Under the pieces are notes generated by a model, which was given only the letters and a program-made list of their open reading frames with translations, had not been told where the DNA came from and made no database searches. The translations under genes were made by a program, and so were the position numbers. Shown here piece after piece: positions 1 through 64,000 of a stretch of DNA of 64,000 bases. Within the stretch, counting starts at the first letter, position 1. Each line of letters starts with the position of its first letter. The stretch spans positions 1 through 64,000 of the forward strand of contig NZ_VMDU01000014.1 of the NCBI RefSeq assembly GCF_008271465.1. The letters run 5' to 3'. The stretch is from Tabrizicola flagellatus. Lineage in GTDB: Bacteria; Pseudomonadota; Alphaproteobacteria; Rhodobacterales; Rhodobacteraceae.

Positions 1-1
1 T

Positions 2-238
2 CTCAGGTTGGGCAGACTCTACATCACAGCGAGGGAACTTCCGGGGGGCAGGTCACAATATGCAGGAGATGAGATATCTTTTCTCACAACTCTCTACTAC
101 GGCAATTTGGAGCGCGAGAGAATTAGGGCCGCCCGGAAAGAACAAATGGAACGCCGCGAATGGAAGCAAATCGACAGGCTTGAGGCACTGCCTGAGTGGC
201 TGACGAAGCGTAGTGAAGAAAAAGACGACTTTGAGTAA
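2..238 (+). CDS. Hypothetical protein, probably the C-terminal end of a gene that begins before the window
   Basis: The reading frame is open from the left edge to the TAA at 236-238, and no start with a ribosome binding site is visible, so this is probably a truncated gene. The visible 76-79 residues are strongly charged, with an Arg/Lys/Glu-rich stretch in the middle (RERIRAARKEQMERREWK) that should be helical. I recognise no domain. The base composition is clearly less GC-rich than the adjacent parE gene, which suggests acquired DNA just outside the window. It converges on parE with only two bases between the stops. Confidence 0.4.
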   Translation, partial: LRLGRLYITARELPGGRSQYAGDEISFLTTLYYGNLERERIRAARKEQMERREWKQIDRLEALPEWLTKRSEEKDDFE

Positions 239-240
239 CC

Positions 241-2190
241 TCACACATCCAACTCCTCCACAAACCTCGCATTCTCCTGGATGTACTGGAACCGCAACTC
301 CGGCTTCTTGCCCATCAGGCGCTCCACCAGGTCGGAGGTGTCCCCCGGTTCGTCCTCGTCGATCGACACCCGGATCAGCTTGCGCGTCGCGGGGTTCATC
401 GTGGTGTCCTTCAGATCCTTGGCGTCCATCTCGCCCAGCCCCTTGAAACGCTGGACGTCGATCTTGCCCTTTCCGCCCAGGCCCTTGGCGAGCCAAAGCT
501 CCTTTTCGGCGTCGTCGGCGACGTACATCCGCCGCGCGCCTTGGGTCAGGCGGTAGAGGGGCGGGCAGGCGAGGTAGAGGTGGCCCTTGTCGATCAGGGG
601 GCGCATCTGGGTGAAGAAGAAGGTCATCAGAAGCGAGGCGATATGCGCGCCGTCCACGTCGGCGTCGGTCATGATGATGATCTTTTCATACCGCAGGTCG
701 TCGAGGCGGAACTTCGACCCCATGCCGGTCCCCAGCGCCTCGCAGATGTCGCGGATCTCGGCGTTCTCGGTCAGCTTGGAGGAGGCGGCGCCGAGGACGT
801 TCAGCACCTTGCCGCGCAGGGGCAGGAGCGCCTGGAAGTTGCGGTCGCGCGCGCCCTTGGCGGAGCCGCCCGCGCTGTCGCCTTCGACGATGAAGAGTTC
901 GGTGCCTTCGCGCGACTTGGCGGAGCAGTCGGTGAGTTTGCCGGGGAGGCGCAGCTTCTTGGTCGCGGTCTTGCGGGCGGTTTCCTTTTCCTCGCGCCGG
1001 CGCAGGCGTTCCTCGGCGCGCAGGACGAGGAAGTCGAGGATCGCTCCGGCCGATTTCGGGTCGGCGGCGAGCCAGGTGTCGAAATGGTCGCGGACGGCGT
1101 TTTCGACCCATTTCGTGGCTTCCTCGGTGGACAGCCGGTCCTTGGTCTGGCCGACGAAACTGGGTTCGCGGATGAAGATCGACAGCAGCGCGCAGCCCCC
1201 GGTCAGCAGGTCCTCGCGGGTGATCTGGTCGGCCTTGCGGTTCTTCACCCGCTCGCCATAGGCGCGGATGCCCTTCAGGATCGCGGCCCAGAAGCCTGCC
1301 TCATGCGTGCCGCCTTCCGGCGTGGGGACGGTGTTGCAGTAGGAGTGGAGCCAGCCGTCCTGGGCGGGCGTCCAGTTGATCGCCCATTCGACCGAGCCGG
1401 GGACGCCGTATTTCTCCTCGAACGAGACGCGGCCGGCGAAGGGGCGTTCGGAGTAGGTGGTGACCTTCTTGAGCGAGTCGTTCAGGAAGTCGGCGAGGCC
1501 GCCGGGGAAGTGGAAGGTCGCCTCCATCGGCGTGTCGCCGTCGGGGATGGCCGATTTCCAGCGGATCTCGACGCCCGAGAAGAGATAGGCCTTGGACCGC
1601 GTCATCTTGTAGAGGCGCGCGGGTTTCAGGGTCTGGTGGCCGAAGATGTCCGGGTCGGGGTGGAAGGTGACCCAGGTGCCGCGGCGGTTCTGGGTGGGGC
1701 CGAGCTTGCGGACCGGGCCTTGCGGGATGCCGCGCGAGAAGGATTGTTCGTAAAGCTCGCGGTCGCGGGCGACCTGGACCACCATCAGGTCGGAGAGCGC
1801 GTTCACGACCGAGGAGCCGACGCCGTTGAGGCCGCCCGAGGTGGAATAGGCCTTGTTGGAAAACTTGCCGCCGGCGTGGAGGGTGCAGAGGATGACCTCC
1901 AGGGCGCTTTTTCCGGGGAACTTGGGGTGGGGATCGACGGGGATGCCGCGGCCGTTGTCGCGGACGGTGACCGAGCCGTCGGCGTGCAGTTCGACCTCGA
2001 TCCGGTTGGCGTGGCCCGCGACGGCCTCGTCCATCGCGTTGTCGAGGATTTCCGCGACCATGTGGTGCAACGCGCGTTCGTCGGTGCCGCCGATATACAT
2101 GCCGGGGCGCTTGCGGACGGGTTCCAGGCCTTCGAGGACCTCGATCGAGGAGGCGTCGTAGGTGGTGGCGCCGGAGAGGAGGTCGTTCAT
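241..2190 (-). CDS. parE: DNA topoisomerase IV subunit B
   Basis: ATPase subunit of topoisomerase IV, which with ParC decatenates daughter chromosomes. The 649-residue length is normal. The GHKL ATPase fold is visible from the N-terminus (EILDNAMDEAV with the Asn-Asp pair near residue 50, then DNGRGIP and GGLNGVGSSVVNALS). The TOPRIM metal site follows (FIVEGDSAGGSA near 435 and TDADVDGAHI near 511), and the conserved QRFKGLGEM segment lies near the C-terminus. ParE is preferred over GyrB because the protein is short, lacking the long insertion of GyrB, and starts with the ParE-like Ser-Ile-Glu-Val-Leu-Glu-Gly-Leu-Glu-Pro-Val-Arg-Lys-Arg-Pro-Gly-Met-Tyr. No parC is present in the window. Confidence 0.96.
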   Translation of the reverse strand: MNDLLSGATTYDASSIEVLEGLEPVRKRPGMYIGGTDERALHHMVAEILDNAMDEAVAGHANRIEVELHADGSVTVRDNGRGIPVDPHPKFPGKSALEVILCTLHAGGKFSNKAYSTSGGLNGVGSSVVNALSDLMVVQVARDRELYEQSFSRGIPQGPVRKLGPTQNRRGTWVTFHPDPDIFGHQTLKPARLYKMTRSKAYLFSGVEIRWKSAIPDGDTPMEATFHFPGGLADFLNDSLKKVTTYSERPFAGRVSFEEKYGVPGSVEWAINWTPAQDGWLHSYCNTVPTPEGGTHEAGFWAAILKGIRAYGERVKNRKADQITREDLLTGGCALLSIFIREPSFVGQTKDRLSTEEATKWVENAVRDHFDTWLAADPKSAGAILDFLVLRAEERLRRREEKETARKTATKKLRLPGKLTDCSAKSREGTELFIVEGDSAGGSAKGARDRNFQALLPLRGKVLNVLGAASSKLTENAEIRDICEALGTGMGSKFRLDDLRYEKIIIMTDADVDGAHIASLLMTFFFTQMRPLIDKGHLYLACPPLYRLTQGARRMYVADDAEKELWLAKGLGGKGKIDVQRFKGLGEMDAKDLKDTTMNPATRKLIRVSIDEDEPGDTSDLVERLMGKKPELRFQYIQENARFVEELDV

Positions 2191-2312
2191 GGATCACCTG
2201 TTCAAATGCGCAGGCATTAGAGCATCGAAGGGCATGGGGGCGCAAGATGTGGGGGCTGGTCGGGCCGGGGGGTGTGGCCTAGCTTAGCGCCAAAGCAGAA
2301 GGAGGATGGACG

Positions 2313-3197
2313 ATGCGGGTGCTGTTCACGGGCGGATCGGGGAAGGCGGGGCGGCATGTGGTGCCTTACCTTGTGGCGCAGGGGCACAGGGTGCTGAACT
2401 TCGACCGGGTGCCGCTGGGGCTGGCAGGGGTGCATGACCTGATCGGCGACATCTGCGATGCGGGGCAGGTCTATTCGGCGATGCGGACCCATGCGGGCTA
2501 TGACGAGATGGAGGACGGCGCGGCGAAGCTGTTCGACGCCGTGGTGCATTTCGCGGCCGTGCCCCGCTATGGCATGGTGCCGGACACCGAGACCTGGCGC
2601 GTCAACGTGGTGGGGACCTACAATGTGATCGAGGCCGCGCTGAAGATGGGCATCCGCAAGGTCATCATCGCGTCTTCCGAGACGACCTATGGCGTGTGTT
2701 TCAGCGATGGCGTGGTGGACCCCAAGGTCCTGCCGCTGGAAGAGGATTACGACATCGATCCGATGGACACCTACGGCACCTCGAAGAAGGTGAACGAGGT
2801 GACGGCGCGCAGCCTGCAGCGCCGCTTTGGCGCTGATGTCTATGCCTTGCGGATCGGCAACGTGATCGAGCCGCATGAATATGCCACGCTCTTCCCGCCA
2901 CTGAGGGACGACCCGGGCCTGCGGCGGCGGATCACCTTCAGCTACATCGACGCGCGGGATCTGGGGCAGATCGTGGATCTGTGCCTGAAGAAGGACGGGC
3001 TTGGCTTTCAGGTGTTCAACGCGGTGAACGACGAGAACGCCGTGCCGCAGCCGAACTCGGAACTGCTGCCCCGGTTCTTCCCGAACGTGCCCCTGTCGCG
3101 GCCGGTGGGCGAGCGGGAGGGGCTTTTGTCCAACCGGAAGATCCGGGAAGTGCTGGGGTTCAAGGAAGAGCACAACTGGCAGAAGTATGTGAAATAG
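2313..3197 (+). CDS. NAD-dependent epimerase/dehydratase (extended SDR)
   Basis: A 294-residue extended short-chain dehydrogenase. The N-terminal Rossmann motif TGGSGKAG binds the dinucleotide, and the catalytic YxxxK is present as YGTSK near residue 153, preceded by SSETTYG which supplies the active-site Ser/Thr. Family members act on nucleotide sugars or similar polyols, but the substrate cannot be read from the sequence. A strong ribosome binding site (AAGGAGG) lies just upstream of the ATG. It is transcribed divergently from parE and looks monocistronic. It might act in surface polysaccharide supply, but nothing in the immediate context proves this. Confidence 0.85.
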   Translation: MRVLFTGGSGKAGRHVVPYLVAQGHRVLNFDRVPLGLAGVHDLIGDICDAGQVYSAMRTHAGYDEMEDGAAKLFDAVVHFAAVPRYGMVPDTETWRVNVVGTYNVIEAALKMGIRKVIIASSETTYGVCFSDGVVDPKVLPLEEDYDIDPMDTYGTSKKVNEVTARSLQRRFGADVYALRIGNVIEPHEYATLFPPLRDDPGLRRRITFSYIDARDLGQIVDLCLKKDGLGFQVFNAVNDENAVPQPNSELLPRFFPNVPLSRPVGEREGLLSNRKIREVLGFKEEHNWQKYVK

Positions 3198-3285
3198 CCG
3201 GGCACAGCCTATCATTCGTCCGGGGGGGCGGTTGGCTTCGGCAGAATCAACCGCCAACTCCAGCTGGGAAAAGGGGAGGTGCAGG

Positions 3286-4002
3286 ATGCGGAATGTCTTG
3301 CAGCAGCCGTTGAAGGCGGTCGCCATCGGGACTGTCCTTGCTGTTGGCCTGACGGTGTCGGTCGCGGCGGAGGAGCGGAAGGTGACCTACCTTTGCGACA
3401 AGGGCGCCACGATCGAGGTTGCCTTCGACGACGAGAGGGCGGTGCTGGTCCATGCCGGCCAGACCGTCGTGATGACCGCGCTGCCCACCGGGTCCGGGTA
3501 TCTCTATACCGGCGGCGGGGCGGTCCTGCGCGGCAAGGAGCACGAGGCGACCTGGATCGACGCGCAGGGCGAGGTCCGGCAGTGCAGGGACGAGGTGCAT
3601 GCCATGAGCCAGCCGCAGGTGGAGCCGCCGATGCTGACCATCGAGGGCACGAAATGGCGTCTGGTGCATTTCCAGTCGTCCGACGACGCGATCGGAACGG
3701 TGGTTCCGCCGCGACTGGAAAACTACTTGGCCGAGTTCAATACCAACGGCGAGCTGGCGATGCAGCTGGACTGCAACCGGCTGCGGGCAAGCTGGACCTC
3801 GGACCGGCTGGCGCCGGAAGGGGCCTCGCTGTCGATCTCGGCCGGGGCCATGACCCGGGCCTACTGTGGCGACGACGCCCTCGACGGCCAGATCGCCCGT
3901 GACCTGGAGAGGGTCCGGTCCTTCGTCATCCGCGACGGCAAGCTGTCGCTGGTGCTGGAGGCCGACAGCGGCATCTACCTGTGGGAGCCGGCCGCGCCCT
4001 GA
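3286..4002 (+). CDS. Envelope protein with MliC-like and META (HslJ-like) domains
   Basis: 238 residues from the ATG at 3286, which has an AGGGGAGG ribosome binding site 8-10 nt upstream; in-frame codons before it are not needed. A signal peptide (LKAVAIGTVLAVGLTVSVAAEE) directs export. Residues about 35-100 match the MliC lysozyme-inhibitor fold (YLCDKGATIEVAF, ending in a Cys pair with QCRDE). Residues about 120-238 match a META domain (GTKWRLVHF, then LDCNRLRASW and AMTRAYC). MliC protects peptidoglycan from C-type lysozyme. META domains are found in envelope stress proteins such as HslJ. A second META protein is encoded at 22361-22771. Confidence 0.8.
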   Translation: MRNVLQQPLKAVAIGTVLAVGLTVSVAAEERKVTYLCDKGATIEVAFDDERAVLVHAGQTVVMTALPTGSGYLYTGGGAVLRGKEHEATWIDAQGEVRQCRDEVHAMSQPQVEPPMLTIEGTKWRLVHFQSSDDAIGTVVPPRLENYLAEFNTNGELAMQLDCNRLRASWTSDRLAPEGASLSISAGAMTRAYCGDDALDGQIARDLERVRSFVIRDGKLSLVLEADSGIYLWEPAAP

Positions 4003-4027
4003 CCCGGCAGCGCGTTCGGGGCCTGGG

Positions 4028-4687
4028 TCAGGCCGGTTCCGCCATCCGCGCCGCCCACATCTTCTTGAACGCCGGGCGCGACTGGCAGGTTTCCAGCCAG
4101 GCCTTTACGGCGGGAAACTCGCCGAGCAGCGTCGGGTGGCCCTGTGCGTAGCGGAGGCATTCGGCGAGGTTCAGATCGGCCACGGTGAAGCGGTCACCCA
4201 CCAGATAGGGATGCGCCGACAGATGCGACTCGAGCCGTTTCAGCGGGCGGCGGAGTTTCTCGGCATTGATCGCGATGGTGCCCTGGCCTTCGGGGGTCTT
4301 GTCGCCCCCGGCGCCCTGGACGTTCAGGATCTCCAGCGCCGGGGCCTCGATGGCGGTCACGGCCAGGAGCGTCCACTGGTCGATCAGCGCGGCCTCGGCC
4401 GGGGTCTGCGGCCCGAGCATCCCGCCCCGGGTGCGGGCGATGTGGTTGGTGATGGAGAGCGATTCCGTCAGCACCAGATCGCCTTCGACATAGGCGGGAA
4501 TCTGGCCCTGCGGGTTCACCTTCAGGAAGGCGGGCGAGGCGGTATTCAGCGGTGCGTCCGGCGCGCTGGCCTGGGGCAGGCGGTAGGCCTGGATGACGGG
4601 GACGTGCTCGAAGGCCTCGTCCAGTTCGTAGAGTAGCCAGATCGGGCGCGAGGCGCGGCTGCGGAAGACGCCGTAGAGGGTGGGCAT
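4028..4687 (-). CDS. Glutathione S-transferase family protein
   Basis: 219 residues from the ATG at 4687, chosen because GGAG lies nine bases upstream and the protein then begins MPTLYGVFRSRASRP, the usual thioredoxin-fold start. The N-terminal glutathione-binding domain contains the cis-Pro region (NPQGQIPAYVEGDLVLTESLSI) with the Glu-Ser that contacts glutathione. The all-helical C-terminal domain contains the N-capping box motif GDRFTVADLNLAE. Cytoplasmic detoxification or reductase function is the family role; the substrate is unknown. It is transcribed towards the end of the MliC-META gene and away from ppk2. Confidence 0.87.
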   Translation of the reverse strand: MPTLYGVFRSRASRPIWLLYELDEAFEHVPVIQAYRLPQASAPDAPLNTASPAFLKVNPQGQIPAYVEGDLVLTESLSITNHIARTRGGMLGPQTPAEAALIDQWTLLAVTAIEAPALEILNVQGAGGDKTPEGQGTIAINAEKLRRPLKRLESHLSAHPYLVGDRFTVADLNLAECLRYAQGHPTLLGEFPAVKAWLETCQSRPAFKKMWAARMAEPA

Positions 4688-4837
4688 GGGGGACTCCATC
4701 GTATCCAGCGCCAGCCTAGGCGCTGTGGCGGGCAAGCAAAAGGGGCAAGGAAAGCAGGGCCGTCTTGATCCGTGTCAAGGCAAATTGTCGCAGACTGTGC
4801 CTGTCTTGTCCGATCATGTGCAAGGGAGGTGCCCCGT

Positions 4838-5761
4838 ATGGATGACACTGCAACGATCCTGAAGCCCGCCGGGGATGCCGACCCGGTGGCCGAGGCGAAA
4901 CCGCCGAAGGCCGAGCCGAGCCCGCTGCATCAGGCCTTCGAGTCCGGCCGTTATCCCTATGCCCGGCTGATGGGCCGCGCGCCCTACGAGGCCGAGAAGG
5001 CGCGACTTCAGGCCGAGCTTCTGAAGGTGCAGATCTGGGCGCAGGACACCGGGCAGAAGTTCGTGATCCTGATGGAGGGGCGCGACGCGGCCGGCAAGGG
5101 CGGCACGATCAAGCGGTTCATGGAGCATCTGAACCCCCGCTATGCCCGGGTCTGTGCGCTGACCAAGCCTTCCGATGTGGAGAAGGGCCAGTGGTTCTTC
5201 CAGCGCTACATCGCGCATCTGCCGACGGCGGGCGAAATGGTGTTCTACGACCGCAGCTGGTACAACCGCGCCGGGGTGGAGCGGGTGATGGGCTTCTGCA
5301 CGCCCTCGGAATACCTGGAGTTCATGCGCCAGGCGCCGGAGTTCGAGCGCATGCTCGTCCGGTCGGGCATCCGGCTTTACAAGTACTGGTTCAGCGTGAC
5401 GCGCGAGGAGCAGCTGGCCCGGTTCAAGGCGCGCGAGACCGATCCGCTGAAGATGTGGAAGCTCTCGCCGATCGACAAGGCGAGCCTCGACCGCTGGGAC
5501 GATTACACCGAAGCCAAGGAGGCGATGTTCTTCTACACCGACACGGCGGACGCGCCCTGGGTGATCGTCAAGTCGAACGACAAGAAGCGGGCGCGGCTGA
5601 ACTGCATGAAGCATTTCCTGTCCACCATCGACTATCCGAACAAGGATCCCGAAGTGGTGGGCACGCCCGATCCGCTGATCGTCGGCCGGGCGACGCAGGT
5701 TCTTGGCATGGGGCCGGCGATCTATGACGTGGCGACCCATCCGGCCATGCTGAAGCGCTGA
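4838..5761 (+). CDS. ppk2: Polyphosphate kinase 2
   Basis: 307 residues from the ATG at 4838 with AAGGGAGG eight bases upstream. PPK2 enzymes transfer phosphate between polyphosphate and nucleotides, usually making GTP or ATP from the diphosphates. The Walker A motif GRDAAGKGG lies near residue 83. The lid and Walker B region (FYDRSWYNRAGVERVMGFC) and the conserved YKYWFSV and WKLSPIDKASLDRWDDYTEAKEAMF segments are all present. The length fits a single-domain PPK2 rather than the double-domain class. The gene stands alone, with a GST gene divergent and DUF1007 downstream. Confidence 0.93.
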   Translation: MDDTATILKPAGDADPVAEAKPPKAEPSPLHQAFESGRYPYARLMGRAPYEAEKARLQAELLKVQIWAQDTGQKFVILMEGRDAAGKGGTIKRFMEHLNPRYARVCALTKPSDVEKGQWFFQRYIAHLPTAGEMVFYDRSWYNRAGVERVMGFCTPSEYLEFMRQAPEFERMLVRSGIRLYKYWFSVTREEQLARFKARETDPLKMWKLSPIDKASLDRWDDYTEAKEAMFFYTDTADAPWVIVKSNDKKRARLNCMKHFLSTIDYPNKDPEVVGTPDPLIVGRATQVLGMGPAIYDVATHPAMLKR

Positions 5762-5831
5762 GACGCGGATCGGCGCCGGGGGTGGCCCTCGCCTCTTGGC
5801 TCCGGCCCGTCCGGTGCTTACCTTGCCGGCC

Positions 5832-6491
5832 ATGCTGCGCGCCGTCCTGTCTGCCCTCGTCCTGACATCCGCCCTGCCGGCCGGGCCGGCCGGGGCGCAT
5901 CCGCATGTCTGGATCGACACCGGGATCGAGGTGATCCTGAACGACCGGAACGAGGCGGTCGCGCTGCGGATCCGCTGGACCTATGACGAGCTTTACTCGC
6001 TGTACATCGTCGGCGACATGGGGCTGGACGCGGACTGGGACGGCAAGCTGACGCCCGAGGAAGAGGCGCGGCTGTCCGGCTTCGACATGAAATGGGATGA
6101 GGGTTTTGCCGGCGACACCTTCGCTCTTCTGGGCGAGGCGGCGCTGGAGCTGTCGGGGCCGGAGGAGTTCGGCGCGAGCTATGACGGCAAGCGGATCACC
6201 TCGACCCATCTGCGGCGCCTTGCGGCCCCGGTGCCGGTGGGGCAGGTGCCGCTGATCGTGCAGGCCTATGATCCGGGCTATTACGTCGCCTATTCCATTC
6301 CCGAGCCGGCGGTGATCACCGGGGGCAGGGGCTGCACGGCGCAGACCTTCGTCCCCGACCTGACCGAGGCGCAGGCGGCGCTGATGGAGGCCCTGAAGGA
6401 ATACACGCCGGATGTCGATGTCGAGGACGAGTTTCCGGCCGTGGGTGCCCAGTTCGCCGAGGAAGTGCGGGTGACATGCGCCGCGCCCTGA
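5832..6491 (+). CDS. DUF1007 family periplasmic protein, partner of the NicO transporter
   Basis: 219 residues with an N-terminal signal peptide (LRAVLSALVLTSALPAGPAGA) followed at once by the DUF1007 hallmark HPHVWID. DUF1007 proteins are encoded next to NicO/RcnA-type nickel or cobalt transporters and probably bind or deliver metal on the periplasmic side. The first mature residues, His-Pro-His, are candidate ligands. The start at 5832 is chosen because it begins the signal peptide; earlier in-frame codons would add a non-hydrophobic stretch. The stop overlaps the start of the NicO gene by 16 bases, so the two are translationally coupled. Confidence 0.85.
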   Translation: MLRAVLSALVLTSALPAGPAGAHPHVWIDTGIEVILNDRNEAVALRIRWTYDELYSLYIVGDMGLDADWDGKLTPEEEARLSGFDMKWDEGFAGDTFALLGEAALELSGPEEFGASYDGKRITSTHLRRLAAPVPVGQVPLIVQAYDPGYYVAYSIPEPAVITGGRGCTAQTFVPDLTEAQAALMEALKEYTPDVDVEDEFPAVGAQFAEEVRVTCAAP

Positions 6492-7414
6492 TGCTGGCCG
6501 GGCTGGTCCTGGTGCTGGTGCTGGGGGCGCTCTGGGCCTCGGGCGCGCTTGGGGGGCTGGTGGCCTGGCTTGAAGCCGCGCAGCGGGCAGCGCAGGAGCG
6601 GCTGGCGGGCGCGATCCGGGCGCTGCGGGGGGGCGAGGCCGGGGCGCTGACGGCGTTCTGGGCGCTGTGCCTCGGCTATGGCGTGCTGCATGCGGCGGGG
6701 CCGGGGCATGGCAAGCTGGTGATCGGCGGCTATGGCCTGGCGCGGCGGGTGCCGGTGGCGCGACTTGCGGGGCTCGCTCTGGCCTCGAGCCTGGCGCAGG
6801 CGGCGGTGGCGGTGGCGCTGGTCTATGGGCTGGTGGCGCTGCTGGGGCTGGGCCGGCAGGCGGTCGAGGGCGCGGCGGAGCGCTGGGTGACGCCGGCGGG
6901 CCATGCGATGATCGCGGGGCTGGGCCTGTGGCTGGTCTGGCGCGGCGTGCAGGACCTGCGGCGGCAGGTGGCGGCGGGTGCCGATGCTCATGGCCACCAA
7001 CACCAACACCATCACCATCATGACCACGACCACGACCACGACCACGGGCCGGGCTGCACCCATGCCCACGGGCCGACCGTCGAGGCGGTGGAGCGTGTCG
7101 CCTCGTTCCGAGACGGGCTGGCGCTGGTGGCGGGGATCGCGCTGCGACCCTGTTCGGGGGCGCTGTTCGTGCTGGTCCTGACCTGGCAGCTGGGGATCGC
7201 TTTGGCCGGGATCGTCGGCGCCTTCGTCATGGGCCTCGGGACGGCGCTGGTGACGGTCGGGGCGGCGGTGCTGTCGGTCTGGGCGCGCGAGGGGGCGTTC
7301 CTTGGCCTCGGCCTCGGCACCGGGCGCCTGGCGCGGGCCTTGCCGGTGGTGGAGCTGGCGGTCGGCGCGGCGATCGCGGCGGCGGCGCTGGGACTTCTGG
7401 CCGGCAGCCTCTGA
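6476..7414 (+). CDS. Nickel/cobalt transporter, NicO (RcnA-like) family
   Basis: 312 residues, polytopic membrane protein. The family motif HAAGPGHGK lies near residue 78 in the second membrane segment, and RPCSGAL, the second signature, near residue 224. Between the two membrane halves is a cytoplasmic loop with a His/Asp run (HGHQHQHHHHHDHDHDHDHG, near residues 172-191), the usual metal-binding loop of these exporters. Coupled to the DUF1007 gene upstream. Family members export or import Ni2+/Co2+; no riboswitch or regulator is visible here, so direction and metal are inferred from RcnA only. Confidence 0.88.
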   Translation: MRRALMLAGLVLVLVLGALWASGALGGLVAWLEAAQRAAQERLAGAIRALRGGEAGALTAFWALCLGYGVLHAAGPGHGKLVIGGYGLARRVPVARLAGLALASSLAQAAVAVALVYGLVALLGLGRQAVEGAAERWVTPAGHAMIAGLGLWLVWRGVQDLRRQVAAGADAHGHQHQHHHHHDHDHDHDHGPGCTHAHGPTVEAVERVASFRDGLALVAGIALRPCSGALFVLVLTWQLGIALAGIVGAFVMGLGTALVTVGAAVLSVWAREGAFLGLGLGTGRLARALPVVELAVGAAIAAAALGLLAGSL

Positions 7415-7475
7415 CGCCGCGCCGCGGCGGAAACCCTGCCTTGTGCCTGCCGGACGGCGCGGATAAGCCTGCGCC

Positions 7476-8822
7476 ATGGCTATACGGTTGTCCAATTCGG
7501 CCCATGCGCGGGAGACGCTCGCGCTGGGCCTGCCCCTGATCGGCTCGCATCTGGCGCAGATGGCGCTGCATGTGACCGATACGGTCATGGTCGGCTGGTA
7601 TGGGGTGGTGGCGCTGGCCGCGGTGGTGCTGCGGGCCTCGTCCTTCTTCATCGTCTTCGTCGTGGGATCGGGCTTTGCCAAGGCGGTGATGCCGATGGTC
7701 GCCGCCGCGCTGGGCCGCGAGGACGAGACGCAGGTCCGGCGCGACACGCGGATGGGGATCTGGCTGTCCATCGCCTTCGGCCTCGTGGTCTATCCGGTGT
7801 TCTGGTGGTCCGAGCCGATCCTGCGGGCGCTGGGGCAGGATCCGGAGGTGTCGGCCATCGCGCAGGACTACATGCGCATCGCGGGGCTGGGGATGGTGCC
7901 GGCACTGGTGGTGACGGTGCTGCAGAGCTATCTGTCGGCGCTGCACCGGACGCAGGTTGTCCTCTGGGTCACGCTGGCGGCGGTTGCGGTCAACATCGCG
8001 GTCAACTGGGCGCTGATCTTCGGCAACTGGGGTTTCCCCGAGATGGGCGCGCGCGGGGCGGCGGTGGCGACGCTGGTGGTGCAGGTCGTCTCTCTGGTGG
8101 CGCTGGCGCTTTACGCGCATTTCCTGCCGGCGCTGCGCCGGTTCCACCTGTTCCAGCGCTTCTGGCGGCCGGACTGGCCGGCGATGCGGCAGGTGTGGCG
8201 GCTGGGGCTGCCCATCGGGCTGACGGGGCTGGCCGAGGGCGGGCTGTTCCAGGCCTCGGCTCTGATGATGGGCTGGATCGGCACGGTGGAACTGGCCGCG
8301 CATGGCATCGCGCTGGAGGTGGCGGCGCTGACCTTCATGCTGCATGTCGGACTGTCCAGCGCCGCGACGATCCGGGTCGCGCGGTTCGACGGGCAGGGCG
8401 AGCGGGCAGAGCTGCGCCGGGCAGCGAAGGTGGCGGTGGTGATCTCCCTGGGCGTGGCGCTGGCCTCGATCCTCCTGTTCCTGTCTGCACCCCGGCCGAT
8501 CGTCGCGCTGTTCCTGGACCTGACGAAGCCGGAAAGCGCGGCGATCCTCGCCTACGGCACGGTGCTTCTGGGGGTGGCGGCACTGTTCCAGCTGGCCGAC
8601 GGGATGCAGGTCATGGCGCTGGGCCTCTTGCGCGGGGTGCAGGACACGCGGGTGCCGATGGGTCTGGCGGCGGTCAGCTACTGGTTGATCGGCATCCCGT
8701 GCAGCTATGTGCTGGCCTTCCCGCTGGGCCTCGGCGGGGTCGGGCTGTGGCTCGGGCTGGTCGTGGGTCTGGTCTGCGCCGCGGCGAGCCTGATGTGGCG
8801 GTTCTGGCGGCTGGCCCGGTAG
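7476..8822 (+). CDS. MATE family efflux transporter
   Basis: 448 residues with twelve predicted membrane segments in two homologous halves. The N-terminal start (ARETLALGLPLIGSHLAQMALHVTDTVMVGW) is typical of NorM/DinF-type MATE proteins, including the conserved Asp-Thr in helix 1-2 and a matching second-half start (RLGLPIGLTGLAEGG). MATE pumps export cationic drugs or metabolites using Na+ or H+. A long palindrome begins two bases after the stop (8824-8888) and separates this gene from the convergent capsule gene. Confidence 0.9.
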   Translation: MAIRLSNSAHARETLALGLPLIGSHLAQMALHVTDTVMVGWYGVVALAAVVLRASSFFIVFVVGSGFAKAVMPMVAAALGREDETQVRRDTRMGIWLSIAFGLVVYPVFWWSEPILRALGQDPEVSAIAQDYMRIAGLGMVPALVVTVLQSYLSALHRTQVVLWVTLAAVAVNIAVNWALIFGNWGFPEMGARGAAVATLVVQVVSLVALALYAHFLPALRRFHLFQRFWRPDWPAMRQVWRLGLPIGLTGLAEGGLFQASALMMGWIGTVELAAHGIALEVAALTFMLHVGLSSAATIRVARFDGQGERAELRRAAKVAVVISLGVALASILLFLSAPRPIVALFLDLTKPESAAILAYGTVLLGVAALFQLADGMQVMALGLLRGVQDTRVPMGLAAVSYWLIGIPCSYVLAFPLGLGGVGLWLGLVVGLVCAAASLMWRFWRLAR

Positions 8823-8823
8823 C

Positions 8824-8888
8824 GCTCGTCGGCGACTTCGTCCCTCCTCGCCGGTCCCGCGACGAGGCGATGCAATCGCACGAGGAGC
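8824..8888. repeat. Intergenic palindrome, family 1, copy 1
   Basis: An imperfect inverted repeat of about 65 bases fills the space between the convergent MATE and kpsC stops. The arms open with GCTCGTC and close with the near complement CGAGGAGC. It begins two bases after the MATE stop codon. Four more copies follow 3' ends elsewhere in the window. The likely role is a bidirectional terminator or an mRNA 3'-end stabiliser; there is no clear T tract. Confidence 0.6.
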
Positions 8889-8889
8889 C

Positions 8890-10893
8890 TCAGCGCCAGA
8901 GCGGCGCGAGGCTGGCGAAGCGGCCCTGCGCCTTCGACAGCAGCCGGTTGAGCCGCCCCGGATGCGGGATCGCGCCCGAGGCCAGCCGCTCCAGCGCCAC
9001 TTCGGGTGGGCAGGGGCGGCGGGCGACCGGATCCCAGTAGCGCGGATAGGCGATCAGCGCGGCATGGGCGAGCTGCACCAGATCGGGCCGCGCCGTCCGC
9101 CGCGCCGGCACCGGGCCGAGGTCGCGCGTCAGTCCCCAGCCGGCATAGAAGGGCGCGCCGAGGCAGGTGACGGAGAGGCCGCGGATCAGCGCCTCGAAGC
9201 CGAGAAGCGAGGTCATGGTCCAGACCTCCCCCACCTCGGCCAGAAGCGCCACCGGATCCGCCCCGGAGGCCACGACATCGGCGAGACCGTCGAGGTCGGC
9301 GGGCGCGATGGCGCCGGCGCGCAGGCCCGCCTCGACATCCGGGTGCGGCTTGTAGATCAGCACCGCGTCCGGGTGCGCCTGCCGCACCGCGCGCAGAAGC
9401 GCGAGGTTCGTCCGCACCGCGCCCGCCCCCTTGCCGATCGAGGCGTCGTCCTCCACCTGCCCCGGCACGAGGATCCGGCGGCCCGGAGGCAGGGCAGGGG
9501 TCGCGCCGCCGAGGTTGTATTTCGACAGGCCCCCCGCGCGCAGGCGGTCGAGGAGAGCCTCGGCCCGGCGGCGCTGCGTGGGGGTGAGCGGCGTGGCGAT
9601 CAGCGCCTCGAGACGCGAGGGGCGGGTCGGGTCGTAGTAGATGCCGAGATCGTCCGTCACCAGCGACAGGGGCGGCACCAGTTCCGCGCCAAGCCCGCGC
9701 GAGCGCAGGAAGCCGTCCTCGACCCGGCGGCAGGGCGCGGCGGGGGTGAAGCCTTCCGGTTCCTTCCCCGCCCAGACCAGAAGGCCGCGCCCGGTGGCCG
9801 TGGCCAGCCGGTCCGCCGCCACGGGATCGTCGCGAAAGCGCAGCGACCGCGTGCCGCCGAAAACCGCCTGCAACCGGGGCCGCTTCCACAGCCGCATCCC
9901 CGCCGCGACATGGCCCCGGCGATCCTCGCGGAAGGCGCGGGCCTCGGCGGCAAGCTGGTGGATCACCTCTTCCAGCCCGCAGAGCCGGTCGCGGCAGGGG
10001 TCGTACCAGAGCGGCGCCAGCAGCATCGCGCCGGCGAACAGCTCTTCGCGCGTCAGGCGGCGGGTGCGGCGCGGGATCGGCTGTTCGTCCCGGCTGAGGC
10101 CCCAGCCGGCATAGAAGGGCTGGCCGAAGATCCGGGGGCAGTGGCCGTGCAGGATCGCCTCGAACCCCATCTGCGAGGTGACGGCATAGACCTCGGCCGC
10201 CCCCGCGAGCAGCCGGTGCGCCGAGACCGGCGCGGTCAGGAGCGTGACGCGGCGCTCGGCATCGGCCGGGCCGAAATGGCCGGGACGCAGGCCGGCGGCG
10301 GTCTCGGGATGGCTGCGGATCACGATGCGGCGGTCGGGATGGTCGCGCAGGGCGGCCGCGAGCATGTTGCGGAAGGTCGCGGCCGTGGCGCCGCCAAGAC
10401 GGATCGAGGCGTCGCCGGCGCTCTGGTCGATCACCAGGACATAGCCGGGGTCGGGTGCGGCGAGATCGGAGTCATAATTGTTGTATTTTGATAGATTGCT
10501 TTCAAAAATACAGTCAATTAGAGCGCTTACTTCATTCAGAATGTTCGGATTGTGAAAATCCGTCGAGGCGAGGATCCGCTCCATCCGCGAGGGGGCGCGG
10601 CTGTCGAAATGCACGCCCTCGGGGTCGACCAGGTAACCCGCAGCCGGTTCGCCCCGCGCCCGGCCGGGGTGGATCGAGCGGAGGAAGGCGTCCTCGACCC
10701 GGATCAGCGGCAGGCCGCGCCGGGCGGCAAGCGCCTCGCCGCGCCAGGCGGTGGGACTTGCGCCCCAGACCAGGACGCCCTCGCCGGGGCGGGGCAGGCC
10801 GAAGCGCAGCTCGTGGCCGGCAAGCTGCAGGACCCGGTGCAGCCGGGCATTGCGCAGGATCGACAGGTTCTGATGCACCAGAACGCGCGGCAC
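8890..10893 (-). CDS. kpsC: Capsular polysaccharide biosynthesis/export protein KpsC (double Kdo transferase)
   Basis: About 667 residues if the GTG at 10893 is used. That start gives a V/M-P-R-V-L-V-H-Q-N beginning, which lines up with KpsC proteins. The frame stays open to 11046, but that would overlap wza by 107 bases. Two tandem glycosyltransferase repeats are visible. The first has RVEDAFLRS, LSKYN, then VIDQS and TSQMGFEA. The second has RVEDGFLRSRGLG, LSKYNLGG, then VPGQVEDDASI and TMTSLLGFEA. KpsC builds the beta-Kdo linker on phosphatidylglycerol for group 2 capsules. Bases 10474-10562 are strikingly AT-rich. Confidence 0.9.
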   Translation of the reverse strand: MPRVLVHQNLSILRNARLHRVLQLAGHELRFGLPRPGEGVLVWGASPTAWRGEALAARRGLPLIRVEDAFLRSIHPGRARGEPAAGYLVDPEGVHFDSRAPSRMERILASTDFHNPNILNEVSALIDCIFESNLSKYNNYDSDLAAPDPGYVLVIDQSAGDASIRLGGATAATFRNMLAAALRDHPDRRIVIRSHPETAAGLRPGHFGPADAERRVTLLTAPVSAHRLLAGAAEVYAVTSQMGFEAILHGHCPRIFGQPFYAGWGLSRDEQPIPRRTRRLTREELFAGAMLLAPLWYDPCRDRLCGLEEVIHQLAAEARAFREDRRGHVAAGMRLWKRPRLQAVFGGTRSLRFRDDPVAADRLATATGRGLLVWAGKEPEGFTPAAPCRRVEDGFLRSRGLGAELVPPLSLVTDDLGIYYDPTRPSRLEALIATPLTPTQRRRAEALLDRLRAGGLSKYNLGGATPALPPGRRILVPGQVEDDASIGKGAGAVRTNLALLRAVRQAHPDAVLIYKPHPDVEAGLRAGAIAPADLDGLADVVASGADPVALLAEVGEVWTMTSLLGFEALIRGLSVTCLGAPFYAGWGLTRDLGPVPARRTARPDLVQLAHAALIAYPRYWDPVARRPCPPEVALERLASGAIPHPGRLNRLLSKAQGRFASLAPLWR
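10474..10562. other. AT-rich island inside kpsC
   Basis: About 90 bases with a composition far below the surrounding roughly 70 percent GC. They encode the stretch from about FHNPNILNEV through SNLSKYNNYD of the first KpsC repeat. Codons such as ATT, TTT, AAT, CTA, TCA and AAA cluster here and are rare elsewhere in the gene. The frame is intact. Confidence 0.7.
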
Positions 10894-10939
10894 CCCGGCC
10901 AGCGCCGGATGCGCCTCTGGCCCTGCGAACAGGGCGGGA

Positions 10940-12082
10940 TCAGTCGCCGGTATCGCCGACGCTGGCAAGGCTGGTCGCGGCCGAGGTGCTGCCGGTGATT
11001 GCACCGAGCGTCTTCTGCCACTGCACGAAGGGGGCCTCGGTGACATAGAGCGTGTCGCCGTCGCGGATCTGGAAGTCGCGGGCCTCGAACAGGCCGGTGG
11101 GTTCGGTCAGGTCCAGCACATAGACGATGCGCTGGTCGCCGATCAGGTCGTTGCGGCCCAGGACGGCGCGGGCGATCTCCTCGCTTTCGTCGCGCAGGAT
11201 GAAGACGCCCTTGGGGTCGGCGGCCATGGTGGACAGCCCGCCCACAGTTGCGATGGCTTCGAGGGCGGACATCGATTCGGATTCGAACGGCACCAGGCTT
11301 TGTGCGCCGGTCGCCCCGAGCGCGATGAACTTGCGGCCGTCCTTCTCGATGTTGATCTTGTCGCCCGGGCGCAGCGCGATGTCGAGCGCGGGGTTCTCGT
11401 AGAGATCCTTGAGCCAGATCTTGCCGGTATGCTTGCCGCGCGTCACCCGCACGATGGCGATCGCGGGGTCGATCGTGACGCCGCCGGCCTTGGCCAGCAT
11501 GGTGGCCAGCGTCCGGGTCGAAGCCTCGATCGGATAGACGCCGTTCAGCCCGGCCTGGCCCGAGATCGACACCGTCGCGCCTTCGCCCGCCACCCGCGAG
11601 ACGCTGACCTGCGGGTCGGGCGTCTGGTTTTCCAGCTTGCGGGTGATCGCCTGGCGGAGGCCCTCGGGCGTCTGGCCCGCCGCCTTGATGCGCCCGGCAT
11701 AGGGGATGTAGATGTAGCCCTGCCCATCGACCTGGACATCCGTCAGGCCCGAGACGCGCTGGCCTGTATTGCCCAGAAGCGGGTCGTCCTTGACGTTTTC
11801 GTAGACCGTCACGTTGATCGTGTCGCCCGGCGAGATCATGTCCGAGGCGACGACACCGGCGTTGCGGAAGCTCTGGCTGAAACCGAAGACCGGTTGCGCC
11901 GAGGTGGCGCGCGTCACCGCGGGCGTGACGCGGACAACATGCGCATTTCCCTGCTTGTCCACCGCGCCGGCGAGGATCTCGCGCTTGTTGGGGCCCGAGC
12001 GGGGCAGACCGCAGGAGGCCACCAGAACAATCGCCGCAAGCAGCGCAAGCGCCCTTGCCGTGTGCGACACACCAACCTTCAC
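10940..12082 (-). CDS. Polysaccharide export outer-membrane lipoprotein (Wza/KpsD family)
   Basis: 380 residues. The signal sequence ends in the lipobox LVASC (Cys near residue 24), so this is an outer-membrane lipoprotein. A polysaccharide export domain follows (ISPGDTINVTVYEN near 88-101, with VDGQGYIYIPYAGRIKAAGQTPEGL), then SLBB-like repeats (ISGQAGLNGVYPI; FIALGATGAQSLVPFE) and a C-terminal segment of the type that forms the outer-membrane barrel. It forms the channel through which capsule leaves the cell. It lies between kpsS and kpsC in one minus-strand unit; the inner-membrane ABC genes kpsM/kpsT/kpsE are not in the window. Confidence 0.9.
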   Translation of the reverse strand: MKVGVSHTARALALLAAIVLVASCGLPRSGPNKREILAGAVDKQGNAHVVRVTPAVTRATSAQPVFGFSQSFRNAGVVASDMISPGDTINVTVYENVKDDPLLGNTGQRVSGLTDVQVDGQGYIYIPYAGRIKAAGQTPEGLRQAITRKLENQTPDPQVSVSRVAGEGATVSISGQAGLNGVYPIEASTRTLATMLAKAGGVTIDPAIAIVRVTRGKHTGKIWLKDLYENPALDIALRPGDKINIEKDGRKFIALGATGAQSLVPFESESMSALEAIATVGGLSTMAADPKGVFILRDESEEIARAVLGRNDLIGDQRIVYVLDLTEPTGLFEARDFQIRDGDTLYVTEAPFVQWQKTLGAITGSTSAATSLASVGDTGD

Positions 12083-12158
12083 CTGACTGTCCCCTGGCTT
12101 CGAGCAGCTTTCTTGCGGCGTAACCTAGCGAAGCCCGTTCACCAAGGCCAGTGCGGAA

Positions 12159-13466
12159 TCAGCGGACGAGCCGCAACTGCTGCCGCGGGCCTGCCGTGCC
12201 CTGCAACAGCGACTGGTAGGGGTCTTCCGGCGACAGCATCAGGTCGACAACCTGCCGCAAGAGCCGCCGCCGCCCCCGCGCCGAGTAGAACCCGCCGACC
12301 AGTTGCGAGGTCTCCAGCAGGAAATGGCGGTAGTCGCGATAGGCGCGGGTATCCGGCCGGTCCGGTGCGGCGAAGAACTCTGCCAGCGGCTGGGACGAGA
12401 CGAATTCCGGCTTGGCATAGACCGCCGCCCCGAAGGTGCGCAACGGCAGGCCGCGCCAGAGCGCCTGCTGCCCGGCCGTGGAATTCACCGTCACCGCCGA
12501 GCGCGCATCGTTCAGAAGCTGCGCGAGCTTGCCGCCGCGGACGAAATGCACCCGGCCCCTCACGCCGTGCAGCCGCGCAAGCCTGCGGATCTCCGGCAGG
12601 AGCGGCACGCGCCCGTCCTCCAGCGGGTGGGCCTTGAAGACCAGGTGGTGATGGCCGGGCGCGCCTTTTGCGAAGCCTGCGATCACCTCGGCCAGGAAGT
12701 CGGTCATGCTGGCGAAGGGGGAATGGGCCCGGAAGCTCGCGTCGTGTTCGAGTTGCAGGATCGCCAGGTGATAGGGAAAGCCGCCGTTGCGGATCCGCCG
12801 GGTGGCGATGCGTCGTTCGATGCGATGGACCGGCATCATCAGGAAGCGGCGCAGGTAGAGCCGGAATTCCTGGCCCACGGTCAGCGCGCGGTGCGGACGG
12901 AAATTCCGGTAGGCGCGGAAGCCGGCCGCGACGCAGCCGTGGTAGAGCGCACCCCAGAACATGTGCTGGCGCATGTCGCCCCATGTTGCGGGCACCTCGG
13001 GCAGGTCGAGATCGACGCGCGCCAGCGCGCCCCGCATCTCCTCGACCGTCAGGTCCATCAGCCGCGAATGGCCGTTCGATCCGTTACGTTCGTAGGTGAC
13101 CCAGTAGGGGCGCAGGTAGCCTTCCTCGAACACATGCACGGTGATGCCGCGCGCCCTGGCCAGCCGGATCGCCTGGGCATGGATCGGTCGGGTGTCGCCG
13201 TAGAGCACCAGATCGGTGACGCCGAGGTCCGTCATCAGGCGGTCGCAGGTTTCCGGCCAGCAGTCCTGCGGGTCGTGGAAGGCGATGTAGCCGGGGCCAG
13301 GCCAGAAGACCCGGTCGCCAAGGTTGAAGCCCACGCGCGTCACCCGCGCCCCGGTGCGGCGCAGGTGCTGGCCCAGGCGGTGGAACCAGGGACCGTGCGG
13401 GCCTTGCAGCAAGAGGAAGTGGCGGGAGGCGGGGGGCAAGTCGGGCCTTGTGTTCCGTCGGGTCAT
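12159..13466 (-). CDS. kpsS: Capsular polysaccharide biosynthesis protein KpsS
   Basis: 435 residues from the ATG at 13466; the frame is open upstream but that part overlaps the divergent ribE region. The core matches KpsS: FLLLQGPHGPWFHRLGQHL at the start, then GVTDLVLYGDTRPIH, VFEEGYLRPYWVTYE, and the C-terminal VFKAHPLEDGR and VTVNSTAGQQALWRGLP. KpsS adds the first beta-Kdo to the lipid acceptor and KpsC extends it. Gene order on the minus strand is kpsS, wza-like, kpsC. Divergent from ribE. No good ribosome binding site is seen, so the exact start is less certain than the identity. Confidence 0.9.
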   Translation of the reverse strand: MTRRNTRPDLPPASRHFLLLQGPHGPWFHRLGQHLRRTGARVTRVGFNLGDRVFWPGPGYIAFHDPQDCWPETCDRLMTDLGVTDLVLYGDTRPIHAQAIRLARARGITVHVFEEGYLRPYWVTYERNGSNGHSRLMDLTVEEMRGALARVDLDLPEVPATWGDMRQHMFWGALYHGCVAAGFRAYRNFRPHRALTVGQEFRLYLRRFLMMPVHRIERRIATRRIRNGGFPYHLAILQLEHDASFRAHSPFASMTDFLAEVIAGFAKGAPGHHHLVFKAHPLEDGRVPLLPEIRRLARLHGVRGRVHFVRGGKLAQLLNDARSAVTVNSTAGQQALWRGLPLRTFGAAVYAKPEFVSSQPLAEFFAAPDRPDTRAYRDYRHFLLETSQLVGGFYSARGRRRLLRQVVDLMLSPEDPYQSLLQGTAGPRQQLRLVR

Positions 13467-13611
13467 GCAGCGGTCGTCGGGACAGCCTGCCCCGGAAAGG
13501 ATGAAAAGCGGGTGAGGGATGATGGCCCCAACCGGCCGAGGCTTGCAAGCGGCGAGGGCGGGCTTTACCTCGGAACGGCAGGTCGGGATCCAGGGAAGGC
13601 GGGGTGCAGTC

Positions 13612-14208
13612 ATGTTTACCGGAATTGTCACCGATGTGGGGCGGATCATCGACACCAGGGTCGCGGGAGACCTGCGCGCGCGCATTGCCACGCATTATGA
13701 TGTCGGCGGCATCGATATCGGCGCATCCATCGCCTGCGACGGGGTCTGCCTGACGGTTGTCGCGCTGGGCAGCGAACCGGAGGGCTGGTTCGACGTGGAG
13801 ATTTCGGCCGAGACGGTGTCGAAGACGAATCTGGGCAACTGGCGCCCGGGCAAGCGGGTGAACCTGGAGCGGGCGCTGAAGGTCGGGGACGAGCTGGGCG
13901 GGCATATCGTGTCGGGCCATGTCGACGGACTGGCCGAGGTCGTGGGGGTCCGGCCCGAGGGCGGGTCGCTCCGGGTGACATTCCGCGCGCCGGAGGCGTT
14001 GGCGAAGTTCATCGCGCCGAAGGGGTCGGTGGCGCTGAACGGGACGAGCCTGACGGTGAACGAGGTCTCGGGGGCGGAGTTCGGGGTGAACCTGATCCCG
14101 CACACGCAGGAGGTGACGACCTGGGGCGAGGTGGCCGTGGGCGACCGGGTGAACCTGGAGGTCGACACGATGGCCCGCTACGTGGCGCGGCTGCGCGAGT
14201 ATGACTGA
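13612..14208 (+). CDS. ribE: Riboflavin synthase, alpha subunit
   Basis: 198 residues from the ATG at 13612. The protein begins with the invariant MFTGIV and shows the two homologous lumazine-binding halves. The first has SIACDGVCLTV; the second has SVALNGTSLTVNEV near residue 140 and GDRVNLEVDTMARYV near the end. GGHIVSGHVDG joins the halves. It dismutates two 6,7-dimethyl-8-ribityllumazine molecules to riboflavin. The partner genes ribB, ribH and nusB lie about 9 kb away on the other strand (22841-24891). No FMN riboswitch signature is seen upstream. Confidence 0.95.
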   Translation: MFTGIVTDVGRIIDTRVAGDLRARIATHYDVGGIDIGASIACDGVCLTVVALGSEPEGWFDVEISAETVSKTNLGNWRPGKRVNLERALKVGDELGGHIVSGHVDGLAEVVGVRPEGGSLRVTFRAPEALAKFIAPKGSVALNGTSLTVNEVSGAEFGVNLIPHTQEVTTWGEVAVGDRVNLEVDTMARYVARLREYD

Positions 14209-14228
14209 CGGCGCGCTTTTGGCTGGCC

Positions 14229-14251
14229 CCGGGGGATTTCACATCCCCCGG
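14229..14251 (+). terminator. Hairpin after ribE, part of a family-typical repeat
   Basis: A perfect 9-bp stem, CCGGGGGAT against ATCCCCCGG, with a 5-base loop, starts 21 bases after the ribE stop. It continues into GGACCCCCTGTGGAGTATTT, a text I associate from memory with a common 3'-end repeat of Rhodobacteraceae. It may terminate ribE transcription. The upstream possible start of the next gene (GTG at 14259) falls inside it. Confidence 0.5.
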
Positions 14252-14315
14252 ACCCCCTGTGGAGTATTTGCCAAAGGGCAAGCGCAGATTCTGGTCGAAT
14301 TGTCTGGAGTTTCTG

Positions 14316-14864
14316 TTGGGCGAGATCGGGCATAACGGCGGGCCTTCGATGGAGGCCGGGGTCAGCTGGCGGCGGCACTGCTGGTCCTCGGCGCGGGAGG
14401 CCTTGTTGCCCACGCTGCCCGTCGAGGTGGTGCGGACGCGGGTTCGCCGGGCGCAGGCCTTGGGACTGGATTACCGGACCTATGCCGGGGTGCGGGCGGC
14501 TACGGGGCATGATGTGGTGGCGTTCCTGTTTTCGTCCAATGCCTTGCGGGTCACGCTCGTCAACCCGGCCATGCCCGAGGCGCGAGCGGTGAAGCTGGCG
14601 GAGGTCGCTTGCGAGCGGTTCGCGCTGGCGGTGGCGCCGCTGACGCCCGGGATGGTGGCGGCGGCCAATCCGGTGCTGGATGGGGTTTCGCCTGCTCCTT
14701 ATGCGCTGGCGGGGTTCGGCGAGATGCGGGATCGGGTGCGGGCGGCTTTGCGCAAGTTGCCCTCGGATCAGGTGATCCTGGTGGGCGACCTGGGGCTGGA
14801 GCGCGACTGGTGTGCGGCGGGGCGGCTGGCGGGGTATCTGCCGGCAGAGCGGTACTTCGGGTGA
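14316..14864 (+). CDS. Conserved hypothetical protein
   Basis: 182 residues from the TTG at 14316, chosen because GGAG lies six bases upstream and because the alternative GTG at 14259 lies in repeat DNA; the longer form would be 201 residues. The protein begins GEIGHNGGPS, a short motif I have seen at the start of several Rhodobacteraceae proteins, followed by a helical region with no recognised domain. No signal peptide or membrane segment. Its stop overlaps the next start (GTGA), so it is coupled to the small membrane protein downstream. Function unknown. Confidence 0.6.
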   Translation: MGEIGHNGGPSMEAGVSWRRHCWSSAREALLPTLPVEVVRTRVRRAQALGLDYRTYAGVRAATGHDVVAFLFSSNALRVTLVNPAMPEARAVKLAEVACERFALAVAPLTPGMVAAANPVLDGVSPAPYALAGFGEMRDRVRAALRKLPSDQVILVGDLGLERDWCAAGRLAGYLPAERYFG

Positions 14865-15127
14865 GGCGGGTCGGGGATGTTGTCCTTTCCGTACTGCAAT
14901 GGCTCCTCATGCTGTGGGGCGTGGCGCTGATCGTGATTTCGCTTGTCGAGTACAACTTTCAGGCGGAGTTGCAGCAAGGGCTTACGGTGTCAGGCTTGGA
15001 AAGCGCTCTATACGCTCCGCCAATCCGTTTGCGCCTCGTTCAGGGCGTTACGACGGGTCTGGTTGCGATGGGACTGAGTGCCGCGCTGTTCTACCTTGGC
15101 CGCCTGTACCTCTCGCGCCGGAAATGA
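14861..15127 (+). CDS. Small membrane protein of unknown function
   Basis: 88 residues from the GTG at 14861, which overlaps the upstream stop as GTGA. Two hydrophobic segments are visible (VLQWLLMLWGVALIVISLV near residues 8-26 and a second near 65-83, GLVAMGLSAALFYLGRLYL), with a basic end (SRRK). I recognise no family. Codon use in the second half is a little less GC-biased than its neighbours. A strong hairpin follows at 15128-15156. Confidence 0.5.
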   Translation: MRRVGDVVLSVLQWLLMLWGVALIVISLVEYNFQAELQQGLTVSGLESALYAPPIRLRLVQGVTTGLVAMGLSAALFYLGRLYLSRRK

Positions 15128-15156
15128 AAAACGGCGGCCCCTTGGGACCGCCGTTT
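15128..15156. terminator. Bidirectional hairpin between the small membrane gene and carD
   Basis: Stem AAACGGCGG against CCGCCGTTT, extended inward by CCC/GGG, with the A-rich and T-rich flanks expected of an intrinsic terminator readable from both strands. It lies one base after the plus-strand stop and 22 bases before the end of convergent carD. Confidence 0.75.
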
Positions 15157-15178
15157 CGCATTCCATGACCCCGAAAGA

Positions 15179-15688
15179 TCAGGCCGCGCGGCCGACGAGG
15201 ACCGAGTCCACCTGCTTCGCTGCGCCCGCCTCATCGACGCCCGAGACAGCCGCGACTTCGCGGGTCAGGCGTTCAAGGGCGGCCTCGTAGAGTTGACGTT
15301 CGGAATAGGACTGCTCGCGCTGGTCGTCGGCGCGGTGCAGGTCGCGGACCACCTCGGCGATCGAGAGCAGGTCGCCGGAATTGATCTTCTGTTCGTATTC
15401 CTGGGCGCGGCGCGACCACATCGCGCGCTTGACCTTGGCCTTGCCCTTCAGCGTGTCGAGCGCCTTGGTCACGACATCGGGGGCCGACAGGGGGCGCATG
15501 CCGATGTCGATGGCCTTGTGGGTCGGCACCCGCAGGGTCATCTTGTCCTTCTCGAAGGAGATGACAAAAAGCTCCAGCTGAATCCCGGCGATCTGCTGTT
15601 CCTCGATGGAAATGATCTTGCCGACGCCATGCGCCGGGTAGACCACGAAATCGTTCGGACGGAATTCAGGCTTCTTCGACTTGGTCAT
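15179..15688 (-). CDS. carD: CarD family transcriptional regulator
   Basis: 169 residues. The N-terminal Tudor-like RNA-polymerase interaction domain is clear (FRPNDFVVYPAHGVGKIISIEEQ and LRVPTHKAIDIGMRPL), followed by the helical DNA-binding part with the conserved Trp region (KVKRAMWSRRAQEYEQKINSGD). CarD binds the RNA polymerase beta subunit and stabilises open complexes at rRNA and other promoters; in Rhodobacteraceae it supports promoters lacking a T at position -7. Expressed alone, with a 290-base spacer upstream that holds its promoter. Confidence 0.93.
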   Translation of the reverse strand: MTKSKKPEFRPNDFVVYPAHGVGKIISIEEQQIAGIQLELFVISFEKDKMTLRVPTHKAIDIGMRPLSAPDVVTKALDTLKGKAKVKRAMWSRRAQEYEQKINSGDLLSIAEVVRDLHRADDQREQSYSERQLYEAALERLTREVAAVSGVDEAGAAKQVDSVLVGRAA

Positions 15689-15741
15689 TCATGCTTCCCC
15701 AGAAAGGATGCCCTCTGCCCGCAACAAACGCCCCGCGCGCC

Positions 15742-15758
15742 CTGAACCCCTCGTTCAG
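15742..15758 (-). promoter_or_regulatory. Small hairpin in the carD leader region
   Basis: CTGAAC and GTTCAG form a 6-bp stem around a 5-base loop, 54 bases upstream of the carD start. It could be a leader structure or a protein site. The rest of the 15689-15978 spacer holds no gene that I can see; it has an inverted pair CCGATTCG/CGAATCGG close to the fdxA end that may serve as its terminator. Confidence 0.3.
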
Positions 15759-15978
15759 GCGTGTGGAGCTGATTGTCACAACAGATTCTGGCCCAGGCGA
15801 TGTGCTCTAAGCCGGCGTCAGGCGTCCATGCTTGCTTTGTAAAGAAATCATAACACAAACATCGCCCGATTCCAACTGCCGCGACTCACGGGTGGGTTGG
15901 GATAACACGTTGAATCCATGCAACTTTGCGCGTCGTAACCGATTCGTGGTCACAGTTGTGCCCGAATCGGGCCCAGGC

Positions 15979-16317
15979 TCAGCCGCCCGTGCCGGGGGCT
16001 TCCGAGAAGTATTTCTCGCGCTTGTTCTTCTCGCCGTCGCGTTCCTGGTAGCCGGGGAGCGGGTCCTTCTTGGTCACGATCACCGGCCATTGCACGGCGT
16101 ATTTCCGGTTGAAGGCGACCCATTCCTCCATGTCCGGCTCGGTGTCCGGGCGGATAGCGTCGGCTGGGCATTCCGGTTCGCAGACGCCGCAGTCGATGCA
16201 TTCGTCGGGGTGGATGACGAGCATGTTCTCGCCTTCGTAGAAGCAGTCGACCGGGCAGACCTCGACGCAGTCGGTGTATTTGCAGGCGATGCAGTTGTCG
16301 ATGACGACATAGGTCAT
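15979..16317 (-). CDS. fdxA: Seven-iron ferredoxin FdxA
   Basis: 112 residues from the ATG at 16317. The N-terminal half carries the cluster ligands: [18 protein letters not shown], then [12 protein letters not shown]. The first CxxxxxxC spacing is that of a [3Fe-4S] site and the second motif is a classic [4Fe-4S] site. The C-terminal extension ([18 protein letters not shown]) is typical of alphaproteobacterial FdxA. It is a soluble low-potential electron carrier. It sits downstream of the S4 and helicase genes and before carD, a gene neighbourhood familiar from other Rhodobacteraceae. Confidence 0.95.
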
Positions 16318-16369
16318 GGGCGGGCCCCGGAGCGGATGGTCTGCATGCCAGTTAGAGCAGGCGGCCGGA

Positions 16370-16690
16370 TCATTCAAGCGGGTCCGGCGCCGCGGAGGGT
16401 TCGAGATCGAGATAGAGCGCCTGCGCCTCGGTCGCGGGGCCGCGGCGCAGCCCCAGCGCAAGGATGCGGACCACTCGGATGCGGCCGCCCTGCGGGAAGG
16501 TCAGGGTGTCGCCCGCGCTGATGTCGCGGCCGGGGCGGCTGACACGGGTGCCGTTGACGCGGACCGATCCGGCCTCGATCACGGCGGCGGCGAGGCTGCG
16601 CGACTTGAAGAAGCGCGCCTGCCAGAGCCATTTGTCCAGCCGCAGTTTCGCAGCGGCGTCCGGGTCGGGTCTGCCCGAGGGCCCGGCCAA
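16370..16690 (-). CDS. S4-domain RNA-binding protein (HslR/Hsp15 type)
   Basis: 106 residues. The S4 RNA-binding domain covers [48 protein letters not shown]. Hsp15 recycles stalled 50S subunits carrying nascent chains, and that role is the best guess. The start is TTG at 16690, directly after the helicase stop (TGATTG), so translation is probably coupled. The C-terminal tail is acidic and not conserved in the family. Confidence 0.85.
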
Positions 16691-19555
16691 TCAGACCTTG
16701 CCCTTGAGCGCGAGCAGCGCCGCGAAGGGGTTGTCGGGGTCGATGGGCTTTTCCTGCCGGGGCGGGCGGGCCTCGTAGGATTTCTGCCGCTCCTCGCGCG
16801 GGGGCTTGGCCCCCTTGCCATGGGGACGGTCGCCCTTGGGTCGGTCGTGCCTGGGCCGGTCGCCCTTGGGCCTGTCGCCTTGCGGACGATCGCCGTGCGG
16901 ACGGTCGCCGCGCGGGGCGCGGGCTTCGCCCTCCTTCCGCTCGGGGCGGGGGCCGCGTTCGCCGCCGCGTTCGGGGCGCTGGTGGCGGGGCTTCGGCGCC
17001 CAGGTGAAGGTGTAGAACACCTCCATCTCGGGCGTGGCTGCCGTCTCGGGCTCGGGCGCGGGTTCGGGGGCGAGGATCGAGACCTCTTCCGGGATCGGCA
17101 CGCCGGCGGCGATGGCGGCGGCGGCTTCCTCGGAGATCTCGGGGGCCTTCGGTGCCACGGCGGCCTTGACCTTCGGGCGTTCGCCCTTTTCGCCCTTGTA
17201 GCCCAGCCCCGCCATCAGGTCGGCGAACTGGTCCAGTGTCATGCCGGTGATCGACAGCATGTCGGGCGTGGCCTCGAAGCCCGCGCGGCTGTCCTTCTGG
17301 CGCAGGATGTCGGCGAGCCGTTCCAGCATGTCGATGCGGATCGCGCGGCTGCCGGCCGGGTGATAACCCGCGAGCGTGTAATGGCTTTTCGGCACCTCGG
17401 GCACGTTCGGGATGGTGACGAGGCCGGGCGGCGGCGATTCGGGGAATTCCTGCAACCCGTTCCAGAGCGACCAGAGCACCAGCCGCAGGCGCGTCGGCGA
17501 GGGTTTCAGCAGCGCGGGCAGGAAGATGGTGAACTGGCCGAAGCGGACGCCGTGCTTGCGCAAGGCACCCCGGGCCTCCTGGTCCAGTTCCTTCACCTCG
17601 GCGGCGACCTGGTCGCGGGGGAGGACGCCCATCGCCTCGGACAGCCGGAACGCGAAGCCGCGAGCAAGGCCGGTGAGGGATTCGTCGCGCGCCATGGCGA
17701 GCAGGGGCTCGAACTGCGCCGCGACCTTGCGGTCGATGAAATGCTGCAACCGGCGGCGGACCTTTTCGGCGACCTCCGGTCCCGCTTCCTCGTCCACGAA
17801 TGCCTCGACGGCGGGCTTGGCGGGCTCGGACCCCTTGACCAGCTTGCCCACCGCAGAGGTGCCCCACATCAGGCCGCCCTGTTCGGTGAAATCAAGCTCG
17901 GTATCCGGCGCGTTGTAGAAGCGGTCGGCGCGCAGGTGGAATTCGGGCTTCAAGGCCTGGAGCGCGGCCTGCGCAAGGGTGCGGGCGGCATCGGGCGTGG
18001 CGCTGGCATCCTGCTTGAAGCGGAAGCCTTCCAGTTTCCCGGCATATTCGCCTTCGACCGTCACTTCGCCCTTGTCGTTCACTTCGGCCACCAGAGCCTC
18101 CTTCTGCTTCAACCGGCGGAGCAGAACGGATGTCCGCCGGTCGACAAATCGTTGGGTCAGCGCCGCATGCAGGGCATCCGACAGGCGGTCTTCTACCGCG
18201 CGCGTTTCCTCGCGCCAATGGCTTTCGTCTTCGACCCAGTTTTTCCGCTGGGTGACGTAGGTCCAGGTGCGGATATAGGCCAATCTGCGCGACAAGGTGT
18301 CGATGTCGCCTTCGGTCTTGTCGATGCGCCGGATCGCGGTCGCGAGCCAGTCCGAGGGGATGCGCCCGCCGCCGAGGCCGCGGCCGACCAGGAATTCGAA
18401 GATCCGGGTCAGGAGCGTGGTGTGTTCGGGGCCGGTGGAGGAGCGGAAGTCGGGGATGCGACAGACATCCCACAAAAGCTGGACGCGCTTGGGTTCGGTC
18501 AGGCGGTCCTGCACTTCGGGCAGGGTGGAGAGCGCCTTCAGCGCCAGCAAGTCGTCGGCATCCCGCGCACGGGTCAGCCAGTCGTTGTGCGTGGGTTCCT
18601 CGAGGCTGCGGATCAGCCGTTCGGCGCTGCCGAAGTCGAGCGATTCGTTGCGCCAGTGCAGCTTGCGGACGGGCTGGAAGCGGTGGGTCTCGATCGCCTC
18701 GACCGTCTCTTCGTCGAAGGGGCGGACCTCGCCGGTGACGCCGAAGGTGCCGTCCTCGGTGTGCCGTCCGGCGCGGCCGGCGATCTGGGCCAGTTCCTGG
18801 GGATAGAGGCCGCGCATCCGGCGGCCGTCGAATTTCGCGGTTGCCGAGAAGGCGACATGCTTGATGTCGAGGTTCAGCCCCATGCCGATGGCATCGGTGG
18901 CCACAAGGTAATCCACGTCGCCGTTCTGGTAGAGCGCGACCTGCGCGTTGCGGGTGCGGGGGGAGAGGGCGCCCATGACCACGGCGCAGCCGCCCTTCTG
19001 GCGTCGGATCAGCTCGGCGATGGCATAGACGTTTTCCACCGAGAACCCGACGATGGCCGAACGCGGCGGCATCCGGCTGATCTTCTTCGACCCGGCATAG
19101 CGCAGGGTGGACATCCGGTCGCGCTTCAGGAAGGTCACATGCGGCACCAGCGCCGCGATTGCGCCCCGCATGGTGTCGGAGCCGAGGAACAGCGTCTCGT
19201 TCAGCCCCCGCGCGCGCAGCAGCCGGTCGGTGAAGACATGGCCCCGGTCGGCATCGGCGCAAAGCTGGATCTCGTCCACCGCGACGAAATCGGCGCCGAT
19301 TTCCAGCGGCATCGCCTCGGTCGTGCAGACCCAGTATTGCGTGCGGTCCGGGACGATGCGTTCCTCGCCGGTGACCAGCGCCACGACCGAGGGGCCGACG
19401 CGGGCGACGATCCGGTCATAGACCTCGCGCGCAAGCAGACGCAGCGGCAGGCCGATGACGCCGGTGCGGTGCGCCAGCATCCGCTCGATCGCGTGATGGG
19501 TCTTGCCGGTGTTCGTCGGCCCGAGGACCGCCGTCACCCGCCGGGTGGCGTCCAT
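16691..19555 (-). CDS. Suv3-type ATP-dependent RNA helicase
   Basis: 954 residues. Motif I GPTNTGKT is at residues 12-19, the Walker B variant DEIQ near 94, and motif VI QIAGRAGRHTEDG near 256, all as in Suv3/MgpS-like superfamily 2 helicases. A helical region follows, then a C-terminal basic tail of GDRPx repeats (about residues 881-911), a likely RNA-binding extension. Suv3-like proteins unwind RNA in degradation complexes in mitochondria; bacterial relatives are less studied. Start ATG at 19555, three bases after the TPR gene stop; the next gene starts at its stop codon, so it lies in a probable TPR-helicase-S4-fdxA unit. Confidence 0.88.
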   Translation of the reverse strand: MDATRRVTAVLGPTNTGKTHHAIERMLAHRTGVIGLPLRLLAREVYDRIVARVGPSVVALVTGEERIVPDRTQYWVCTTEAMPLEIGADFVAVDEIQLCADADRGHVFTDRLLRARGLNETLFLGSDTMRGAIAALVPHVTFLKRDRMSTLRYAGSKKISRMPPRSAIVGFSVENVYAIAELIRRQKGGCAVVMGALSPRTRNAQVALYQNGDVDYLVATDAIGMGLNLDIKHVAFSATAKFDGRRMRGLYPQELAQIAGRAGRHTEDGTFGVTGEVRPFDEETVEAIETHRFQPVRKLHWRNESLDFGSAERLIRSLEEPTHNDWLTRARDADDLLALKALSTLPEVQDRLTEPKRVQLLWDVCRIPDFRSSTGPEHTTLLTRIFEFLVGRGLGGGRIPSDWLATAIRRIDKTEGDIDTLSRRLAYIRTWTYVTQRKNWVEDESHWREETRAVEDRLSDALHAALTQRFVDRRTSVLLRRLKQKEALVAEVNDKGEVTVEGEYAGKLEGFRFKQDASATPDAARTLAQAALQALKPEFHLRADRFYNAPDTELDFTEQGGLMWGTSAVGKLVKGSEPAKPAVEAFVDEEAGPEVAEKVRRRLQHFIDRKVAAQFEPLLAMARDESLTGLARGFAFRLSEAMGVLPRDQVAAEVKELDQEARGALRKHGVRFGQFTIFLPALLKPSPTRLRLVLWSLWNGLQEFPESPPPGLVTIPNVPEVPKSHYTLAGYHPAGSRAIRIDMLERLADILRQKDSRAGFEATPDMLSITGMTLDQFADLMAGLGYKGEKGERPKVKAAVAPKAPEISEEAAAAIAAGVPIPEEVSILAPEPAPEPETAATPEMEVFYTFTWAPKPRHQRPERGGERGPRPERKEGEARAPRGDRPHGDRPQGDRPKGDRPRHDRPKGDRPHGKGAKPPREERQKSYEARPPRQEKPIDPDNPFAALLALKGKV
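16822..16911 (-). repeat. Tandem 15-bp coding repeats in the helicase tail
   Basis: About six units of 15 bases encode Gly-Asp-Arg-Pro-X in tandem, where X is His, Gln, Lys or Arg. Units differ at wobble positions and in the fifth codon. Such tails are prone to length variation. Confidence 0.75.
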
Positions 19556-19558
19556 GGC

Positions 19559-20122
19559 TTAAAGCTCCTGACCCTCGGCTGCCTTTTGCAGGCGTTCGAC
19601 CGCCTCGGTCGCGCCCTCGAGATGGGGGTGGATGGCAAGGGCCGCACGATAGGCCGCCAGCGCCTGTTCCGGCTTGCCGGTTTCCTCCAGGATCATCGCC
19701 AGGCCGGACAGCGCCCCGAAATGCCTTGGGTTCAGCGTCAGGACCCGGGCGATGTCGGCGACCGAGGGGCCGAATTCGCCGGCCATGTAATAGGCGGTGG
19801 CCCGCGCGTTCCAGGCCTCGGCAAAGGCCGGGTCGTGGTCGATCACGGCGGTGAAATGCTCGATGGCGGCGGGATAGTCGCCCATTTCCATCGCGTCCTT
19901 GCCGCGTTGCAGCAGGAGGTCCAGCGCCGGAGACCCGGATTTCGACCATTCGAGCCAGATTTCCCGCTCGATCCGGCCGGCTTCGCCCGCCTCGGCGGTC
20001 TTGAGCCGTTCGAACAGACCGTCCAGCTTGGCCGCATCCTGGGCCTGAGCGAGGGCGCAGGTCAGGAAAAGCGGCAGAAGTGCCGCAACGATACGATTGA
20101 GAATGGTGGCCTGGATGCCCAT
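19559..20122 (-). CDS. Exported tetratricopeptide-repeat protein
   Basis: 187 residues. A signal peptide (ILNRIVAALLPLFLTCALAQAQ) is followed by two or three TPR units (ALDLLLQRGKDAMEMGDYPAAIEHFTAVIDHDP; AEAWNARATAYYMAGEFGPSVADIARVLTLNP; FGALSGLAMILEETGKPEQALAAYRAALAIHP). TPRs mediate protein contacts; the partner is unknown. Its stop is three bases before the helicase start, so the two are cotranscribed, although one product is exported and the other is cytoplasmic. Confidence 0.82.
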   Translation of the reverse strand: MGIQATILNRIVAALLPLFLTCALAQAQDAAKLDGLFERLKTAEAGEAGRIEREIWLEWSKSGSPALDLLLQRGKDAMEMGDYPAAIEHFTAVIDHDPAFAEAWNARATAYYMAGEFGPSVADIARVLTLNPRHFGALSGLAMILEETGKPEQALAAYRAALAIHPHLEGATEAVERLQKAAEGQEL

Positions 20123-20185
20123 AACGGGAAAGTAACCGATCCGCGCCGGATTGCCAGTGGCGCCGGGGTCACGAAGGAGAGACGA

Positions 20186-20473
20186 ATGAGCGAAATGATC
20201 GATGCGGCCGTCAAGGCGCTGTCCGCCAAGGTTTCGGGTGGCTTCGACGGCGTGGCCAAGTTCGTGATCCCCGGCGAAGGGGCGATCATGCTGGACGGGC
20301 AGGGTGTGCGCGCCGGCGACGAGGAGGCCGACGTGACGCTGACCGCCGAGGCGGACGTGTTCCGCGCGATCCTCGACGGCGAGATGAACCCGACCATGGC
20401 CTTCATGACCGGCAAGCTGTCGGTCGATGGCAGCATGGGGCTGGCGATGAAGCTGGGCTCGGTCCTGGGATGA
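20186..20473 (+). CDS. SCP2 sterol-binding domain protein
   Basis: 95 residues consisting only of the SCP2 fold: a hydrophobic lipid-binding tunnel with the segments GVAKFVIPGEGAIMLDG, ADVTLTAEADVFRAILDGEMNPTMAFMTGKLSVDGSMGLAMKLGSVL. Single-domain SCP2 proteins bind acyl chains or acyl-CoA in bacteria. Start ATG at 20186 with AAGGAGA upstream. The stop overlaps the next ATG (ATGA), coupling it to a lipase-like hydrolase, which suggests a joint role in lipid handling. Confidence 0.85.
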   Translation: MSEMIDAAVKALSAKVSGGFDGVAKFVIPGEGAIMLDGQGVRAGDEEADVTLTAEADVFRAILDGEMNPTMAFMTGKLSVDGSMGLAMKLGSVLG

Positions 20474-21417
20474 GACAGGAGGCCGCCCTGCCCGCGCCGT
20501 TCCACGCCGGGGTGGCCGATGCGCCGCCCGGAGTGGTGGCGGTCTGGGTGCAGGCGGGGGCGGCGCGGATCCGGCTCGCCTCGTGGAAGGCGGGGGAGAA
20601 GGGCACGGTGCTGCTGCTGCCCGGCCGGACGGAATGCATCGAGAAATACGGCCGCGCCGCCGGGGATCTGGTGGCGCGCGGCTTTTCGGTCATCACCATC
20701 GACTGGCGCGGGCAGGGGTTGGCCGACCGGGCGCTGCCCGACCGGCTGATGGGCCATGTGGGCGATTTCGCGGAATACCAGCAGGACCTGGATGCCATGC
20801 TGGCCGAGGCCGCCCGGCTGGACCTGCCGCGGCCCTGGTACATGGTGGCGCATTCCATGGGCGGCTGCATCGGCCTGCGCGGGCTGATGCGCGGGCTGCC
20901 GGTCGCGGCGGCGGTCTTCTCCGCGCCGATGTGGGGGATCGCGATGACCCCCTGGCAGAAACCGCTCGCGGCGGTGGTCTCGTCGGTCGCGCGGCCCCTG
21001 GGGCTGAACGCGCGCTATGCACCCTCGACCGGGCCGGCGGTTTACCTCACCACGGCACCCTTTGCGGGCAACGTGCTGACGACCGACCGCGAGATGTGGG
21101 ACTACATGCGCCGGCAGGTCGTCGAGGTGCCGGAGCTGGCGCTGGCCGGGCCCTCCATCGGCTGGGTCTCGGCCGCGCTGGCCGAATGTGCCGCGCTGGC
21201 GGCGCTGCCGGCGCCGCGGGTGCCGGCAGTCTGCGCGCTGGGCACCGCCGAGAAGGTGGTGGCCGTGGCGCCGGTGCATCTGCGGATGGCGGGCTGGGCG
21301 CGGGGCGAGCTGGACCTCTATCCGGGCGCCGAGCACGAGATCATGATGGAAGGCCCGGCCGTGCGGAAGCGGTTCTTCGACCGGGCCGCCGCGCTGTTCG
21401 AGGCGACCCGGGGCTAG
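20470..21417 (+). CDS. Alpha/beta hydrolase, lysophospholipase-like
   Basis: 315 residues. It shows the alpha/beta hydrolase nucleophile elbow VAHSMGG (Ser near residue 134). The preceding oxyanion region (LLLPGRTECIEKYG and ITIDWRGQGLADR) is typical of monoacylglycerol lipase/PldB-type lysophospholipases. The catalytic His is in GAEHEIMME near the end, and an Asp/Glu lies upstream of it. Likely cleaves lysophospholipid or monoglyceride. Coupled to the SCP2 gene. A family 1 palindrome begins eight bases after the stop. Confidence 0.85.
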   Translation: MRQEAALPAPFHAGVADAPPGVVAVWVQAGAARIRLASWKAGEKGTVLLLPGRTECIEKYGRAAGDLVARGFSVITIDWRGQGLADRALPDRLMGHVGDFAEYQQDLDAMLAEAARLDLPRPWYMVAHSMGGCIGLRGLMRGLPVAAAVFSAPMWGIAMTPWQKPLAAVVSSVARPLGLNARYAPSTGPAVYLTTAPFAGNVLTTDREMWDYMRRQVVEVPELALAGPSIGWVSAALAECAALAALPAPRVPAVCALGTAEKVVAVAPVHLRMAGWARGELDLYPGAEHEIMMEGPAVRKRFFDRAAALFEATRG

Positions 21418-21424
21418 GCGCGCG

Positions 21425-21490
21425 GCTCATCCCTCCCTTGCGGTCGGTCTTCGCGGGGCGGCGAAGAGCGACCGCAGGGAAGCGATGAGC
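21425..21490. repeat. Intergenic palindrome, family 1, copy 2 (best copy)
   Basis: Arms of about 29 bases with only four or so mismatches: GCTCATCCCTCCCTTGCGG on the left against CCGCAGGGAAGCGATGAGC on the right, continuing inward to TCTTCGC/GCGAAGA. It starts eight bases after the hydrolase stop and ends 11 bases before the convergent channel gene stop. Confidence 0.7.
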
Positions 21491-21501
21491 GGTGCCGGGC
21501 G

Positions 21502-22272
21502 CTAACGGGCGTCGAGCTTGCGCTCGATCTCGGCCAGGCGGGCCAGCACCTTTTCCTCGAAGGCATGGGTTTCCTCCCGTGTCTCCTCGGAGGCCGCCTC
21601 CTGCATCGAGTTCACGATCAGACCCACGATCAGGTTCATCACCGCGAAGGTGGTCATCAGGATGAAGGGCACGAAGAAGGCCCAGGCGTAGGGGTAGACC
21701 TCCATCACCGGTCGGACGATGCCCATGGACCAGCTTTCCAGCGTCATGATCTGGAAGAGCGAATAGGCGCTGGCGCCGAGGCTGCCGAACCAGTCGGGGA
21801 AGCTGGCGGCAAAAAGCTTGGTCGCGATCACGGCGGCGATGTAGTAGATCAGCAGGATCAGCAGGAACACCGACCCCATCCCCGGCAGCGCGCGGCCGAG
21901 GCCGTTCACCACGCGGCGTAGCGATGGCACGACCGAGACGATGCGAAGCACCCGCAGGATGCGCAGCGCGCGCAGGACCGAAAGGCCCCCGGCCGCAGGG
22001 ATCAGGGAAATACCGACGATCACGAAATCGAACAGGTTCCAGCCCGACCGGAAGAAGCGCAAACCTTGTGCGTAAAGCCGCGCCGCGAGTTCCGCCACGA
22101 AGATCGCGAGGCAGGCCCGGTCGATGGTGACAAGCGCCGTGCCGGCCCGCTCCATCACCGCCGGGAAGGTCTCCAGCCCCAGGGTGACAGCATTGATGAG
22201 GATGACGGCGATCAGGAAGCGGGCGATGGCGGGGCGGTCGAGAAAGGCGGCGACTGCGGCGCGGCTGGACAT
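21502..22272 (-). CDS. Bacterial voltage-gated sodium channel (NavAb/NaChBac type)
   Basis: 256 residues, a single six-helix subunit that should form a homotetramer. The S4 voltage sensor shows arginines every third residue (RALRILRVLRIVSVVPSLRR, near residues 101-120). The pore loop contains TLESWSM, the high-field-strength sodium filter, and the C-terminus is a coiled coil (FEEKVLARLAEIERKL) as in BacNav tetramerisation domains. It is a cation channel of the inner membrane, possibly serving pH or motility responses. Divergent neighbours give no further clue. No auxiliary subunit is encoded nearby. Confidence 0.9.
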   Translation of the reverse strand: MSSRAAVAAFLDRPAIARFLIAVILINAVTLGLETFPAVMERAGTALVTIDRACLAIFVAELAARLYAQGLRFFRSGWNLFDFVIVGISLIPAAGGLSVLRALRILRVLRIVSVVPSLRRVVNGLGRALPGMGSVFLLILLIYYIAAVIATKLFAASFPDWFGSLGASAYSLFQIMTLESWSMGIVRPVMEVYPYAWAFFVPFILMTTFAVMNLIVGLIVNSMQEAASEETREETHAFEEKVLARLAEIERKLDAR

Positions 22273-22360
22273 GTCGATTCCGGGATTGTTGCGACTGAGC
22301 GCGGATATGGGGAATCCTGCCCGGCGATGCCAGAGCCCGGCGCGCGCCTTGGCGACGTGT

Positions 22361-22771
22361 TCAGTTCATCGGGCGGACGAACTCCATGCTGCGCCCACCC
22401 GGACCGGTCAGCTTGAGGCCGAGGATGCCCTCGGTCCGCGCCTCGGTCATGGCCGAGAGCGCCTCCAGAAACCGGGCCTCTTCCTTCATGTCGGGGCAGG
22501 CCATGCGGGTGACGGCGACGCCCTTCAGCACGAAGGCCGGCAGCACCCCCTCGTAGCTTCCCGTCCAGCGGTTGCAGGGCGCCTCGCCGAAGGCACGCCC
22601 GGGTTCGGAGAAGTCGATCGTGCCGCGCGCGCCGAAGGGCTTGCCGTCGATCGCGACGATCCGCCACTGCGGGGCGAGGTATTCGGGCGGCACGGTGCCG
22701 TTCCCCGAGGCCGTCGCGGTGCAGGCGGCAAGCAGGGCAGCGGCGGCCAGGGATCTGCGGGGGGCGGACAT
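22361..22771 (-). CDS. META domain (HslJ-like) lipoprotein
   Basis: 136 residues from the ATG at 22771, chosen over the ATG at 22783 because GAGG lies six bases before it. The signal sequence ends in a lipobox LLAAC (Cys near 17). The META domain follows: YLAPQWRIVAIDGKPF, IDFSEPGRAFGEAPCNRWTGSY and VTRMACPDMKEEARFLEAL. It is probably an outer-membrane lipoprotein linked to envelope stress. It resembles only the C-terminal half of the larger protein encoded at 3286-4002. Confidence 0.8.
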   Translation of the reverse strand: MSAPRRSLAAAALLAACTATASGNGTVPPEYLAPQWRIVAIDGKPFGARGTIDFSEPGRAFGEAPCNRWTGSYEGVLPAFVLKGVAVTRMACPDMKEEARFLEALSAMTEARTEGILGLKLTGPGGRSMEFVRPMN

Positions 22772-22840
22772 GGGGCACCTCATGCGATTGTTCCCGCAGT
22801 TTGCGTGGCCGCCGCTGCCGGGTCAATCCAGATGCTGCGG

Positions 22841-23308
22841 TCAGAACGCCTCGGGTCTGGCCTCGCGCGCCATGTGGTCGAGGACGGCGTTGACGAACTT
22901 GGGTTCCTTGCCGTCCGGAAAGAAGGCCTTGGCCACGTCCACATATTCGGTGATCGCGACCTTGGGGGGAGTGGATAGGTCCACCAGTTCCGCCCCCGCC
23001 GCGCGGAAGAGCGCGCGCAGCACCGGGTCGATCCGGTCGATCGGCCAGGCAGCGACCAGCGCGCGGTCGGTCATCTGGTCGATCTTCGCCTGCCAGTTGA
23101 CAGCGGCGCCCACGACGGCGCGGAAATGGTCCACGTCGCCCTCGGCGAATTCGCCTTCCTCGTAGGTCGCGCCGAAGCGGTGCGTCTCGAACTCGCGCGT
23201 CACCGCCTCGACCGTCTGGCCCGAAACCTCCATCTGGAACAGCGCCTGCACGGCGTAAAGCCGGGCCGCCGATTTCATCTGGCGCTTTTCCGTCCGCCTG
23301 TCCGTCAT
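22841..23308 (-). CDS. nusB: Transcription antitermination factor NusB
   Basis: 155 residues from the ATG at 23308. The all-helical NusB fold is visible: SAARLYAVQALFQMEVSG at the start, and the C-terminal core DPVLRALFRAAGAELVDLSTPPKVAITEYVDVAKAF with the conserved PKFVNAVLDHMARE end. NusB with NusE (S10) binds boxA in rRNA leaders. The start overlaps the ribH stop as ATGA. This ribH-nusB pairing is common in proteobacteria. Confidence 0.95.
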   Translation of the reverse strand: MTDRRTEKRQMKSAARLYAVQALFQMEVSGQTVEAVTREFETHRFGATYEEGEFAEGDVDHFRAVVGAAVNWQAKIDQMTDRALVAAWPIDRIDPVLRALFRAAGAELVDLSTPPKVAITEYVDVAKAFFPDGKEPKFVNAVLDHMAREARPEAF

Positions 23309-23805
23309 GCCCGGAAACCGATCCCCTTGGATTTCCCGGCCCATTTGCGCGAAAGCGCGATCAGGTGCAAGGCCGCCGCTGCGGCACCGCCGCCCTTGTT
23401 CTGGCCCTGCGGATCCGCGCGCACCTCGGCCTGGGCGCGGTTTTCCACCGTGAGGATCCCGTTCCCGATGCAGGCGCCTTGCAGGCCCAGGAGGCTGAGC
23501 GCGCGGGACGAGTCGTTGCAGACCGTGTCGTAATGCGTCGTCTCGCCCCGGATCACGCAACCCAGCGCGACATAGCCGTCATAGTCCGCCAGCCGTTCCG
23601 CCATGGCGATGGCCGACGGCACTTCCAGCGCGCCCGGAACCTCGACGAGGTCCACCTCGGCCGCGCAGGCGGCGGCCACCGCGCGGGCCCCGGCGACCAG
23701 GTTGTCGGTGATGTCCTTGTAATAGGGCGCCACCACGATCAGGAGTTTCACCGGCTTGTCGAAGCCGGGCAGGGGCAGGGTGTGATGGGTTTCGGCGGTG
23801 GCCAT
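23305..23805 (-). CDS. ribH: 6,7-dimethyl-8-ribityllumazine synthase
   Basis: 166 residues. Motifs of lumazine synthase are present: VEVPGALEVPSAIAMAERL, then DGYVALGCVIRGETTHYDTVCNDSSRAL with the catalytic His, and the later QGACIGNGILTVENRAQAEVRAD. It condenses ribityl-aminouracil with 3,4-dihydroxy-2-butanone 4-phosphate to form the substrate of RibE. The long N-terminus starts at the ATG at 23805, three bases after the ribB stop. Transcribed as ribB-ribH-nusB. Confidence 0.95.
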   Translation of the reverse strand: MATAETHHTLPLPGFDKPVKLLIVVAPYYKDITDNLVAGARAVAAACAAEVDLVEVPGALEVPSAIAMAERLADYDGYVALGCVIRGETTHYDTVCNDSSRALSLLGLQGACIGNGILTVENRAQAEVRADPQGQNKGGGAAAAALHLIALSRKWAGKSKGIGFRA

Positions 23806-23808
23806 TTC

Positions 23809-24891
23809 CTACTCCTTGATGGGCCGGGTGCCGGCGATGGTCAGGCCGTAGGCATCGAGGCCCACGAAGCGCGGCGCAGCGGAGTTGGTGACGAGCGTGA
23901 TCGACGACAGCCCCAGCGACGACAGGATCTGCGCCCCGAGGCCATACTGGCGCAGGGTCTGGGGCGAGTGTTCGCCCGGCGTTACCATCTTCATGGTGGT
24001 ATCGCGCAGGAGGACCACGACGCCGCGCCCCTCGGCGGCGATGATCCGCATGGCGGCGGGCAGCTCTCCGCCCCCGCCGATGCCCAGCACATCCTCGAGC
24101 GGGTTCAGCGCGTGGACCCGCACCAGGACCGGGCCGGGGCCGGACAGGTCGCCCTTGGACAGGACAATATGTTCGTCGCCCTGCGTCTCGTCGGCGTAAA
24201 CCCGCATCAGCCAGTCGCCGCCATGCGCGGAGGTGACGGATTTCACGGCCTTTTCTGTGATGAGGTTGTCGTGGCGGCGCCGGTAGGCGATCAGGTCCGA
24301 AATGGTGCCGATCTTCAGCCCGTGCCTCTGGGCAAAGGCCACCAGGTCGGGCAGGCGCGCCATCGTGCCGTCGTCGTTCATGATCTCGCAGATCACGCCC
24401 GACGGGTTCAGCCCCGCCAGACGCGCCACGTCCACGGCCGCCTCGGTATGGCCGGCGCGGACCAGGACGCCACCCTCGCGGGCGCGCAGGGGGAAGATGT
24501 GGCCCGGCGTGGCGATGTCGGCCGGACCCTTGGTCGGGTCGATGGCGACCGAGACGGTCCGCGCCCGGTCGGCGGCCGAGATGCCGGTGGTCACGCCCTC
24601 GCGCGCCTCGATGGACAGCGTGAAGGCGGTCTCGTGGCGGCTGGAGTTCTTCGGGCTCATCAGCGGCAGGCCCAGCTGATCGACCCGCGATCCGGGCAGC
24701 GCCAGGCAGATCAGCCCCCGGCCATGGGTGGCCATGAAGTTGATCGCGCTCGGCGTGCACATCTGGGCCGGGATCACGAGGTCGCCCTCGTTCTCGCGGT
24801 CCTCGTGGTCGACAAGGATGAACATCCGCCCGTTGCGGGCATCCTCGATGATCTCTTCGGTCGAGGAGATGGCGTCGGTGAATTCGGACAT
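23809..24891 (-). CDS. ribB: 3,4-dihydroxy-2-butanone-4-phosphate synthase with a degenerate GTP cyclohydrolase II domain
   Basis: 360 residues from the ATG at 24891. The N-terminal DHBP synthase domain is intact (VDHEDRENEGDLVIPA, THGRGLICLALPG, HTEAAVDVARLAGL, ICEIMNDDGTMAR). The C-terminal half has the GTP cyclohydrolase II position and some features (LRQYGLGAQILSSLGL). It lacks the zinc-binding cysteines: where the family has a Cys-rich stretch this protein reads LGIGGGGELPAAM. So it probably supplies only the four-carbon unit, and a separate RibA is expected elsewhere. First gene of ribB-ribH-nusB. Confidence 0.9.
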   Translation of the reverse strand: MSEFTDAISSTEEIIEDARNGRMFILVDHEDRENEGDLVIPAQMCTPSAINFMATHGRGLICLALPGSRVDQLGLPLMSPKNSSRHETAFTLSIEAREGVTTGISAADRARTVSVAIDPTKGPADIATPGHIFPLRAREGGVLVRAGHTEAAVDVARLAGLNPSGVICEIMNDDGTMARLPDLVAFAQRHGLKIGTISDLIAYRRRHDNLITEKAVKSVTSAHGGDWLMRVYADETQGDEHIVLSKGDLSGPGPVLVRVHALNPLEDVLGIGGGGELPAAMRIIAAEGRGVVVLLRDTTMKMVTPGEHSPQTLRQYGLGAQILSSLGLSSITLVTNSAAPRFVGLDAYGLTIAGTRPIKE

Positions 24892-25020
24892 GGGCGCGGC
24901 CTCGCAAGCTCTCTCTGCCCGTCTATCGCGGGCGTGGCGCAAAGGCCAGAGGCTGTCCCCGCCGACTCCGCAGACCCGCTGTGCGGCGGCAGGGGCGTGG
25001 CCCTCTGGCACATCGCTTGC

Positions 25021-25791
25021 CTACCCGCGCGCGGACAGCACCGCGAGACAGGCGATCTCGGCAAGTTGCTGGTTCGCGCCCAGAATGTCTCCGGTCTGTC
25101 CGCCGATCCGGCGCAGCGCGGTGACTGCCAGCCAGAGCGTCACCGCAAGCGTGACGAAGACCATTGGCACCGCGGTCCAGCCGGTCAGCGCCACCGCGAT
25201 GCCCGTCGCAAGCGCAAGGCCGGCCAGCGCGGTTGCGGCAGAGGGTCGGCCGGTGGCATGGCTCAGCCCCTCGCCCCGCGCATTGGGCAGAAGCGCCATG
25301 GTCAGCCCCATCGGTGCCCGCGACAGCGCCCCGGCGGCGATCAGGGCGGCCCAGGGGCCGTTGCCCTGCGACGTGTGGACGAGAACCGCCGTCAGCGCCG
25401 ACCAGCGCGCCAGGGTCGCCAGCACGAGGGCCAGGACGCCGTAGCTGCCCACCCGGCTGTCCTTCATGATCTCCAGCCGCCGCTCGCGCGTCCAGCCGCC
25501 GAACAGCCCGTCCGCCGTGTCCGACAGCCCGTCCTCGTGCAGCGCGCCGGTCAGCATGGCGCCCGCCGCCAGCACCAGGACCGCCGCCACGCCCGGCGTC
25601 ACGCCAAGCCAGAGGGCGCCGGCGGCAAGGGCAGCCCCCATCGCGCCGAGCACGGCGCCGACCAGCGGCCAGGCCCAGGCCGAGGCGGCTGCGGTCCCCC
25701 GATGGTCGGGCAGCGGCAGGCGGGTCAGCAGCGCGAAGGCCGACAGGAGGTCGGACGGCAGCCGGAGGGCGATGTCGCGGATTGGGGTCAA
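25021..25791 (-). CDS. cobS: Adenosylcobinamide-GDP ribazoletransferase (cobalamin synthase)
   Basis: 256 residues, polytopic membrane protein. The signature of CobS is clear: [20 protein letters not shown] near residues 80-99, then [18 protein letters not shown]. Preceding text is [12 protein letters not shown]. It joins alpha-ribazole to adenosylcobinamide-GDP in the last steps of cobalamin assembly. The start is TTG at 25791 and has no strong ribosome binding site, so the exact start may differ. Divergent from cobT, with only 77 bases between starts and no cobalamin riboswitch signature there. Confidence 0.92.
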
Positions 25792-25868
25792 AGCGGCTTG
25801 TCCCGGCTGGCGTTCGTTTCGGCCATGGGGTAGCCCCGGACGCGACGATGTGCAATCCGGAGAAGACG

Positions 25869-26873
25869 ATGCCGTTCCAGACCCTTGCCGATGTCCGTGC
25901 CGCCCTGCGCCAGCTTCCGGCCCCTGACGCGGCCGCGATCGCGGCGGCCGAGGCGCGCAACGGCCAGCTGACCAAGCCGCCCGGCGCGCTGGGCCGGCTG
26001 GAGCGGTTGGCGATCTGGATGGCGGGCTGGCAGGGAACCGACCGCCCGCGCGCCGGCAAGCCGCAGATCGTGGTCTTTGCCGGCAATCACGGGGTGACGG
26101 CCAAGGGCGTCTCGGCCTTCCCGGCAGAGGTCACGGTGCAGATGGTGGCGAACTTTGCCCATGGCGGGGCGGCGATCAACCAGCTGGCCCGCACCTTCGG
26201 GGCGAAGCTCGACGTGCATGCGCTGGACCTCGACCGGCCGACGGCGGATTTCACCGAAGGTCCGGCGATGACAGAGGCCGAGGTCGTGGCCGCCCTGCGC
26301 AAGGGATACGAGGCGGTGGACCCGGAGGCCGACCTGTTCGTGGCCGGCGAGATGGGGATCGGCAACACCACCTCTGCCGCCGCCATAGCCACCGCGCTTT
26401 ACGGCGGCACCGGCTGGGCGGGGCGGGGCACCGGCGTTGACGACGAGGGGCTGCGCCGCAAGGAGGCCGCCGTCGCTGCCGGGGTGGAGCGGCACGCGGC
26501 GGCGCTGTCCGATCCGCTGGAGGTGCTGCGCTGCCTTGGCGGGCGCGAGATCGCGGCGATGGCGGGGGCGATCCTGGGCGCACGCCGGGCGCGGGTGCCG
26601 GTAATCCTGGACGGGTTCATCGCCTGCGCGGCGGCGGCGGTGCTGGACAAGGCCGCGCCCGGGGCGCTGGACCACTGCGTCGCCGGGCACCAGAGCGCCG
26701 AGGGGGCACATGCGCGGCTGCTGGAGAAGCTGGGGAAGGAACCCCTGCTGTCTCTCGGCCTGCGGCTGGGCGAGGGGTCGGGCGCGGCGCTGGCGATCGG
26801 GGTGCTGCAGGGCGCGGTGGCCTGCCATTCCGGCATGGCGACCTTTGCCGAGGCCGGGGTCGCCGAAGGCTGA
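25869..26873 (+). CDS. cobT: Nicotinate-nucleotide--dimethylbenzimidazole phosphoribosyltransferase
   Basis: 334 residues from the ATG at 25869, preferred over the ATG at 25848 because GGAGAAG lies just before it. Family motifs: [56 protein letters not shown] near residue 158, and a C-terminal [15 protein letters not shown] with the catalytic Glu. It makes alpha-ribazole 5'-phosphate, which after dephosphorylation is the substrate of CobS. A family 1 palindrome starts six bases after the stop. Confidence 0.95.
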
Positions 26874-26878
26874 CAGGG

Positions 26879-26950
26879 GCTCCTCGTTCGACTTCGTCTC
26901 CTCGTCGCAGGTAGCTTCCCGCCGCGACGGGTGACGAAGTCATCGATGAG
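26879..26950. repeat. Intergenic palindrome, family 1, copy 3
   Basis: Imperfect palindrome with arms CTTCGTC..CCTCGTCGC and GCGACGG..GACGAAG, closing with ATCGATGAG. It starts six bases after the cobT stop and is followed by a further 90 bases in which AACGTCCACGCG and GCGTGGACG form another, looser inverted pair before the convergent gene end at 27042. Confidence 0.6.
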
Positions 26951-27041
26951 ACGTCCGCGAGACAGGCTAGCCAGTCCGCAAACGTCCACGCGCAACAGGT
27001 TGATTTCTAGAGAGTACGAAGTCTGTCCTGCGTGGACGGGC

Positions 27042-30020
27042 TTAAGCCTTCGGCATCTTCAGGCTGACAAGACGCCCGCCCTTCTGGTAGCGCACCTCGG
27101 TCTCGGTGATCGCCTTAACCGTACCGCCGTCGATCTTGTCGCCTACCTTGACCTTCTTGTACTTGCCGTTCGACTGCCGGATCAGCGCATAACGGCGGGA
27201 GTCGGTGCCGTAGGTCCCGATCAGGTTGATCTTCGACAGATTGATCGCGTTCACGAAGGTCGCCTGTTTGGCCACGCTGGCCTTGGTCGGGATCGAGGGG
27301 GCGGCCTTCGCCACTTCCGGTTCGTCAAGCTCGTCGATCTCTTCGGGCTTTGCCGCTGCCGGGGCCGCGGCGGCCACTTCGACGACCTCTTCCTTCGGCG
27401 CGGCAGGCGCAGGTTCGCGCACCGCAGCGGCCACGGCAGCCTCGACCGCGCGGCTCATGTCCTGCGGGCGGGCGGCGGGCCGCATCGAGATCGCGACGAT
27501 CGAGGGGTTCTGCGCCTCGAGAGCGGCGGCCTCGGCCAGCTTCGCCTGGGCCTGCGCGGTCAGCGAGGCACCCTGGGCACCAAGATCGGCGGGCGCGGCG
27601 CTTGCGGGCAGGATGGCGGCGGCGGCAGCGGTCACGCTGGCCGGGCGCGGCAGGGGGCGCAGGCCCGCGAAGCGGGTGGCGGCAGCAGAGCCGAGCGAGG
27701 CGTCGTCCTCTCCGCCAGCAGCGGCCGGGGCCAGACCCTCGGGGCGCGGGCGCGGCCGGAACCCCGCCATCTCGGGGTCGGACGGGATCGTCGCCTCGGG
27801 ATCCGCGGTTTCGCCGGCGGTCGCCAGCGAGGCATCTGCGGCATCGGAGGCCGCAGCTCCTGCTTCTGCCGGGGGCGCCGAAACGGCGGCGGCCGCCTGG
27901 GCGGCGGCCGCGGCGGCCTCGCTGCGGGGCGGCGGCACAAGCGGCGGCTTGCCCGCAATAAGGAACACGCCGTCGGGACTGAGAATGCCCTCGGGCGTCG
28001 GTTTCAGCAGGCCGGCGGCATCGAACTGGTAGACCGTTCCGGGCGCGGGCGGCGGCATCACCGGGTCGGGCAGGCTGTCGCGCGGATCGGCCAGCGGCGG
28101 CAGGGCAAGCGCGTCCAGCGCGGGGGGAGGGGCATCCATCGCCGACAGGAAGATCTCGTCCTGGTCCTCGACCGGAGCCGACGCGGTGGCGACCTCGGTG
28201 GTCACGGCTGTGTCGGGTGCGGGTTCGGGCGCCGGTTGGACGGGCGGCGTGGCGGGGGCCTCGGCAACGGGTTCCGGCGTGGGTTCCGGCACGGGCTCGA
28301 CAATCTCGGCTGCGACCGCGGTCGCGTCCGCCGGAACATCCGGTTCGACCGCCTCGGGATCGGCGACCTGCGCGGTTTCCTCCCCGGCATCTGCTGCCAG
28401 GCTCTCGGTGGCCAGCGCGTCGAGGTCGGCCGAGCGGGCGGATTCGCCGGCCTCGGGCAGCGGTTCGGTCAGGCCTTCGGGATCCTGCATGTCGGCCAGC
28501 ATCTCGTCGCTGGCGTCCGGGATGGTCTCGGTCGCGGCAGCCTGCGGCGCCGCATCGCGCGAGCCGATGAAATAGGAGGCCCAGGCGGCGACCAGCGCGA
28601 GGAACAGCAGGAGGAGCCCGACCATGATCATGAACACGGTCCCGCTGCGCCGTTTGGCCGGGACCGCCGCACCGAAGGTGCCGCCCGGGCGGGCCGGCGA
28701 CTTCACCGTGGTCGGCCCAAGCGACGGACGCGGGATGTCGCCGCCCTTGACCTTGACCTTGGCGCGGGTCCCGGGGATCGAAGGCGCGGTGACCAGGCCG
28801 GAATAGCCCTTCGCGGTTGCGGGCCGGGCGGCGGCGGTCTTGGCGGCGACCGCCGGGCGGGTGACGCCATCGACCGGACGGGCCGCAGCCTCGCCCGCCG
28901 CGGCCCGCCGACTGGCGAAGGCCACCATCGCGGCCGAAGGGGGCGCAGGCGGGATGTCATCCTCGACCGTGTCGGCAAGCACGCCCGAGACAGACCCCTT
29001 GCCGGCCCGCGTCCCGACCGGGGCGGCAGCGGCCGGGGACATGTCGGTGTCGCCCTCGGGGAAGGCCTGCGTGTCGGTGACATGCGCGAAGGGCGCTTCC
29101 TCGGGCTCGGGTTGCGGTTCGGGGCCGCGGGCAGGGGCCGAGGGCGCAGATGCGGCCATGGCGGCCGCCCGGTCAATGCCGCGTTCGGTTGCGACGGCTG
29201 CCTGAGGAGCGGGGGGCAGATCGGCGACGGGCCCCTCCTCGTCCATCAGGTCGAGGGCCGCGGGTTCCGCCGCCTGTGCAACGGGCGTGACCTCGGCAAC
29301 CGGCAGGTCGGCGTTCAGCGCCTCTTCCAGGCCCGGGAGGGGATCGTCATCCTCGACCGGCGCCGCGGGGGCGGGGGGCGGCGCCGAGGCGGTGGCGGGC
29401 TCGCTCACTGTCTCGGCTTCGGGCGCGAGAGGCGCGACCTCGGCCTCGGCGGCGGGGGCTGCCTTCGGCAGTTCCCGGTGCAGGACCGTCACCGGCTCGC
29501 GGTCGCGCTCGACGGTCTCGTCCTCGGAAAGGAGGCTCGCCGCGGCATTTGTCGGTCCGAACCACGGTTCGCCCACGAAGGTGCCATCTTCCGGGATCGC
29601 CACGAAGGAGACCGGGTTCAGCCTGTGTTCGACGGCAAAGGCCTCGGCCTCTGCCAGGGTTTCCTTCGCCACCACGGCCACCTTGACCGTCGCGCCCTTG
29701 CCGGACCAGTCGAAGACGAGCTCCTCGACGGCATAGGGGGTCCGGCCTTCCAGCGCGGCGGCGATCTGGCGGCGCTTCTCGTCGCGGCTGGGCCCGGGGG
29801 CATGGATCTCGGTGTAGAGGATCTGGCTGTTCGGCAGGATCAGCTTGGTGGCCAAGCCCATCGGCGACAGGCCGAGCGCGGTCTTGCGCATGTAGTCCAG
29901 CGCCTCGGCGAGATCGGGGGCGTCGAAGGCGACCTCGCCGATCGAGAGCCAGCCCTTTGGTGTCCGATGCAGAAGACCGATGGTCTCGCGCGTCAGGTCA
30001 AGTGCAAATGTCGGTTTCAT
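27042..30020 (-). CDS. Large envelope protein with GspL/PilM-like N-terminus and GspC/PilP-like C-terminus
   Basis: 992 residues, not previously named as far as I know. Residues 1-175 look like the actin-like cytoplasmic fold of PilM/GspL (FALDLTRETIGLLHRT, LPNSQILYTEI, LEGRTPYAVEELVFDWSG). A long Ala/Pro/Glu-rich spacer follows, then one membrane helix near 461-483 (MIMVGLLLLFLALVAAWASYF), a periplasmic Ala/Pro-rich stretch of about 430 residues, and a compact C-terminal domain (INLIGTYGTDSRRYALIR, VKVGDKIDGGTVKAI, EVRYQKGGRLVSLKMPKA) that resembles the HR/PilP domain of GspC. No other secretion or pilus gene is near. A bridging role between cytoplasm and envelope is inferred. Confidence 0.6.
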   Translation of the reverse strand: MKPTFALDLTRETIGLLHRTPKGWLSIGEVAFDAPDLAEALDYMRKTALGLSPMGLATKLILPNSQILYTEIHAPGPSRDEKRRQIAAALEGRTPYAVEELVFDWSGKGATVKVAVVAKETLAEAEAFAVEHRLNPVSFVAIPEDGTFVGEPWFGPTNAAASLLSEDETVERDREPVTVLHRELPKAAPAAEAEVAPLAPEAETVSEPATASAPPPAPAAPVEDDDPLPGLEEALNADLPVAEVTPVAQAAEPAALDLMDEEGPVADLPPAPQAAVATERGIDRAAAMAASAPSAPARGPEPQPEPEEAPFAHVTDTQAFPEGDTDMSPAAAAPVGTRAGKGSVSGVLADTVEDDIPPAPPSAAMVAFASRRAAAGEAAARPVDGVTRPAVAAKTAAARPATAKGYSGLVTAPSIPGTRAKVKVKGGDIPRPSLGPTTVKSPARPGGTFGAAVPAKRRSGTVFMIMVGLLLLFLALVAAWASYFIGSRDAAPQAAATETIPDASDEMLADMQDPEGLTEPLPEAGESARSADLDALATESLAADAGEETAQVADPEAVEPDVPADATAVAAEIVEPVPEPTPEPVAEAPATPPVQPAPEPAPDTAVTTEVATASAPVEDQDEIFLSAMDAPPPALDALALPPLADPRDSLPDPVMPPPAPGTVYQFDAAGLLKPTPEGILSPDGVFLIAGKPPLVPPPRSEAAAAAAQAAAAVSAPPAEAGAAASDAADASLATAGETADPEATIPSDPEMAGFRPRPRPEGLAPAAAGGEDDASLGSAAATRFAGLRPLPRPASVTAAAAAILPASAAPADLGAQGASLTAQAQAKLAEAAALEAQNPSIVAISMRPAARPQDMSRAVEAAVAAAVREPAPAAPKEEVVEVAAAAPAAAKPEEIDELDEPEVAKAAPSIPTKASVAKQATFVNAINLSKINLIGTYGTDSRRYALIRQSNGKYKKVKVGDKIDGGTVKAITETEVRYQKGGRLVSLKMPKA

Positions 30021-30180
30021 GTCGCGGGTCTAGCACGGATCTTGGAGGTGCTGGAACGTGCCCCAGCCGGTTGCTGCCTTAGTAAAGCAGCTTTTCGCCG
30101 AAGGGAAGGAAAACGGCCAAGGAAGCGGTTGCGGCGCGCGTCACAGTCACGAATTGTCGCGCAAAACGAAGGAGACCCCG

Positions 30181-30876
30181 ATGCGTGCCCTGAATGCCCT
30201 CTTCCTGTCCGCAGCCCTGGCCCTGCCGCTGGCCGCGCCGACCCTGGCCGAGGACGGCCCCTTGCGCACGATCAGCGTGACCGGCACCGGGACGGTCGAG
30301 GCCGCGCCCGACATGGCCACGGTGACCATCGGAGTGACCACGCAGGGCGAGACGGCGGCGGCGGCGCTGGCGGCCAACACCACGGCGACGGACGCGGTGA
30401 TCGCGCGGCTGACCGCCTCGGGGATCGAGGCGCGGGACATGCAGACCTCGAACCTGTCTATCAACCCGAACTGGACCGGCTATGACAGCTCCAGCCCCCG
30501 CATCTCGGGCTATGTTGCCGCGAACATGCTGACGGTGCGGGTGCGCAAGCTGGACGCGACCGGCACGGTTCTGGACGCGGCGGTGGCCGATGGTGCCAAC
30601 ACGCTGAACGGGCTGACCTTCGGCCTGGCCGACCCCGAGCCGGCCTACAACGAGGCGCGCAAGGAAGCCGTTGCCGATGCCCGCGCCAAGGCCGAGCTTC
30701 TGGCAGCGGCCGCGGGGGTCAGCCTGGGGCAGGTCCTGTCCATCGCCGACGGCGGGGCGATGACCGATCCCGCGCCGATGTATCGCGAGGCGGTCTCGGC
30801 CGTGCCGGTGCCGGTGGTGGGCGGAGAGCTGGGCCTGGTCGCCACGGTGACCATGACCTTCGCCATCACGGACTGA
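30181..30876 (+). CDS. SIMPL domain (DUF541) periplasmic protein
   Basis: 231 residues from the ATG at 30181 with GAAGGAGA nine bases upstream; the frame is open earlier but without a good start. A signal peptide (ALNALFLSAALALPLAAPTLAE) is followed by the SIMPL fold: ISVTGTGTVEAAPDMATVTIGV, then ARDMQTSNLSINPNW, YVAANMLTVRVRKLD, and ARKEAVADARAKAELLAAAAGVSLG. SIMPL proteins occur in the periplasm and are linked to oxidative stress tolerance (YggE). Divergent from the large envelope gene with 160 bases between starts. Confidence 0.88.
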   Translation: MRALNALFLSAALALPLAAPTLAEDGPLRTISVTGTGTVEAAPDMATVTIGVTTQGETAAAALAANTTATDAVIARLTASGIEARDMQTSNLSINPNWTGYDSSSPRISGYVAANMLTVRVRKLDATGTVLDAAVADGANTLNGLTFGLADPEPAYNEARKEAVADARAKAELLAAAAGVSLGQVLSIADGGAMTDPAPMYREAVSAVPVPVVGGELGLVATVTMTFAITD

Positions 30877-30995
30877 CGCCCGGCCGATTGGTGGACAAGC
30901 GGCGGAATTCGCAGGGGTTTCGCCCTTTCGCGTCATGATTTGGCCAAAGTCGCAGGGCAAAAGCGCCGCGAGAGGACAGTGCAGGAGCAGCCAGG

Positions 30996-32147
30996 ATGAT
31001 CCGCGGACCGGTCAGCCTCGTGATCGTCGGGGCAATCTCCATGGTCATGTTCCTTCTGGTCTGGAAGGGACCGCGCGCCTTCGAGGACTACCTGCCCGAA
31101 TCCGCCATGGCCTTCCTCGAGGGGCAGGCCATGCTGTCCACCTTCGGCGATCCCGCCACCGCCCGGGACGGCAGCCCCGAGGACATGCTGCGCGACGGCC
31201 CCGACGGGCTTGAGGCCAGGGGGCCGATCGCTGCCCTGGCCGGCAACCGGCCGGTCCTGATCTCGGGTGTGCTGAAGGGCCACGAGACGCGGATCGCGAA
31301 GGACATTCCGGCCGAGATCACCACGATCCGGCCAATCTCGGGCTGCAAGCCGACGCCCCCGACGCCGGAGGCGCTGGTGGGCCACGTCACGGCCGGCAGC
31401 AGCGGGCTTGAGACGGCGCTTCTGACCTATGGCGACCGGGTGCTTGCCGATGCGGTGCAGGTCTTCGTCAACAGCTATCGGCAGACGGGCAGCGGCACCG
31501 TCTCGGCCCAGGCCGAACTGGCCTACGAGGCCTACGATGTCGCGGTCACGGAAACCGCGCGGCCGGTCTATCTTGTGTTGCTGAATTTCCATGGCCACCA
31601 GATCTGGAACATCCACCTCGCCGAGGGCGCCCGGGTCGAGCGGGTGGTGCTTCTGGGAGGCGAGCAGGCGGGGGTGGCCAACCTTGACCCTGTGGTCCCG
31701 GTCGAGGTCATGCCGGCCGCGGCGCTGGCGGCCTGCGGGCTGGCGCCCGCCTATCCGCTGAACCCCGGCCACCGCTTCTTCGAGGTGCTGGCCTCTGGCC
31801 CCGAGTCCTATCGCAAGGAAGCCGAAGTGAAATACGCGGCCATGCAAGAGGCGATCCTGGCCTGGAACACCTGGTTCCGCGACACCTTCGGCGTATCGGC
31901 CGAGGAGATCCGTGCCGGGTTCGACGAGGGCATGGTCTCGGTCGTGGGGCCCGTGCCGGGTGAGGCGGGGCCGCTGGCGGTCTATGCGCCGATACAAGGG
32001 TCGCGCATCCGGACGACGCAGGATACCTACTTCGAGGTCCGCGGCCAGGGCGAGGCAGCGAACAGCTTTGCCGGTCGGGTCAAGGCCATCGCGACCAGTT
32101 TCGCCTTCGGCGATCTGGCCTATCTGAGGCAGGGAGTGTCCTTCTGA
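30996..32147 (+). CDS. Hypothetical membrane-anchored protein A
   Basis: 383 residues. One N-terminal membrane helix (VSLVIVGAISMVMFLLVW, residues 6-23) anchors a large, probably periplasmic domain. Within it a Cys pair may form a disulfide (ISGCKPTPPTP near 115 and AACGLAPAYPLNPGHRF near 245). The segment VYLVLLNFHGHQIWNIHL contains closely spaced His residues. I recognise no named family. The stop overlaps the next start by one base (TGATG), so A and B form a pair that probably acts together in the envelope. Confidence 0.65.
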   Translation: MIRGPVSLVIVGAISMVMFLLVWKGPRAFEDYLPESAMAFLEGQAMLSTFGDPATARDGSPEDMLRDGPDGLEARGPIAALAGNRPVLISGVLKGHETRIAKDIPAEITTIRPISGCKPTPPTPEALVGHVTAGSSGLETALLTYGDRVLADAVQVFVNSYRQTGSGTVSAQAELAYEAYDVAVTETARPVYLVLLNFHGHQIWNIHLAEGARVERVVLLGGEQAGVANLDPVVPVEVMPAAALAACGLAPAYPLNPGHRFFEVLASGPESYRKEAEVKYAAMQEAILAWNTWFRDTFGVSAEEIRAGFDEGMVSVVGPVPGEAGPLAVYAPIQGSRIRTTQDTYFEVRGQGEAANSFAGRVKAIATSFAFGDLAYLRQGVSF

Positions 32148-32947
32148 TGCTGCGCCTTCTGATCGGAACCGGGGTCCTGTTGATGGCGGTGGGCTTCGGC
32201 GCCGCCGGCTGGCAATACTGGCAGGGACTGCCGAAGGCGGAAGCCGCACAGGCCGACGCCAAGGCGCCCGAAGCGGGCGGGACGGCGGCCGCCGCGCCGC
32301 CGCCACGGCAGACCTGGCTGATCTCGCCTTCGGGCGGGCTGGTGCCGCAGGACGATGTCCGGGCCTATCTGGCGCAGGAGCGTTTCGCCGAACGCCGCAC
32401 GGCCACGGTGACCCGGCAGGCGCGGCTCACGGACCTGCTGGCCGAGGGCGAGACCCTGCCGCAGCCCGAGTATCTGCAGGTGCTGGCCGACATCCGCGCG
32501 CCGAAGGTGGCCGAGGGGCTCTGCGCGGTGCTCGTGCAGTCGCTTGCCACGGATTGCGCAGTCAATGCGGCGCGGGTCGTCGAGGGTAGCGTTGATCCGG
32601 TCGCAGGCACGGCGCAGTTCCGCCTGGAAGTCGTGTATCGCCTGCCCGACACCGAGGACCTGCCCGACCTTGCCGCGCATGTGCTGCGCGACGACACGGT
32701 TTCGCTGACGCTGGCGGCCGGAGCCGAGGGCACCGCCAGCGCCGAGACCGCGCTCGCTGCCGCGGTGTCCGCAGGGACCGACGCCTGTGCGGCGCAGGCC
32801 GATGCGAAGGTCTGCCGGGTGGTGCAGGTCGTGCTGGACTGGGCTCCCGACCAGCCGGTCCAGGCGCGGGCAAGGATTGCCTGGCTGGCACCGCTGCCGA
32901 AGGGCATGTTCCCCGCCCCGCCGCTCGGCCCCGCACCGGGGGGCTGA
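32147..32947 (+). CDS. Hypothetical membrane-anchored protein B
   Basis: 266 residues. An N-terminal membrane helix (LLIGTGVLLMAVGFGAAGWQYW) is followed by a low-complexity Ala/Pro linker and a domain with four to five Cys (GLCAVLVQSLATDCAVN; GTDACAAQADAKVC) that may form disulfides. No family recognised. It is translationally coupled to protein A (TGATG) and likely its partner. The two genes lie alone between a SIMPL gene and metY. Confidence 0.65.
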   Translation: MLRLLIGTGVLLMAVGFGAAGWQYWQGLPKAEAAQADAKAPEAGGTAAAAPPPRQTWLISPSGGLVPQDDVRAYLAQERFAERRTATVTRQARLTDLLAEGETLPQPEYLQVLADIRAPKVAEGLCAVLVQSLATDCAVNAARVVEGSVDPVAGTAQFRLEVVYRLPDTEDLPDLAAHVLRDDTVSLTLAAGAEGTASAETALAAAVSAGTDACAAQADAKVCRVVQVVLDWAPDQPVQARARIAWLAPLPKGMFPAPPLGPAPGG

Positions 32948-32974
32948 GGCAGCGGGGCAGCGGGGCGTATCGCC

Positions 32975-34264
32975 TCAGGCCGTGGCCTTCGTCAGCGCCT
33001 GGTCGAGGTCGGCGATGATGTCGCGCACGTCCTCGATCCCGATGGACACCCGAACCACGTCGGGCGCCGCGCCGGCCTTGATCTGCGCCTCTTCGCTGAG
33101 TTGGCGATGGGTGGTCGAGGCCGAGTGGATGATGAGGCTGCGCGTGTCGCCGAGGTTCGCCACATGGCTGAACAGCTTCACGTTGTCGATCAGCTTGACG
33201 CAGGCCTCGTAGCCGCCCTTGACCGAGAAGGTGAACAGCGCGCCGGGGCCCTTGGGCGTGATCATCTGCGCGAGGTGGTAGTAGGGCGAGGACTTCAGGC
33301 CGGGGTAAGTGACCTTGCCGATCCGGGGGTCCTGCTCCAGCCATTCCGCGACGATCTGGGCGTTCTGGACGTGGCGTTCCATGCGCAGGGCCAGCGTCTC
33401 GATCCCCATGAGGGTGTAGTGGGCGCCCTGAGGGTTCATGGTCATGCCCAGATCGCGCAGGCCGATGGCGATGGAGTGGAAGGTGAAGGCCATGTTGCCG
33501 AGCGTCGGGTGGAAGACGAGGCCGTGGTAGGCCGGTTCGGGCTGCGAGAGCGAGGGGAACTTGTCGTCCTTCGACCAGTCGAACTTGCCGGAGTCGACCA
33601 CGATCCCGCCGGTGACGGTGCCGTTCCCGGTGAGATACTTGGTCGCCGAATGGACGACGAGGGTCGCGCCGTGCTCGATCGGGCGGCAGAGGTAGGGGCT
33701 GGCGGTGGTGTTGTCCACGATCAGCGGGATATGCGCCTGGTTCGCGACGCGGGCGATGGCGGGGAGGTCGGAGAGGGCTCCGCCCGGGTTGCAGATCGTC
33801 TCGCAGAACAGCGCGCGGGTGTCGGCGTCGATGGCCTTCTCGATTTCCTTCGGGTCGTCGAAATCGACGAACTTCGCCGACCAGCCGAACTTTCGGATCG
33901 TGTTCGAGAACTGCTGGATCGTGCCGCCGTAGAGCTTCGTGGAGGCGACGATGTTGCGCCCCGGGGCCATGATCGGGAACAGCGCCATGATCTGCGCGGC
34001 ATGGCCCGAGGAGCAGGCGATGGCCCCCGCCCCGCCTTCCAGCGCCGCCACCCGGTTCGCCAGCGCCGAGACGGTGGGGTTCGTCAGGCGCGAGTAGATG
34101 TAGCCCACCTCTTGCAGGTTGAAGAGTTTCGCCGCGTGGTCGGCGTCGCGGAAGACGTAGGCGGTGGTCTGGTAGATCGGCACCTGCCGGGCGCCGGTGG
34201 CGGGGTCGGGCGCGGTGCCGGCGTGGATCGCAAGCGTCTCGAAGCCGAGGGGTCTGTCGGTCAT
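32975..34264 (-). CDS. metY: O-acetylhomoserine sulfhydrylase
   Basis: 429 residues from the ATG at 34264 with GGGAGGAA eight bases upstream. PLP-dependent Cys/Met metabolism family: FETLAIHAGTAPDPATGARQVPIYQTTAYVF, then YSRLTNPTVSALANRVAALEGG, and the PLP lysine in VVHSATKYLTGNGTVTGG. The length and these motifs favour the MetY type, which makes homocysteine from O-acetylhomoserine and sulfide. Related to metF/metR further on. No SAM-type riboswitch could be recognised in the 220-base leader, but it contains a perfect TGTCCAC..GTGGACA dyad at 34326-34342. Confidence 0.92.
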   Translation of the reverse strand: MTDRPLGFETLAIHAGTAPDPATGARQVPIYQTTAYVFRDADHAAKLFNLQEVGYIYSRLTNPTVSALANRVAALEGGAGAIACSSGHAAQIMALFPIMAPGRNIVASTKLYGGTIQQFSNTIRKFGWSAKFVDFDDPKEIEKAIDADTRALFCETICNPGGALSDLPAIARVANQAHIPLIVDNTTASPYLCRPIEHGATLVVHSATKYLTGNGTVTGGIVVDSGKFDWSKDDKFPSLSQPEPAYHGLVFHPTLGNMAFTFHSIAIGLRDLGMTMNPQGAHYTLMGIETLALRMERHVQNAQIVAEWLEQDPRIGKVTYPGLKSSPYYHLAQMITPKGPGALFTFSVKGGYEACVKLIDNVKLFSHVANLGDTRSLIIHSASTTHRQLSEEAQIKAGAAPDVVRVSIGIEDVRDIIADLDQALTKATA

Positions 34265-34325
34265 GGGTCGTTCCTCCCTGTTTCCGGGCAGGGTAGGAGG
34301 GATCGCTGCGGCTGGCAACGGGAAG

Positions 34326-34342
34326 CTGTCCACGGTGGACAG
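34326..34342. repeat. Short dyad repeat TGTCCACGGTGGACA, copy 1
   Basis: Seven-base arms around one central base, extended here by one further pair to 17 bases. The same 15 bases recur at 50584-50598, just after topA. It lies 62 bases upstream of metY and could be an operator or a small repeat. Confidence 0.5.
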
Positions 34343-34484
34343 GGCGGTGCGAGATAAGGAAATCAACGGCTTGGGCGCGGAGGTTTACGGAATATTCATC
34401 CCTGATCCGGCCTTGCGGCAGGAGGATCGTTGCGCGGGGCACAGCTTTCTGCTTGCCTCGTCCCGACCTGACCGGAGCGCCCCC

Positions 34485-34898
34485 ATGCTGACCCCCTTCC
34501 ACCTGGCCTATCACGTCACCAGCCTGGACGAGGCCCGCGCCTTCTATGGCGGCGTCCTTGGCTGCCGCGAGGGGCGGAGCACGGAAACCTGGGTCGATTT
34601 CGACTTCTTCGGCCACCAGATCAGCCTGCATCTGGGCGAGCCGTTCCGGACGACGAACACCGGCAAGGTCGGCGACCATCTGGTGCCGATGCCGCATCTG
34701 GGGCTGGTCCTGCACCTGCCGGACTGGCGCGCCCTGGCCGACCGGCTGACGGGCGCCGGGGTGGAGTTCGTCCTGCCGCCGCAGGTGCGGTTTCACGGGC
34801 AGCCGGGGGAGCAGTGGACGATGTTCTTCCGCGATCCGAGCGGGAATCCGATCGAGGTGAAGGGGTTCGCGCGGATGGAGGCGGTGTTCGAGGGGTGA
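34485..34898 (+). CDS. VOC (glyoxalase/dioxygenase fold) family protein
   Basis: 137 residues. Vicinal oxygen chelate fold with FHLAYHVTSLDEARAFYGGVLGC at the start (first metal-ligand His), DFFGHQISLHLG in the middle and FFRDPSGNPIEVKGF at the end with the closing Glu. Members act as glyoxalases, dioxygenases or resistance proteins; a bacterial extradiol-type or lactoylglutathione-lyase-like role is possible but not decided by sequence. Divergent from metY. A short hairpin (GTCGG..CCGAC) at 34905-34922 follows the stop. Confidence 0.8.
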   Translation: MLTPFHLAYHVTSLDEARAFYGGVLGCREGRSTETWVDFDFFGHQISLHLGEPFRTTNTGKVGDHLVPMPHLGLVLHLPDWRALADRLTGAGVEFVLPPQVRFHGQPGEQWTMFFRDPSGNPIEVKGFARMEAVFEG

Positions 34899-34927
34899 TG
34901 GCGAGTCGGTCTGAAGTCCGACCTACG

Positions 34928-35194
34928 TCAGTAATGGTATCGGCACTGCGCGATGTCCAAGGTCTGATCGGCCGCCGACCCTGACACCCGATAGACCAGA
35001 CGGTGTTCGCTGGTGATGCGACGGGACCACCAGCCGGTGAGATCTCCCTTCAGCGGTTCGGGCTTGCCGGTGCCGGAGAAGGGATGGCGACGGCATTCCT
35101 CGATCAGGGAGTTCAGGCGGTGCAGCACCGTCGGGTCGGCGGTTTGCCAATGCAGGTAGTCGGCCCAGGCATGGGCGGCGAAGCGGAGTTTCAC
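34928..35194 (-). CDS. yoeB: Toxin YoeB (ribosome-dependent mRNA interferase)
   Basis: 88 residues. RelE/YoeB fold with FAAHAWADYLHWQ, the substrate loop FSGTGKPEPLKGDLTGWWSRRITSEHRLVYRV, and the C-terminal catalytic His-Tyr (CRYHY end, as in YoeB). It cleaves mRNA in the ribosomal A site. The start is GTG at 35194, overlapping the antitoxin stop as GTGA, the usual coupling in this operon type. The order is antitoxin then toxin. Confidence 0.92.
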   Translation of the reverse strand: MKLRFAAHAWADYLHWQTADPTVLHRLNSLIEECRRHPFSGTGKPEPLKGDLTGWWSRRITSEHRLVYRVSGSAADQTLDIAQCRYHY

Positions 35195-35439
35195 TCGATG
35201 GACCGCAACTCACCGCCGCCCGCGTCCAGTTCGGCGATGGCTTCGTGCAGGCGCTGTGCGTTCTTCGGCGAGGACAGGAGGTGCAGGGTTTCCTGGATGG
35301 CATCCCATTCGCCTTGGGCGACCATGACCACGGCCTCGCGCCCCGTGCGGGTGATGATCGCGGGATCACGGTCCTTGACCACGCGGTCCATGGTGGAGGC
35401 GAGGTTGTTGCGGGCGTCGGTGTAGGTGAGGATGGTCAT
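35191..35439 (-). CDS. yefM: Antitoxin YefM (Phd/YefM family)
   Basis: 82 residues. The N-terminal Phd/YefM DNA-binding fold starts ILTYTDARNNLASTMDRVVKDRDPAIITRTGREAVVMVAQGEWD, and the C-terminal tail (LHEAIAELDAGG) should wrap the toxin. It neutralises YoeB and autorepresses the operon with YoeB as co-repressor. The upstream region contains three evenly spaced operator-like hexamers (35451-35480). Confidence 0.93.
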   Translation of the reverse strand: MTILTYTDARNNLASTMDRVVKDRDPAIITRTGREAVVMVAQGEWDAIQETLHLLSSPKNAQRLHEAIAELDAGGGELRSIE

Positions 35440-35450
35440 CGGGCTCTCCT

Positions 35451-35480
35451 TGTGCAAGGATATGTGCAGGATACTGTACA
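35451..35480 (-). promoter_or_regulatory. YefM-YoeB operator: three hexamers at 12-bp spacing
   Basis: TGTGCA at 35451-35456, TGTGCA at 35463-35468 and TGTACA at 35475-35480 lie 12 bases apart centre to centre, 12 bases before the yefM start. From memory, the E. coli YefM-YoeB operator consists of TGTACA cores with the same 12-bp spacing. The third core is a perfect match to that motif. Confidence 0.7.
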
Positions 35481-35598
35481 TGTCAAGAGTTGCGCATCGA
35501 TTGGGCATCCGGTGCGCTGTAGCGCACCCTGCGATGCGTTTTCGGTTGCGCTTCCGACGCGGGCGGCCAACTCTGCGCCTCTGGCGAGGGAGTGGCGA

Positions 35599-37404
35599 AT
35601 GGCAACGGAATCCGCGGGTGTCGATCTGGTTTCGGTGGTCACGCTGCTGGGCGCGGCGGTCGTGGCGGTGCCGGTTTTCAAGCGGATAGGCCTCGGGTCC
35701 GTCCTGGGCTATCTGGCCGCCGGGCTGGCGATCGGGCCGTTCGGCCTTGGGCTCTTTTCCGACCCGATGGCGATCCTGCATGTCGCGGAACTGGGCGTCG
35801 TCATGTTCCTGTTCATCATCGGGCTGGAGATGGAGCCCTCGAAGCTCTGGTCCATGCGGCGCGACATCTTCGGGCTGGGGCTGGTGCAGGTGCTCATCTG
35901 CATCGCGGTCCTGAGCCTGGTGGGCTTTGCGCTGGGCTATCCCTATGCCAGTTCGCTGATCGCGGGGGCCGGGTTCACGCTGACCTCGACCGCCATCGTG
36001 ATGCAGATGTTGCAGGAGCGCGGCGACATCAGCGCGCCGAAGGGGCAGCGGATCGTGTCGATCCTGCTCTTGGAGGACCTGGCCATCGTGCCGCTTCTCG
36101 CGCTGGTGGCCTTCCTGGCGCCGGGGGGCGAGGAGGTGACGCTGGCCGACCGGCTGATCGGGGTGGGCATCGGCCTTGGCGCCATCGCGGCGCTGGTGGT
36201 GGCGGGGATCTACCTTCTGAACCCGATGTTCCGGCTGCTTGCGGCCAGCCGTGCGCGCGAGGTGATGACGGCGGCGGCGCTGCTGGTCGTCCTGGGCGCG
36301 GCGCTGTGGATGCAGCTGGGGGGCCTTTCGGCGGCGATGGGGGCGTTCCTTGCCGGCGTGCTTCTGTCGGAATCGAGCTTCCGCCACCAGCTGGAGGCGG
36401 ACGTGGAGCCGTTCCGGGGCATCCTCCTGGGCCTGTTCTTCCTGGCGGTCGGCATGGCGCTGGACCTGTCGGTGATCGCGGAAAACTGGGGACTGGTCGC
36501 GGTTTCGGTCCTGGCCTTCATGGTGCTGAAGTCGGCGATCATCTACGGCGTGGCGCGGCTGATGCAGGCCCCCCATGCCGAGGCGCTGGAGCGGATGGTG
36601 CTGATGGCGCAGGGCGGCGAGTTCGCCTTTGTCCTTTACTCGGCGGCGCTGGCGGTGGGGCTTCTGGGCGTGACCGAGAACGCGATCCTGAACGCCATCA
36701 TCATCGTCTCGATGGTGCTGACGCCGCTGATGGTGATCCTGCATGACCGCTTTCGCCCGGTGGCGCCGGTCTCGGCCGAGGGGCTCGAGGCGCCGGAAGG
36801 GTTGTCGGGCACGGTCCTGATCATCGGCTTCGGGCGGTTCGGGCAGATCGCGAGCCAGCCACTCCTGGCGCGGCGCTGTGCCATCACCATCATCGACGAT
36901 GACCCCGAGATGATCCGTGCGGCGGAAACCTTCGGCTTCAAGGTCTGGTTCGGCGACGGCACGCGGCTGGACATCCTGCATGCCGCCGGGGCGCAGACGG
37001 CGCGGGCGGTGGTGATCGCCACCGACAAGCGCGAGGTGACGACGCGGATCGCGAAACTGGTGCGGGACGAGTTCCCGAACGCGGTGATCCTGGCCCGCGC
37101 CTTCGACCGGGAACATGCGCTGGAACTGATCCGGGAAGGCGTGGACCACCAGATGCGCGAGGTGTTCCATTCCGCGCTGGCGCTGGGCAGCGAGGTGCTG
37201 GAGGTGCTGGGGGTGGATCCCGACGAGATCGCCGAGATCGCCGAGGGCGTGCGCAAGCGCGATGCCGAGCGGCTGGCGCTGCAGACGACGGGCGACATCT
37301 ATTCCGGCACGAGCCTGCTGCTGGGCAATGCCGGCCATGCCGCCGGAACGCAGAAGCCGGCCGCCGGTCGGGAACCCGGCGCAGCCGAGCCGGCGGCAAG
37401 CTAG
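35599..37404 (+). CDS. Cation:proton antiporter, KefB/KefC type (CPA2 family)
   Basis: 601 residues from the ATG at 35599. The N-terminal half is a CPA2 exchanger with about 12 membrane helices (GLGSVLGYLAAGLAIGPFGLGL, FTLTSTAIVMQMLQERGD, LLLEDLAIVPLLALVAF with the key Glu-Asp). The C-terminal half is a TrkA-N/KTN domain (GTVLIIGFGRFGQIASQPLL near 405, with IIDDDPEMI), which binds NAD and gates the channel. KefB/C release K+ when glutathione adducts bind. The longer upstream frame overlaps the toxin-antitoxin operon and is not used. The stop TAG overlaps the convergent thioesterase stop in a shared CTAG. Confidence 0.92.
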   Translation: MATESAGVDLVSVVTLLGAAVVAVPVFKRIGLGSVLGYLAAGLAIGPFGLGLFSDPMAILHVAELGVVMFLFIIGLEMEPSKLWSMRRDIFGLGLVQVLICIAVLSLVGFALGYPYASSLIAGAGFTLTSTAIVMQMLQERGDISAPKGQRIVSILLLEDLAIVPLLALVAFLAPGGEEVTLADRLIGVGIGLGAIAALVVAGIYLLNPMFRLLAASRAREVMTAAALLVVLGAALWMQLGGLSAAMGAFLAGVLLSESSFRHQLEADVEPFRGILLGLFFLAVGMALDLSVIAENWGLVAVSVLAFMVLKSAIIYGVARLMQAPHAEALERMVLMAQGGEFAFVLYSAALAVGLLGVTENAILNAIIIVSMVLTPLMVILHDRFRPVAPVSAEGLEAPEGLSGTVLIIGFGRFGQIASQPLLARRCAITIIDDDPEMIRAAETFGFKVWFGDGTRLDILHAAGAQTARAVVIATDKREVTTRIAKLVRDEFPNAVILARAFDREHALELIREGVDHQMREVFHSALALGSEVLEVLGVDPDEIAEIAEGVRKRDAERLALQTTGDIYSGTSLLLGNAGHAAGTQKPAAGREPGAAEPAAS

Positions 37405-37859
37405 GGCCGCGCCACGGGGCGGCGGTCGGGGCGGTCGGCGGGTTCGGGCGGGGCCATCAGGCTTTCGAGTTTCGCCTTCACCTCGGGCGGCCAGGGCATC
37501 GAGGTGTGCTTGTCGAGCCAGCTTGCCGCCAGCACCTGTTCCACCGACCAGCGGTGTTCCTCGCCGCAGTGGATGGTGTGGTGGAGCCTGACCGAGGACT
37601 GGCCGACCTTCAGGATCGAGATGCGGAAGGTCAGCCTGTCGCCGAAGAAGGAGGGCTTGGAGAAGTCGCAGGACAGGTGGACGGTGGGCGTGCCCCAGCG
37701 TTCGTTCCAGATGATCTCGTGCCAGGGCCAGCCGATATGGGCCCAGAATTCCTCGACCACGCCGTTGAGGATGTTGAGATAGGCCGGATAGTAGGCGGTG
37801 CCCGAGATGTCGCAATCGCCGAAATGCAGCATGCGGTCGGTGGTGTAGCAGACGGTCAT
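37401..37859 (-). CDS. Acyl-CoA thioesterase, hot-dog fold (4-hydroxybenzoyl-CoA thioesterase-like)
   Basis: 152 residues from the ATG at 37859. Hot-dog fold with LHFGDCDISGTAYYPAYLNILNGVVEEFWAHIG near the start, where the Asp in DCDISGTAYYP is the expected catalytic residue, and a strand-rich remainder with LHHTIHCGEEHRW. These enzymes hydrolyse aryl- or acyl-CoA thioesters; the substrate is not predictable here. Its last four bases (CTAG) also carry the stop of the convergent antiporter gene. The 204 bases upstream contain a short GGGGGCG..CGCCCCC hairpin (37938-37954) and no gene. Confidence 0.85.
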   Translation of the reverse strand: MTVCYTTDRMLHFGDCDISGTAYYPAYLNILNGVVEEFWAHIGWPWHEIIWNERWGTPTVHLSCDFSKPSFFGDRLTFRISILKVGQSSVRLHHTIHCGEEHRWSVEQVLAASWLDKHTSMPWPPEVKAKLESLMAPPEPADRPDRRPVARP

Positions 37860-38063
37860 TCCTGTCTCCCCTTTTGCGGTCAGGGTGGGCAAGGGCGCGG
37901 CGGAGATCAAGCTCCGGTCGCTGGGACCGCGGTGCGCGGGGGCGCTTCGCCCCCCCCCGCCGATCAGGCTCTGGGACCTGTGGCGAACGTGATCGGCCCC
38001 CCGCGTGTATCTTGAACAGGGCAAGCAGCACCTGCACCTCGCCAGGTCGGGCGGGGTGGCTGT

Positions 38064-38969
38064 CTAGCCGCGTTGCAGCTTGACGGGCTCGGAGCGGGCG
38101 AGGCGCAGGAAATGCGCGATGTAGGGTTTGGCGGCGTCCTCCTCGCGCGTGGCGGCATACATGCGTTTCGTCACCGGGTCGGGGCCGAGGGGGCGGGTGA
38201 TGTAGTCGGCGTTGGTCCTGACCTCGCGCATAACCCAGTCGGGCAGGACCGCCACGCCGCGGTTCGAGCCGACGAGCATCAGGATCACCGCCGTCAGTTC
38301 CGCCGTCCGTTGCGCCCGGGGCTCGACCTTGGCCGGGGTCAGCACTTCGGTGAACACGTCCAGCTTGTCGCGTCCCACGGGGTAGGTGATGAGCACCTGG
38401 TCGCGGAAATCCTCGGCGGTGATGAAGTCCCTTGCGGAGAGCGGGTTCTGCGACGAGGCGACGAAGGTCGGGTGGTAGTCGAACAGGGGGTGGAACACGA
38501 TCCCCGGCGGCGGTTCGCGGTCGGAGGAGATGACGAGGTCCACATCCTCGCGGTGCAGCGCGGGCAGGGCCTCGAAGGCGAGGCCGGCGCGGATGTCAAC
38601 GTCGATCTCGGGCCAGGCGTGGCGGAACAGCTCCAGCACCGGGAACAGCCAGTCGAAACAGGCGTGGCACTCGATGGCGATGTGCAGGCGGCCCGTGCGC
38701 CCGGCGCGAAGGGAGCGGAATTCCTCCTCCATCGCGTCGATTTCGGGCAGGATGCGTTCGGCGGCGCGCAGCATCCGCAGGCCCGCCGCCGAGAGCCGCA
38801 TGGGTTTCGAGCGGCGCACGAACAGCTCCATCCCCGCCTGGTCCTCCAGCCCCTTGACCTGATGCGACAGCGCGGACTGCGTCATGTTCAGCATGTCGGC
38901 GGCGCGCGCGAGCCCCCCGGCCTGCTGGATCGCCCGGATCGTGCGCAGGTGGCGCAGCTCGATATACAT
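38064..38969 (-). CDS. metR: LysR-type regulator, MetR-like
   Basis: 301 residues. The LysR winged helix begins YIELRHLRTIRAIQQAGGLARAADMLNMTQSALSHQVKGLED; the SALSHQ wording is typical of MetR rather than other LysR proteins. The effector domain follows. MetR activates methionine genes with homocysteine as co-effector. It is divergent from metF with 85 bases between starts, the standard arrangement for MetR and its target. A long dyad in that gap (38989-39014) is the likely site. Confidence 0.88.
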   Translation of the reverse strand: MYIELRHLRTIRAIQQAGGLARAADMLNMTQSALSHQVKGLEDQAGMELFVRRSKPMRLSAAGLRMLRAAERILPEIDAMEEEFRSLRAGRTGRLHIAIECHACFDWLFPVLELFRHAWPEIDVDIRAGLAFEALPALHREDVDLVISSDREPPPGIVFHPLFDYHPTFVASSQNPLSARDFITAEDFRDQVLITYPVGRDKLDVFTEVLTPAKVEPRAQRTAELTAVILMLVGSNRGVAVLPDWVMREVRTNADYITRPLGPDPVTKRMYAATREEDAAKPYIAHFLRLARSEPVKLQRG

Positions 38970-38988
38970 GAATGAACCTCATGAAGAT

Positions 38989-39014
38989 CGTGAGAACTAT
39001 GAATTTGTCTCACG
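38989..39014. promoter_or_regulatory. Candidate MetR operator between metR and metF
   Basis: CGTGAGA at 38989-38995 and its exact complement TCTCACG at 39008-39014 are separated by 12 bases, a spacing suited to a LysR dimer-of-dimers site. It lies midway between the divergent starts. It does not match the enteric MetR consensus (TGAA-N5-TTCA). Confidence 0.5.
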
Positions 39015-39054
39015 CAAACCGATCTGCGACAAGGGGGCATCGAAGGAGACCATC

Positions 39055-39921
39055 ATGCCCACCCCGCGCATCAGTTTCGAATTCTTCCCGCCGCAGTCGC
39101 TGGACGCCTCGTTCCGGCTGTGGGAGACGGTGCAGGCGCTGGCGCCCTTGCAGCCCTCGTTCGTCTCGGTGACCTATGGCGCGGGCGGCACGACGCGGAC
39201 GCTGACGCATGAGGCGGTCTCGACCATCCATCGCAACTATGGCCTGCCGGTCGCGGCGCACCTGACCTGCGTCGATGCCACCCGGACCGAGACGCTGGCC
39301 ATCGCCGAGGCCTATGCGGCCGCCGGCGTGACCGAGATCGTCGCGCTGCGCGGCGATGCGCCGAAGGGGGCGCAGCGCTTCGTGCCGCATCCCCTGGGCT
39401 TTGCCAATTCGGTGGAACTGGTGGAAAAGCTCGCGCGCACCGGCAAGTTCAGGATCCGCGTCGGCGCCTATCCCGAGCCGCATCCGGACGCGGCCGATGC
39501 CAGCGCGGACGTGACCTGGCTGAAGCGCAAGATCGACGCGGGCGCATCGAGCGCGATCACCCAGTTCTTCTTCGAGGCCGACACCTTCTTCCGCTTCCGC
39601 GATGCCTGCGCGAAGGCGGGGATCGACGCCCCGATCATCCCCGGCATCCTGCCGATCACCTCGTGGGAGGGTGCGAAGAAATTCGCCCGGCGCTGCGGCA
39701 CCTCGATCCCGCAGAGGCTGGACGAGGCCTTTGCCACCGCCGCCCGTGACGGGCGCGAGGAGCTTCTGGCGCTGACCCAGTGCACGCAGCTTTGCGACAA
39801 GCTGATCCAGGGCGGGGTGGAGGATCTGCACTTCTACACGCTGAACCGTCCGCACCTTACCCGCGAGGTCGTCCATGCCCTGGGCATCAAGCCCGAGGTG
39901 GTGCTGGAGAAGGTGGCCTGA
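39055..39921 (+). CDS. metF: 5,10-methylenetetrahydrofolate reductase
   Basis: 288 residues from the ATG at 39055 with GAAGGAGA eight bases upstream. TIM-barrel flavoprotein: SFEFFPPQ at the N-terminus with the catalytic Glu, VSVTYGAGGTTRTLTHE, VAAHLTCVDATRTE, and LHFYTLNRPHLTREV near the C-terminus. It reduces methylene-THF to methyl-THF for methionine synthesis. Regulated by divergent MetR. An intrinsic terminator follows at 39958-40009. Confidence 0.95.
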   Translation: MPTPRISFEFFPPQSLDASFRLWETVQALAPLQPSFVSVTYGAGGTTRTLTHEAVSTIHRNYGLPVAAHLTCVDATRTETLAIAEAYAAAGVTEIVALRGDAPKGAQRFVPHPLGFANSVELVEKLARTGKFRIRVGAYPEPHPDAADASADVTWLKRKIDAGASSAITQFFFEADTFFRFRDACAKAGIDAPIIPGILPITSWEGAKKFARRCGTSIPQRLDEAFATAARDGREELLALTQCTQLCDKLIQGGVEDLHFYTLNRPHLTREVVHALGIKPEVVLEKVA

Positions 39922-39957
39922 GTTTCGGCCCCCGCGGGGCCAACCGTCGTCTCCCTG

Positions 39958-40009
39958 GGCGGCTTTCCGACCTGACCCGAGCAGGTGCCCGGAAAGCCGC
40001 CAATTTTTT
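39958..40009 (+). terminator. Intrinsic terminator of metF
   Basis: A perfect 12-bp stem, GGCGGCTTTCCG against CGGAAAGCCGCC, with an inner hairpin (ACCTGA..GCAGGT) and followed by AATTTTTTG. It lies 36 bases after the metF stop and is one of the few T-tailed terminators in the window. Confidence 0.9.
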
Positions 40010-40069
40010 GTCCGTTGCCCATCAGGGCATATCGGCTAATCTCGCGCCGATCCTTGCCCCGGAACCCCC

Positions 40070-40510
40070 ATGCCCAAGCTTGTTACCCTTCTGAACGGCC
40101 CGAACCTGAACCTGCTGGGCCTGCGCCAGCCGGAAATCTATGGCCGCGAGACGCTGGAGGACGTGGCCGCCAAGGTCTCGGACCTGGGCGAGGAACTGGG
40201 GCTGCGGGTCAAGGCGCTGCAGTCGAACCACGAGGGGCAGCTGGTGGACTGGATCCACGAGGCGCGGGGCACCTCGGCCGGGATCATCATCAATCCGGGC
40301 GCCTATTCGCATACCTCGGTCGCGATCCTGGATGCGCTGAATGCCTATGAGGGGCCGGTGATCGAGGTGCATATCTCGAACATCCACAAGCGCGAGGCGT
40401 TTCGGCATCACTCTTACGTCTCGGCGCGGGCCGACGGGGTGATCGCGGGCTGCGGGACCGAGGGCTATCTTCTGGCCCTGCGGCGGATCGCATCGCTCTT
40501 GAAGGCATGA
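40070..40510 (+). CDS. aroQ: 3-dehydroquinate dehydratase, type II
   Basis: 146 residues. Type II dehydroquinase fold: [18 protein letters not shown] at the N-terminus with the catalytic Tyr loop, then [34 protein letters not shown] and [20 protein letters not shown] with the active-site His and Asn residues. It performs the third step of the shikimate pathway. The stop overlaps the next ATG (ATGA). Confidence 0.96.
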
Positions 40511-41790
40511 GCGACAGGTTCCGCTGGCACCCCGCCGCCCGGCTGTTCGACAGCACTGGGGGTGAGGTTCTGCGCGTGGGCCCCCCACCTCCATCGTCGG
40601 GGCAGTGCCCCGACCCCCACCAGGGGGAGGGGAGGCGCCCGGATCGGCCGGTCGGGGCGGTCATGCCCGACAGTGCCGCGGGCCTGGCCGCCGCCATCGG
40701 GCATCCGGCCTTCCGCATCGGCGCGCCCGATGAGCCGCCGCCCGATGGGCACGAGGTGCCGGTGCTGGAGACGCTGACCTCGGGGTCGATGGGCCGGCCG
40801 CGCCGGATCCGGCGGACGCAAGGGTCCTGGACGGCGAGTTTTGCTGTGAACGCGCGTTTCGGCATCGGCCCCGGTGCGCGGGTGGCGGTGCCGGGGCGGC
40901 TGGTGCATTCGCTGTCGCTGTACGGCGCGGTCGAGGGGCTGCATCTGGGGGCCGAGGTGCATCTTCTGGCGGACCTGCGCCCCGACCGGCAGCGGCAGGC
41001 GCTGGCCGAGCGGCGGATCACCCATCTTTACGCCACGCCCGCGCAGCTGCGGCTGATGCTGGGTCCCGGAGCCCTTCCCGACCTGCAGCTGATCCTGATC
41101 GGCGGGTCGAAGCTCGACAGCGCCTTGCGCGCGGGGCTGGCGGCGCTCGCGCCGGGGGCGGAGCTGCGCGAGTTCTACGGCGCGGCCGAGACGAGTTTCG
41201 TCACGCTGGCCGATGCCGCGACGCCCGAGGCGTCGGTCGGGCGGCCCTATCCGGGGGTGGCGCTGCGGCTGGACGCGGACGGCACGATCTGGGTGCAAAG
41301 CCCCTATCTCTTCCTCGGATATGCCGGCGAGGGCGGGGGTGAGGCCGGTTCCGGCGCGGCCCCCTCCCCCCTCGTGGGGGAGGGAGGGGGTGGGGGGGCC
41401 TCGGCTGCGCGCTGGCGCGAGGGCTGGCTTTCGGTGGGCGAGGTGGGCCGGCTTGAGGAAGGGTTCCTTACCTTGCGCGGGCGGGCGGGGCGGATGGTGA
41501 CGGTGGCCGACCAGAACGTCTTTCCCGAAGAGATCGAGGATTTCCTTCTTGGCCTGCCCGGCGTTGTGCGCGCCGCCGTTCTGGCGCTACCGGATTCCGC
41601 GCGCGGACACCGGCTGGTCGCCGTGGTGCAGGGCGACCGGGCAGCGGAGGTGGCGATCCTGGCCGCGCTGCGGGCCGAGCTTGGCCCCACCAGGGCGCCG
41701 AGGGCGGTGGTCTGGCGGGAGGACTGGCCGGTGCTTGCCTCGGGCAAGACCGACCTGCGCGCGCTGGAGGCCGCGCTGTGGCCCGCCTGA
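40507..41790 (+). CDS. AMP-binding acyl-CoA-synthetase-like protein carrying palindromic inserts
   Basis: 427 residues, shorter than the usual 500-plus. Adenylation motifs are present in modified form: [14 protein letters not shown] as the P-loop (with Arg replacing the usual Lys), [39 protein letters not shown], and a C-terminal ASGKTDL Lys. Two unusual low-complexity stretches, about residues 22-48 and 274-298, are encoded by GC-rich palindromic DNA. Coupled to aroQ upstream (ATGA) and to the thiolase downstream (13-base overlap). Context suggests it activates a carboxylate in biotin-related metabolism, as its neighbours resemble B. subtilis yhfT-yhfS-yhfU. Confidence 0.72.
40573..40642. 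repeat. GC-rich palindromic element, family 2, copy 1 (inside the ligase gene)
   Basis: Contains GTCGGGGCAGTGCCCCGAC, a perfect 19-base dyad, and ACCAGGGGGAGGGGAGG, a block shared with copies 2 and 3. It stays in frame and encodes a Pro/Gly-rich stretch in the ligase near residues 22-45. Confidence 0.65.
41358..41400. repeat. GC-rich palindromic element, family 2, copy 2 (inside the ligase gene)
   Basis: Arms GGCCCCCTCCCCCC and GGAGGGGGTGGGGGGGCC enclose CTCGTGGGGGAGG. It encodes [15 protein letters not shown] within the ligase, between the adenylation motifs ending LFLGYAG and beginning WLSVGE, where homologues have only a short loop. Confidence 0.65.
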
Positions 41791-42848
41791 TCGCCGCCCG
41801 GCGGACGGCGGTTGTCCCGCGCGGGGGGGCCTTCGCGCGCCTCAGGATCGAGGATCTGGCCGCGCCGGTGCTGACCGCCTGTCTGGCCGATGCCGGGATC
41901 GGGCCGGGGCGGGTGGACGAGGTGATCCTGTCGAACGCTCTTGGCGCCGGGGGCAATCCGGCGCGGCGGGCGGCGCTGGCGGCGGGGCTGCCCGAGCGGG
42001 TCGCGGGGCTGACCATCGACCGGCAATGCGCGGGGGGGCTGGATGCGATCCTGCTGGCGCGGGCGCTGGTGGACAGCGGCGCGGTCGAGGTCGTGCTGGC
42101 CGGCGGCGTCGAAAGCTATTCCCGCCGCCCCTTGCGGCTGGCGACCGACCCGGACGGCGGCCCGCCGGTGCCTTACGACGAGGCGCCCTTCACCCCCTGG
42201 CCCGACCGGGACCCCGGGATGGCCGAGGCCGCCGAGGCGCTGGCCCGGCGCCTGGGGATCGGGCGCGCCCGGCAGGAGGCCTGGGCGGCGGAGAGCCATG
42301 CGAAGGCCGTCGCTGCCGATCTGTCGGCGGAGATCGTGGCGCTGAACGGGGTCGCGCGCGACGCCTTTCCGCGCCTTTTGACGCCGAAACTCATGGCCCG
42401 TGCCCCGGTCCTGACCGGCAGCCTCACCGCGGCCACGGCGGCGGTGGCGGCGGATGCGGCGGCGGTCTGCCTCGTCGTCTCGGACCGGATCGGGGCGGGG
42501 CGGGGGCTGGCGATCCTGTCGGGCGCAACGGTTGGTGGCACCCCGGAGGAGCCGGGCCTTGCGCCGGTCGCGGCGATCCGGCGCATCTGGGACGGCGAGC
42601 CGCTGGCCCAGGCCGAGATCATGGAGGCCTATGCGGTGCAGGCGCTGGCGGTGATCGACGCGGCGGGTCTTGACCCGGCAATCGTCAATCCCGGCGGCGG
42701 GGGGCTTGCGCGCGGGCATCCCGTGGGGGCGTCAGGGGCGATCCTTGCGGTGCGGCTGTTCCACGGACTGCGGAAGGGCCGGGGCCTTGCCGCCATCGCC
42801 GCCGCCGGAGGGATCGGCACGGCGCTTCTGGTCGAGGCGCCGGCCTGA
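41778..42848 (+). CDS. Thiolase-like protein lacking the second catalytic Cys
   Basis: 356 residues from a GTG at 41778, overlapping the ligase by 13 bases. The first Cys of thiolases is present (DRQCAGGLDA), as is the His in GGGLARGHPVGASGA. The usual NEAFA motif reads MEAYA, and the final Cys-containing motif is GLAAIAAAGGIGTALL with no Cys. This suggests acyl transfer without normal Claisen chemistry. It ends four bases before the convergent bioY gene. The B. subtilis counterpart arrangement (yhfS beside a BioY gene) suggests a biotin-linked role that is not established. Confidence 0.75.
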   Translation: MARLIAARRTAVVPRGGAFARLRIEDLAAPVLTACLADAGIGPGRVDEVILSNALGAGGNPARRAALAAGLPERVAGLTIDRQCAGGLDAILLARALVDSGAVEVVLAGGVESYSRRPLRLATDPDGGPPVPYDEAPFTPWPDRDPGMAEAAEALARRLGIGRARQEAWAAESHAKAVAADLSAEIVALNGVARDAFPRLLTPKLMARAPVLTGSLTAATAAVAADAAAVCLVVSDRIGAGRGLAILSGATVGGTPEEPGLAPVAAIRRIWDGEPLAQAEIMEAYAVQALAVIDAAGLDPAIVNPGGGGLARGHPVGASGAILAVRLFHGLRKGRGLAAIAAAGGIGTALLVEAPA

Positions 42849-42852
42849 GGCG

Positions 42853-43395
42853 TCAGGCGCGGGAGAGGAGCGAGGCGGGACGCATCCGCGCGAGGCTTTG
42901 CGTGACAAGGCCCGCGATCACCGCCTTGACCGCATCGCCCGGCAGGAAGGCGGCCGAGAGGAAGGCGGCCTCGCCCAGGGTTTTCCCCAGCATCACCGAC
43001 ATGCCGATGATGCCGAAGACGTAAAGCACGCCGATCCCGCCGATCACCGAGGCCGCGGTGGCCGCGACCATGGGCGAGAGCGTCGTGCGCTCCATGAACC
43101 AGCCGGTGACGAAGGCCGCGACGGGGAAGCCCACGAGGAAGCCGACCGAGGGCCCGGCAAAGACACCGATGCCGCCGCGCCCGCCCGACAGAAGCGGCAG
43201 GCCCGCGGCGACGAGCGCCAGGAACAGAAGCACCGCCAGCGCTCCGCGCCGCGCGCCAAGCACCGTGCCGCACAGCATGATCCCCAGCGATTGCGCGGTG
43301 ATCGGCACGCCGGCGGCGAGGTCGATCTTCGGGATCAGGCCCAGGACGGCGATCAGCGCGGCGAAAAGGGCGATGTGGGTCAGATTGCGTTCCAT
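42853..43395 (-). CDS. bioY: Biotin ECF transporter, substrate-binding subunit BioY
   Basis: 180 residues, six membrane helices. BioY signatures: LAAGVPITAQSLGIMLCGTVLGARRGALAVLLFLALVAAGLPLLSGGRGGIGVFAGPSVGFLVGFPVAA, with the Gly-rich loop and the later FLPGDAVKAVIAGL that holds the biotin-pocket residues. It captures biotin; with BioM and BioN it forms the full transporter. It is third in the minus-strand order bioM-bioN-bioY. Confidence 0.94.
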   Translation of the reverse strand: MERNLTHIALFAALIAVLGLIPKIDLAAGVPITAQSLGIMLCGTVLGARRGALAVLLFLALVAAGLPLLSGGRGGIGVFAGPSVGFLVGFPVAAFVTGWFMERTTLSPMVAATAASVIGGIGVLYVFGIIGMSVMLGKTLGEAAFLSAAFLPGDAVKAVIAGLVTQSLARMRPASLLSRA

Positions 43396-43420
43396 GATGT
43401 CCCCGTTCGTTCCCGGCCAT

Positions 43421-44017
43421 TTAATCAGCGCCGCCCCGGGCGCGCAAGGCCTCGGCCACCCGGTCCGCGTCGTCGAGTGCGGCCAGCACCGCCGGGACCA
43501 GCACCCGCCAGCGCGGCCGGCGGGGGGCGCGGGCGCGCCAGCTGGCCTCGATCTGGGCCATACGGTCCAGCATGACCGGGATGAAGCGGATCACCAGGGC
43601 AAAGGCCAGCGCGAGGCGGCGGGGCGGCAGGAGGGGCGACAGGGGGCGGGCTAGGTGCTCGAACACTGCCAGCATTTCGGACAGCCGCGTGGTCATGGTG
43701 ACGAAATTCGCCAGCGCCACCGCCGTCACCATCCTGAGCAGGATTGCCGCGCCGCCGGACAGGTCGGCGGTCCAGAGATGCCAGAGGCCGACCACCGCGA
43801 CGAAGGGCCAGAGCGGCCAGAGATGACGCGCGCCGGTCCGGGCAAAACGCCCGCCGCCGGTCAGATACAGCGCTACCGTGGCCAGAGCGGCGCCGGCCAG
43901 CGCCCAGGGCGAGGCGAGGAGGAACAGCCCCGTTGTCGCCAAGGCGAGCGCGGCCAGCTTCGCCCCGGCGGGCAGGCGGTGCGCCCAGGTCTCAACCGGC
44001 GAGGTCAGCGTCAGCAT
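43421..44017 (-). CDS. bioN: Biotin ECF transporter, transmembrane subunit BioN
   Basis: 198 residues from the ATG at 44017, overlapping bioM by 26 bases. EcfT-type membrane protein with the coupling motifs near the C-terminus (ALVIRFIPVMLDRMAQIEASWRARAPRRP, the Ala-Arg-Ala signature) that bind the ATPase. Hydrophobic helices precede it. Translationally coupled to bioM. Confidence 0.92.
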   Translation of the reverse strand: MLTLTSPVETWAHRLPAGAKLAALALATTGLFLLASPWALAGAALATVALYLTGGGRFARTGARHLWPLWPFVAVVGLWHLWTADLSGGAAILLRMVTAVALANFVTMTTRLSEMLAVFEHLARPLSPLLPPRRLALAFALVIRFIPVMLDRMAQIEASWRARAPRRPRWRVLVPAVLAALDDADRVAEALRARGGAD

Positions 44018-44723
44018 CTTCCGCTCCGATCCGGGCCATTTCGGCGGTGAAGGCGGGCAGCACCAAGTCGGGCGGGCCGTCGAGCGCGATGCGCCCGGAG
44101 TCCAGCCAGAGCACCCGGTCACAGGTGCCAAGCGTCGCCGGGTCGTGGGTGATCGTCACCAGGCGCTGCGGCAGGGCGGCGAAGCGGCGGGCAAGCCGCG
44201 CCTGCGTCGGCAGGTCGAGCCCGGCCAGCGGTTCGTCCAAGAGGATCGTGCGCGGCGCCATCAGCAGGACCGAGAGCAGGCAGAGGTAATGCCGCTGCCC
44301 CTGGCTGAGGCTGGCGACCGGCACGCCGGCCCAATGCGCGCGCCCCTCGGCGGCAAGCGCGGCATGGGCACGGGCCAGCGCCTCGGACTGAGGCATTCCC
44401 TGCTGGGCAAGGCCGAAGGCCAGCTCCTCCTCGACCGTGGGAAAGAGGATCTGGTGGTCGGGATTCTGGAACAGGATGCCAAGGGCCGCGACCGCGGCGC
44501 GGCGGTCGGCGAAGGGATCGAAGCCCTCGACCCGGACCGTGCCCGTGTCGGGCGCGATCAGCCCGGCGATCAGGCGCAGAAGCGTGGTCTTGCCCGATCC
44601 GTTGCGGCCGAGGATGCCGATGCGGCGCTCGGTGAGGGTGAGATCGATCCGCTCCAGCACCGGGCGCCCGCCAAGCCGGAGGCTGGCCGAGGCGATCTCG
44701 ATGCCGAGGGAGGGGTCAGGCAT
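43992..44723 (-). CDS. bioM: Biotin ECF transporter, ATPase subunit BioM
   Basis: 243 residues. ABC ATPase: Walker A GRNGSGKTTL near residue 39, Q-loop FQNPDHQILFPTVEEELAFG (ECF-type wording), signature LSQGQRHYLCLLSVLL, Walker B ILLDEPLAGLD and H-loop TITHD. It powers biotin uptake with BioN and BioY. First gene of the bioMNY unit. No BioR-type box was recognised in the short upstream region. Confidence 0.93.
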   Translation of the reverse strand: MPDPSLGIEIASASLRLGGRPVLERIDLTLTERRIGILGRNGSGKTTLLRLIAGLIAPDTGTVRVEGFDPFADRRAAVAALGILFQNPDHQILFPTVEEELAFGLAQQGMPQSEALARAHAALAAEGRAHWAGVPVASLSQGQRHYLCLLSVLLMAPRTILLDEPLAGLDLPTQARLARRFAALPQRLVTITHDPATLGTCDRVLWLDSGRIALDGPPDLVLPAFTAEMARIGAEDADADLAG

Positions 44724-44796
44724 GGGCGGCCCTGCGGTGAACTGGCGGTGCTTCTAGCCGCTTGTGCCCGCCGGCGGAAGGGGCGGGAGGCAAATG

Positions 44797-44824
44797 AAAA
44801 CCCCGGGCCGTTGCGGGCCCGGGG
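44797..44824 (-). terminator. Intrinsic terminator of the glycine-zipper lipoprotein gene
   Basis: CCCCGGGCC and GGCCCGGGG form a strong stem around a short loop. On the minus strand it is followed by TTTT. It lies 35 bases downstream of the lipoprotein gene and upstream of bioM. Confidence 0.85.
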
Positions 44825-44858
44825 CTCAAGGGTGACCGGCCGGGGAGCCGGATGCGCC

Positions 44859-45122
44859 TTACTGGCAGTCGGCGATGAAGCGGTTGCCGTACTGGTCGCG
44901 GTAGTAGCACTTGCCGCGCTGCGGGGCGGGGCCGAGGAGCTGCGAGGCGGCAACGCCGGCGATCGCGCCGATGACGGCACCCTTTTCGCGGTCCTTGTCC
45001 GACGAGACCGCCGCCCCGACCGCCGCCCCGCCGAGGGCGCCGATGGCCGCATTCTGCTCGGCCGGGGTGCAGGCGGCCAGCCCGGCCACGAAGAGGGGAA
45101 GGATCAGGAGGGAACGTTTCAT
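44859..45122 (-). CDS. Glycine-zipper lipoprotein
   Basis: 87 residues. Lipobox GLAAC (Cys near 18) after a hydrophobic signal, then a glycine-zipper (AAIGALGGAAVGAAVSS and KGAVIGAIAGVAASQ) and a C-terminal Cys pair (KCYYRDQYGNRFIADC) that may form a disulfide. Glycine-zipper lipoproteins sit in the outer membrane; no exact function is known. A similar small protein is encoded at 62838-63056. It has its own terminator. Confidence 0.8.
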   Translation of the reverse strand: MKRSLLILPLFVAGLAACTPAEQNAAIGALGGAAVGAAVSSDKDREKGAVIGAIAGVAASQLLGPAPQRGKCYYRDQYGNRFIADCQ

Positions 45123-45240
45123 TCTGAGTGCTCCGAAAGGGTGAGTCTACACGCCGAGTGTAACGTCATGTTCCGGCGATGGTGCCATCGTCTTGCGGCA
45201 TGGGCGGATTCCGACCGACCGGCAGCGGCGCGAGCCGGTC

Positions 45241-46518
45241 TCAGCCCGCCCGCGCGGCGGCGACCGAGGCTTCGAGGATCTCCATCGCCTCGGCGAAATG
45301 GGCGTCGGGGATGGTGATGGGGGCGAGGAAGCGGATCACGTTGCCGTAGACGCCGCAGGTGAGCAGGATCAGCCCGCGCTTCTGCGCCTCCATCCGCACC
45401 CGGCCGGTGAAGCCCGCGTCGGGTTCCTTCGTGCCGGGCTTGCCGAATTCGACCGCAACCATGAAGCCCGGCCCGCGGATGTCGATGATTTCCGGCGTGG
45501 TGGCACGCATCGCCTCGAGCCGCTGCTTCAGCCGGCTGCCGAGTTCATTGGCACGAGCGCAGAGGTCCTCCTCCTCGATCACGTCGAGAACGGCGTTGGC
45601 GGCGGCGATGCCCAGCGGGTTGCCGGCATAGGTGCCGCCGAGGCCGCCGGGGTTCGCGGCATCCATCAGCTCGGCCCGGCCGGTGACGGCCGCGAGCGGA
45701 AGGCCGCCAGCAAGGCCCTTGGCCATGGTGGTCAGGTCGGCGGCGACGCCGTGCATCTCCATCGCGAAGAGGTTCCCGGTGCGGGCAAAGCCGGTCTGCA
45801 CCTCGTCGGCGATCATGACGATGCCGTGCTGGTCGCAAAGCGCCCGGATCGCCTTCACCAGATCGGTCGGCGCAGGGTAGAAGCCGCCTTCGCCCTGCAC
45901 GGGCTCGAAGATGATCGCGGCGACGCGGGCCGGGTCGAGGTCGGCCTTGAACAGTTTCTCGATGCCAGCCATGGCGTCCCTGGTGGAGATCCCGTGCGGC
46001 TCCATCGGGAACGGGACGTGGAAGACATCGGGCATCATCGCGCCGAAGCCCTTCTTGTAGGGCTCGACCTTGCCGGTCAGCGACATGCCCATGAAGGTGC
46101 GACCGTGGAAGCCGCCGCCGAAGGCGATGACGGCGTTGCGGCCCGTGGCGATGCGGGCGATCTTGATCGCGTTCTCGCAGGCCTCGGCGCCAGTGGTGAC
46201 GAAGATCGTCTTTTTCTTGAAGTCGCCCGGCACCTTCTCGTTCAGGCGCTCGGCCAGGCGGATATAGTTTTCATAGGGCATCACCTGGTGGCAGGTGTGG
46301 GTGAACTTCTGCATCTGGTTGGCCACGGCGGCCATGACCTTCGGATGGCAATGCCCGGTATTGACCACCGCGATCCCGGCGGCGAAGTCGATGTAGCGGT
46401 TGCCCTCGATGTCCCAGACCTCGGAGTTCAGCGCCCGATCCGCATAGATCTGCGTCATCATCCCCACCCCGCGCGAGATGGCATCGTCGCGGCGCTTGGC
46501 TACTTCGGCGTTCAGCAT
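45241..46518 (-). CDS. gabT: 4-aminobutyrate aminotransferase
   Basis: 425 residues. Class III PLP aminotransferase: FAAGIAVVNTGHCHPKVMAAV, VTTGAEACENAIKIAR, FGGGFHGRTFMGMSLTGK, the PLP Asp in MIADEVQTGFARTG, and the Schiff-base Lys in TTMAKGLAGGLPLAAVTG. GABA transaminase is the best match, although related omega-transaminases share these motifs. No gabD is adjacent. A perfect dyad ATTTGATCAAAT lies upstream (46585-46596). Confidence 0.9.
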   Translation of the reverse strand: MLNAEVAKRRDDAISRGVGMMTQIYADRALNSEVWDIEGNRYIDFAAGIAVVNTGHCHPKVMAAVANQMQKFTHTCHQVMPYENYIRLAERLNEKVPGDFKKKTIFVTTGAEACENAIKIARIATGRNAVIAFGGGFHGRTFMGMSLTGKVEPYKKGFGAMMPDVFHVPFPMEPHGISTRDAMAGIEKLFKADLDPARVAAIIFEPVQGEGGFYPAPTDLVKAIRALCDQHGIVMIADEVQTGFARTGNLFAMEMHGVAADLTTMAKGLAGGLPLAAVTGRAELMDAANPGGLGGTYAGNPLGIAAANAVLDVIEEEDLCARANELGSRLKQRLEAMRATTPEIIDIRGPGFMVAVEFGKPGTKEPDAGFTGRVRMEAQKRGLILLTCGVYGNVIRFLAPITIPDAHFAEAMEILEASVAAARAG

Positions 46519-46584
46519 GGTCTTCGCTCCCCAGAAAGCATGACACCCCCGGAGGACAGACTCGGGCCACGGGGTCTTTCGGTC

Positions 46585-46596
46585 ATTTGATCAAAT
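46585..46596 (-). promoter_or_regulatory. Palindrome upstream of gabT
   Basis: ATTTGATCAAAT is a perfect 12-base dyad 66 bases upstream of the gabT start, in the gap towards dprA. It is AT-rich against a GC-rich background and could bind a GntR-type or other repressor. It does not have the N4 gap of an FnrL site. Confidence 0.45.
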
Positions 46597-46704
46597 ATTC
46601 CGGAGGACTGCAATCCTTGTGACGGCAAAGCTTCCTTGCGGGATTCAGCATTCGTTAACCCTCGTCGGGGCAGACTGGCGCGAGGCGATGCGACGGGGGA
46701 CGGG

Positions 46705-47850
46705 ATGGCGGATGGTCAGCTTGCGGAACGGGCTGCCGGTCTGAGCGCCGAGGAACGGCGGGACCGGCTGCGCCTGGTCCGGTCGCGGCGGGTGGGCGCC
46801 GTCACCTATCACCGGCTGATGGCAGAGCATGGCTCGGCCGCCGCGGCGCTGGCGGCGCTGCCTGCAATCGCGGCCGCCGCCGGGGTCGAGGGCTATGAGT
46901 GCTGCCCGGTGGGCGTCGCCCTGGCCGAGGAACGCCGGGGCCTTGCCGCCGGTGCCCGGCTGCTGGTCCATGGCGAGGCGGACTATCCCCGTGCCCTTCT
47001 GGACCTTCCCGACGCGCCGCCGGTGCTGTGGGCGATAGGGGAGGTGGCGCTGTTGAACCGGCCCGCGATCGGCATGGTCGGGGCGCGGAACGCCTCGTCC
47101 CTTGGCATGCGCATGGCGCGCAGGCTGGGTCAGGGTCTGGCCGAGGCGGGGCTGACGGTCGTCTCGGGCCTCGCGCGTGGCGTCGATGCCGCGGCGCACG
47201 AGGCGGCGCTGGACTGCGCGGGGGGGACGGTTGCGGTGATGGCGGGCGGGATCGACGTGATCTACCCGGCCGAGAACGCGGCTCTGGCCCGCCGGATCGA
47301 CGAAAAGGGCTGCCGGATCAGCGAGCATCCGCCCGGCCTCGAACCCCAGGCCCGGCATTTCCCGCTGCGCAACCGGATCGTGGCCGGCCTGTCGCGGGCC
47401 GTCGTGGTGGTCGAGGCCGCGGCGAAATCGGGCAGCCTGATCACCGCCCGCGCCGCTCTGGACTATGGGCGCGAGGTGATGGCGGTGCCCGGGCACCCCT
47501 TCGATGCCCGCGCCTCGGGCTGCAACATGCTGATCCGCGATGGCGCGGTGCTGGTGCGCGGTCCGCAGGACGTGCTGGAGGCGCTGGGCGCGCCCGGCCC
47601 CGTCTGCCGCGACGCAGGGCCCGTGGCCCGGCCCTTGCCCGGGCCGGTAGCGCCGCAGCGCCCGCTGAAGGAGGTGGCGCTGTTGCACGCGATGATCCTG
47701 GATCGCCTGGGGCCCAACCCGCTGGCCGAGGATCAGCTGATGCGCGACCTCGATGTCAGCCCGGCCCAGCTTGCCCCCGAACTCCTGACGCTGGAGCTTG
47801 ACGGCCGCATCGCGCGCCAGCCGGGTGGCCTTCTGGCACGGGTGGACTGA
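46705..47850 (+). CDS. dprA: DNA-processing protein DprA
   Basis: 381 residues from the ATG at 46705 with GGGGGACGGG upstream. Rossmann-like core: IGMVGARNASSLGMRMARRLGQGLAEAGLTVVSGLARGVDAAAHEAAL, then GGIDVIYPAENAAL and ISEHPPG..HFPLRNRIVAGLSRAVVVVEAA. A C-terminal winged-helix part ends in LDGRIARQPGGLLARV. DprA loads RecA on incoming single-stranded DNA. Followed by topA, a frequent pairing in alphaproteobacteria. A family 1 palindrome starts seven bases after the stop. Confidence 0.93.
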   Translation: MADGQLAERAAGLSAEERRDRLRLVRSRRVGAVTYHRLMAEHGSAAAALAALPAIAAAAGVEGYECCPVGVALAEERRGLAAGARLLVHGEADYPRALLDLPDAPPVLWAIGEVALLNRPAIGMVGARNASSLGMRMARRLGQGLAEAGLTVVSGLARGVDAAAHEAALDCAGGTVAVMAGGIDVIYPAENAALARRIDEKGCRISEHPPGLEPQARHFPLRNRIVAGLSRAVVVVEAAAKSGSLITARAALDYGREVMAVPGHPFDARASGCNMLIRDGAVLVRGPQDVLEALGAPGPVCRDAGPVARPLPGPVAPQRPLKEVALLHAMILDRLGPNPLAEDQLMRDLDVSPAQLAPELLTLELDGRIARQPGGLLARVD

Positions 47851-47856
47851 CGACCC

Positions 47857-47923
47857 GCTCATCCCTTCCTTCGGTCGGTCTTCGCTGGCCCCCGCGAGAA
47901 GCGACCGGAGGGGAGCGCCGAGC
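47857..47923. repeat. Intergenic palindrome, family 1, copy 4
   Basis: Arms GCTCATCCCTTCCTTCGGTC and GACCGGAGGGGAGCGCCGAGC, close in wording to copy 2 (21425-21490). It lies between dprA and topA, which point the same way, so it is not restricted to convergent pairs. Confidence 0.65.
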
Positions 47924-47999
47924 CGCCCCCGGTTGACAAGCGCGCGCCTTCCCCCACATGGTGCCGCGCCATTCGCCGGCCCGGGAGTTTCAGGAAAGC

Positions 48000-50582
48000 A
48001 TGCCAGTCGTCGTCGTCGAATCCCCCGCCAAGGCCAAGACAATCAACAAGTATCTCGGCCCGGACTTCACCGTGCTTGCCTCCTACGGCCATGTCCGCGA
48101 CCTGCCGGCCAAGGACGGTTCGGTCGATCCCGAGCATGGATTCGAAATGCTCTGGGAGGTGGCGCCCGAGTCGAAGAAGCATGTCCGCGCCATTGCCGAG
48201 GCGCTGAAATCCGACGACACGCTGATCCTGGCCACCGACCCCGACCGCGAGGGCGAGGCGATCAGCTGGCACCTGAAGGAAGCCCTGCAATCCAGCCTGA
48301 AGAAAGGGAAAAAGGTCGCCCGCGTCACCTTCAACGCGATCACCAGGGACGCGGTGACGAAGGCGATGCAGGAGCCGCGCGAGGTCGATCAGGCGCTGGT
48401 CGAGGCCTACCTCGCCCGTCGCGCGCTGGATTACCTGGTGGGTTTCACCCTGTCGCCAGTCCTCTGGCGCAAGCTGCCGGGTGCGCGTTCGGCGGGGCGG
48501 GTGCAATCGGTCTGCCTGCGGCTGATCGTCGAGCGCGAGATGGAGATCGAGGCCTTCAAGGCGCAGGAATACTGGACGGTGAAGGCCGTCTTCCGCACGC
48601 CGAGGGGCCAGGAGTTCGAGGCGGGGATGGTCACGCTGGGGGGCAGGAAGCTCGCCAAGTTCGACATCTCCACCGCGACCGCGGCGGAGCTGGCCGTGCA
48701 GGCGGCCAAGTCGCGCGATTTCAAGGTGGCGGCGGTCGAATCGAAGCCCGCGACGCGCAACCCCTGGCCGCCCTTCATGACCTCGACCCTGCAGCAGGAG
48801 GCCAGCCGCAAGTACGGCATGGGCGCCAAGCAGTGCATGAACGCGGCGCAACGGCTCTACGAGGCGGGCTACATCACCTACATGCGGACCGACGGGATCG
48901 ACATGGCGCCCGAGGCGGTCATGGCCGCACGCGACGAGATCAGGCGGCGTTTCGGCGACAGCTACGTTCCGGAATCTCCGAGAATGTACAAGAACAAGGC
49001 CAAGAATGCTCAGGAAGCGCATGAATGCATCCGGCCGACGGACATGGGCCTCGGGCCCGAGAAGATCCGGGTCGAGGAGGACCAGCGCAAGCTCTATGAG
49101 CTGATCTGGAAGCGCACGATCGCCAGCCAGATGGCGGCGGCGCGGATGGAGCGGACGGCGGTGGACATCGCCAGTCCAGACGGCGAGGTCGGGTTCCGGG
49201 CCACCGGGCAGGTCGTGCTGTTCGACGGCTATCTGAAGGTCTACGACCAGGGCCGCGACGACCGGCAGGAGGGCGAGGAGGACGAGGAGGGCCGCCTGCC
49301 GCAGCTGATGCAGGGCGAGGGGCTGGACAAGGGCGCGGTCACGCCCGAGCAGCATTTCACCCAGCCCCCGCCGCGCTATACCGAGGCGACGCTGGTCAAG
49401 CGGATGGAAGAGCTGGGGATCGGCCGGCCCTCGACCTATGCCTCGATCCTGAGCACGATCGTGGACCGCGAATATGTGCGCAAGGACAAGAACCGCCTGA
49501 TCCCCGAGGACAAGGGGCGGCTGGTGACGGCGTTCCTCGCGAACTTCTTCAAGCGGTACGTCGAATACGATTTCACCGCCGACCTCGAGGCGGAACTGGA
49601 CGATGTCTCGGCCGGGGAGCGCGACTACAAGGACGTTCTGGCCCGCTTCTGGCGCGACTTCAGTGCGGCAGTTGCGGAGACGGCGGAGCTGCGGATCGGC
49701 GAGGTGCTGGAGAAGCTGGACGAGTTCCTCGCGCCCCACCTTTACCCGCCGCGCGCCGATGGGGGCGATCCCCGCATCTGCCCGGCATGCGGGACGGGGC
49801 GGCTGCATCTGAAGACCGCGCGGTCGGGCGGGGCCTTCATCGGCTGCGGGAACTATCCCGAGTGCCGCTATACGCGGCCCTTGGCGGGGGATGCGGAGGC
49901 GGTCGCCTCGGACGGGCGGGTGCTGGGGCAGGACGAGAACGGTGTGGAGATTTCGCTCCGCGCCGGCCGGTTCGGGCCCTATGTCCAGCGCGGCGAGGCG
50001 ACCGAGGCCAACCCCAAGCCCGACCGGGCGAGCCTGCCGAAGGGGTGGTCGCCAGACACGCTGACGCTGGAGCGGGCCTTGCAGCTTCTGTCGCTGCCGC
50101 GCGAGGTCGGGCCGCATCCCGAGGACGGGGTGATGGTCGAGGCGGGGATCGGGCGGTTCGGGCCTTACGTGAAGCACGGGTCGGTCTATGCGAACCTGCC
50201 CGAGGTGGAGGAGGTCTTCACCATCGGGATGAACCGGGCCGTGGAAGTGCTGGCCCAGAAGGCCTCGCGCGGGCGGGGCAGGGCGGCGCCGGCGGGGCCG
50301 CTGAAGGTGCTGGGGGCGCATCCCGATGGCGGTGAGGTGCAGGTCATGCCCGGCCGCTATGGGCCCTATGTGAAGTGGGAAAAGGTCAACGCGACCCTGC
50401 CCAAGGGGATGGAGCCCGAGGCGGTCACGCTGGAGGAGGCGCTGGCCCTGATCGCCGAGAAGGCGGGCAAGTCGGGGACGAAGAAGAAGGCCGCGCCGAA
50501 GAAGGCGGCGGGGAAGCCTGCGGCGAAGAAGGCGGCTCCGAAAAAGGCTCCGGCGACGAAGAAGGCGGCTTCGGGGACCTGA
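48000..50582 (+). CDS. topA: DNA topoisomerase I
   Basis: 860 residues from the ATG at 48000. TOPRIM: MPVVVVESPAKAKTI with the later DPDREGEAISWHL. The active-site Tyr is in YITYMRTDGID near residue 299. A C-terminal zinc ribbon (RICPACGTGRLHLKTA..GGAFIGCGNYPECRYTRPL) is followed by repeated RFGPYVQRG-type modules and a Lys/Ala-rich tail (KKKAAPKKAAGKPAAKK). It relaxes negative supercoils. The tail is a normal basic extension in this family. Confidence 0.97.
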   Translation: MPVVVVESPAKAKTINKYLGPDFTVLASYGHVRDLPAKDGSVDPEHGFEMLWEVAPESKKHVRAIAEALKSDDTLILATDPDREGEAISWHLKEALQSSLKKGKKVARVTFNAITRDAVTKAMQEPREVDQALVEAYLARRALDYLVGFTLSPVLWRKLPGARSAGRVQSVCLRLIVEREMEIEAFKAQEYWTVKAVFRTPRGQEFEAGMVTLGGRKLAKFDISTATAAELAVQAAKSRDFKVAAVESKPATRNPWPPFMTSTLQQEASRKYGMGAKQCMNAAQRLYEAGYITYMRTDGIDMAPEAVMAARDEIRRRFGDSYVPESPRMYKNKAKNAQEAHECIRPTDMGLGPEKIRVEEDQRKLYELIWKRTIASQMAAARMERTAVDIASPDGEVGFRATGQVVLFDGYLKVYDQGRDDRQEGEEDEEGRLPQLMQGEGLDKGAVTPEQHFTQPPPRYTEATLVKRMEELGIGRPSTYASILSTIVDREYVRKDKNRLIPEDKGRLVTAFLANFFKRYVEYDFTADLEAELDDVSAGERDYKDVLARFWRDFSAAVAETAELRIGEVLEKLDEFLAPHLYPPRADGGDPRICPACGTGRLHLKTARSGGAFIGCGNYPECRYTRPLAGDAEAVASDGRVLGQDENGVEISLRAGRFGPYVQRGEATEANPKPDRASLPKGWSPDTLTLERALQLLSLPREVGPHPEDGVMVEAGIGRFGPYVKHGSVYANLPEVEEVFTIGMNRAVEVLAQKASRGRGRAAPAGPLKVLGAHPDGGEVQVMPGRYGPYVKWEKVNATLPKGMEPEAVTLEEALALIAEKAGKSGTKKKAAPKKAAGKPAAKKAAPKKAPATKKAASGT

Positions 50583-50583
50583 G

Positions 50584-50598
50584 TGTCCACGGTGGACA
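50584..50598. repeat. Short dyad repeat TGTCCACGGTGGACA, copy 2
   Basis: The same 15 bases as at 34327-34341, starting one base after the topA stop. Arms of seven bases around one central base. Confidence 0.5.
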
Positions 50599-50668
50599 TT
50601 TCCGGATTTTCTTTCCGGATCAGAAGGTTGCTTGTGGGCTTTAGGGATTTCTTTACCGGCAGCCGATG

Positions 50669-50720
50669 AGCCCCCACCCCCATCCCCGCCCCACGGTGGG
50701 GGAGGGGAGGTGCGGGGTGG
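50669..50720. repeat. GC-rich palindromic element, family 2, copy 3 (intergenic)
   Basis: CCCCCACCCCCATCCCCGCC followed by CCACGGTGGGGGAGGGGAGG and TGCGGGGTGG. Shares the GGGGGAGGGGAGG block with copy 1 inside the ligase gene. This copy is in intergenic DNA downstream of topA. Confidence 0.65.
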
Positions 50721-50741
50721 AAGCGGTATGCAACCGTGCGG

Positions 50742-50801
50742 CCGGGAGCAAATCTTTTCGAAAAGATTTGCCAAAAGTTTTCGAAAACTTTTGGCTCCCG
50801 G
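50742..50801. repeat. Nested triple palindrome between topA and choV
   Basis: An outer pair CCGGGAG/CTCCCGG encloses two adjacent perfect AT-rich palindromes, of 22 bases (arms CAAATCTTTTC and GAAAAGATTTG) and 24 bases (arms CCAAAAGTTTTC and GAAAACTTTTGG). Almost all 60 bases can pair. It lies six bases before the choV stop and 159 bases after topA, so it may terminate both, or be a mobile repeat. Confidence 0.75.
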
Positions 50802-50807
50802 TCCGAC

Positions 50808-51836
50808 TCAGCCGCGCGGGTTGATGAGGCGGCCGATCAGGCCGGCGGTGCGGACGAGGCCCAGGGGCCGGCCGTTTTCCGTCACCACCAGTTCCGCCGC
50901 CCCCTGGCTCATCAGCTCCATGATGTCCTTTACCGGCGTCTCGGCCGGCAGTTCGCGGGCCGTGGCCGAGGTCATCCCCGGCTCCATCACGTCGCGCGCG
51001 GTCAGGACGCCCAGCGGGTTCATGTGGGCCACGAAGTCGGCGACGTAATCCGAAACCGGATTGGCGATGATCTCGCGCGCGGTGCCGCATTGCACGATAC
51101 GCCCGCCCTCCATCAGCGCGATGCGGTTGCCGATCTTGAACGCCTCGTCAAGGTCGTGGCTGACGAAGACGATGGTGCGCTTCAGCTTCTTCTGCAGGTC
51201 CAGAAGCTCGTCCTGCAACTTCGAGCGGATCAGCGGGTCGAGGGCCGAGAAGGGCTCGTCCATCAGGAGGATCGGGGCCTCGGTCACGAAGGCGCGGGCG
51301 AGGCCCACGCGCTGCTGCATGCCCCCGGAAAGGTCGCCGACCTTGCGCTCGGCCCATTGCGAGAGGTTCACCAGTTCCAGCTGCGCATCCACCCGGGGGC
51401 GGCGCTGGGCGGGAGGGATGCCGGCAAGCTCCAGCCCCAGGCCCACGTTTTCGCGCACCGTGCGCCAGGGCAGGAGGCCGAACTGCTGGAACACCATGGC
51501 GACCCGGGTCGCGCGCAGCCGGCGCAGGGTGGCGGGGTCGGCCTTCGTCACCGAGACCATGCGGTCGCCGTCGAGGATGCGCACCTCGCCCCGCACCACC
51601 GGGTTCAGCGCGTTCACCCCGCGCAGAAGCGTGGACTTGCCCGAGCCGGAGAGGCCCATGAGCACCAGGATCTCGCCCTCGGCGACCGAGAGCGTGCAGT
51701 CGTGCACGCCCAGCACCTGCCCGGTGGCCTCTTGCACCTCGGCCCGGGACTTGCCCTGGTCCATCAGGGGCAGGGCGGCTTCCGGTCGGTCGCCGAAGAC
51801 GATGGAGACACGGTCGAATTCGACGGCATTGGTCAT
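50808..51836 (-). CDS. choV: Choline/betaine ABC transporter, ATP-binding subunit
   Basis: 342 residues. Walker A GLSGSGKSTLL near residue 60, Q-loop VAMVFQQFGLLPWRTV, signature DLSGGMQQRVGLARAF, Walker B ILLMDEPFSALDPLIRSKLQDELLDLQ in the proline-uptake wording, and SHDLDEAFKIGNRIALM. The C-terminal part (PVKDIMELMSQGAAELVVTENGRPLGLV) is a CBS-type regulatory domain as in ProV/OpuAA. Member of the choXWV operon for choline uptake; its start overlaps the choW stop (ATGA). Confidence 0.93.
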   Translation of the reverse strand: MTNAVEFDRVSIVFGDRPEAALPLMDQGKSRAEVQEATGQVLGVHDCTLSVAEGEILVLMGLSGSGKSTLLRGVNALNPVVRGEVRILDGDRMVSVTKADPATLRRLRATRVAMVFQQFGLLPWRTVRENVGLGLELAGIPPAQRRPRVDAQLELVNLSQWAERKVGDLSGGMQQRVGLARAFVTEAPILLMDEPFSALDPLIRSKLQDELLDLQKKLKRTIVFVSHDLDEAFKIGNRIALMEGGRIVQCGTAREIIANPVSDYVADFVAHMNPLGVLTARDVMEPGMTSATARELPAETPVKDIMELMSQGAAELVVTENGRPLGLVRTAGLIGRLINPRG

Positions 51837-52684
51837 TTGCGCGTCACCCTCAGCATGCGGTCCAGCATGATCGCCACCACGACGATCACCATGCCCGATT
51901 CGAAGCCGAGCGCGGAGTTGTTCTGGCCAAGCGCCCGCACCACCGGGATGCCGAGGCCGTTCGCCCCCACCATGGCGGCGATCACCACCATCGACAGCGA
52001 CAGCATGATGGTCTGGGTGAGGCCGGCCATGATCTGCGGCATGGCATAGGGCAGTTCCACCTTCCACAGCTTCTGCCGGGGCGTGGCGCCGAAGGCGGTC
52101 GCGGCTTCGATCAGCGCCTGGGGCGTGGCCGAGATGCCGAGATAGGTCAGCCGGATCGGGGCGGGCACGACGAAGATCACCGTGGCGAGGAGGCCCGGCA
52201 CCATGCCGAGGCCGAAGAACACCACGGCCGGGATCAGATAGACGAAGGTCGGCAGCGTCTGCATCAGATCGAGGATCGGCGACATTGCGGCGTAAAGCCG
52301 GGGCCGGTGCGCGGCGGCTATGCCGATGGGCACGCCGACGGCCATGCAGATCAGGCAGGAATAGAACAGCAGGACCAGGCTTTCGGTCGTGGCCTTCCAG
52401 TAGCCCTGGTTCAGGATGAAGAGGAAGCCCAGAAGGACCAGGAGGCAGATCTTCCAGGACCGTTGCAGCACCCAGGTCAGCGCGACGAAGAGCGCCACCA
52501 CGACCAGCGGATGCGGCCACTGGATCAGGGAGAGGGTGGCATCGATGAGCCAGCCGAAGGCCTCGCTGATCCCGTCGAAGAAGGGCCGGGCGTTGGCCTT
52601 CAGCCAGTCCACCGCCTGTTTCGCGGCCCAGCCGACCGGAATTTTCTCGAACAGCCACGGAAACGTGGTTTGCAGCCAGTCCAA
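51833..52684 (-). CDS. choW: Choline/betaine ABC transporter, permease subunit
   Basis: 283 residues. OpuAB/ProW-type permease with the EAA-type loop (ATPQALIEAATAFGATPRQKLWKVELPYAMPQIMAGL) that contacts ChoV. About six membrane helices. The start is TTG at 52684, giving MDWLQTTFPWLFEK, which fits the family even though a TTG is unusual. Coupled to choV (ATGA). Confidence 0.92.
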   Translation of the reverse strand: MDWLQTTFPWLFEKIPVGWAAKQAVDWLKANARPFFDGISEAFGWLIDATLSLIQWPHPLVVVALFVALTWVLQRSWKICLLVLLGFLFILNQGYWKATTESLVLLFYSCLICMAVGVPIGIAAAHRPRLYAAMSPILDLMQTLPTFVYLIPAVVFFGLGMVPGLLATVIFVVPAPIRLTYLGISATPQALIEAATAFGATPRQKLWKVELPYAMPQIMAGLTQTIMLSLSMVVIAAMVGANGLGIPVVRALGQNNSALGFESGMVIVVVAIMLDRMLRVTRK

Positions 52685-52758
52685 ATCCGTCCCCCCCGAT
52701 CAGCCGGCCCGAAACGGGCGGCCGGGTTGGTCCCCGGCCTGCCCGCCCTGTCAGTGCC

Positions 52759-53688
52759 TTATTGCAGCGCGGCCGCCACCGCGGCCTTGGCGTCGCCGCC
52801 GTCCCTGGTGGTCACGCCGTCGAGCCAGGCTTCCCAGGTGGCCGGGTTGGCCGCGAGCCAGGCCTTGGCGGCCTCGCGCGGATCGGTGCCGTCGTTCAGG
52901 ATCGCGCCCATGATCTCGTTTTCCATCTGGAGCGAAAAGACGAGATTCTGCAGGAACTTGCCGGTATTCGGGCATTCCTGGACATAGCCCTTGCGGGTGT
53001 TGGTCGCCACGATCGCGCCGCCGAAGTTCGGTCCGAAGACCTCGTCGCCGCCCGAAAGGTAGGTCAGCTTGAAGTTCGAGTTCATCGGATGCGGTTCCCA
53101 GCCGAGGAAGACGATGGGCTGGCCGGCCGAGGTCTTGCGTTCCACCTCGGCCAGCATCCCCTGTTCGCTGCTTTCCACCAGTTCGAACTTGCCCAGGCCG
53201 AACTGGTCGGCGGCGATCATGTCGAGGATCAGCCGGTTGCCGTCATTCCCGGCCTCGATGCCGTAGATCTTGTTTTCCAGCGCCTCGGCATGGTCCTTGA
53301 TGTTGCCGAAATCGCTGATCCCCAGCGCCGCGCCGGCCTCGTTGGTGGCAAGCGTATACTTCGCGCCCTCGAGGTTGGTGCGGACCGTCTCGACCGTGCC
53401 GGCCTCGCGGTAGGAGGCGATGTCGCCCTCCATCGTCGGCATCCAGTTGCCGAGAAACACGTCAACGTCGCCTTCGGCAAGGCCCGCGTAGGTGACAGGG
53501 ACCGAGAGAATGTTGGTCTCGGTCTCGTAGCCCAGGGCTTCGAGGACGAGCGTCGTGGCCGCCGTGGTGGCGGTGATGTCGGTCCAGCCGACATCGGAGA
53601 AGACGATCTTGTCGCAGCCCTCGGCAAAGGCGCTGCCGGCCAGCGCGAAGGTCACGGCACTGGTCAGGAGGGTGGAACGTATGGACAT
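52759..53688 (-). CDS. choX: Choline-binding periplasmic protein
   Basis: 309 residues from the ATG at 53688. Signal peptide (STLLTSAVTFALAGSAFA) then an OpuAC-type binding fold: CDKIVFSDVGWTDITATTAATTLVLEALGYET, DVDVFLGNWMPTMEGDIA, and IVFLGWEPHPMNSNFKLTYLSGGDEVFGPNFGGAIVAT. The Trp residues in NWMP and GWEPHPMN should form the aromatic box for the quaternary amine. First gene of choXWV. Divergent from betI, with the BetI-type palindrome between them. Confidence 0.93.
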   Translation of the reverse strand: MSIRSTLLTSAVTFALAGSAFAEGCDKIVFSDVGWTDITATTAATTLVLEALGYETETNILSVPVTYAGLAEGDVDVFLGNWMPTMEGDIASYREAGTVETVRTNLEGAKYTLATNEAGAALGISDFGNIKDHAEALENKIYGIEAGNDGNRLILDMIAADQFGLGKFELVESSEQGMLAEVERKTSAGQPIVFLGWEPHPMNSNFKLTYLSGGDEVFGPNFGGAIVATNTRKGYVQECPNTGKFLQNLVFSLQMENEIMGAILNDGTDPREAAKAWLAANPATWEAWLDGVTTRDGGDAKAAVAAALQ

Positions 53689-53714
53689 GGATACTCCCCG
53701 CGGTGTTTTTGTTG

Positions 53715-53728
53715 ATTGACGAGTCAAT
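53715..53728. promoter_or_regulatory. BetI-type operator between choX and betI
   Basis: ATTGACGAGTCAAT is a perfect 14-base dyad (6-base arms, 2-base centre) in the 90-base gap between the divergent choX and betI starts. The position suits repression of both sides by BetI, released by choline. Confidence 0.75.
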
Positions 53729-53778
53729 AAACTTCGCCCTTATTCGGTTTGGCAAGCATTTTCTGGGGCCAGACCGTC

Positions 53779-54363
53779 ATGCCGAAGCTTGGAATGGAGC
53801 CTATCCGCAAGGAAGCGCTGGTGAAAGCCACCATTGTCGAGATCGGCAGGGTGGGATCGCTGGACGTGACCGTCAGCCAGATCGCCCGGCGGGCGGGGAT
53901 GTCGAGCGCGCTGGCGCATCATTACTTCGGGTCGAAGGAAGAGATGTTCCTCGCCGCGATGCGCCACATCCTGACGCTTTACGGGGCCGAGGTGCGGGGC
54001 GCGCTGGCCGCGGCAGAGGGGCCGGAGGGGCGGATCCGGGCGATCCTGCGGGCCAGTTTCAGCCCCGGCAACTTCCGGCGCGAGGCGGTGGGGGCCTGGC
54101 TGAACTTCTGGGTCCTGGCGCAGACGGTGCCCGAGGCCAAACGGTTGCTCGCGGTCTATCAGGGGCGGCTGCGGTCGAACCTGGTGGCGGCGCTGCGGCC
54201 GCTGGCGGGGGACCGGGCCGGGGGAATCGCCGAATCGCTCGGGGCGATGATCGACGGGCTCTACCTGCGCGAGGTGCTGAAGTCGGGCCCGCCGGACGGC
54301 GCGGCAGCGGTGGAGCTGGCGCTGCGCCATCTTGAGGCGGAACTGGTGCGGGGGGCGGTCTGA
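53779..54363 (+). CDS. betI: Choline-responsive repressor BetI
   Basis: 194 residues from the ATG at 53779, which gives the family start [19 protein letters not shown]. TetR-type helix-turn-helix follows: [36 protein letters not shown]. The ligand domain has the BetI wording [17 protein letters not shown]. It represses betaine synthesis and choline import genes in the absence of choline. Its stop overlaps the betA start by one base (TGATG). Divergent from choXWV. Confidence 0.93.
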
Positions 54364-56012
54364 TGCACGCGGATTATGTGATCGTCGGCGCGGGCTCGGC
54401 CGGTTGCGCCATGGCCTACCGGCTGGCCGAGGCGGGGCGGCGGGTCACGGTGATCGAACATGGCGGATCGGATGCCGGGCCGTTCATCCAGATGCCCGGC
54501 GCGCTGAGCTATCCGATGAACATGGGCATCTACGACTGGGGTTTTGCCACCGAGCCCGAGCGGCATCTGGGCGGAAGGGTGCTGGCGACGCCGCGCGGCA
54601 AGGTGATCGGCGGGTCGTCGAGCATCAACGGGATGGTCTATGTCCGGGGTCACGCCAAGGACTTCGACACCTGGGCCGAGATGGGGGCGGACGGCTGGGC
54701 CTATGCCGATGTGCTGCCCTATTTCAAGCGGATGGAGCAGTCGCACGGCGGGTCGGGGCCGGAGTTCCGGGGCACCGACGGCCCGCTGCATGTCACGCGC
54801 GGGAGCCGCGAAAATCCGCTGTTCGATGCCTTCATCGAGGCGGGGCGGCAGGCGGGCTATCCGGTCACGCAGGATTACAACGGCCGGCAGCAGGAAGGCT
54901 TCGGCCCCTTCGAGGCGACGATCCACAAGGGGCGGCGCTGGTCGGCGGCGAATGCCTATCTGAAGCCCGCGCTGAAGGGCGGGAACGTGCAGGTCGTGCG
55001 GGGCTTTGCCCGGCGCGTGGTGATGGAGGGCAAGCGCGCCGTGGGGGTGGAGATCGACACCCGCGCCGGACGGCAGGTGATCCGGGCGGGGCGCGAAGTC
55101 ATCATCGCGGCGTCCTCGATCAACTCGCCCAAGCTTCTGATGCTGTCGGGGATCGGGCCTGCGGCGCATCTGAAGGAGCACGGGATCGAGGTCGTCGCGG
55201 ACCGGCCGGGAGTGGGGGCGAACCTGCAGGACCACCTGGAAATCTACATGCAGTTCGCGGCGAGCCAGCCGATAACCCTTTACAAATACTGGAATCTCTG
55301 GGGCAAGGCCTGGGTCGGCGCGCAATGGCTCTTGACGCGCAAGGGCCCGGGCGCCTCGAACCAGTTCGAGGCCTGCGCCTTCATCCGATCGAAGGCCGGC
55401 GTGGAATATCCCGACATCCAGTATCACTTCCTGCCCATCGCCGTGCGCTATGACGGCAAGGCGGTGGCCGAGGGGCACGGCTTCCAGGCCCATGTCGGGC
55501 CGATGCGGTCGAAGTCGCGCGGGTCGGTTACCTTGCGGTCGGGCAACCCCACGGACGCGCCGGTGATCCGGTTCAACTACATGTCCGAACCCTCGGACTG
55601 GGAGGATTTCCGCACCTGCATCCGCCTGACGCGCGAGATCTTCGGGCAGGAGGCGTTCAAGCCCTATCTGAAGGCAGAGTTGCAGCCGGGGCCGAAGGTG
55701 CAGACCGACACCGAACTGGACGATTTCCTGCGCGAACATGTCGAAAGCGCCTATCACCCCTGCGGCACCTGCCGGATGGGGCGGGCCTCGGACCCGATGG
55801 CGGTGGTCGATCCTGAGTGCCGGGTGATCGGGGTGGAGGGGCTGCGCGTGGCCGATTCGTCGATCTTCCCGCAAATCACCAACGGCAATCTCAACGCCCC
55901 TTCGATCATGACCGGCGAGAAGGCGGCCGATCACATCCTGGGACGCGCGCCCTTGCCGGCCTCGAACCTGGAGCCCTGGATCAACCCGAACTGGCGCGTT
56001 TCGCAGCGCTGA
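54363..56012 (+). CDS. betA: Choline dehydrogenase
   Basis: 549 residues. GMC oxidoreductase: FAD motif [22 protein letters not shown] at the start, [21 protein letters not shown] (GMC signature 1), [18 protein letters not shown] (signature 2), and the active-site region [13 protein letters not shown] with the catalytic His, then [19 protein letters not shown]. It oxidises choline to betaine aldehyde. No betB is next to it; the aldehyde step must be encoded elsewhere. Coupled to betI. Confidence 0.95.
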
Positions 56013-56083
56013 CTTGATCCGGGTCAAGGCAGGACCCGGAGCAGGGCGCCAGAGTGGCACGGACAGTCAAGAAGGAGACCGGC

Positions 56084-56320
56084 ATGTCGAACACCCCGCA
56101 CACGCTGCAAGAGGAATTTCCGGGCGAGGCGGCGAAGATCAGCGCGCTGAAGGTATCGGATCCGCATTTCGCCAGGCTGCTGACCGACTACGACAGCGTG
56201 AACGACAAGGTGCATCGCTCCGAGACGCGGCTGGATCTTCTGACCGAGGAAGAGGAAGAGCATCTGCGCAAGCAGCGGTCGCGGCTGAAGGACCAGATCG
56301 CGGCGGCCTTGCGCAAGTAG
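56084..56320 (+). CDS. YdcH-like small protein (DUF465)
   Basis: 78 residues from the ATG at 56084, preceded by GAAGGAGA. DUF465 coiled-coil type: FPGEAAKISALKVSDPHFARLLTDYDSVNDKVHRSETRLDLLTEEEEEHLRKQRSRLKDQIAAALRK, with the typical acidic-basic heptads. Function unknown; such small proteins are very common in proteobacteria. A family 1 palindrome starts four bases after the stop. Confidence 0.85.
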   Translation: MSNTPHTLQEEFPGEAAKISALKVSDPHFARLLTDYDSVNDKVHRSETRLDLLTEEEEEHLRKQRSRLKDQIAAALRK

Positions 56321-56323
56321 GCC

Positions 56324-56389
56324 GCTCGTCGTGCGCCTTCGGCTTCTCCTCGCGCTGGACACCGAGGAGGACCGAAGGGAACGACGAGG
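56324..56389. repeat. Intergenic palindrome, family 1, copy 5
   Basis: Arms GCTCGTCGTGCGCCTTCGGC..CTCCTCG and CGAGGAG..CGAAGGGAACGACGAG. It ends three bases before the end of the convergent pccR gene. Confidence 0.6.
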
Positions 56390-56391
56390 GG

Positions 56392-57786
56392 TCAGCCGAT
56401 CTCGTAAGGCAGCACGTCGCGGGCGTTGGGGTTGATCTTCAACCGCCCTTCCAGCGGCGGGACGCTGCGCTGGTGGCAGTTCACCCTTTCGCAGATGCGG
56501 CAGGAAATGCCGATGGGCTCGAACCGGCCTTTCAGGTCGAGCCCGTCGGAATAGACGAGTTGCGGGGCGTGCTGCACCTCGCACCCCAGCCCGATGGCAT
56601 AGCGGCGGACCGGGGCGAGGAAGGCTCCGGCCGGTTTCGACACGTCTCGGGCAAGGCAGAGGTAGCGCACGCCGTCCGGGGTCTCGGCAAGCTGGCGAAG
56701 GAATTGTCCCGGCGTTTCAAAGGCCTGGTGGACGTTCCACAAGGGGCAGGCGCCGCCGAACCGGGCGAATTGCAGCCGGGTCGAGGAGTGGCGTTTCGTG
56801 ATCGTGCCGGCCTGATCGACGCGGACGAAGAAGAAGGGGATGCCCTTGGCGCCGGGGCGTTGCATCGTGGATAGCCGGTGGCCGACCTGTTCGATCGAGG
56901 CGCCGAAGATGTCGGCCAGCCGTTCGAGGTCGTGGCGCACCTCCTGCGCGGCGGTGAGGAAGGCGCGGTAGGGCAGGAGCGCGGCCCCGGCGAAATAGTT
57001 CGCAAGGCCGATCTTGGCGATGTCGCGCGCCTCGGGCGTGGAAAACCGGGCGAGGTCGAGGGTGGCCTCCAGAAGGTCGTTCTGGGTGAGAAGGGCCACC
57101 TGGTGCAGCAGCTGGAAGCGTTGCGAGGGGCCGGAGGCGCGGGCCGAGATGTCGAGCCGTTTCGCCTGGGGGTCGTAGTGGCGCAGGGGCGCGGTGCTGG
57201 AATAGTGCAGGCTGATCCCGGCGCGTTTCAGCAGGTCCTGCGCCAGCGTTTCGATGGGCTTGCCGGCGGTGGCCGAGGTCGCGAAATGCTCGGCCGCGCG
57301 GTCGATGGCGTCGAGGTAGTTGTCGCAGTAGTGGAAGAAATCGCGCACCTCTTCCCAGGCCGAGGGGCGGAGGTCGGCGTCCTCGCGCCCCAGCGCCTCG
57401 TCGAGAGAGGCGAGGCGTTCGTGGGTCTGGCGATAGGCGCGGTGGAGGTCGAGGAAGGCACGCGCAAGGGCCGGGGCGTTCGAGGCGGCAAGGCGGAGGT
57501 CGGCGAGCGGCGGGCTGGCGGTGGTGAACACCGGGTCGGCCAGCGCCTCGCGCATGTCGGTGACGAGGCGTTCGCTTTCGCCGACGGTGAGTTCGGTCAC
57601 GTCGAGGCCGAATTCCTGCGCCAGCGCCAGCACGACCGCCGCCGAGACGGGGCGGTGGTTGTTCTCCATCTGGTTGAGGTAGGGCAGCGAGACGTTCAGC
57701 TTGTCGGCGAAGGCCTTCTGGGTCAGGCCCAGCCGCCCGCGGATCTCGCGCAGTTTGACGCCGGCGTAGAGCTTCTGTGTGGGCAT
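56392..57786 (-). CDS. pccR: Short-chain fatty acyl-CoA regulator PccR (ScfR family)
   Basis: 464 residues from the ATG at 57786. N-terminal XRE helix-turn-helix ([37 protein letters not shown]), a middle IrrE/DUF955-like helical part ([42 protein letters not shown]), and a C-terminal DUF2083 part with Cys residues ([28 protein letters not shown]) that may bind a ligand or metal. From memory, PccR of Rhodobacter sphaeroides controls propionyl-CoA carboxylase. Two TTTGCAAA boxes lie 11-38 bases upstream of its own start, implying autoregulation. Confidence 0.9.
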
Positions 57787-57796
57787 CGGGGACCTC

Positions 57797-57824
57797 TTTG
57801 CAAAGCTATGCGGCGCTTTGCAAA
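57797..57824 (-). promoter_or_regulatory. Two TTTGCAAA boxes upstream of pccR
   Basis: TTTGCAAA at 57797-57804 and 57817-57824, each extended to CTTTGCAAAG, with centres 20 bases apart (two helical turns). They lie in the 55-base gap before the pccR start and match the palindrome used at pccB. Confidence 0.85.
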
Positions 57825-57841
57825 GGTGCGTCAAGCGGAAG

Positions 57842-59050
57842 TCAGGCGGCGCCGATCTGCTGCGCGCGGCGCATGACGAAGAAGATGGCCACGACCGAGG
57901 CCACGGAGGAGGCGAGCATCAGGAGGATCAGCGGCATCTCGGTGGAGCCGGGGCCGAGGAGGATACCCGCAACGGCGGCAAGGGCCGCCCCGCCGCCGAT
58001 CAGGATGGCTCCACCCAGGCCCGAGGCGGTGCCGGCGAGGTCGGGGCGGACCGAGAGCATCCCGGCGTTGGCGTTCGGCAGGCAGATGCCGTTGCCGAGG
58101 CCCATGAAGATGGTGAGGCCGAAGAAGGTGGTCGGGCCGGAGAGGCCGGCAAGGGTGAGGAGGGCAAGGAGGGCGAGGCCTGCGGAGGTGACGAGGCAGC
58201 CCAGAAGGATCATCCGGTTCATGCCGATGCGGACGGAATAGCGCCCGGCGAGGAAGTTGCCCGCTGCATAGCCGATGGCGGTCAGGGCGAACAGCGCCCC
58301 GACATGGGTGGAGGAGAGGCCGTAGACCTTGTCGCCGACGTAAGGCGCGCCGCCGAGGTAGGCGAAGAAACAGCCCGAGGCGAAGGCGGCCGAAAGGGTG
58401 TAGCCCCAGAACCTGCGCGAGGCGAAGAGGGCGGGATAGCTGCGGACCTGGTCCATCAGGCTGACGCGGCGGAGGGTGGCGGTCTCGCCCAGGTCGGCCC
58501 AGACGAGGGCGAGCGTGGCGAGCCCGAGGATCAGGAGAAGGGCGAAGTTCGCCTGCCAGCCGTAGAGGTCGTCGAGGACGCCGCCGATGACCGGGCCTAT
58601 CATGGGCACCAGGCTCATCCCCATGGTGACGTAGCCGATCATGCTGGCCGCGCGTTCGTCGGCCACCATGTCGCGGACCACGGCGCGCGACAGGACCATG
58701 CCGGCGGCGATGACGGCCTGGGCCATGCGGAAGATCAGGAACCAGGTGGCGGTGGGGGCAAGAAGCGTGCCGATCGTGGCCAGCAGGAACAGGACCAGCG
58801 ACCATATCAGCACGGCGCGACGGCCGTAGCGGTCGGAGATCGGGCCGATGACGATCTGGAGGAGCGCGGAGAGGAGGAGGTAGAGCGCGACCGACTGCTG
58901 CATCACGCCATAGGGGACGCCGTAATAGGTCGCCATTCCGGGGAGCGAGGGCAGGAAGATGTTCATCGTCAGCGCCGAGAGCCCGGCGATCAGGATCAGC
59001 GTGACGATCTTCGGAGGCGTCGTCCGGTCCAGGAACACGGGATCTTGCAT
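57842..59050 (-). CDS. MFS drug-resistance transporter, Bcr/CflA type
   Basis: 402 residues from the ATG at 59050 (the GTG at 59056 is an alternative). Twelve membrane helices; the loop 2-3 motif [18 protein letters not shown] and the drug-exporter motif [14 protein letters not shown] fit the Bcr/CflA subfamily, which exports bicyclomycin, chloramphenicol or similar. Start text [23 protein letters not shown] is typical. Its stop lies 18 bases from the nearest PccR box. The substrate is not predictable. Confidence 0.88.
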
Positions 59051-59110
59051 CGCCACAGGGCTAAGCCAGTCGGCCGGGAATGTCCACCGGGCCGGGTTGA
59101 CGGGCCGGGG

Positions 59111-59461
59111 TCACGCCCATTTGTGGAAGATGAAGAAGGCCCCCAGCGCAATGAACGCGAAGCCGAGGACATGGTTCCACATCAGCGGCTCCTTCAGGTA
59201 GAGGACGGAGAAGGCGGCGAAGACGGTCAGGGTGATGACCTCCTGGATCGTCTTGAGCTGGGCAGCGTTGAAATAGCCATAGCCGATGCGGTTGGCCGGA
59301 ACCTGCAGCACATACTCGAAGAAGGCGATCCCCCAGGAGACCAGGATCACCGTGATCAGGGCGCTTTCCTTGAATTTCAGGTGTCCGTACCAGGCAAAGG
59401 TCATGAAGATGTTGGAGGCCAGCAGCAGGCCTATGGTGATGACGGGGATGGGCAGGGTCAT
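59111..59461 (-). CDS. DMT superfamily small membrane protein (DUF486)
   Basis: 116 residues, four membrane helices. DUF486 wording: [63 protein letters not shown]. Probably a small drug/metabolite transporter relative. Transcribed away from pccB; the intervening 183 bases hold the PccR boxes. Confidence 0.85.
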
Positions 59462-59520
59462 GGGGTCCTCGGGGGTCTTGTCCGCAGGGGCATAGCGCGG
59501 TCTGACGGCAGGTCCAATGC

Positions 59521-59568
59521 TTTGCAGATTTGCGATTTGATGTGCTGTCTTTCAAATATGTTTGCAAA
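59521..59568 (+). promoter_or_regulatory. PccR-type boxes upstream of pccB
   Basis: CTTTCAAA-TATG-TTTGCAAA at 59549-59568 fits an 8-4-8 arrangement of TTTGCAAA half sites with two mismatches. Upstream, TTTGCAGA at 59521-59528 followed directly by TTTGCGAT adds degenerate copies. This is the gap before pccB. Confidence 0.75.
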
Positions 59569-59644
59569 TTTTCTCATTCATGCTTCTCGCACCTGCTGCC
59601 TTACCCTAGATTGCGCCAAGCCATCAGCCGTGGGGGAGCGCGCG

Positions 59645-61177
59645 ATGAAGGACATCCTGGAAGAGCTTGAGGCCCGTCGCGCGGCGGCGCGGGCCGGAGG
59701 CGGCGAACGCCGCGTGCAGGCGCAGCACGCCAAGGGCAAGCTGACCGCGCGCGAGCGGATCGAGCTGCTGCTCGACGAGGGATCGTTCGAGGAGTTCGAC
59801 ATGTTCGTCGCGCACCGCTGCACCGACTTCGGCATGGAGAAGGACCGCCCCGCGGGCGACGGCGTGGTGACGGGCTGGGGCACGATCAACGGCCGGCAGG
59901 TCTATGTCTTTTCCCAGGATTTTACGGTCATGGGCGGGTCGGTCAGCGAGACCCACGGCGCGAAGATCTGCAAGATCATGGACATGGCGATGCAGAACGG
60001 CGCGCCGGTCATCGGGATCAACGATTCCGGCGGCGCGCGGATCCAGGAGGGGGTCGCGAGCCTCGCCGCCTATGGCGAGGTGTTCCAGCGCAACATCGAG
60101 GCTTCGGGCGTGGTGCCGCAGATCAGCCTCATCATGGGCCCCTGCGCGGGCGGCGCGGTCTATTCCCCGGCGATGACCGACTTCATCTTCATGGTGAAGG
60201 ATTCGTCCTACATGTTCGTCACCGGCCCAGACGTGGTGAAGACGGTCACGAACGAGGTGGTCACGGCCGAGGAACTGGGTGGGGCCTCGACCCACACCCG
60301 CAAGTCCTCGGTCGCCGATGGGGCGTTCGAGAACGATGTCGAGGCGCTGGCCGAGATTCGGCGGCTGTTCGACTTCCTGCCCTTGAACAACCGGCAGAAG
60401 GCGCCGGTGCGGCCCTTCTTCGACGACCCCGCGCGCATCGAGCCCAGCCTCGACACGCTGGTCCCCGACAACCCGAACCAGCCCTACGACATGAATGAAC
60501 TTATCCTGAAGGTCGCCGACGAGGGCGATTTCTTCGAGATCCAGAAGGACTTTGCCGCCAACATCATCATCGGCTTCATCCGGCTGGAGGGCCAGACGGT
60601 GGGCGTGGTGGCGAACCAGCCGATGGTGCTGGCCGGCTGCCTGGACATCGACGCCAGCCGCAAGGCCGCGCGCTTCGTGCGGTTCTGCGATGCCTTCGAG
60701 ATCCCGATCCTGACCTTTGTCGACGTGCCGGGCTTCCTGCCGGGGACGGGGCAGGAATACGGAGGCGTCATCAAGCACGGGGCGAAGCTTCTGTTCGCCT
60801 ATGGCGAGGCAACCGTGCCCAAGGTCACGGTGCTGACCCGCAAGACCTATGGCGGGGCCTATGTGGTCATGGCCTCCAAGCACCTGAAGGCCGACTTCAA
60901 CTATGCCTGGCCCACGGCCGAGGTGGCGGTGATGGGGGCCAAGGGTGCAGTCGAGATCCTCTATCGGTCCGAACTGGGCGAGCCGGAGAAGATCGCCGCC
61001 CGGGTCAAGGACTACGAGGACCGCTTCGCCAACCCCTTCGTCGCGGCCGAAAAGGGCTTCATCGACGAGGTCATCATGCCCCACTCCACCCGCCGCCGGG
61101 TGGCCCGGGCCTTCGCGGCGCTGCGCGGGAAGAAGGCGCTGATGCCCTGGAAGAAGCACGACAACATCCCGCTGTGA
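59645..61177 (+). CDS. pccB: Propionyl-CoA carboxylase, beta subunit
   Basis: 510 residues from the ATG at 59645. Carboxyltransferase: [21 protein letters not shown], then [40 protein letters not shown] and [29 protein letters not shown] in the N-half; the C-half has [29 protein letters not shown] and [23 protein letters not shown]. It transfers carboxyl from biotin to propionyl-CoA, feeding the methylmalonyl-CoA route. Its partner pccA begins about 2 kb downstream. The stop overlaps the next gene (GTGA). Confidence 0.96.
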
Positions 61178-61179
61178 CG

Positions 61180-61590
61180 ATGCGCCGCGCCTCGATCCTT
61201 CACGTCGTGACCTTCGTCGCCCTGGCGGCGACTGCTGGTTGCCAGGAGGAGGCGCCGGCCGGCGAGGCGGTGAGTGTTCCGTCGGGGCGGACACTGTCGC
61301 TGATCGACGTGATCACCAATGCACGCGGCCCGGCCGGGGCGACGGCGCGATTCCGGTTCCTGGCGCCGGGACTGAACGCCGATGACGCCGAGGCCGCGGC
61401 CGAGGACATGCAGGCGCTGTGCGACAGCTTTGCCATCAAGCGTATAGAGGGAATGGTGCCTGCGCCGCAGCAGATCGTGATCTCGTTTTCCAGCGAGGTC
61501 GTGCCCTTCGGCGAGGCTGCGCCCGGTGTCGTGCAGTTCTTCGAATCCTACCGCCCGGAAAACGGCACTTGTGTCTGGGAAGTTTTCTGA
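61180..61590 (+). CDS. Small lipoprotein of unknown function between pccB and pccA
   Basis: 136 residues from the ATG at 61180; a GTG at 61174 that overlaps the pccB stop (GTGA) is possible. Lipobox ATAGC (Cys near 21 of this form) after a hydrophobic start. The rest (LSLIDVITNARGPAGATARFRFLAPGL, QQIVISFSSEVVPFGEAAPGVVQFFESYRPENGTCVWEVF) is not a family I can name with certainty. It is coupled to pccB and may be cotranscribed with the carboxylase. Confidence 0.7.
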   Translation: MRRASILHVVTFVALAATAGCQEEAPAGEAVSVPSGRTLSLIDVITNARGPAGATARFRFLAPGLNADDAEAAAEDMQALCDSFAIKRIEGMVPAPQQIVISFSSEVVPFGEAAPGVVQFFESYRPENGTCVWEVF

Positions 61591-61801
61591 TGCGGACGCT
61601 AAATGTTGTTTTTTCGGCTGGCCTTGCACATTGGGCTGATGTAGGAACGCCACAGGTCGGGAACTTGGCCTCGCCGACATACCAATCCGGATCCGTTTCG
61701 GTTAGGGTGCAGACGGGCCGGGCCAAATCGGCCTTGAACAGCGAACAGGTGCCGGATACCCGCGCGGGGTCCGAAGCACCCCAAGAAGGATGGAGTAGAG
61801 G

Positions 61802-61936
61802 ATGTCGAAGAGCGCACGTCTCGTTCTGGTTCTGGCTATGGTGTCGGCTTTCGCCGCTTGCGCCAAGAAAGAGGCCCCGGTCGAGCCGGTGGAGCCGGTC
61901 ACGGTCGAGCCGACCTACACGGGCAAGTACAAGTAA
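61802..61936 (+). CDS. Very small lipoprotein, 44 residues
   Basis: MSKSARLVLVLAMVSAFAAC then AKKEAPVEPVEPVTVEPTYTGKYK. A signal sequence ends in the lipobox FAAC (Cys 20), followed by a short Pro/Glu/Val tail. AGAGG-type ribosome binding bases precede the ATG. Probably a tiny lipoprotein of the outer membrane. Before it, 61591-61801 holds no gene that I can see. Confidence 0.65.
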   Translation: MSKSARLVLVLAMVSAFAACAKKEAPVEPVEPVTVEPTYTGKYK

Positions 61937-62122
61937 TCGTGCGGAGCGGGCCTGCCGGCAGGCGCCGGTCGGGCCCGCGCCAACCCCCCGCCTCCCGCGG
62001 AGAGACGCGGTCGAGGCGCCAGCTTGCCGGCTATCGTCAGTGGTCGCGCCCCGTCCGGTCTGGGCCTCCCTGACAGTTTCGCCTATCCGTCCCGTCAGCC
62101 GCAGCGACAGAGGACAGGGCAG

Positions 62123-62521
62123 ATGCTGAAGCACAGGGGCTTCCCGGGCCGGATGCCGGGCACCGACTTCCAGTTCACCATCCGTCGGGCCAACGTGAAG
62201 GAGGGCGCGACGAAACTGATCCGGCGCGAGCGGTTCAAGGACCGCAAGCATCTGGACCGGATGGCGGACCGGGCCTTCATGGCCGCCCTCTGGCAGTATT
62301 TCGGCGCCGAACCCTTCCAGCGCGGCAATCTCGATGCCGGCCGGCTGTCCTGGCTGTTCGGCCGCGAGGTCGTCCCGGCCGAGGACCCGTTCGACCCCTG
62401 CTCTTATGAGGCGCTGCTGCGGATCGACGTCAGGCGCGCCGAGGCCGCCTTCCCCGAGGTCTTCGCGCCGGACGCGCCCGATGCGCTGGACGCCGGCGAC
62501 GACTGGGACGGGGAGGATTAG
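62123..62521 (+). CDS. Hypothetical cytoplasmic protein
   Basis: 132 residues from the ATG at 62123 (AGGACAGGGC upstream). Basic N-terminal half (RRANVKEGATKLIRRERFKDRKHLDRMADRAFMAALWQYFG) and acidic C-terminus (PDALDAGDDWDGED). No domain recognised and no signal peptide. Codon use is like its neighbours. It sits in the short-gene block between pccB and pccA. Confidence 0.6.
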   Translation: MLKHRGFPGRMPGTDFQFTIRRANVKEGATKLIRRERFKDRKHLDRMADRAFMAALWQYFGAEPFQRGNLDAGRLSWLFGREVVPAEDPFDPCSYEALLRIDVRRAEAAFPEVFAPDAPDALDAGDDWDGED

Positions 62522-62837
62522 GCATGATCTTGCCGAGCGCGAGTGGCTTTTGGCGCTGTTTTGCTCAGGCGCGGGCGGCTGTTTGCAAGGCAATTGCAAT
62601 GGGCGGATCGTGGCGCCATTGTTTCCTTGCGGGCCGGTGCCAGTCCAGCTCTGGCCTGCCCAATCTACGTTGTTACCCTTCCCCTTCTACTCGGTCCGGC
62701 CTGTCCCTGGCCGGGCCGATCCTGTCGCTGGAGCGGGTCCTTGCCGATTGCGCCGAGACGGCGAGAAACTGCTTTCAAATCCGCGATTTTGCGGTAGATT
62801 CCGCTGCAATAACAACAAACCCGCGAGGCAGTATCCC
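62522..62837. other. Intergenic region before the glycine-zipper lipoprotein
   Basis: 316 bases without a convincing gene; the open frames here have poor starts. It contains TTTGCAAG at 62582-62589 and ATTGCAAT at 62593-62600, which resemble the PccR boxes, and an AT-richer stretch (62772-62822) that probably holds the promoter of the lipoprotein gene. Confidence 0.4.
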
Positions 62838-63056
62838 ATGCGCAAGTCGCTTATCGTCTTTGCCCTTCTTTCCACATCGCTTGCCGGCTGCATGCAGGAC
62901 CCGGCATCGCGCGGCGCTGCCGGTGCGGCCGCCGGTGCGCTGGTCGCCGATGCGACCGAGAATGACGTGCTCGCCGGCGCGCTCATCGGCGGTCTTGCCG
63001 GGGTCGCGACCTGCGGCATCGAGCTGGGCCTGCCGCCCTGCCGCTCGGGCTACTGA
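62838..63056 (+). CDS. Small glycine-zipper lipoprotein
   Basis: 72 residues. Lipobox SLAGC (Cys near 18), then a glycine-zipper stretch (RGAAGAAAGALVADATENDVLAGALIGGLAGVATCG) and a C-terminal Cys (PPCRSGY). Similar in plan to the 87-residue protein at 44859-45122. It is followed by a strong terminator at 63092-63126, so it is not cotranscribed with pccA through read-through alone. Confidence 0.75.
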   Translation: MRKSLIVFALLSTSLAGCMQDPASRGAAGAAAGALVADATENDVLAGALIGGLAGVATCGIELGLPPCRSGY

Positions 63057-63091
63057 CGTAACCGCCTTCGGGCGGGTTCACCTGACACCAG

Positions 63092-63126
63092 GGACCATCC
63101 GGGCTGACCGCCCGGGTGGTCCTTTT
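63092..63126 (+). terminator. Intrinsic terminator before pccA
   Basis: Stem GGACCATCCGGG against CCCGGGTGGTCC (one G-T pair) with a 7-base loop, followed by TTTT. It lies 35 bases after the glycine-zipper gene and 22 bases before the pccA start. Confidence 0.88.
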
Positions 63127-63148
63127 GCATTCCGACTGGGGGGAGCCG

Positions 63149-64000
63149 ATGTTTGACAAGATCCTGATCGCCAACCGGGGCGAGATCGCCTGCCGCGTCA
63201 TCAAGACGGCGCGGAAGATGGGGATCAAGACGGTGGCCGTCTATTCCGACGCCGACCGCAACGCGCTGCATGTGCAGATGGCGGACGAGGCGGTGCATAT
63301 CGGCCCGCCCCCCGCCGCGCAGTCCTACATCGTGATCGACAGGATCATGGAGGCGATCCGCCAGACCGGCGCGCAGGCGGTGCATCCTGGCTATGGCTTC
63401 CTGTCGGAGAACCGCAACTTCGCGGCGGCGCTTGAGGCGGCGGGGGTGGTTTTCATCGGCCCGCCCAGCCCGGCCATCGAGGCGATGGGCGACAAGATCA
63501 CCTCGAAGAAGATCGCGGCCGAGGCCGGGGTTTCCACGGTGCCGGGCTACATGGGCCTGATCGCCGATGCGGACGAGGCGGTGAGGATCAGCCGCGACAT
63601 CGGCTATCCGGTGATGATCAAGGCGAGCGCCGGCGGCGGCGGCAAGGGCATGCGGATCGCCTGGAACGATGCCGAGGCGGCGGAGGGGTTCCAGTCCTCG
63701 AAGAACGAGGCGGCGGCATCGTTCGGCGACGACCGCATCTTCATCGAGAAGTTCGTCACCCAGCCGCGACACATCGAGATCCAGGTGCTGGCCGACAAGC
63801 ACGGCAACTGCGTCTACCTGCACGAACGTGAATGTTCGATCCAGCGCCGGAACCAGAAGGTGATCGAGGAGGCCCCGAGCCCATTCCTGGACGAGGCGAC
63901 GCGGAAGGCGATGGGCGAACAGGCCTGCGCCCTGGCCAAGGCCGTGGGCTATACCAGCGCCGGGACGGTGGAGTTCATCGTCGATGGCAACCGCAACTTC
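63149..64000 (+). CDS. pccA: Propionyl-CoA carboxylase, alpha subunit (truncated by the window end)
   Basis: First 284 residues from the ATG at 63149 with GGGGGGAG upstream. Biotin carboxylase domain: [60 protein letters not shown]-grasp motif [16 protein letters not shown] near residue 157, and [36 protein letters not shown]. The C-terminal biotin-carrier part lies outside the window. It carboxylates its own biotin, and PccB moves the carboxyl to propionyl-CoA. PccA rather than AccC is favoured by linkage to pccB and pccR. Confidence 0.93.

Follow-up and report, generated by a model that had tools for sequence, protein, structure and literature searches.

The window analysed here is a stretch of 64,000 nucleotides from Tabrizicola flagellatus (contig NZ_VMDU01000014.1). 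On its plus strand, aroQ for a type II 3-dehydroquinate dehydratase (positions 40070..40510; Pfam and NCBIfam) heads a run that continues with genes for a YhfT-like AMP-forming acyl-CoA ligase (40507..41790) and a YhfS-like thiolase-fold enzyme (41778..42848). The start of the ligase gene overlaps the end of aroQ by 4 bases, and the start of the thiolase gene overlaps the end of the ligase gene by 13 bases. The minus strand carries bioY for the substrate-binding S component of a biotin ECF transporter (42853..43395; PF02632, 5.5e-35), bioN for the T component (43421..44017, start approximate; CbiQ PF02361, 9.5e-15) and bioM for the ATPase (43992..44723; Pfam ABC_tran and ECF ATPase families). 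As judged by Pfam, BioMNY is complete, with the S, T and A components encoded in one run. About 1.06 kb, corresponding to the thiolase gene, lies between the ends of the ligase gene and bioY. The tail-to-tail arrangement of the pair and bioMNY described in the first-pass annotation was thus borne out.

The co-directional order aroQ, ligase, thiolase was found in 29/29 loci from the genus of the window. In 21 of these bioY was detected, always on the opposite strand; the flanks fetched for the other eight were short. The aroQ gene, which adjoins the pair in all 29 genus loci and also on a Thioclava plasmid, is probably a bystander. A search of 61 genomes revealed the ligase in 31 of the 32 genomes of the genus and no close copy in the 29 outside it, which gave two matches only, at 77 and 83 bits. 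Comparisons within the genus gave a median pN/pS relative to the window of 0.375 for the ligase (29 pairs) and 0.232 for the thiolase (25 pairs), so purifying selection acts on both there.

The ligase includes the Pfam AMP-binding and AMP-binding_C domains, and its best NCBIfam match is PRK07638 (170 bits, cut-off 518). The thiolase includes Thiolase_N and Thiolase_C and has PRK06690 as its second best NCBIfam match (196 bits, cut-off 498). We take these models to represent the YhfT and YhfS families, respectively. A bioY-linked pair from Bacillus sp. exceeds both cut-offs (610 bits for PRK07638 and 568 bits for PRK06690) and was used as the stand-in for B. subtilis and S. aureus in sequence comparisons. 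The window ligase is compact and lacks the greater part of the N-terminal region found in its relatives; Lys of motif A10 is retained, while Asp of A7 is replaced by Glu and Lys of A3 by Arg. Its two low-complexity stretches have no further copies within the window.

The window thiolase retains the nucleophilic Cys (DRQCAGG) and the His of the GHP motif, with Ala in place of the second catalytic Cys and Met in place of the NEAF Asn; it is without the full Cys-His-Cys set and NEAF Asn of degradative and biosynthetic thiolases. The same loss is general: among the window and the best 80 of 591 loci, all 73 readable thiolases retain the nucleophilic Cys and His and have no second catalytic Cys, which was lost in 0/22 comparison thiolases. 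The position of Asn316 is occupied by Met in 37 (including the window), Asn in 22 and His in 14 of the 73, and is hence replaced in 51. These residue counts omit L142 and L160, where the C terminus is unreadable, and include L151 and L175, near which no bioY was detected. YhfS-like enzymes therefore share the sequence family, the nucleophilic Cys and the GHP His with acetoacetyl-CoA and 3-ketoacyl-CoA thiolases, but differ from them in the absence of the second Cys (73/73) and the frequent replacement of Asn316 (51/73). In a tree for which the bootstrap had not converged, the window thiolase clusters with the Ala-type thiolases of bioY-linked loci on a branch with 100/100 support. In ordinary thiolases the second Cys deprotonates acetyl-CoA and is needed for thiolysis. 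As read from its residues, the YhfS-like active site has lost the Claisen base Cys and kept the Cys and His for acyl transfer. When compared with the Cys-His-His or Cys-His-Asn triad taken as the ketosynthase standard, an active site with Met at Asn316 resembles no ketosynthase triad known to us. The lost Cys in YhfS-like enzymes was not met in the literature searched.

Co-occurrence with bioY was assessed around the best 80 of 591 confirmed ligase candidates, found from the ligase alone. A bioY gene lies within 5 kb of the ligase in 78 of these 80 loci and a thiolase within 1 kb in 73, and the loci belong to Pseudomonadota, Bacillota and Cyanobacteriota. As bioY-linked loci supplied 11 of the 12 ligases aligned to build the query and the best 80 of 591 were counted, the figure of 78/80 describes the YhfT-like family and not ligases generally. 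No thiolase match was found in six of the 80 (L132, L135, L167, L168, L177 and L182). The co-directional order bioY-ligase-thiolase is commoner among them than the tail-to-tail order, which a further genus of the same family and Rhodobacterales plasmids also show. A Rhizobium plasmid carries a related ligase and a thiolase lacking C378, with bioY absent. In a sample of 289 alphaproteobacterial genomes, carriage of the module was associated with the presence of bioY (p = 0.0006). The carriers number at least eight; weaker pairs may be missed, because the loci inspected were those of the best 30 ligase matches and the thiolase scores show no sharp drop (198 bits in the eighth carrier and 188 bits in the next genome). 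In one of the eight, the bioY detected is on a different contig (G077). The association thus extends beyond Bacillus and the window to three phyla, and the functional link with bioY that had been suggested from the window is strongly supported.

A connection between bioY and yhfTS under BirA control is already known for B. subtilis and S. aureus. BirA is reported to bind the yhfUTS operator in B. subtilis (PMC4016012) and to repress yhfS-yhfT in S. aureus (PMC6391492); the literature searched gives no function for yhfTS. Consistent with this control, a BirA-like operator with at most one mismatch precedes bioY in 14 of the 16 Bacillota loci among the best 80 of 591, as compared with 2/301 random windows and 3/128 upstream regions of other ORFs. 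The second half-site, GTTGAC, may double as a -35 box, which the first, GTTAAC, cannot. In the window there is no good BirA-like site (the best has 4/12 mismatches) and no BioR box (TTATMKATAA) within one mismatch; therefore, membership of the BirA regulon is not claimed there. Boxes for BioR with one mismatch were seen upstream in two Proteobacterial loci, a count without a denominator. The yhfU-yhfT-yhfS genes of B. subtilis and yhfT-yhfS with bioY of S. aureus thus represent the same ligase and thiolase families and the same BioY-type importer as in the window. The window locus differs in having its own bioMN, a convergent order, a compact ligase, aroQ in front and no BirA-like or BioR-like site, in a genome without a bioB or bioD match.

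Further genes accompany the pair in many loci. Of the 16 Bacillota loci among the best 80 of 591, 12 include genes for a HadA/HadB-like dehydratase and/or a FabG-like reductase; HadA- and HadB-like ORFs occur in nine, and a FabG-like SDR follows the HadAB-like ORFs or the thiolase in seven. These assignments are by similarity except in L163, L148 and L169, on which family models were run and whose companions match Pfam MaoC, FAS1_DH_region and short-chain dehydrogenase and, below cut-off, NCBIfam HadB and FabG. Of the best 80 of 591 loci, 14 have a nitroreductase gene no farther than about 4.5 kb away; seven of the eight annotated plasmid neighbourhoods having bioY also carry such a gene, and in L040, L042 and L133 it is fused with the ligase in one ORF. 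Partners of these types were not met in the literature searched. They suggest a two-carbon chain cycle, and the Bacillota companions resemble HadAB and FabG of fatty acid synthesis, which are absent from the window locus. Around the pair, the window has no gene for an enoyl reductase, a reductase or a dehydratase, and a search for relatives of the Thioclava nitroreductase found none in 8/8 genomes of the genus (E 1e-10). In L120, L125 and L126, which are Hyphomicrobiales or unplaced alphaproteobacterial loci, enoyl-CoA-hydratase-like and CaiB-like ORFs lie past the thiolase on the other strand and would also suit beta-oxidation. Seven of the best 80 of 591 loci, all Proteobacterial, have a CoA-transferase III-like ORF, and five, one of them from Bacillota, have an enoyl-CoA-hydratase-like ORF.

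The window genome includes BirA and gave no match for bioB (E 1e-20) or bioD (E 1e-8). Across the 80 fetched loci (best 80 of 591), E. coli queries revealed no bioB, bioF or bioD (E 1e-4), and bioA-like aminotransferases match in five, at distances from the ligase above 4 kb. Since bioY is near and the biotin synthesis genes are not, the module tracks the importer rather than biotin synthesis. The bioB gene was sought in 50 of 80 named genomes, chosen with a preference for isolates, and in 24 of the 32 genomes of the genus; it was absent from 22 of the 23 ligase-bearing genus genomes and 27 of the 36 named non-Bacillota genomes tested. It was also absent from all eight carriers in the alphaproteobacterial sample (p = 0.054 over all 289 genomes). 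Among the bioY-positive genomes of that sample the relation of the module to bioB absence was not significant (p = 0.60), and a tie beyond the presence of bioY was dropped.

The pair is probably the core of a BioY-linked pathway by which a biotin-short cell uses an imported relative of biotin. Tentatively, and with less than even confidence, we favour salvage of imported side-chain-shortened biotin by C2 elongation. BioMNY would import such a compound, for instance bisnorbiotin, and the YhfT-like ligase would convert it to the CoA thioester. The YhfS-like enzyme would then load the acyl group on its Cys for condensation with a two-carbon unit. As in ketosynthases, the donor of this unit would most likely be malonyl-CoA or malonyl-ACP, because the Cys for deprotonation of acetyl-CoA has been lost. 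The cycle would be completed by a 3-ketoacyl reductase, a dehydratase and an enoyl reductase, with the nitroreductase possibly acting as the last of these, and the resulting biotin would be used by BirA. In the window genome, housekeeping fatty-acid enzymes may supply the missing steps. The substrate, direction and donor are those we infer. The compact ligase, its two altered ATP-site motifs, Met at Asn316, the 6/80 thiolase-less loci (best 80 of 591), the bioY-less Rhizobium plasmid pair, and, in the window, the missing operator site and cycle-completing genes were counted against elongation. Re-elongation of bisnorbiotin by bacteria was not found in the titles and opening abstract lines of the papers listed. 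A close precedent is the BioZ route, in which a FabH-like enzyme forms 3-ketopimeloyl-ACP from glutaryl-CoA and malonyl-ACP (PMC11089781). In the YhfS model, too, an acyl-CoA primer is extended by a Cys condensing enzyme for biotin supply; however, YhfS belongs by sequence to the thiolase family, not to FabH, and is tied to import, not to bioF/A/D/B.

Of the roles suggested in the first-pass annotation, biotin salvage fits best; breakdown fits poorly, and a pimelate-type precursor for the cell's own biotin is very unlikely in the window genome. Synthesis of pimelate was set aside for the window genome, which has no bioB or bioD match. More generally, the pair could with HadAB and FabG extend glutaryl-CoA to pimeloyl-CoA and fill the pimelate source of some Bacillota: among the 13 Bacillota genomes that carry both bioB and the module, 8 lack BioW (E 1e-8) as well as a BioC match above cut-off, and in Halobacillus and Thalassobacillus bioA, F, D and B occur together with no BioW/BioC source found. 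This role is very unlikely given the absence of bioB from most genus, named non-Bacillota and class-sample carriers. Moreover, in six Bacillota bioB adjoins a second bioY with bioA, F and D absent from the fetched 12-16 kb, and B. subtilis, the search control, possesses BioW too. Side-chain beta-oxidation of biotin for carbon or competition would use the same functions (ligase, dehydratase, dehydrogenase and thiolase), and a few loci have the enoyl-CoA-hydratase-like ORF. It is highly improbable, as the Cys for thiolysis is lost and an auxotroph equipped with a high-affinity importer would be destroying its own vitamin. It also fits poorly with biotin-repressed control, indicated by the Bacillota operators and by BirA repression in S. 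aureus (PMC6391492) and binding in B. subtilis (PMC4016012).

The same control (PMC6391492 and PMC4016012) would suit a biotin-sparing lipid route, in which the BirA-controlled enzymes activate fatty acids and extend them with acetyl-CoA, independently of malonyl-CoA, when acetyl-CoA carboxylase fails at scarce biotin; bioY would then be a neighbour only because both respond to biotin starvation. The ligase, thiolase, FabG-like and HadAB-like enzymes suit general acyl elongation, and bioB is absent from most Proteobacterial carriers tested. We consider this route unlikely: malonyl-free condensation requires the Claisen base Cys lost in 73/73 thiolases (window and best 80 of 591 loci), the linkage is to a biotin importer, and lipid-type genes are found in few Proteobacterial loci (CoA-transferase III-like in 7/80 and hydratase-like in 4/80 of the best 80 of 591). 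The bioY linkage would equally suit processing, via a CoA ester, of another imported vitamer such as alpha-dehydrobiotin or a side-chain-oxidised or otherwise modified biotin. Flavoenzymes of the nitroreductase family can reduce activated C=C bonds, but the condensing-type enzyme in 74/80 loci (best 80 of 591) would be unexplained, and this alternative is quite unlikely. Rather improbable, too, is that the ligase traps biotin as biotinyl-CoA, from which the thiolase-like enzyme, as a thioesterase or acyltransferase, releases or transfers the acyl group, so reducing leakage at scarce biotin. Retention of only the acyl-transfer Cys and His agrees with this, as does the leakage of biotin by S. 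aureus and its recapture by BioY (PMC12642757); the FabG-like, HadAB-like and nitroreductase partners and the nitroreductase-ligase fusions would have no explanation.

If C2 elongation does take place, it may, a little more tentatively still, amount to an undescribed vitamin repair, in which shortened biotin is imported, activated with CoA and rebuilt to biotin by one ketosynthase-type cycle with a thiolase lacking the Claisen base, in at least three phyla and on several Rhodobacterales plasmids, mainly in Proteobacterial biotin auxotrophs. The yhfTS genes, which the biotin repressor controls in B. subtilis and S. aureus, gain a testable role, and the name 'acetyl-CoA acetyltransferase' for the YhfS-like thiolase family is called into doubt because the catalytic Cys is missing. 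The proposed role suggests an economy in which damaged vitamins are salvaged and, if true, some organisms scored as biotin-requiring could live on biotin breakdown products.

The ligase gene (40507–41790) and the thiolase gene (41778–42848) lie on the plus strand behind aroQ (40070–40510), and beyond them bioY, bioN and bioM follow in that order on the minus strand, all identified by Pfam. The aroQ and ligase ORFs overlap by 4 bases and the ligase and thiolase ORFs by 13 bases, and the end of bioY lies 4 bases past the thiolase stop. Among specific NCBIfam models, the ligase came closest to PRK07638 and the thiolase, after a general thiolase model, to PRK06690, in both cases below cut-off; we take these two models to represent the YhfT and YhfS families. 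Since a pair adjoining bioY in a Bacillus sp. exceeds both cut-offs, the window pair is, on sequence grounds, a proteobacterial branch of these two families that has diverged.

Among 61 genomes searched, the ligase was present in 31 of the 32 genus members, and no close copy was found in the 29 others. The order aroQ-ligase-thiolase followed by opposite-strand bioY was seen in all 21 genus loci where bioY was seen, and the tail-to-tail arrangement recurs in G190, a member of another genus in the family. A Thioclava plasmid carries aroQ, ligase and thiolase, then nitroreductase-bioY-bioN-bioM in the opposite orientation. Compared with the window, median pN/pS was 0.375 for the ligase and 0.232 for the thiolase. 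Two G+C-rich, partly palindromic low-complexity stretches (40561–40650 and 41336–41415) lie in frame in the ligase gene, coincide with places of length variation among genus relatives, and have no further copies within the window.

Co-occurrence of the pair with bioY, raised by the first-pass annotation, was borne out in alphaproteobacterial genomes, on plasmids and in a species-genome scan. The pair was found in 8 of 289 alphaproteobacterial genomes, and all 8 have bioY somewhere, versus 117/289 overall (p = 0.0006); bioY adjoins the pair in 7 of them, the exception being G077. A YhfS-like thiolase (E < 1e-30) occurred in 24 of 72,556 plasmid records, and bioY lay beside the pair in all 8 neighbourhoods examined from these 24, including an unannotated Microvirga record in which it was detected by tblastn. 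An Azospirillum plasmid, found via the ligase, carries bioMNY-ligase-thiolase, all co-directional.

From the species-genome collection, the best 80 of 591 candidate loci were drawn by ligase alignment only. They span three phyla, with Alpha- and Betaproteobacteria, 16 Bacillota and two cyanobacterial records. bioY lies within 5 kb of the ligase in 78 of these loci and the thiolase within 1 kb in 73; bioN is nearby in 59. No bioY match was found in L151 and L175, the latter having bioN directly before the ligase, and two tandem bioY-like matches precede the ligase in each of L117 and L118. A Rhizobium plasmid (L074, 6246–9404) carries a related ligase, a thiolase lacking the last catalytic Cys (C378) and a thioesterase-like gene, with no bioY match in 15 kb around the pair; among the 114 Rhizobium plasmid records with related ligases, this neighbourhood was the one examined.

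The six AMP-forming motif residues checked were kept in 80/80 named ligases. Genus ligases are compact (382–444 residues as measured), and A3 Lys is replaced by Arg in 29/30 and A7 Asp by Glu in 30/30, while A10 Lys is retained in 30/30. For the thiolase, 74 proteins from the best 80 loci and that of the window were aligned against 22 comparison thiolases, all of which keep the Cys, Asn, His, Cys set. The first Cys is kept in 75/75 module thiolases and the His in 73/73 readable ones; in these 73 the last Cys is Ala (51) or Gly (22), and the Asn position is Met (37), His (14) or Asn (22). In a tree, a branch supported at 100/100 sets the Ala type apart, one at 100/94 the Gly type and one at 100/99 the comparison thiolases. 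Judged by its sequence, the module thiolase differs from ordinary thiolases. In thiolases, the last Cys acts as the acid/base in the Claisen step. Its replacement speaks against plain thiolysis and against condensation with acetyl-CoA; a malonyl-dependent condensation or a simple transfer of the acyl group would fit better.

Of the best 80 loci, 14 have a nitroreductase-family gene close to the pair, as do 7 of 8 annotated plasmid regions with bioY. Nitroreductase and ligase are parts of one ORF in L040, L042 and, judged by ORF span, L133. Among the 16 Bacillota loci of the best 80, two hot-dog ORFs follow the thiolase in 9 and a FabG-like SDR in 7, with one or both kinds in 12. Where tested, the hot-dog proteins matched Pfam FAS1_DH_region and MaoC, with NCBIfam HadB below cut-off, and the SDR matched adh_short, with FabG models below cut-off. 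Ligase, condensing enzyme, ketoreductase, dehydratase and candidate reductase would together make up a two-carbon chain cycle. CoA-transferase III-like and enoyl-CoA-hydratase-like ORFs, found in 7 and 5 of the best 80 loci, respectively, appear neutral between elongation and β-oxidation. An enoyl-CoA-hydratase-like and a CaiB-like ORF lie side by side just past the thiolase, opposite to the module, in L120 (10626–12635), L125 (10636–12660) and L126 (10698–12807), and a second AMP-binding protein gene lies near the module on a Paracoccus plasmid (L071, 9214–10407).

Because bioB and bioD had no match in the window genome and BirA is present, the organism is predicted to depend on external biotin. 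Of the genomes tested, bioB was absent from 22 of the 23 genus members carrying the ligase (exception G008) and from 27 of the 36 named ones outside Bacillota, and present in 13 of 14 Bacillota. In Alphaproteobacteria, the module is associated with bioB absence no more strongly than bioY is. In six Bacillota (L192–L195, L197 and L199) bioB lies beside a second bioY, divergently in L199, with no bioA, bioF or bioD in the fetched stretches, probably serving dethiobiotin salvage. Since the module tracks the importer and is found both alongside biotin synthesis and in its absence, it is most simply read as helping the cell use an imported compound.

A GTTAAC-N14-16-GTTAAC-like site with at most one mismatch precedes bioY in 14 of 16 Bacillota loci, against 2/301 random windows and 3/128 upstream regions of other ORFs. 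In B. subtilis, BirA together with biotin and ATP binds the operator of yhfUTS (PMC4016012), and in S. aureus yhfS-yhfT is under BirA repression (PMC6391492). Thus, the Bacillota module is probably switched on under biotin shortage, which fits supply better than the rival reading of biotin breakdown. The window itself yielded neither a BioR box nor a good BirA-like site.

Pimeloyl synthesis, another rival for some Bacillota, gains from the lack of both BioW and BioC (over cut-off) in 8 of 13 bioB-positive Bacillota genomes with the module. In L196 and L198 (Halobacillus and Thalassobacillus), bioA, F, D and B are grouped, but neither a BioW match nor a BioC above cut-off was obtained as a pimeloyl source in these genomes. 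A biotin-sparing lipid route, trapping of biotinyl-CoA and processing of another biotin vitamer also compete. PMC3686787 assigns B. subtilis YhfS to a dead-end mevalonate pathway. A literature search covering few subscription papers returned no tested function for yhfTS and no description of bacterial bisnorbiotin re-elongation.

The best model, tentatively held, is import and two-carbon re-elongation of shortened biotin, a substrate that we infer. Bisnorbiotin would be the prime candidate, since it is the known product of biotin β-oxidation. A relative of the Thioclava nitroreductase was found in 0/8 genus genomes at E 1e-10; housekeeping enzymes would therefore have to supply the missing steps of the cycle in the window genus.
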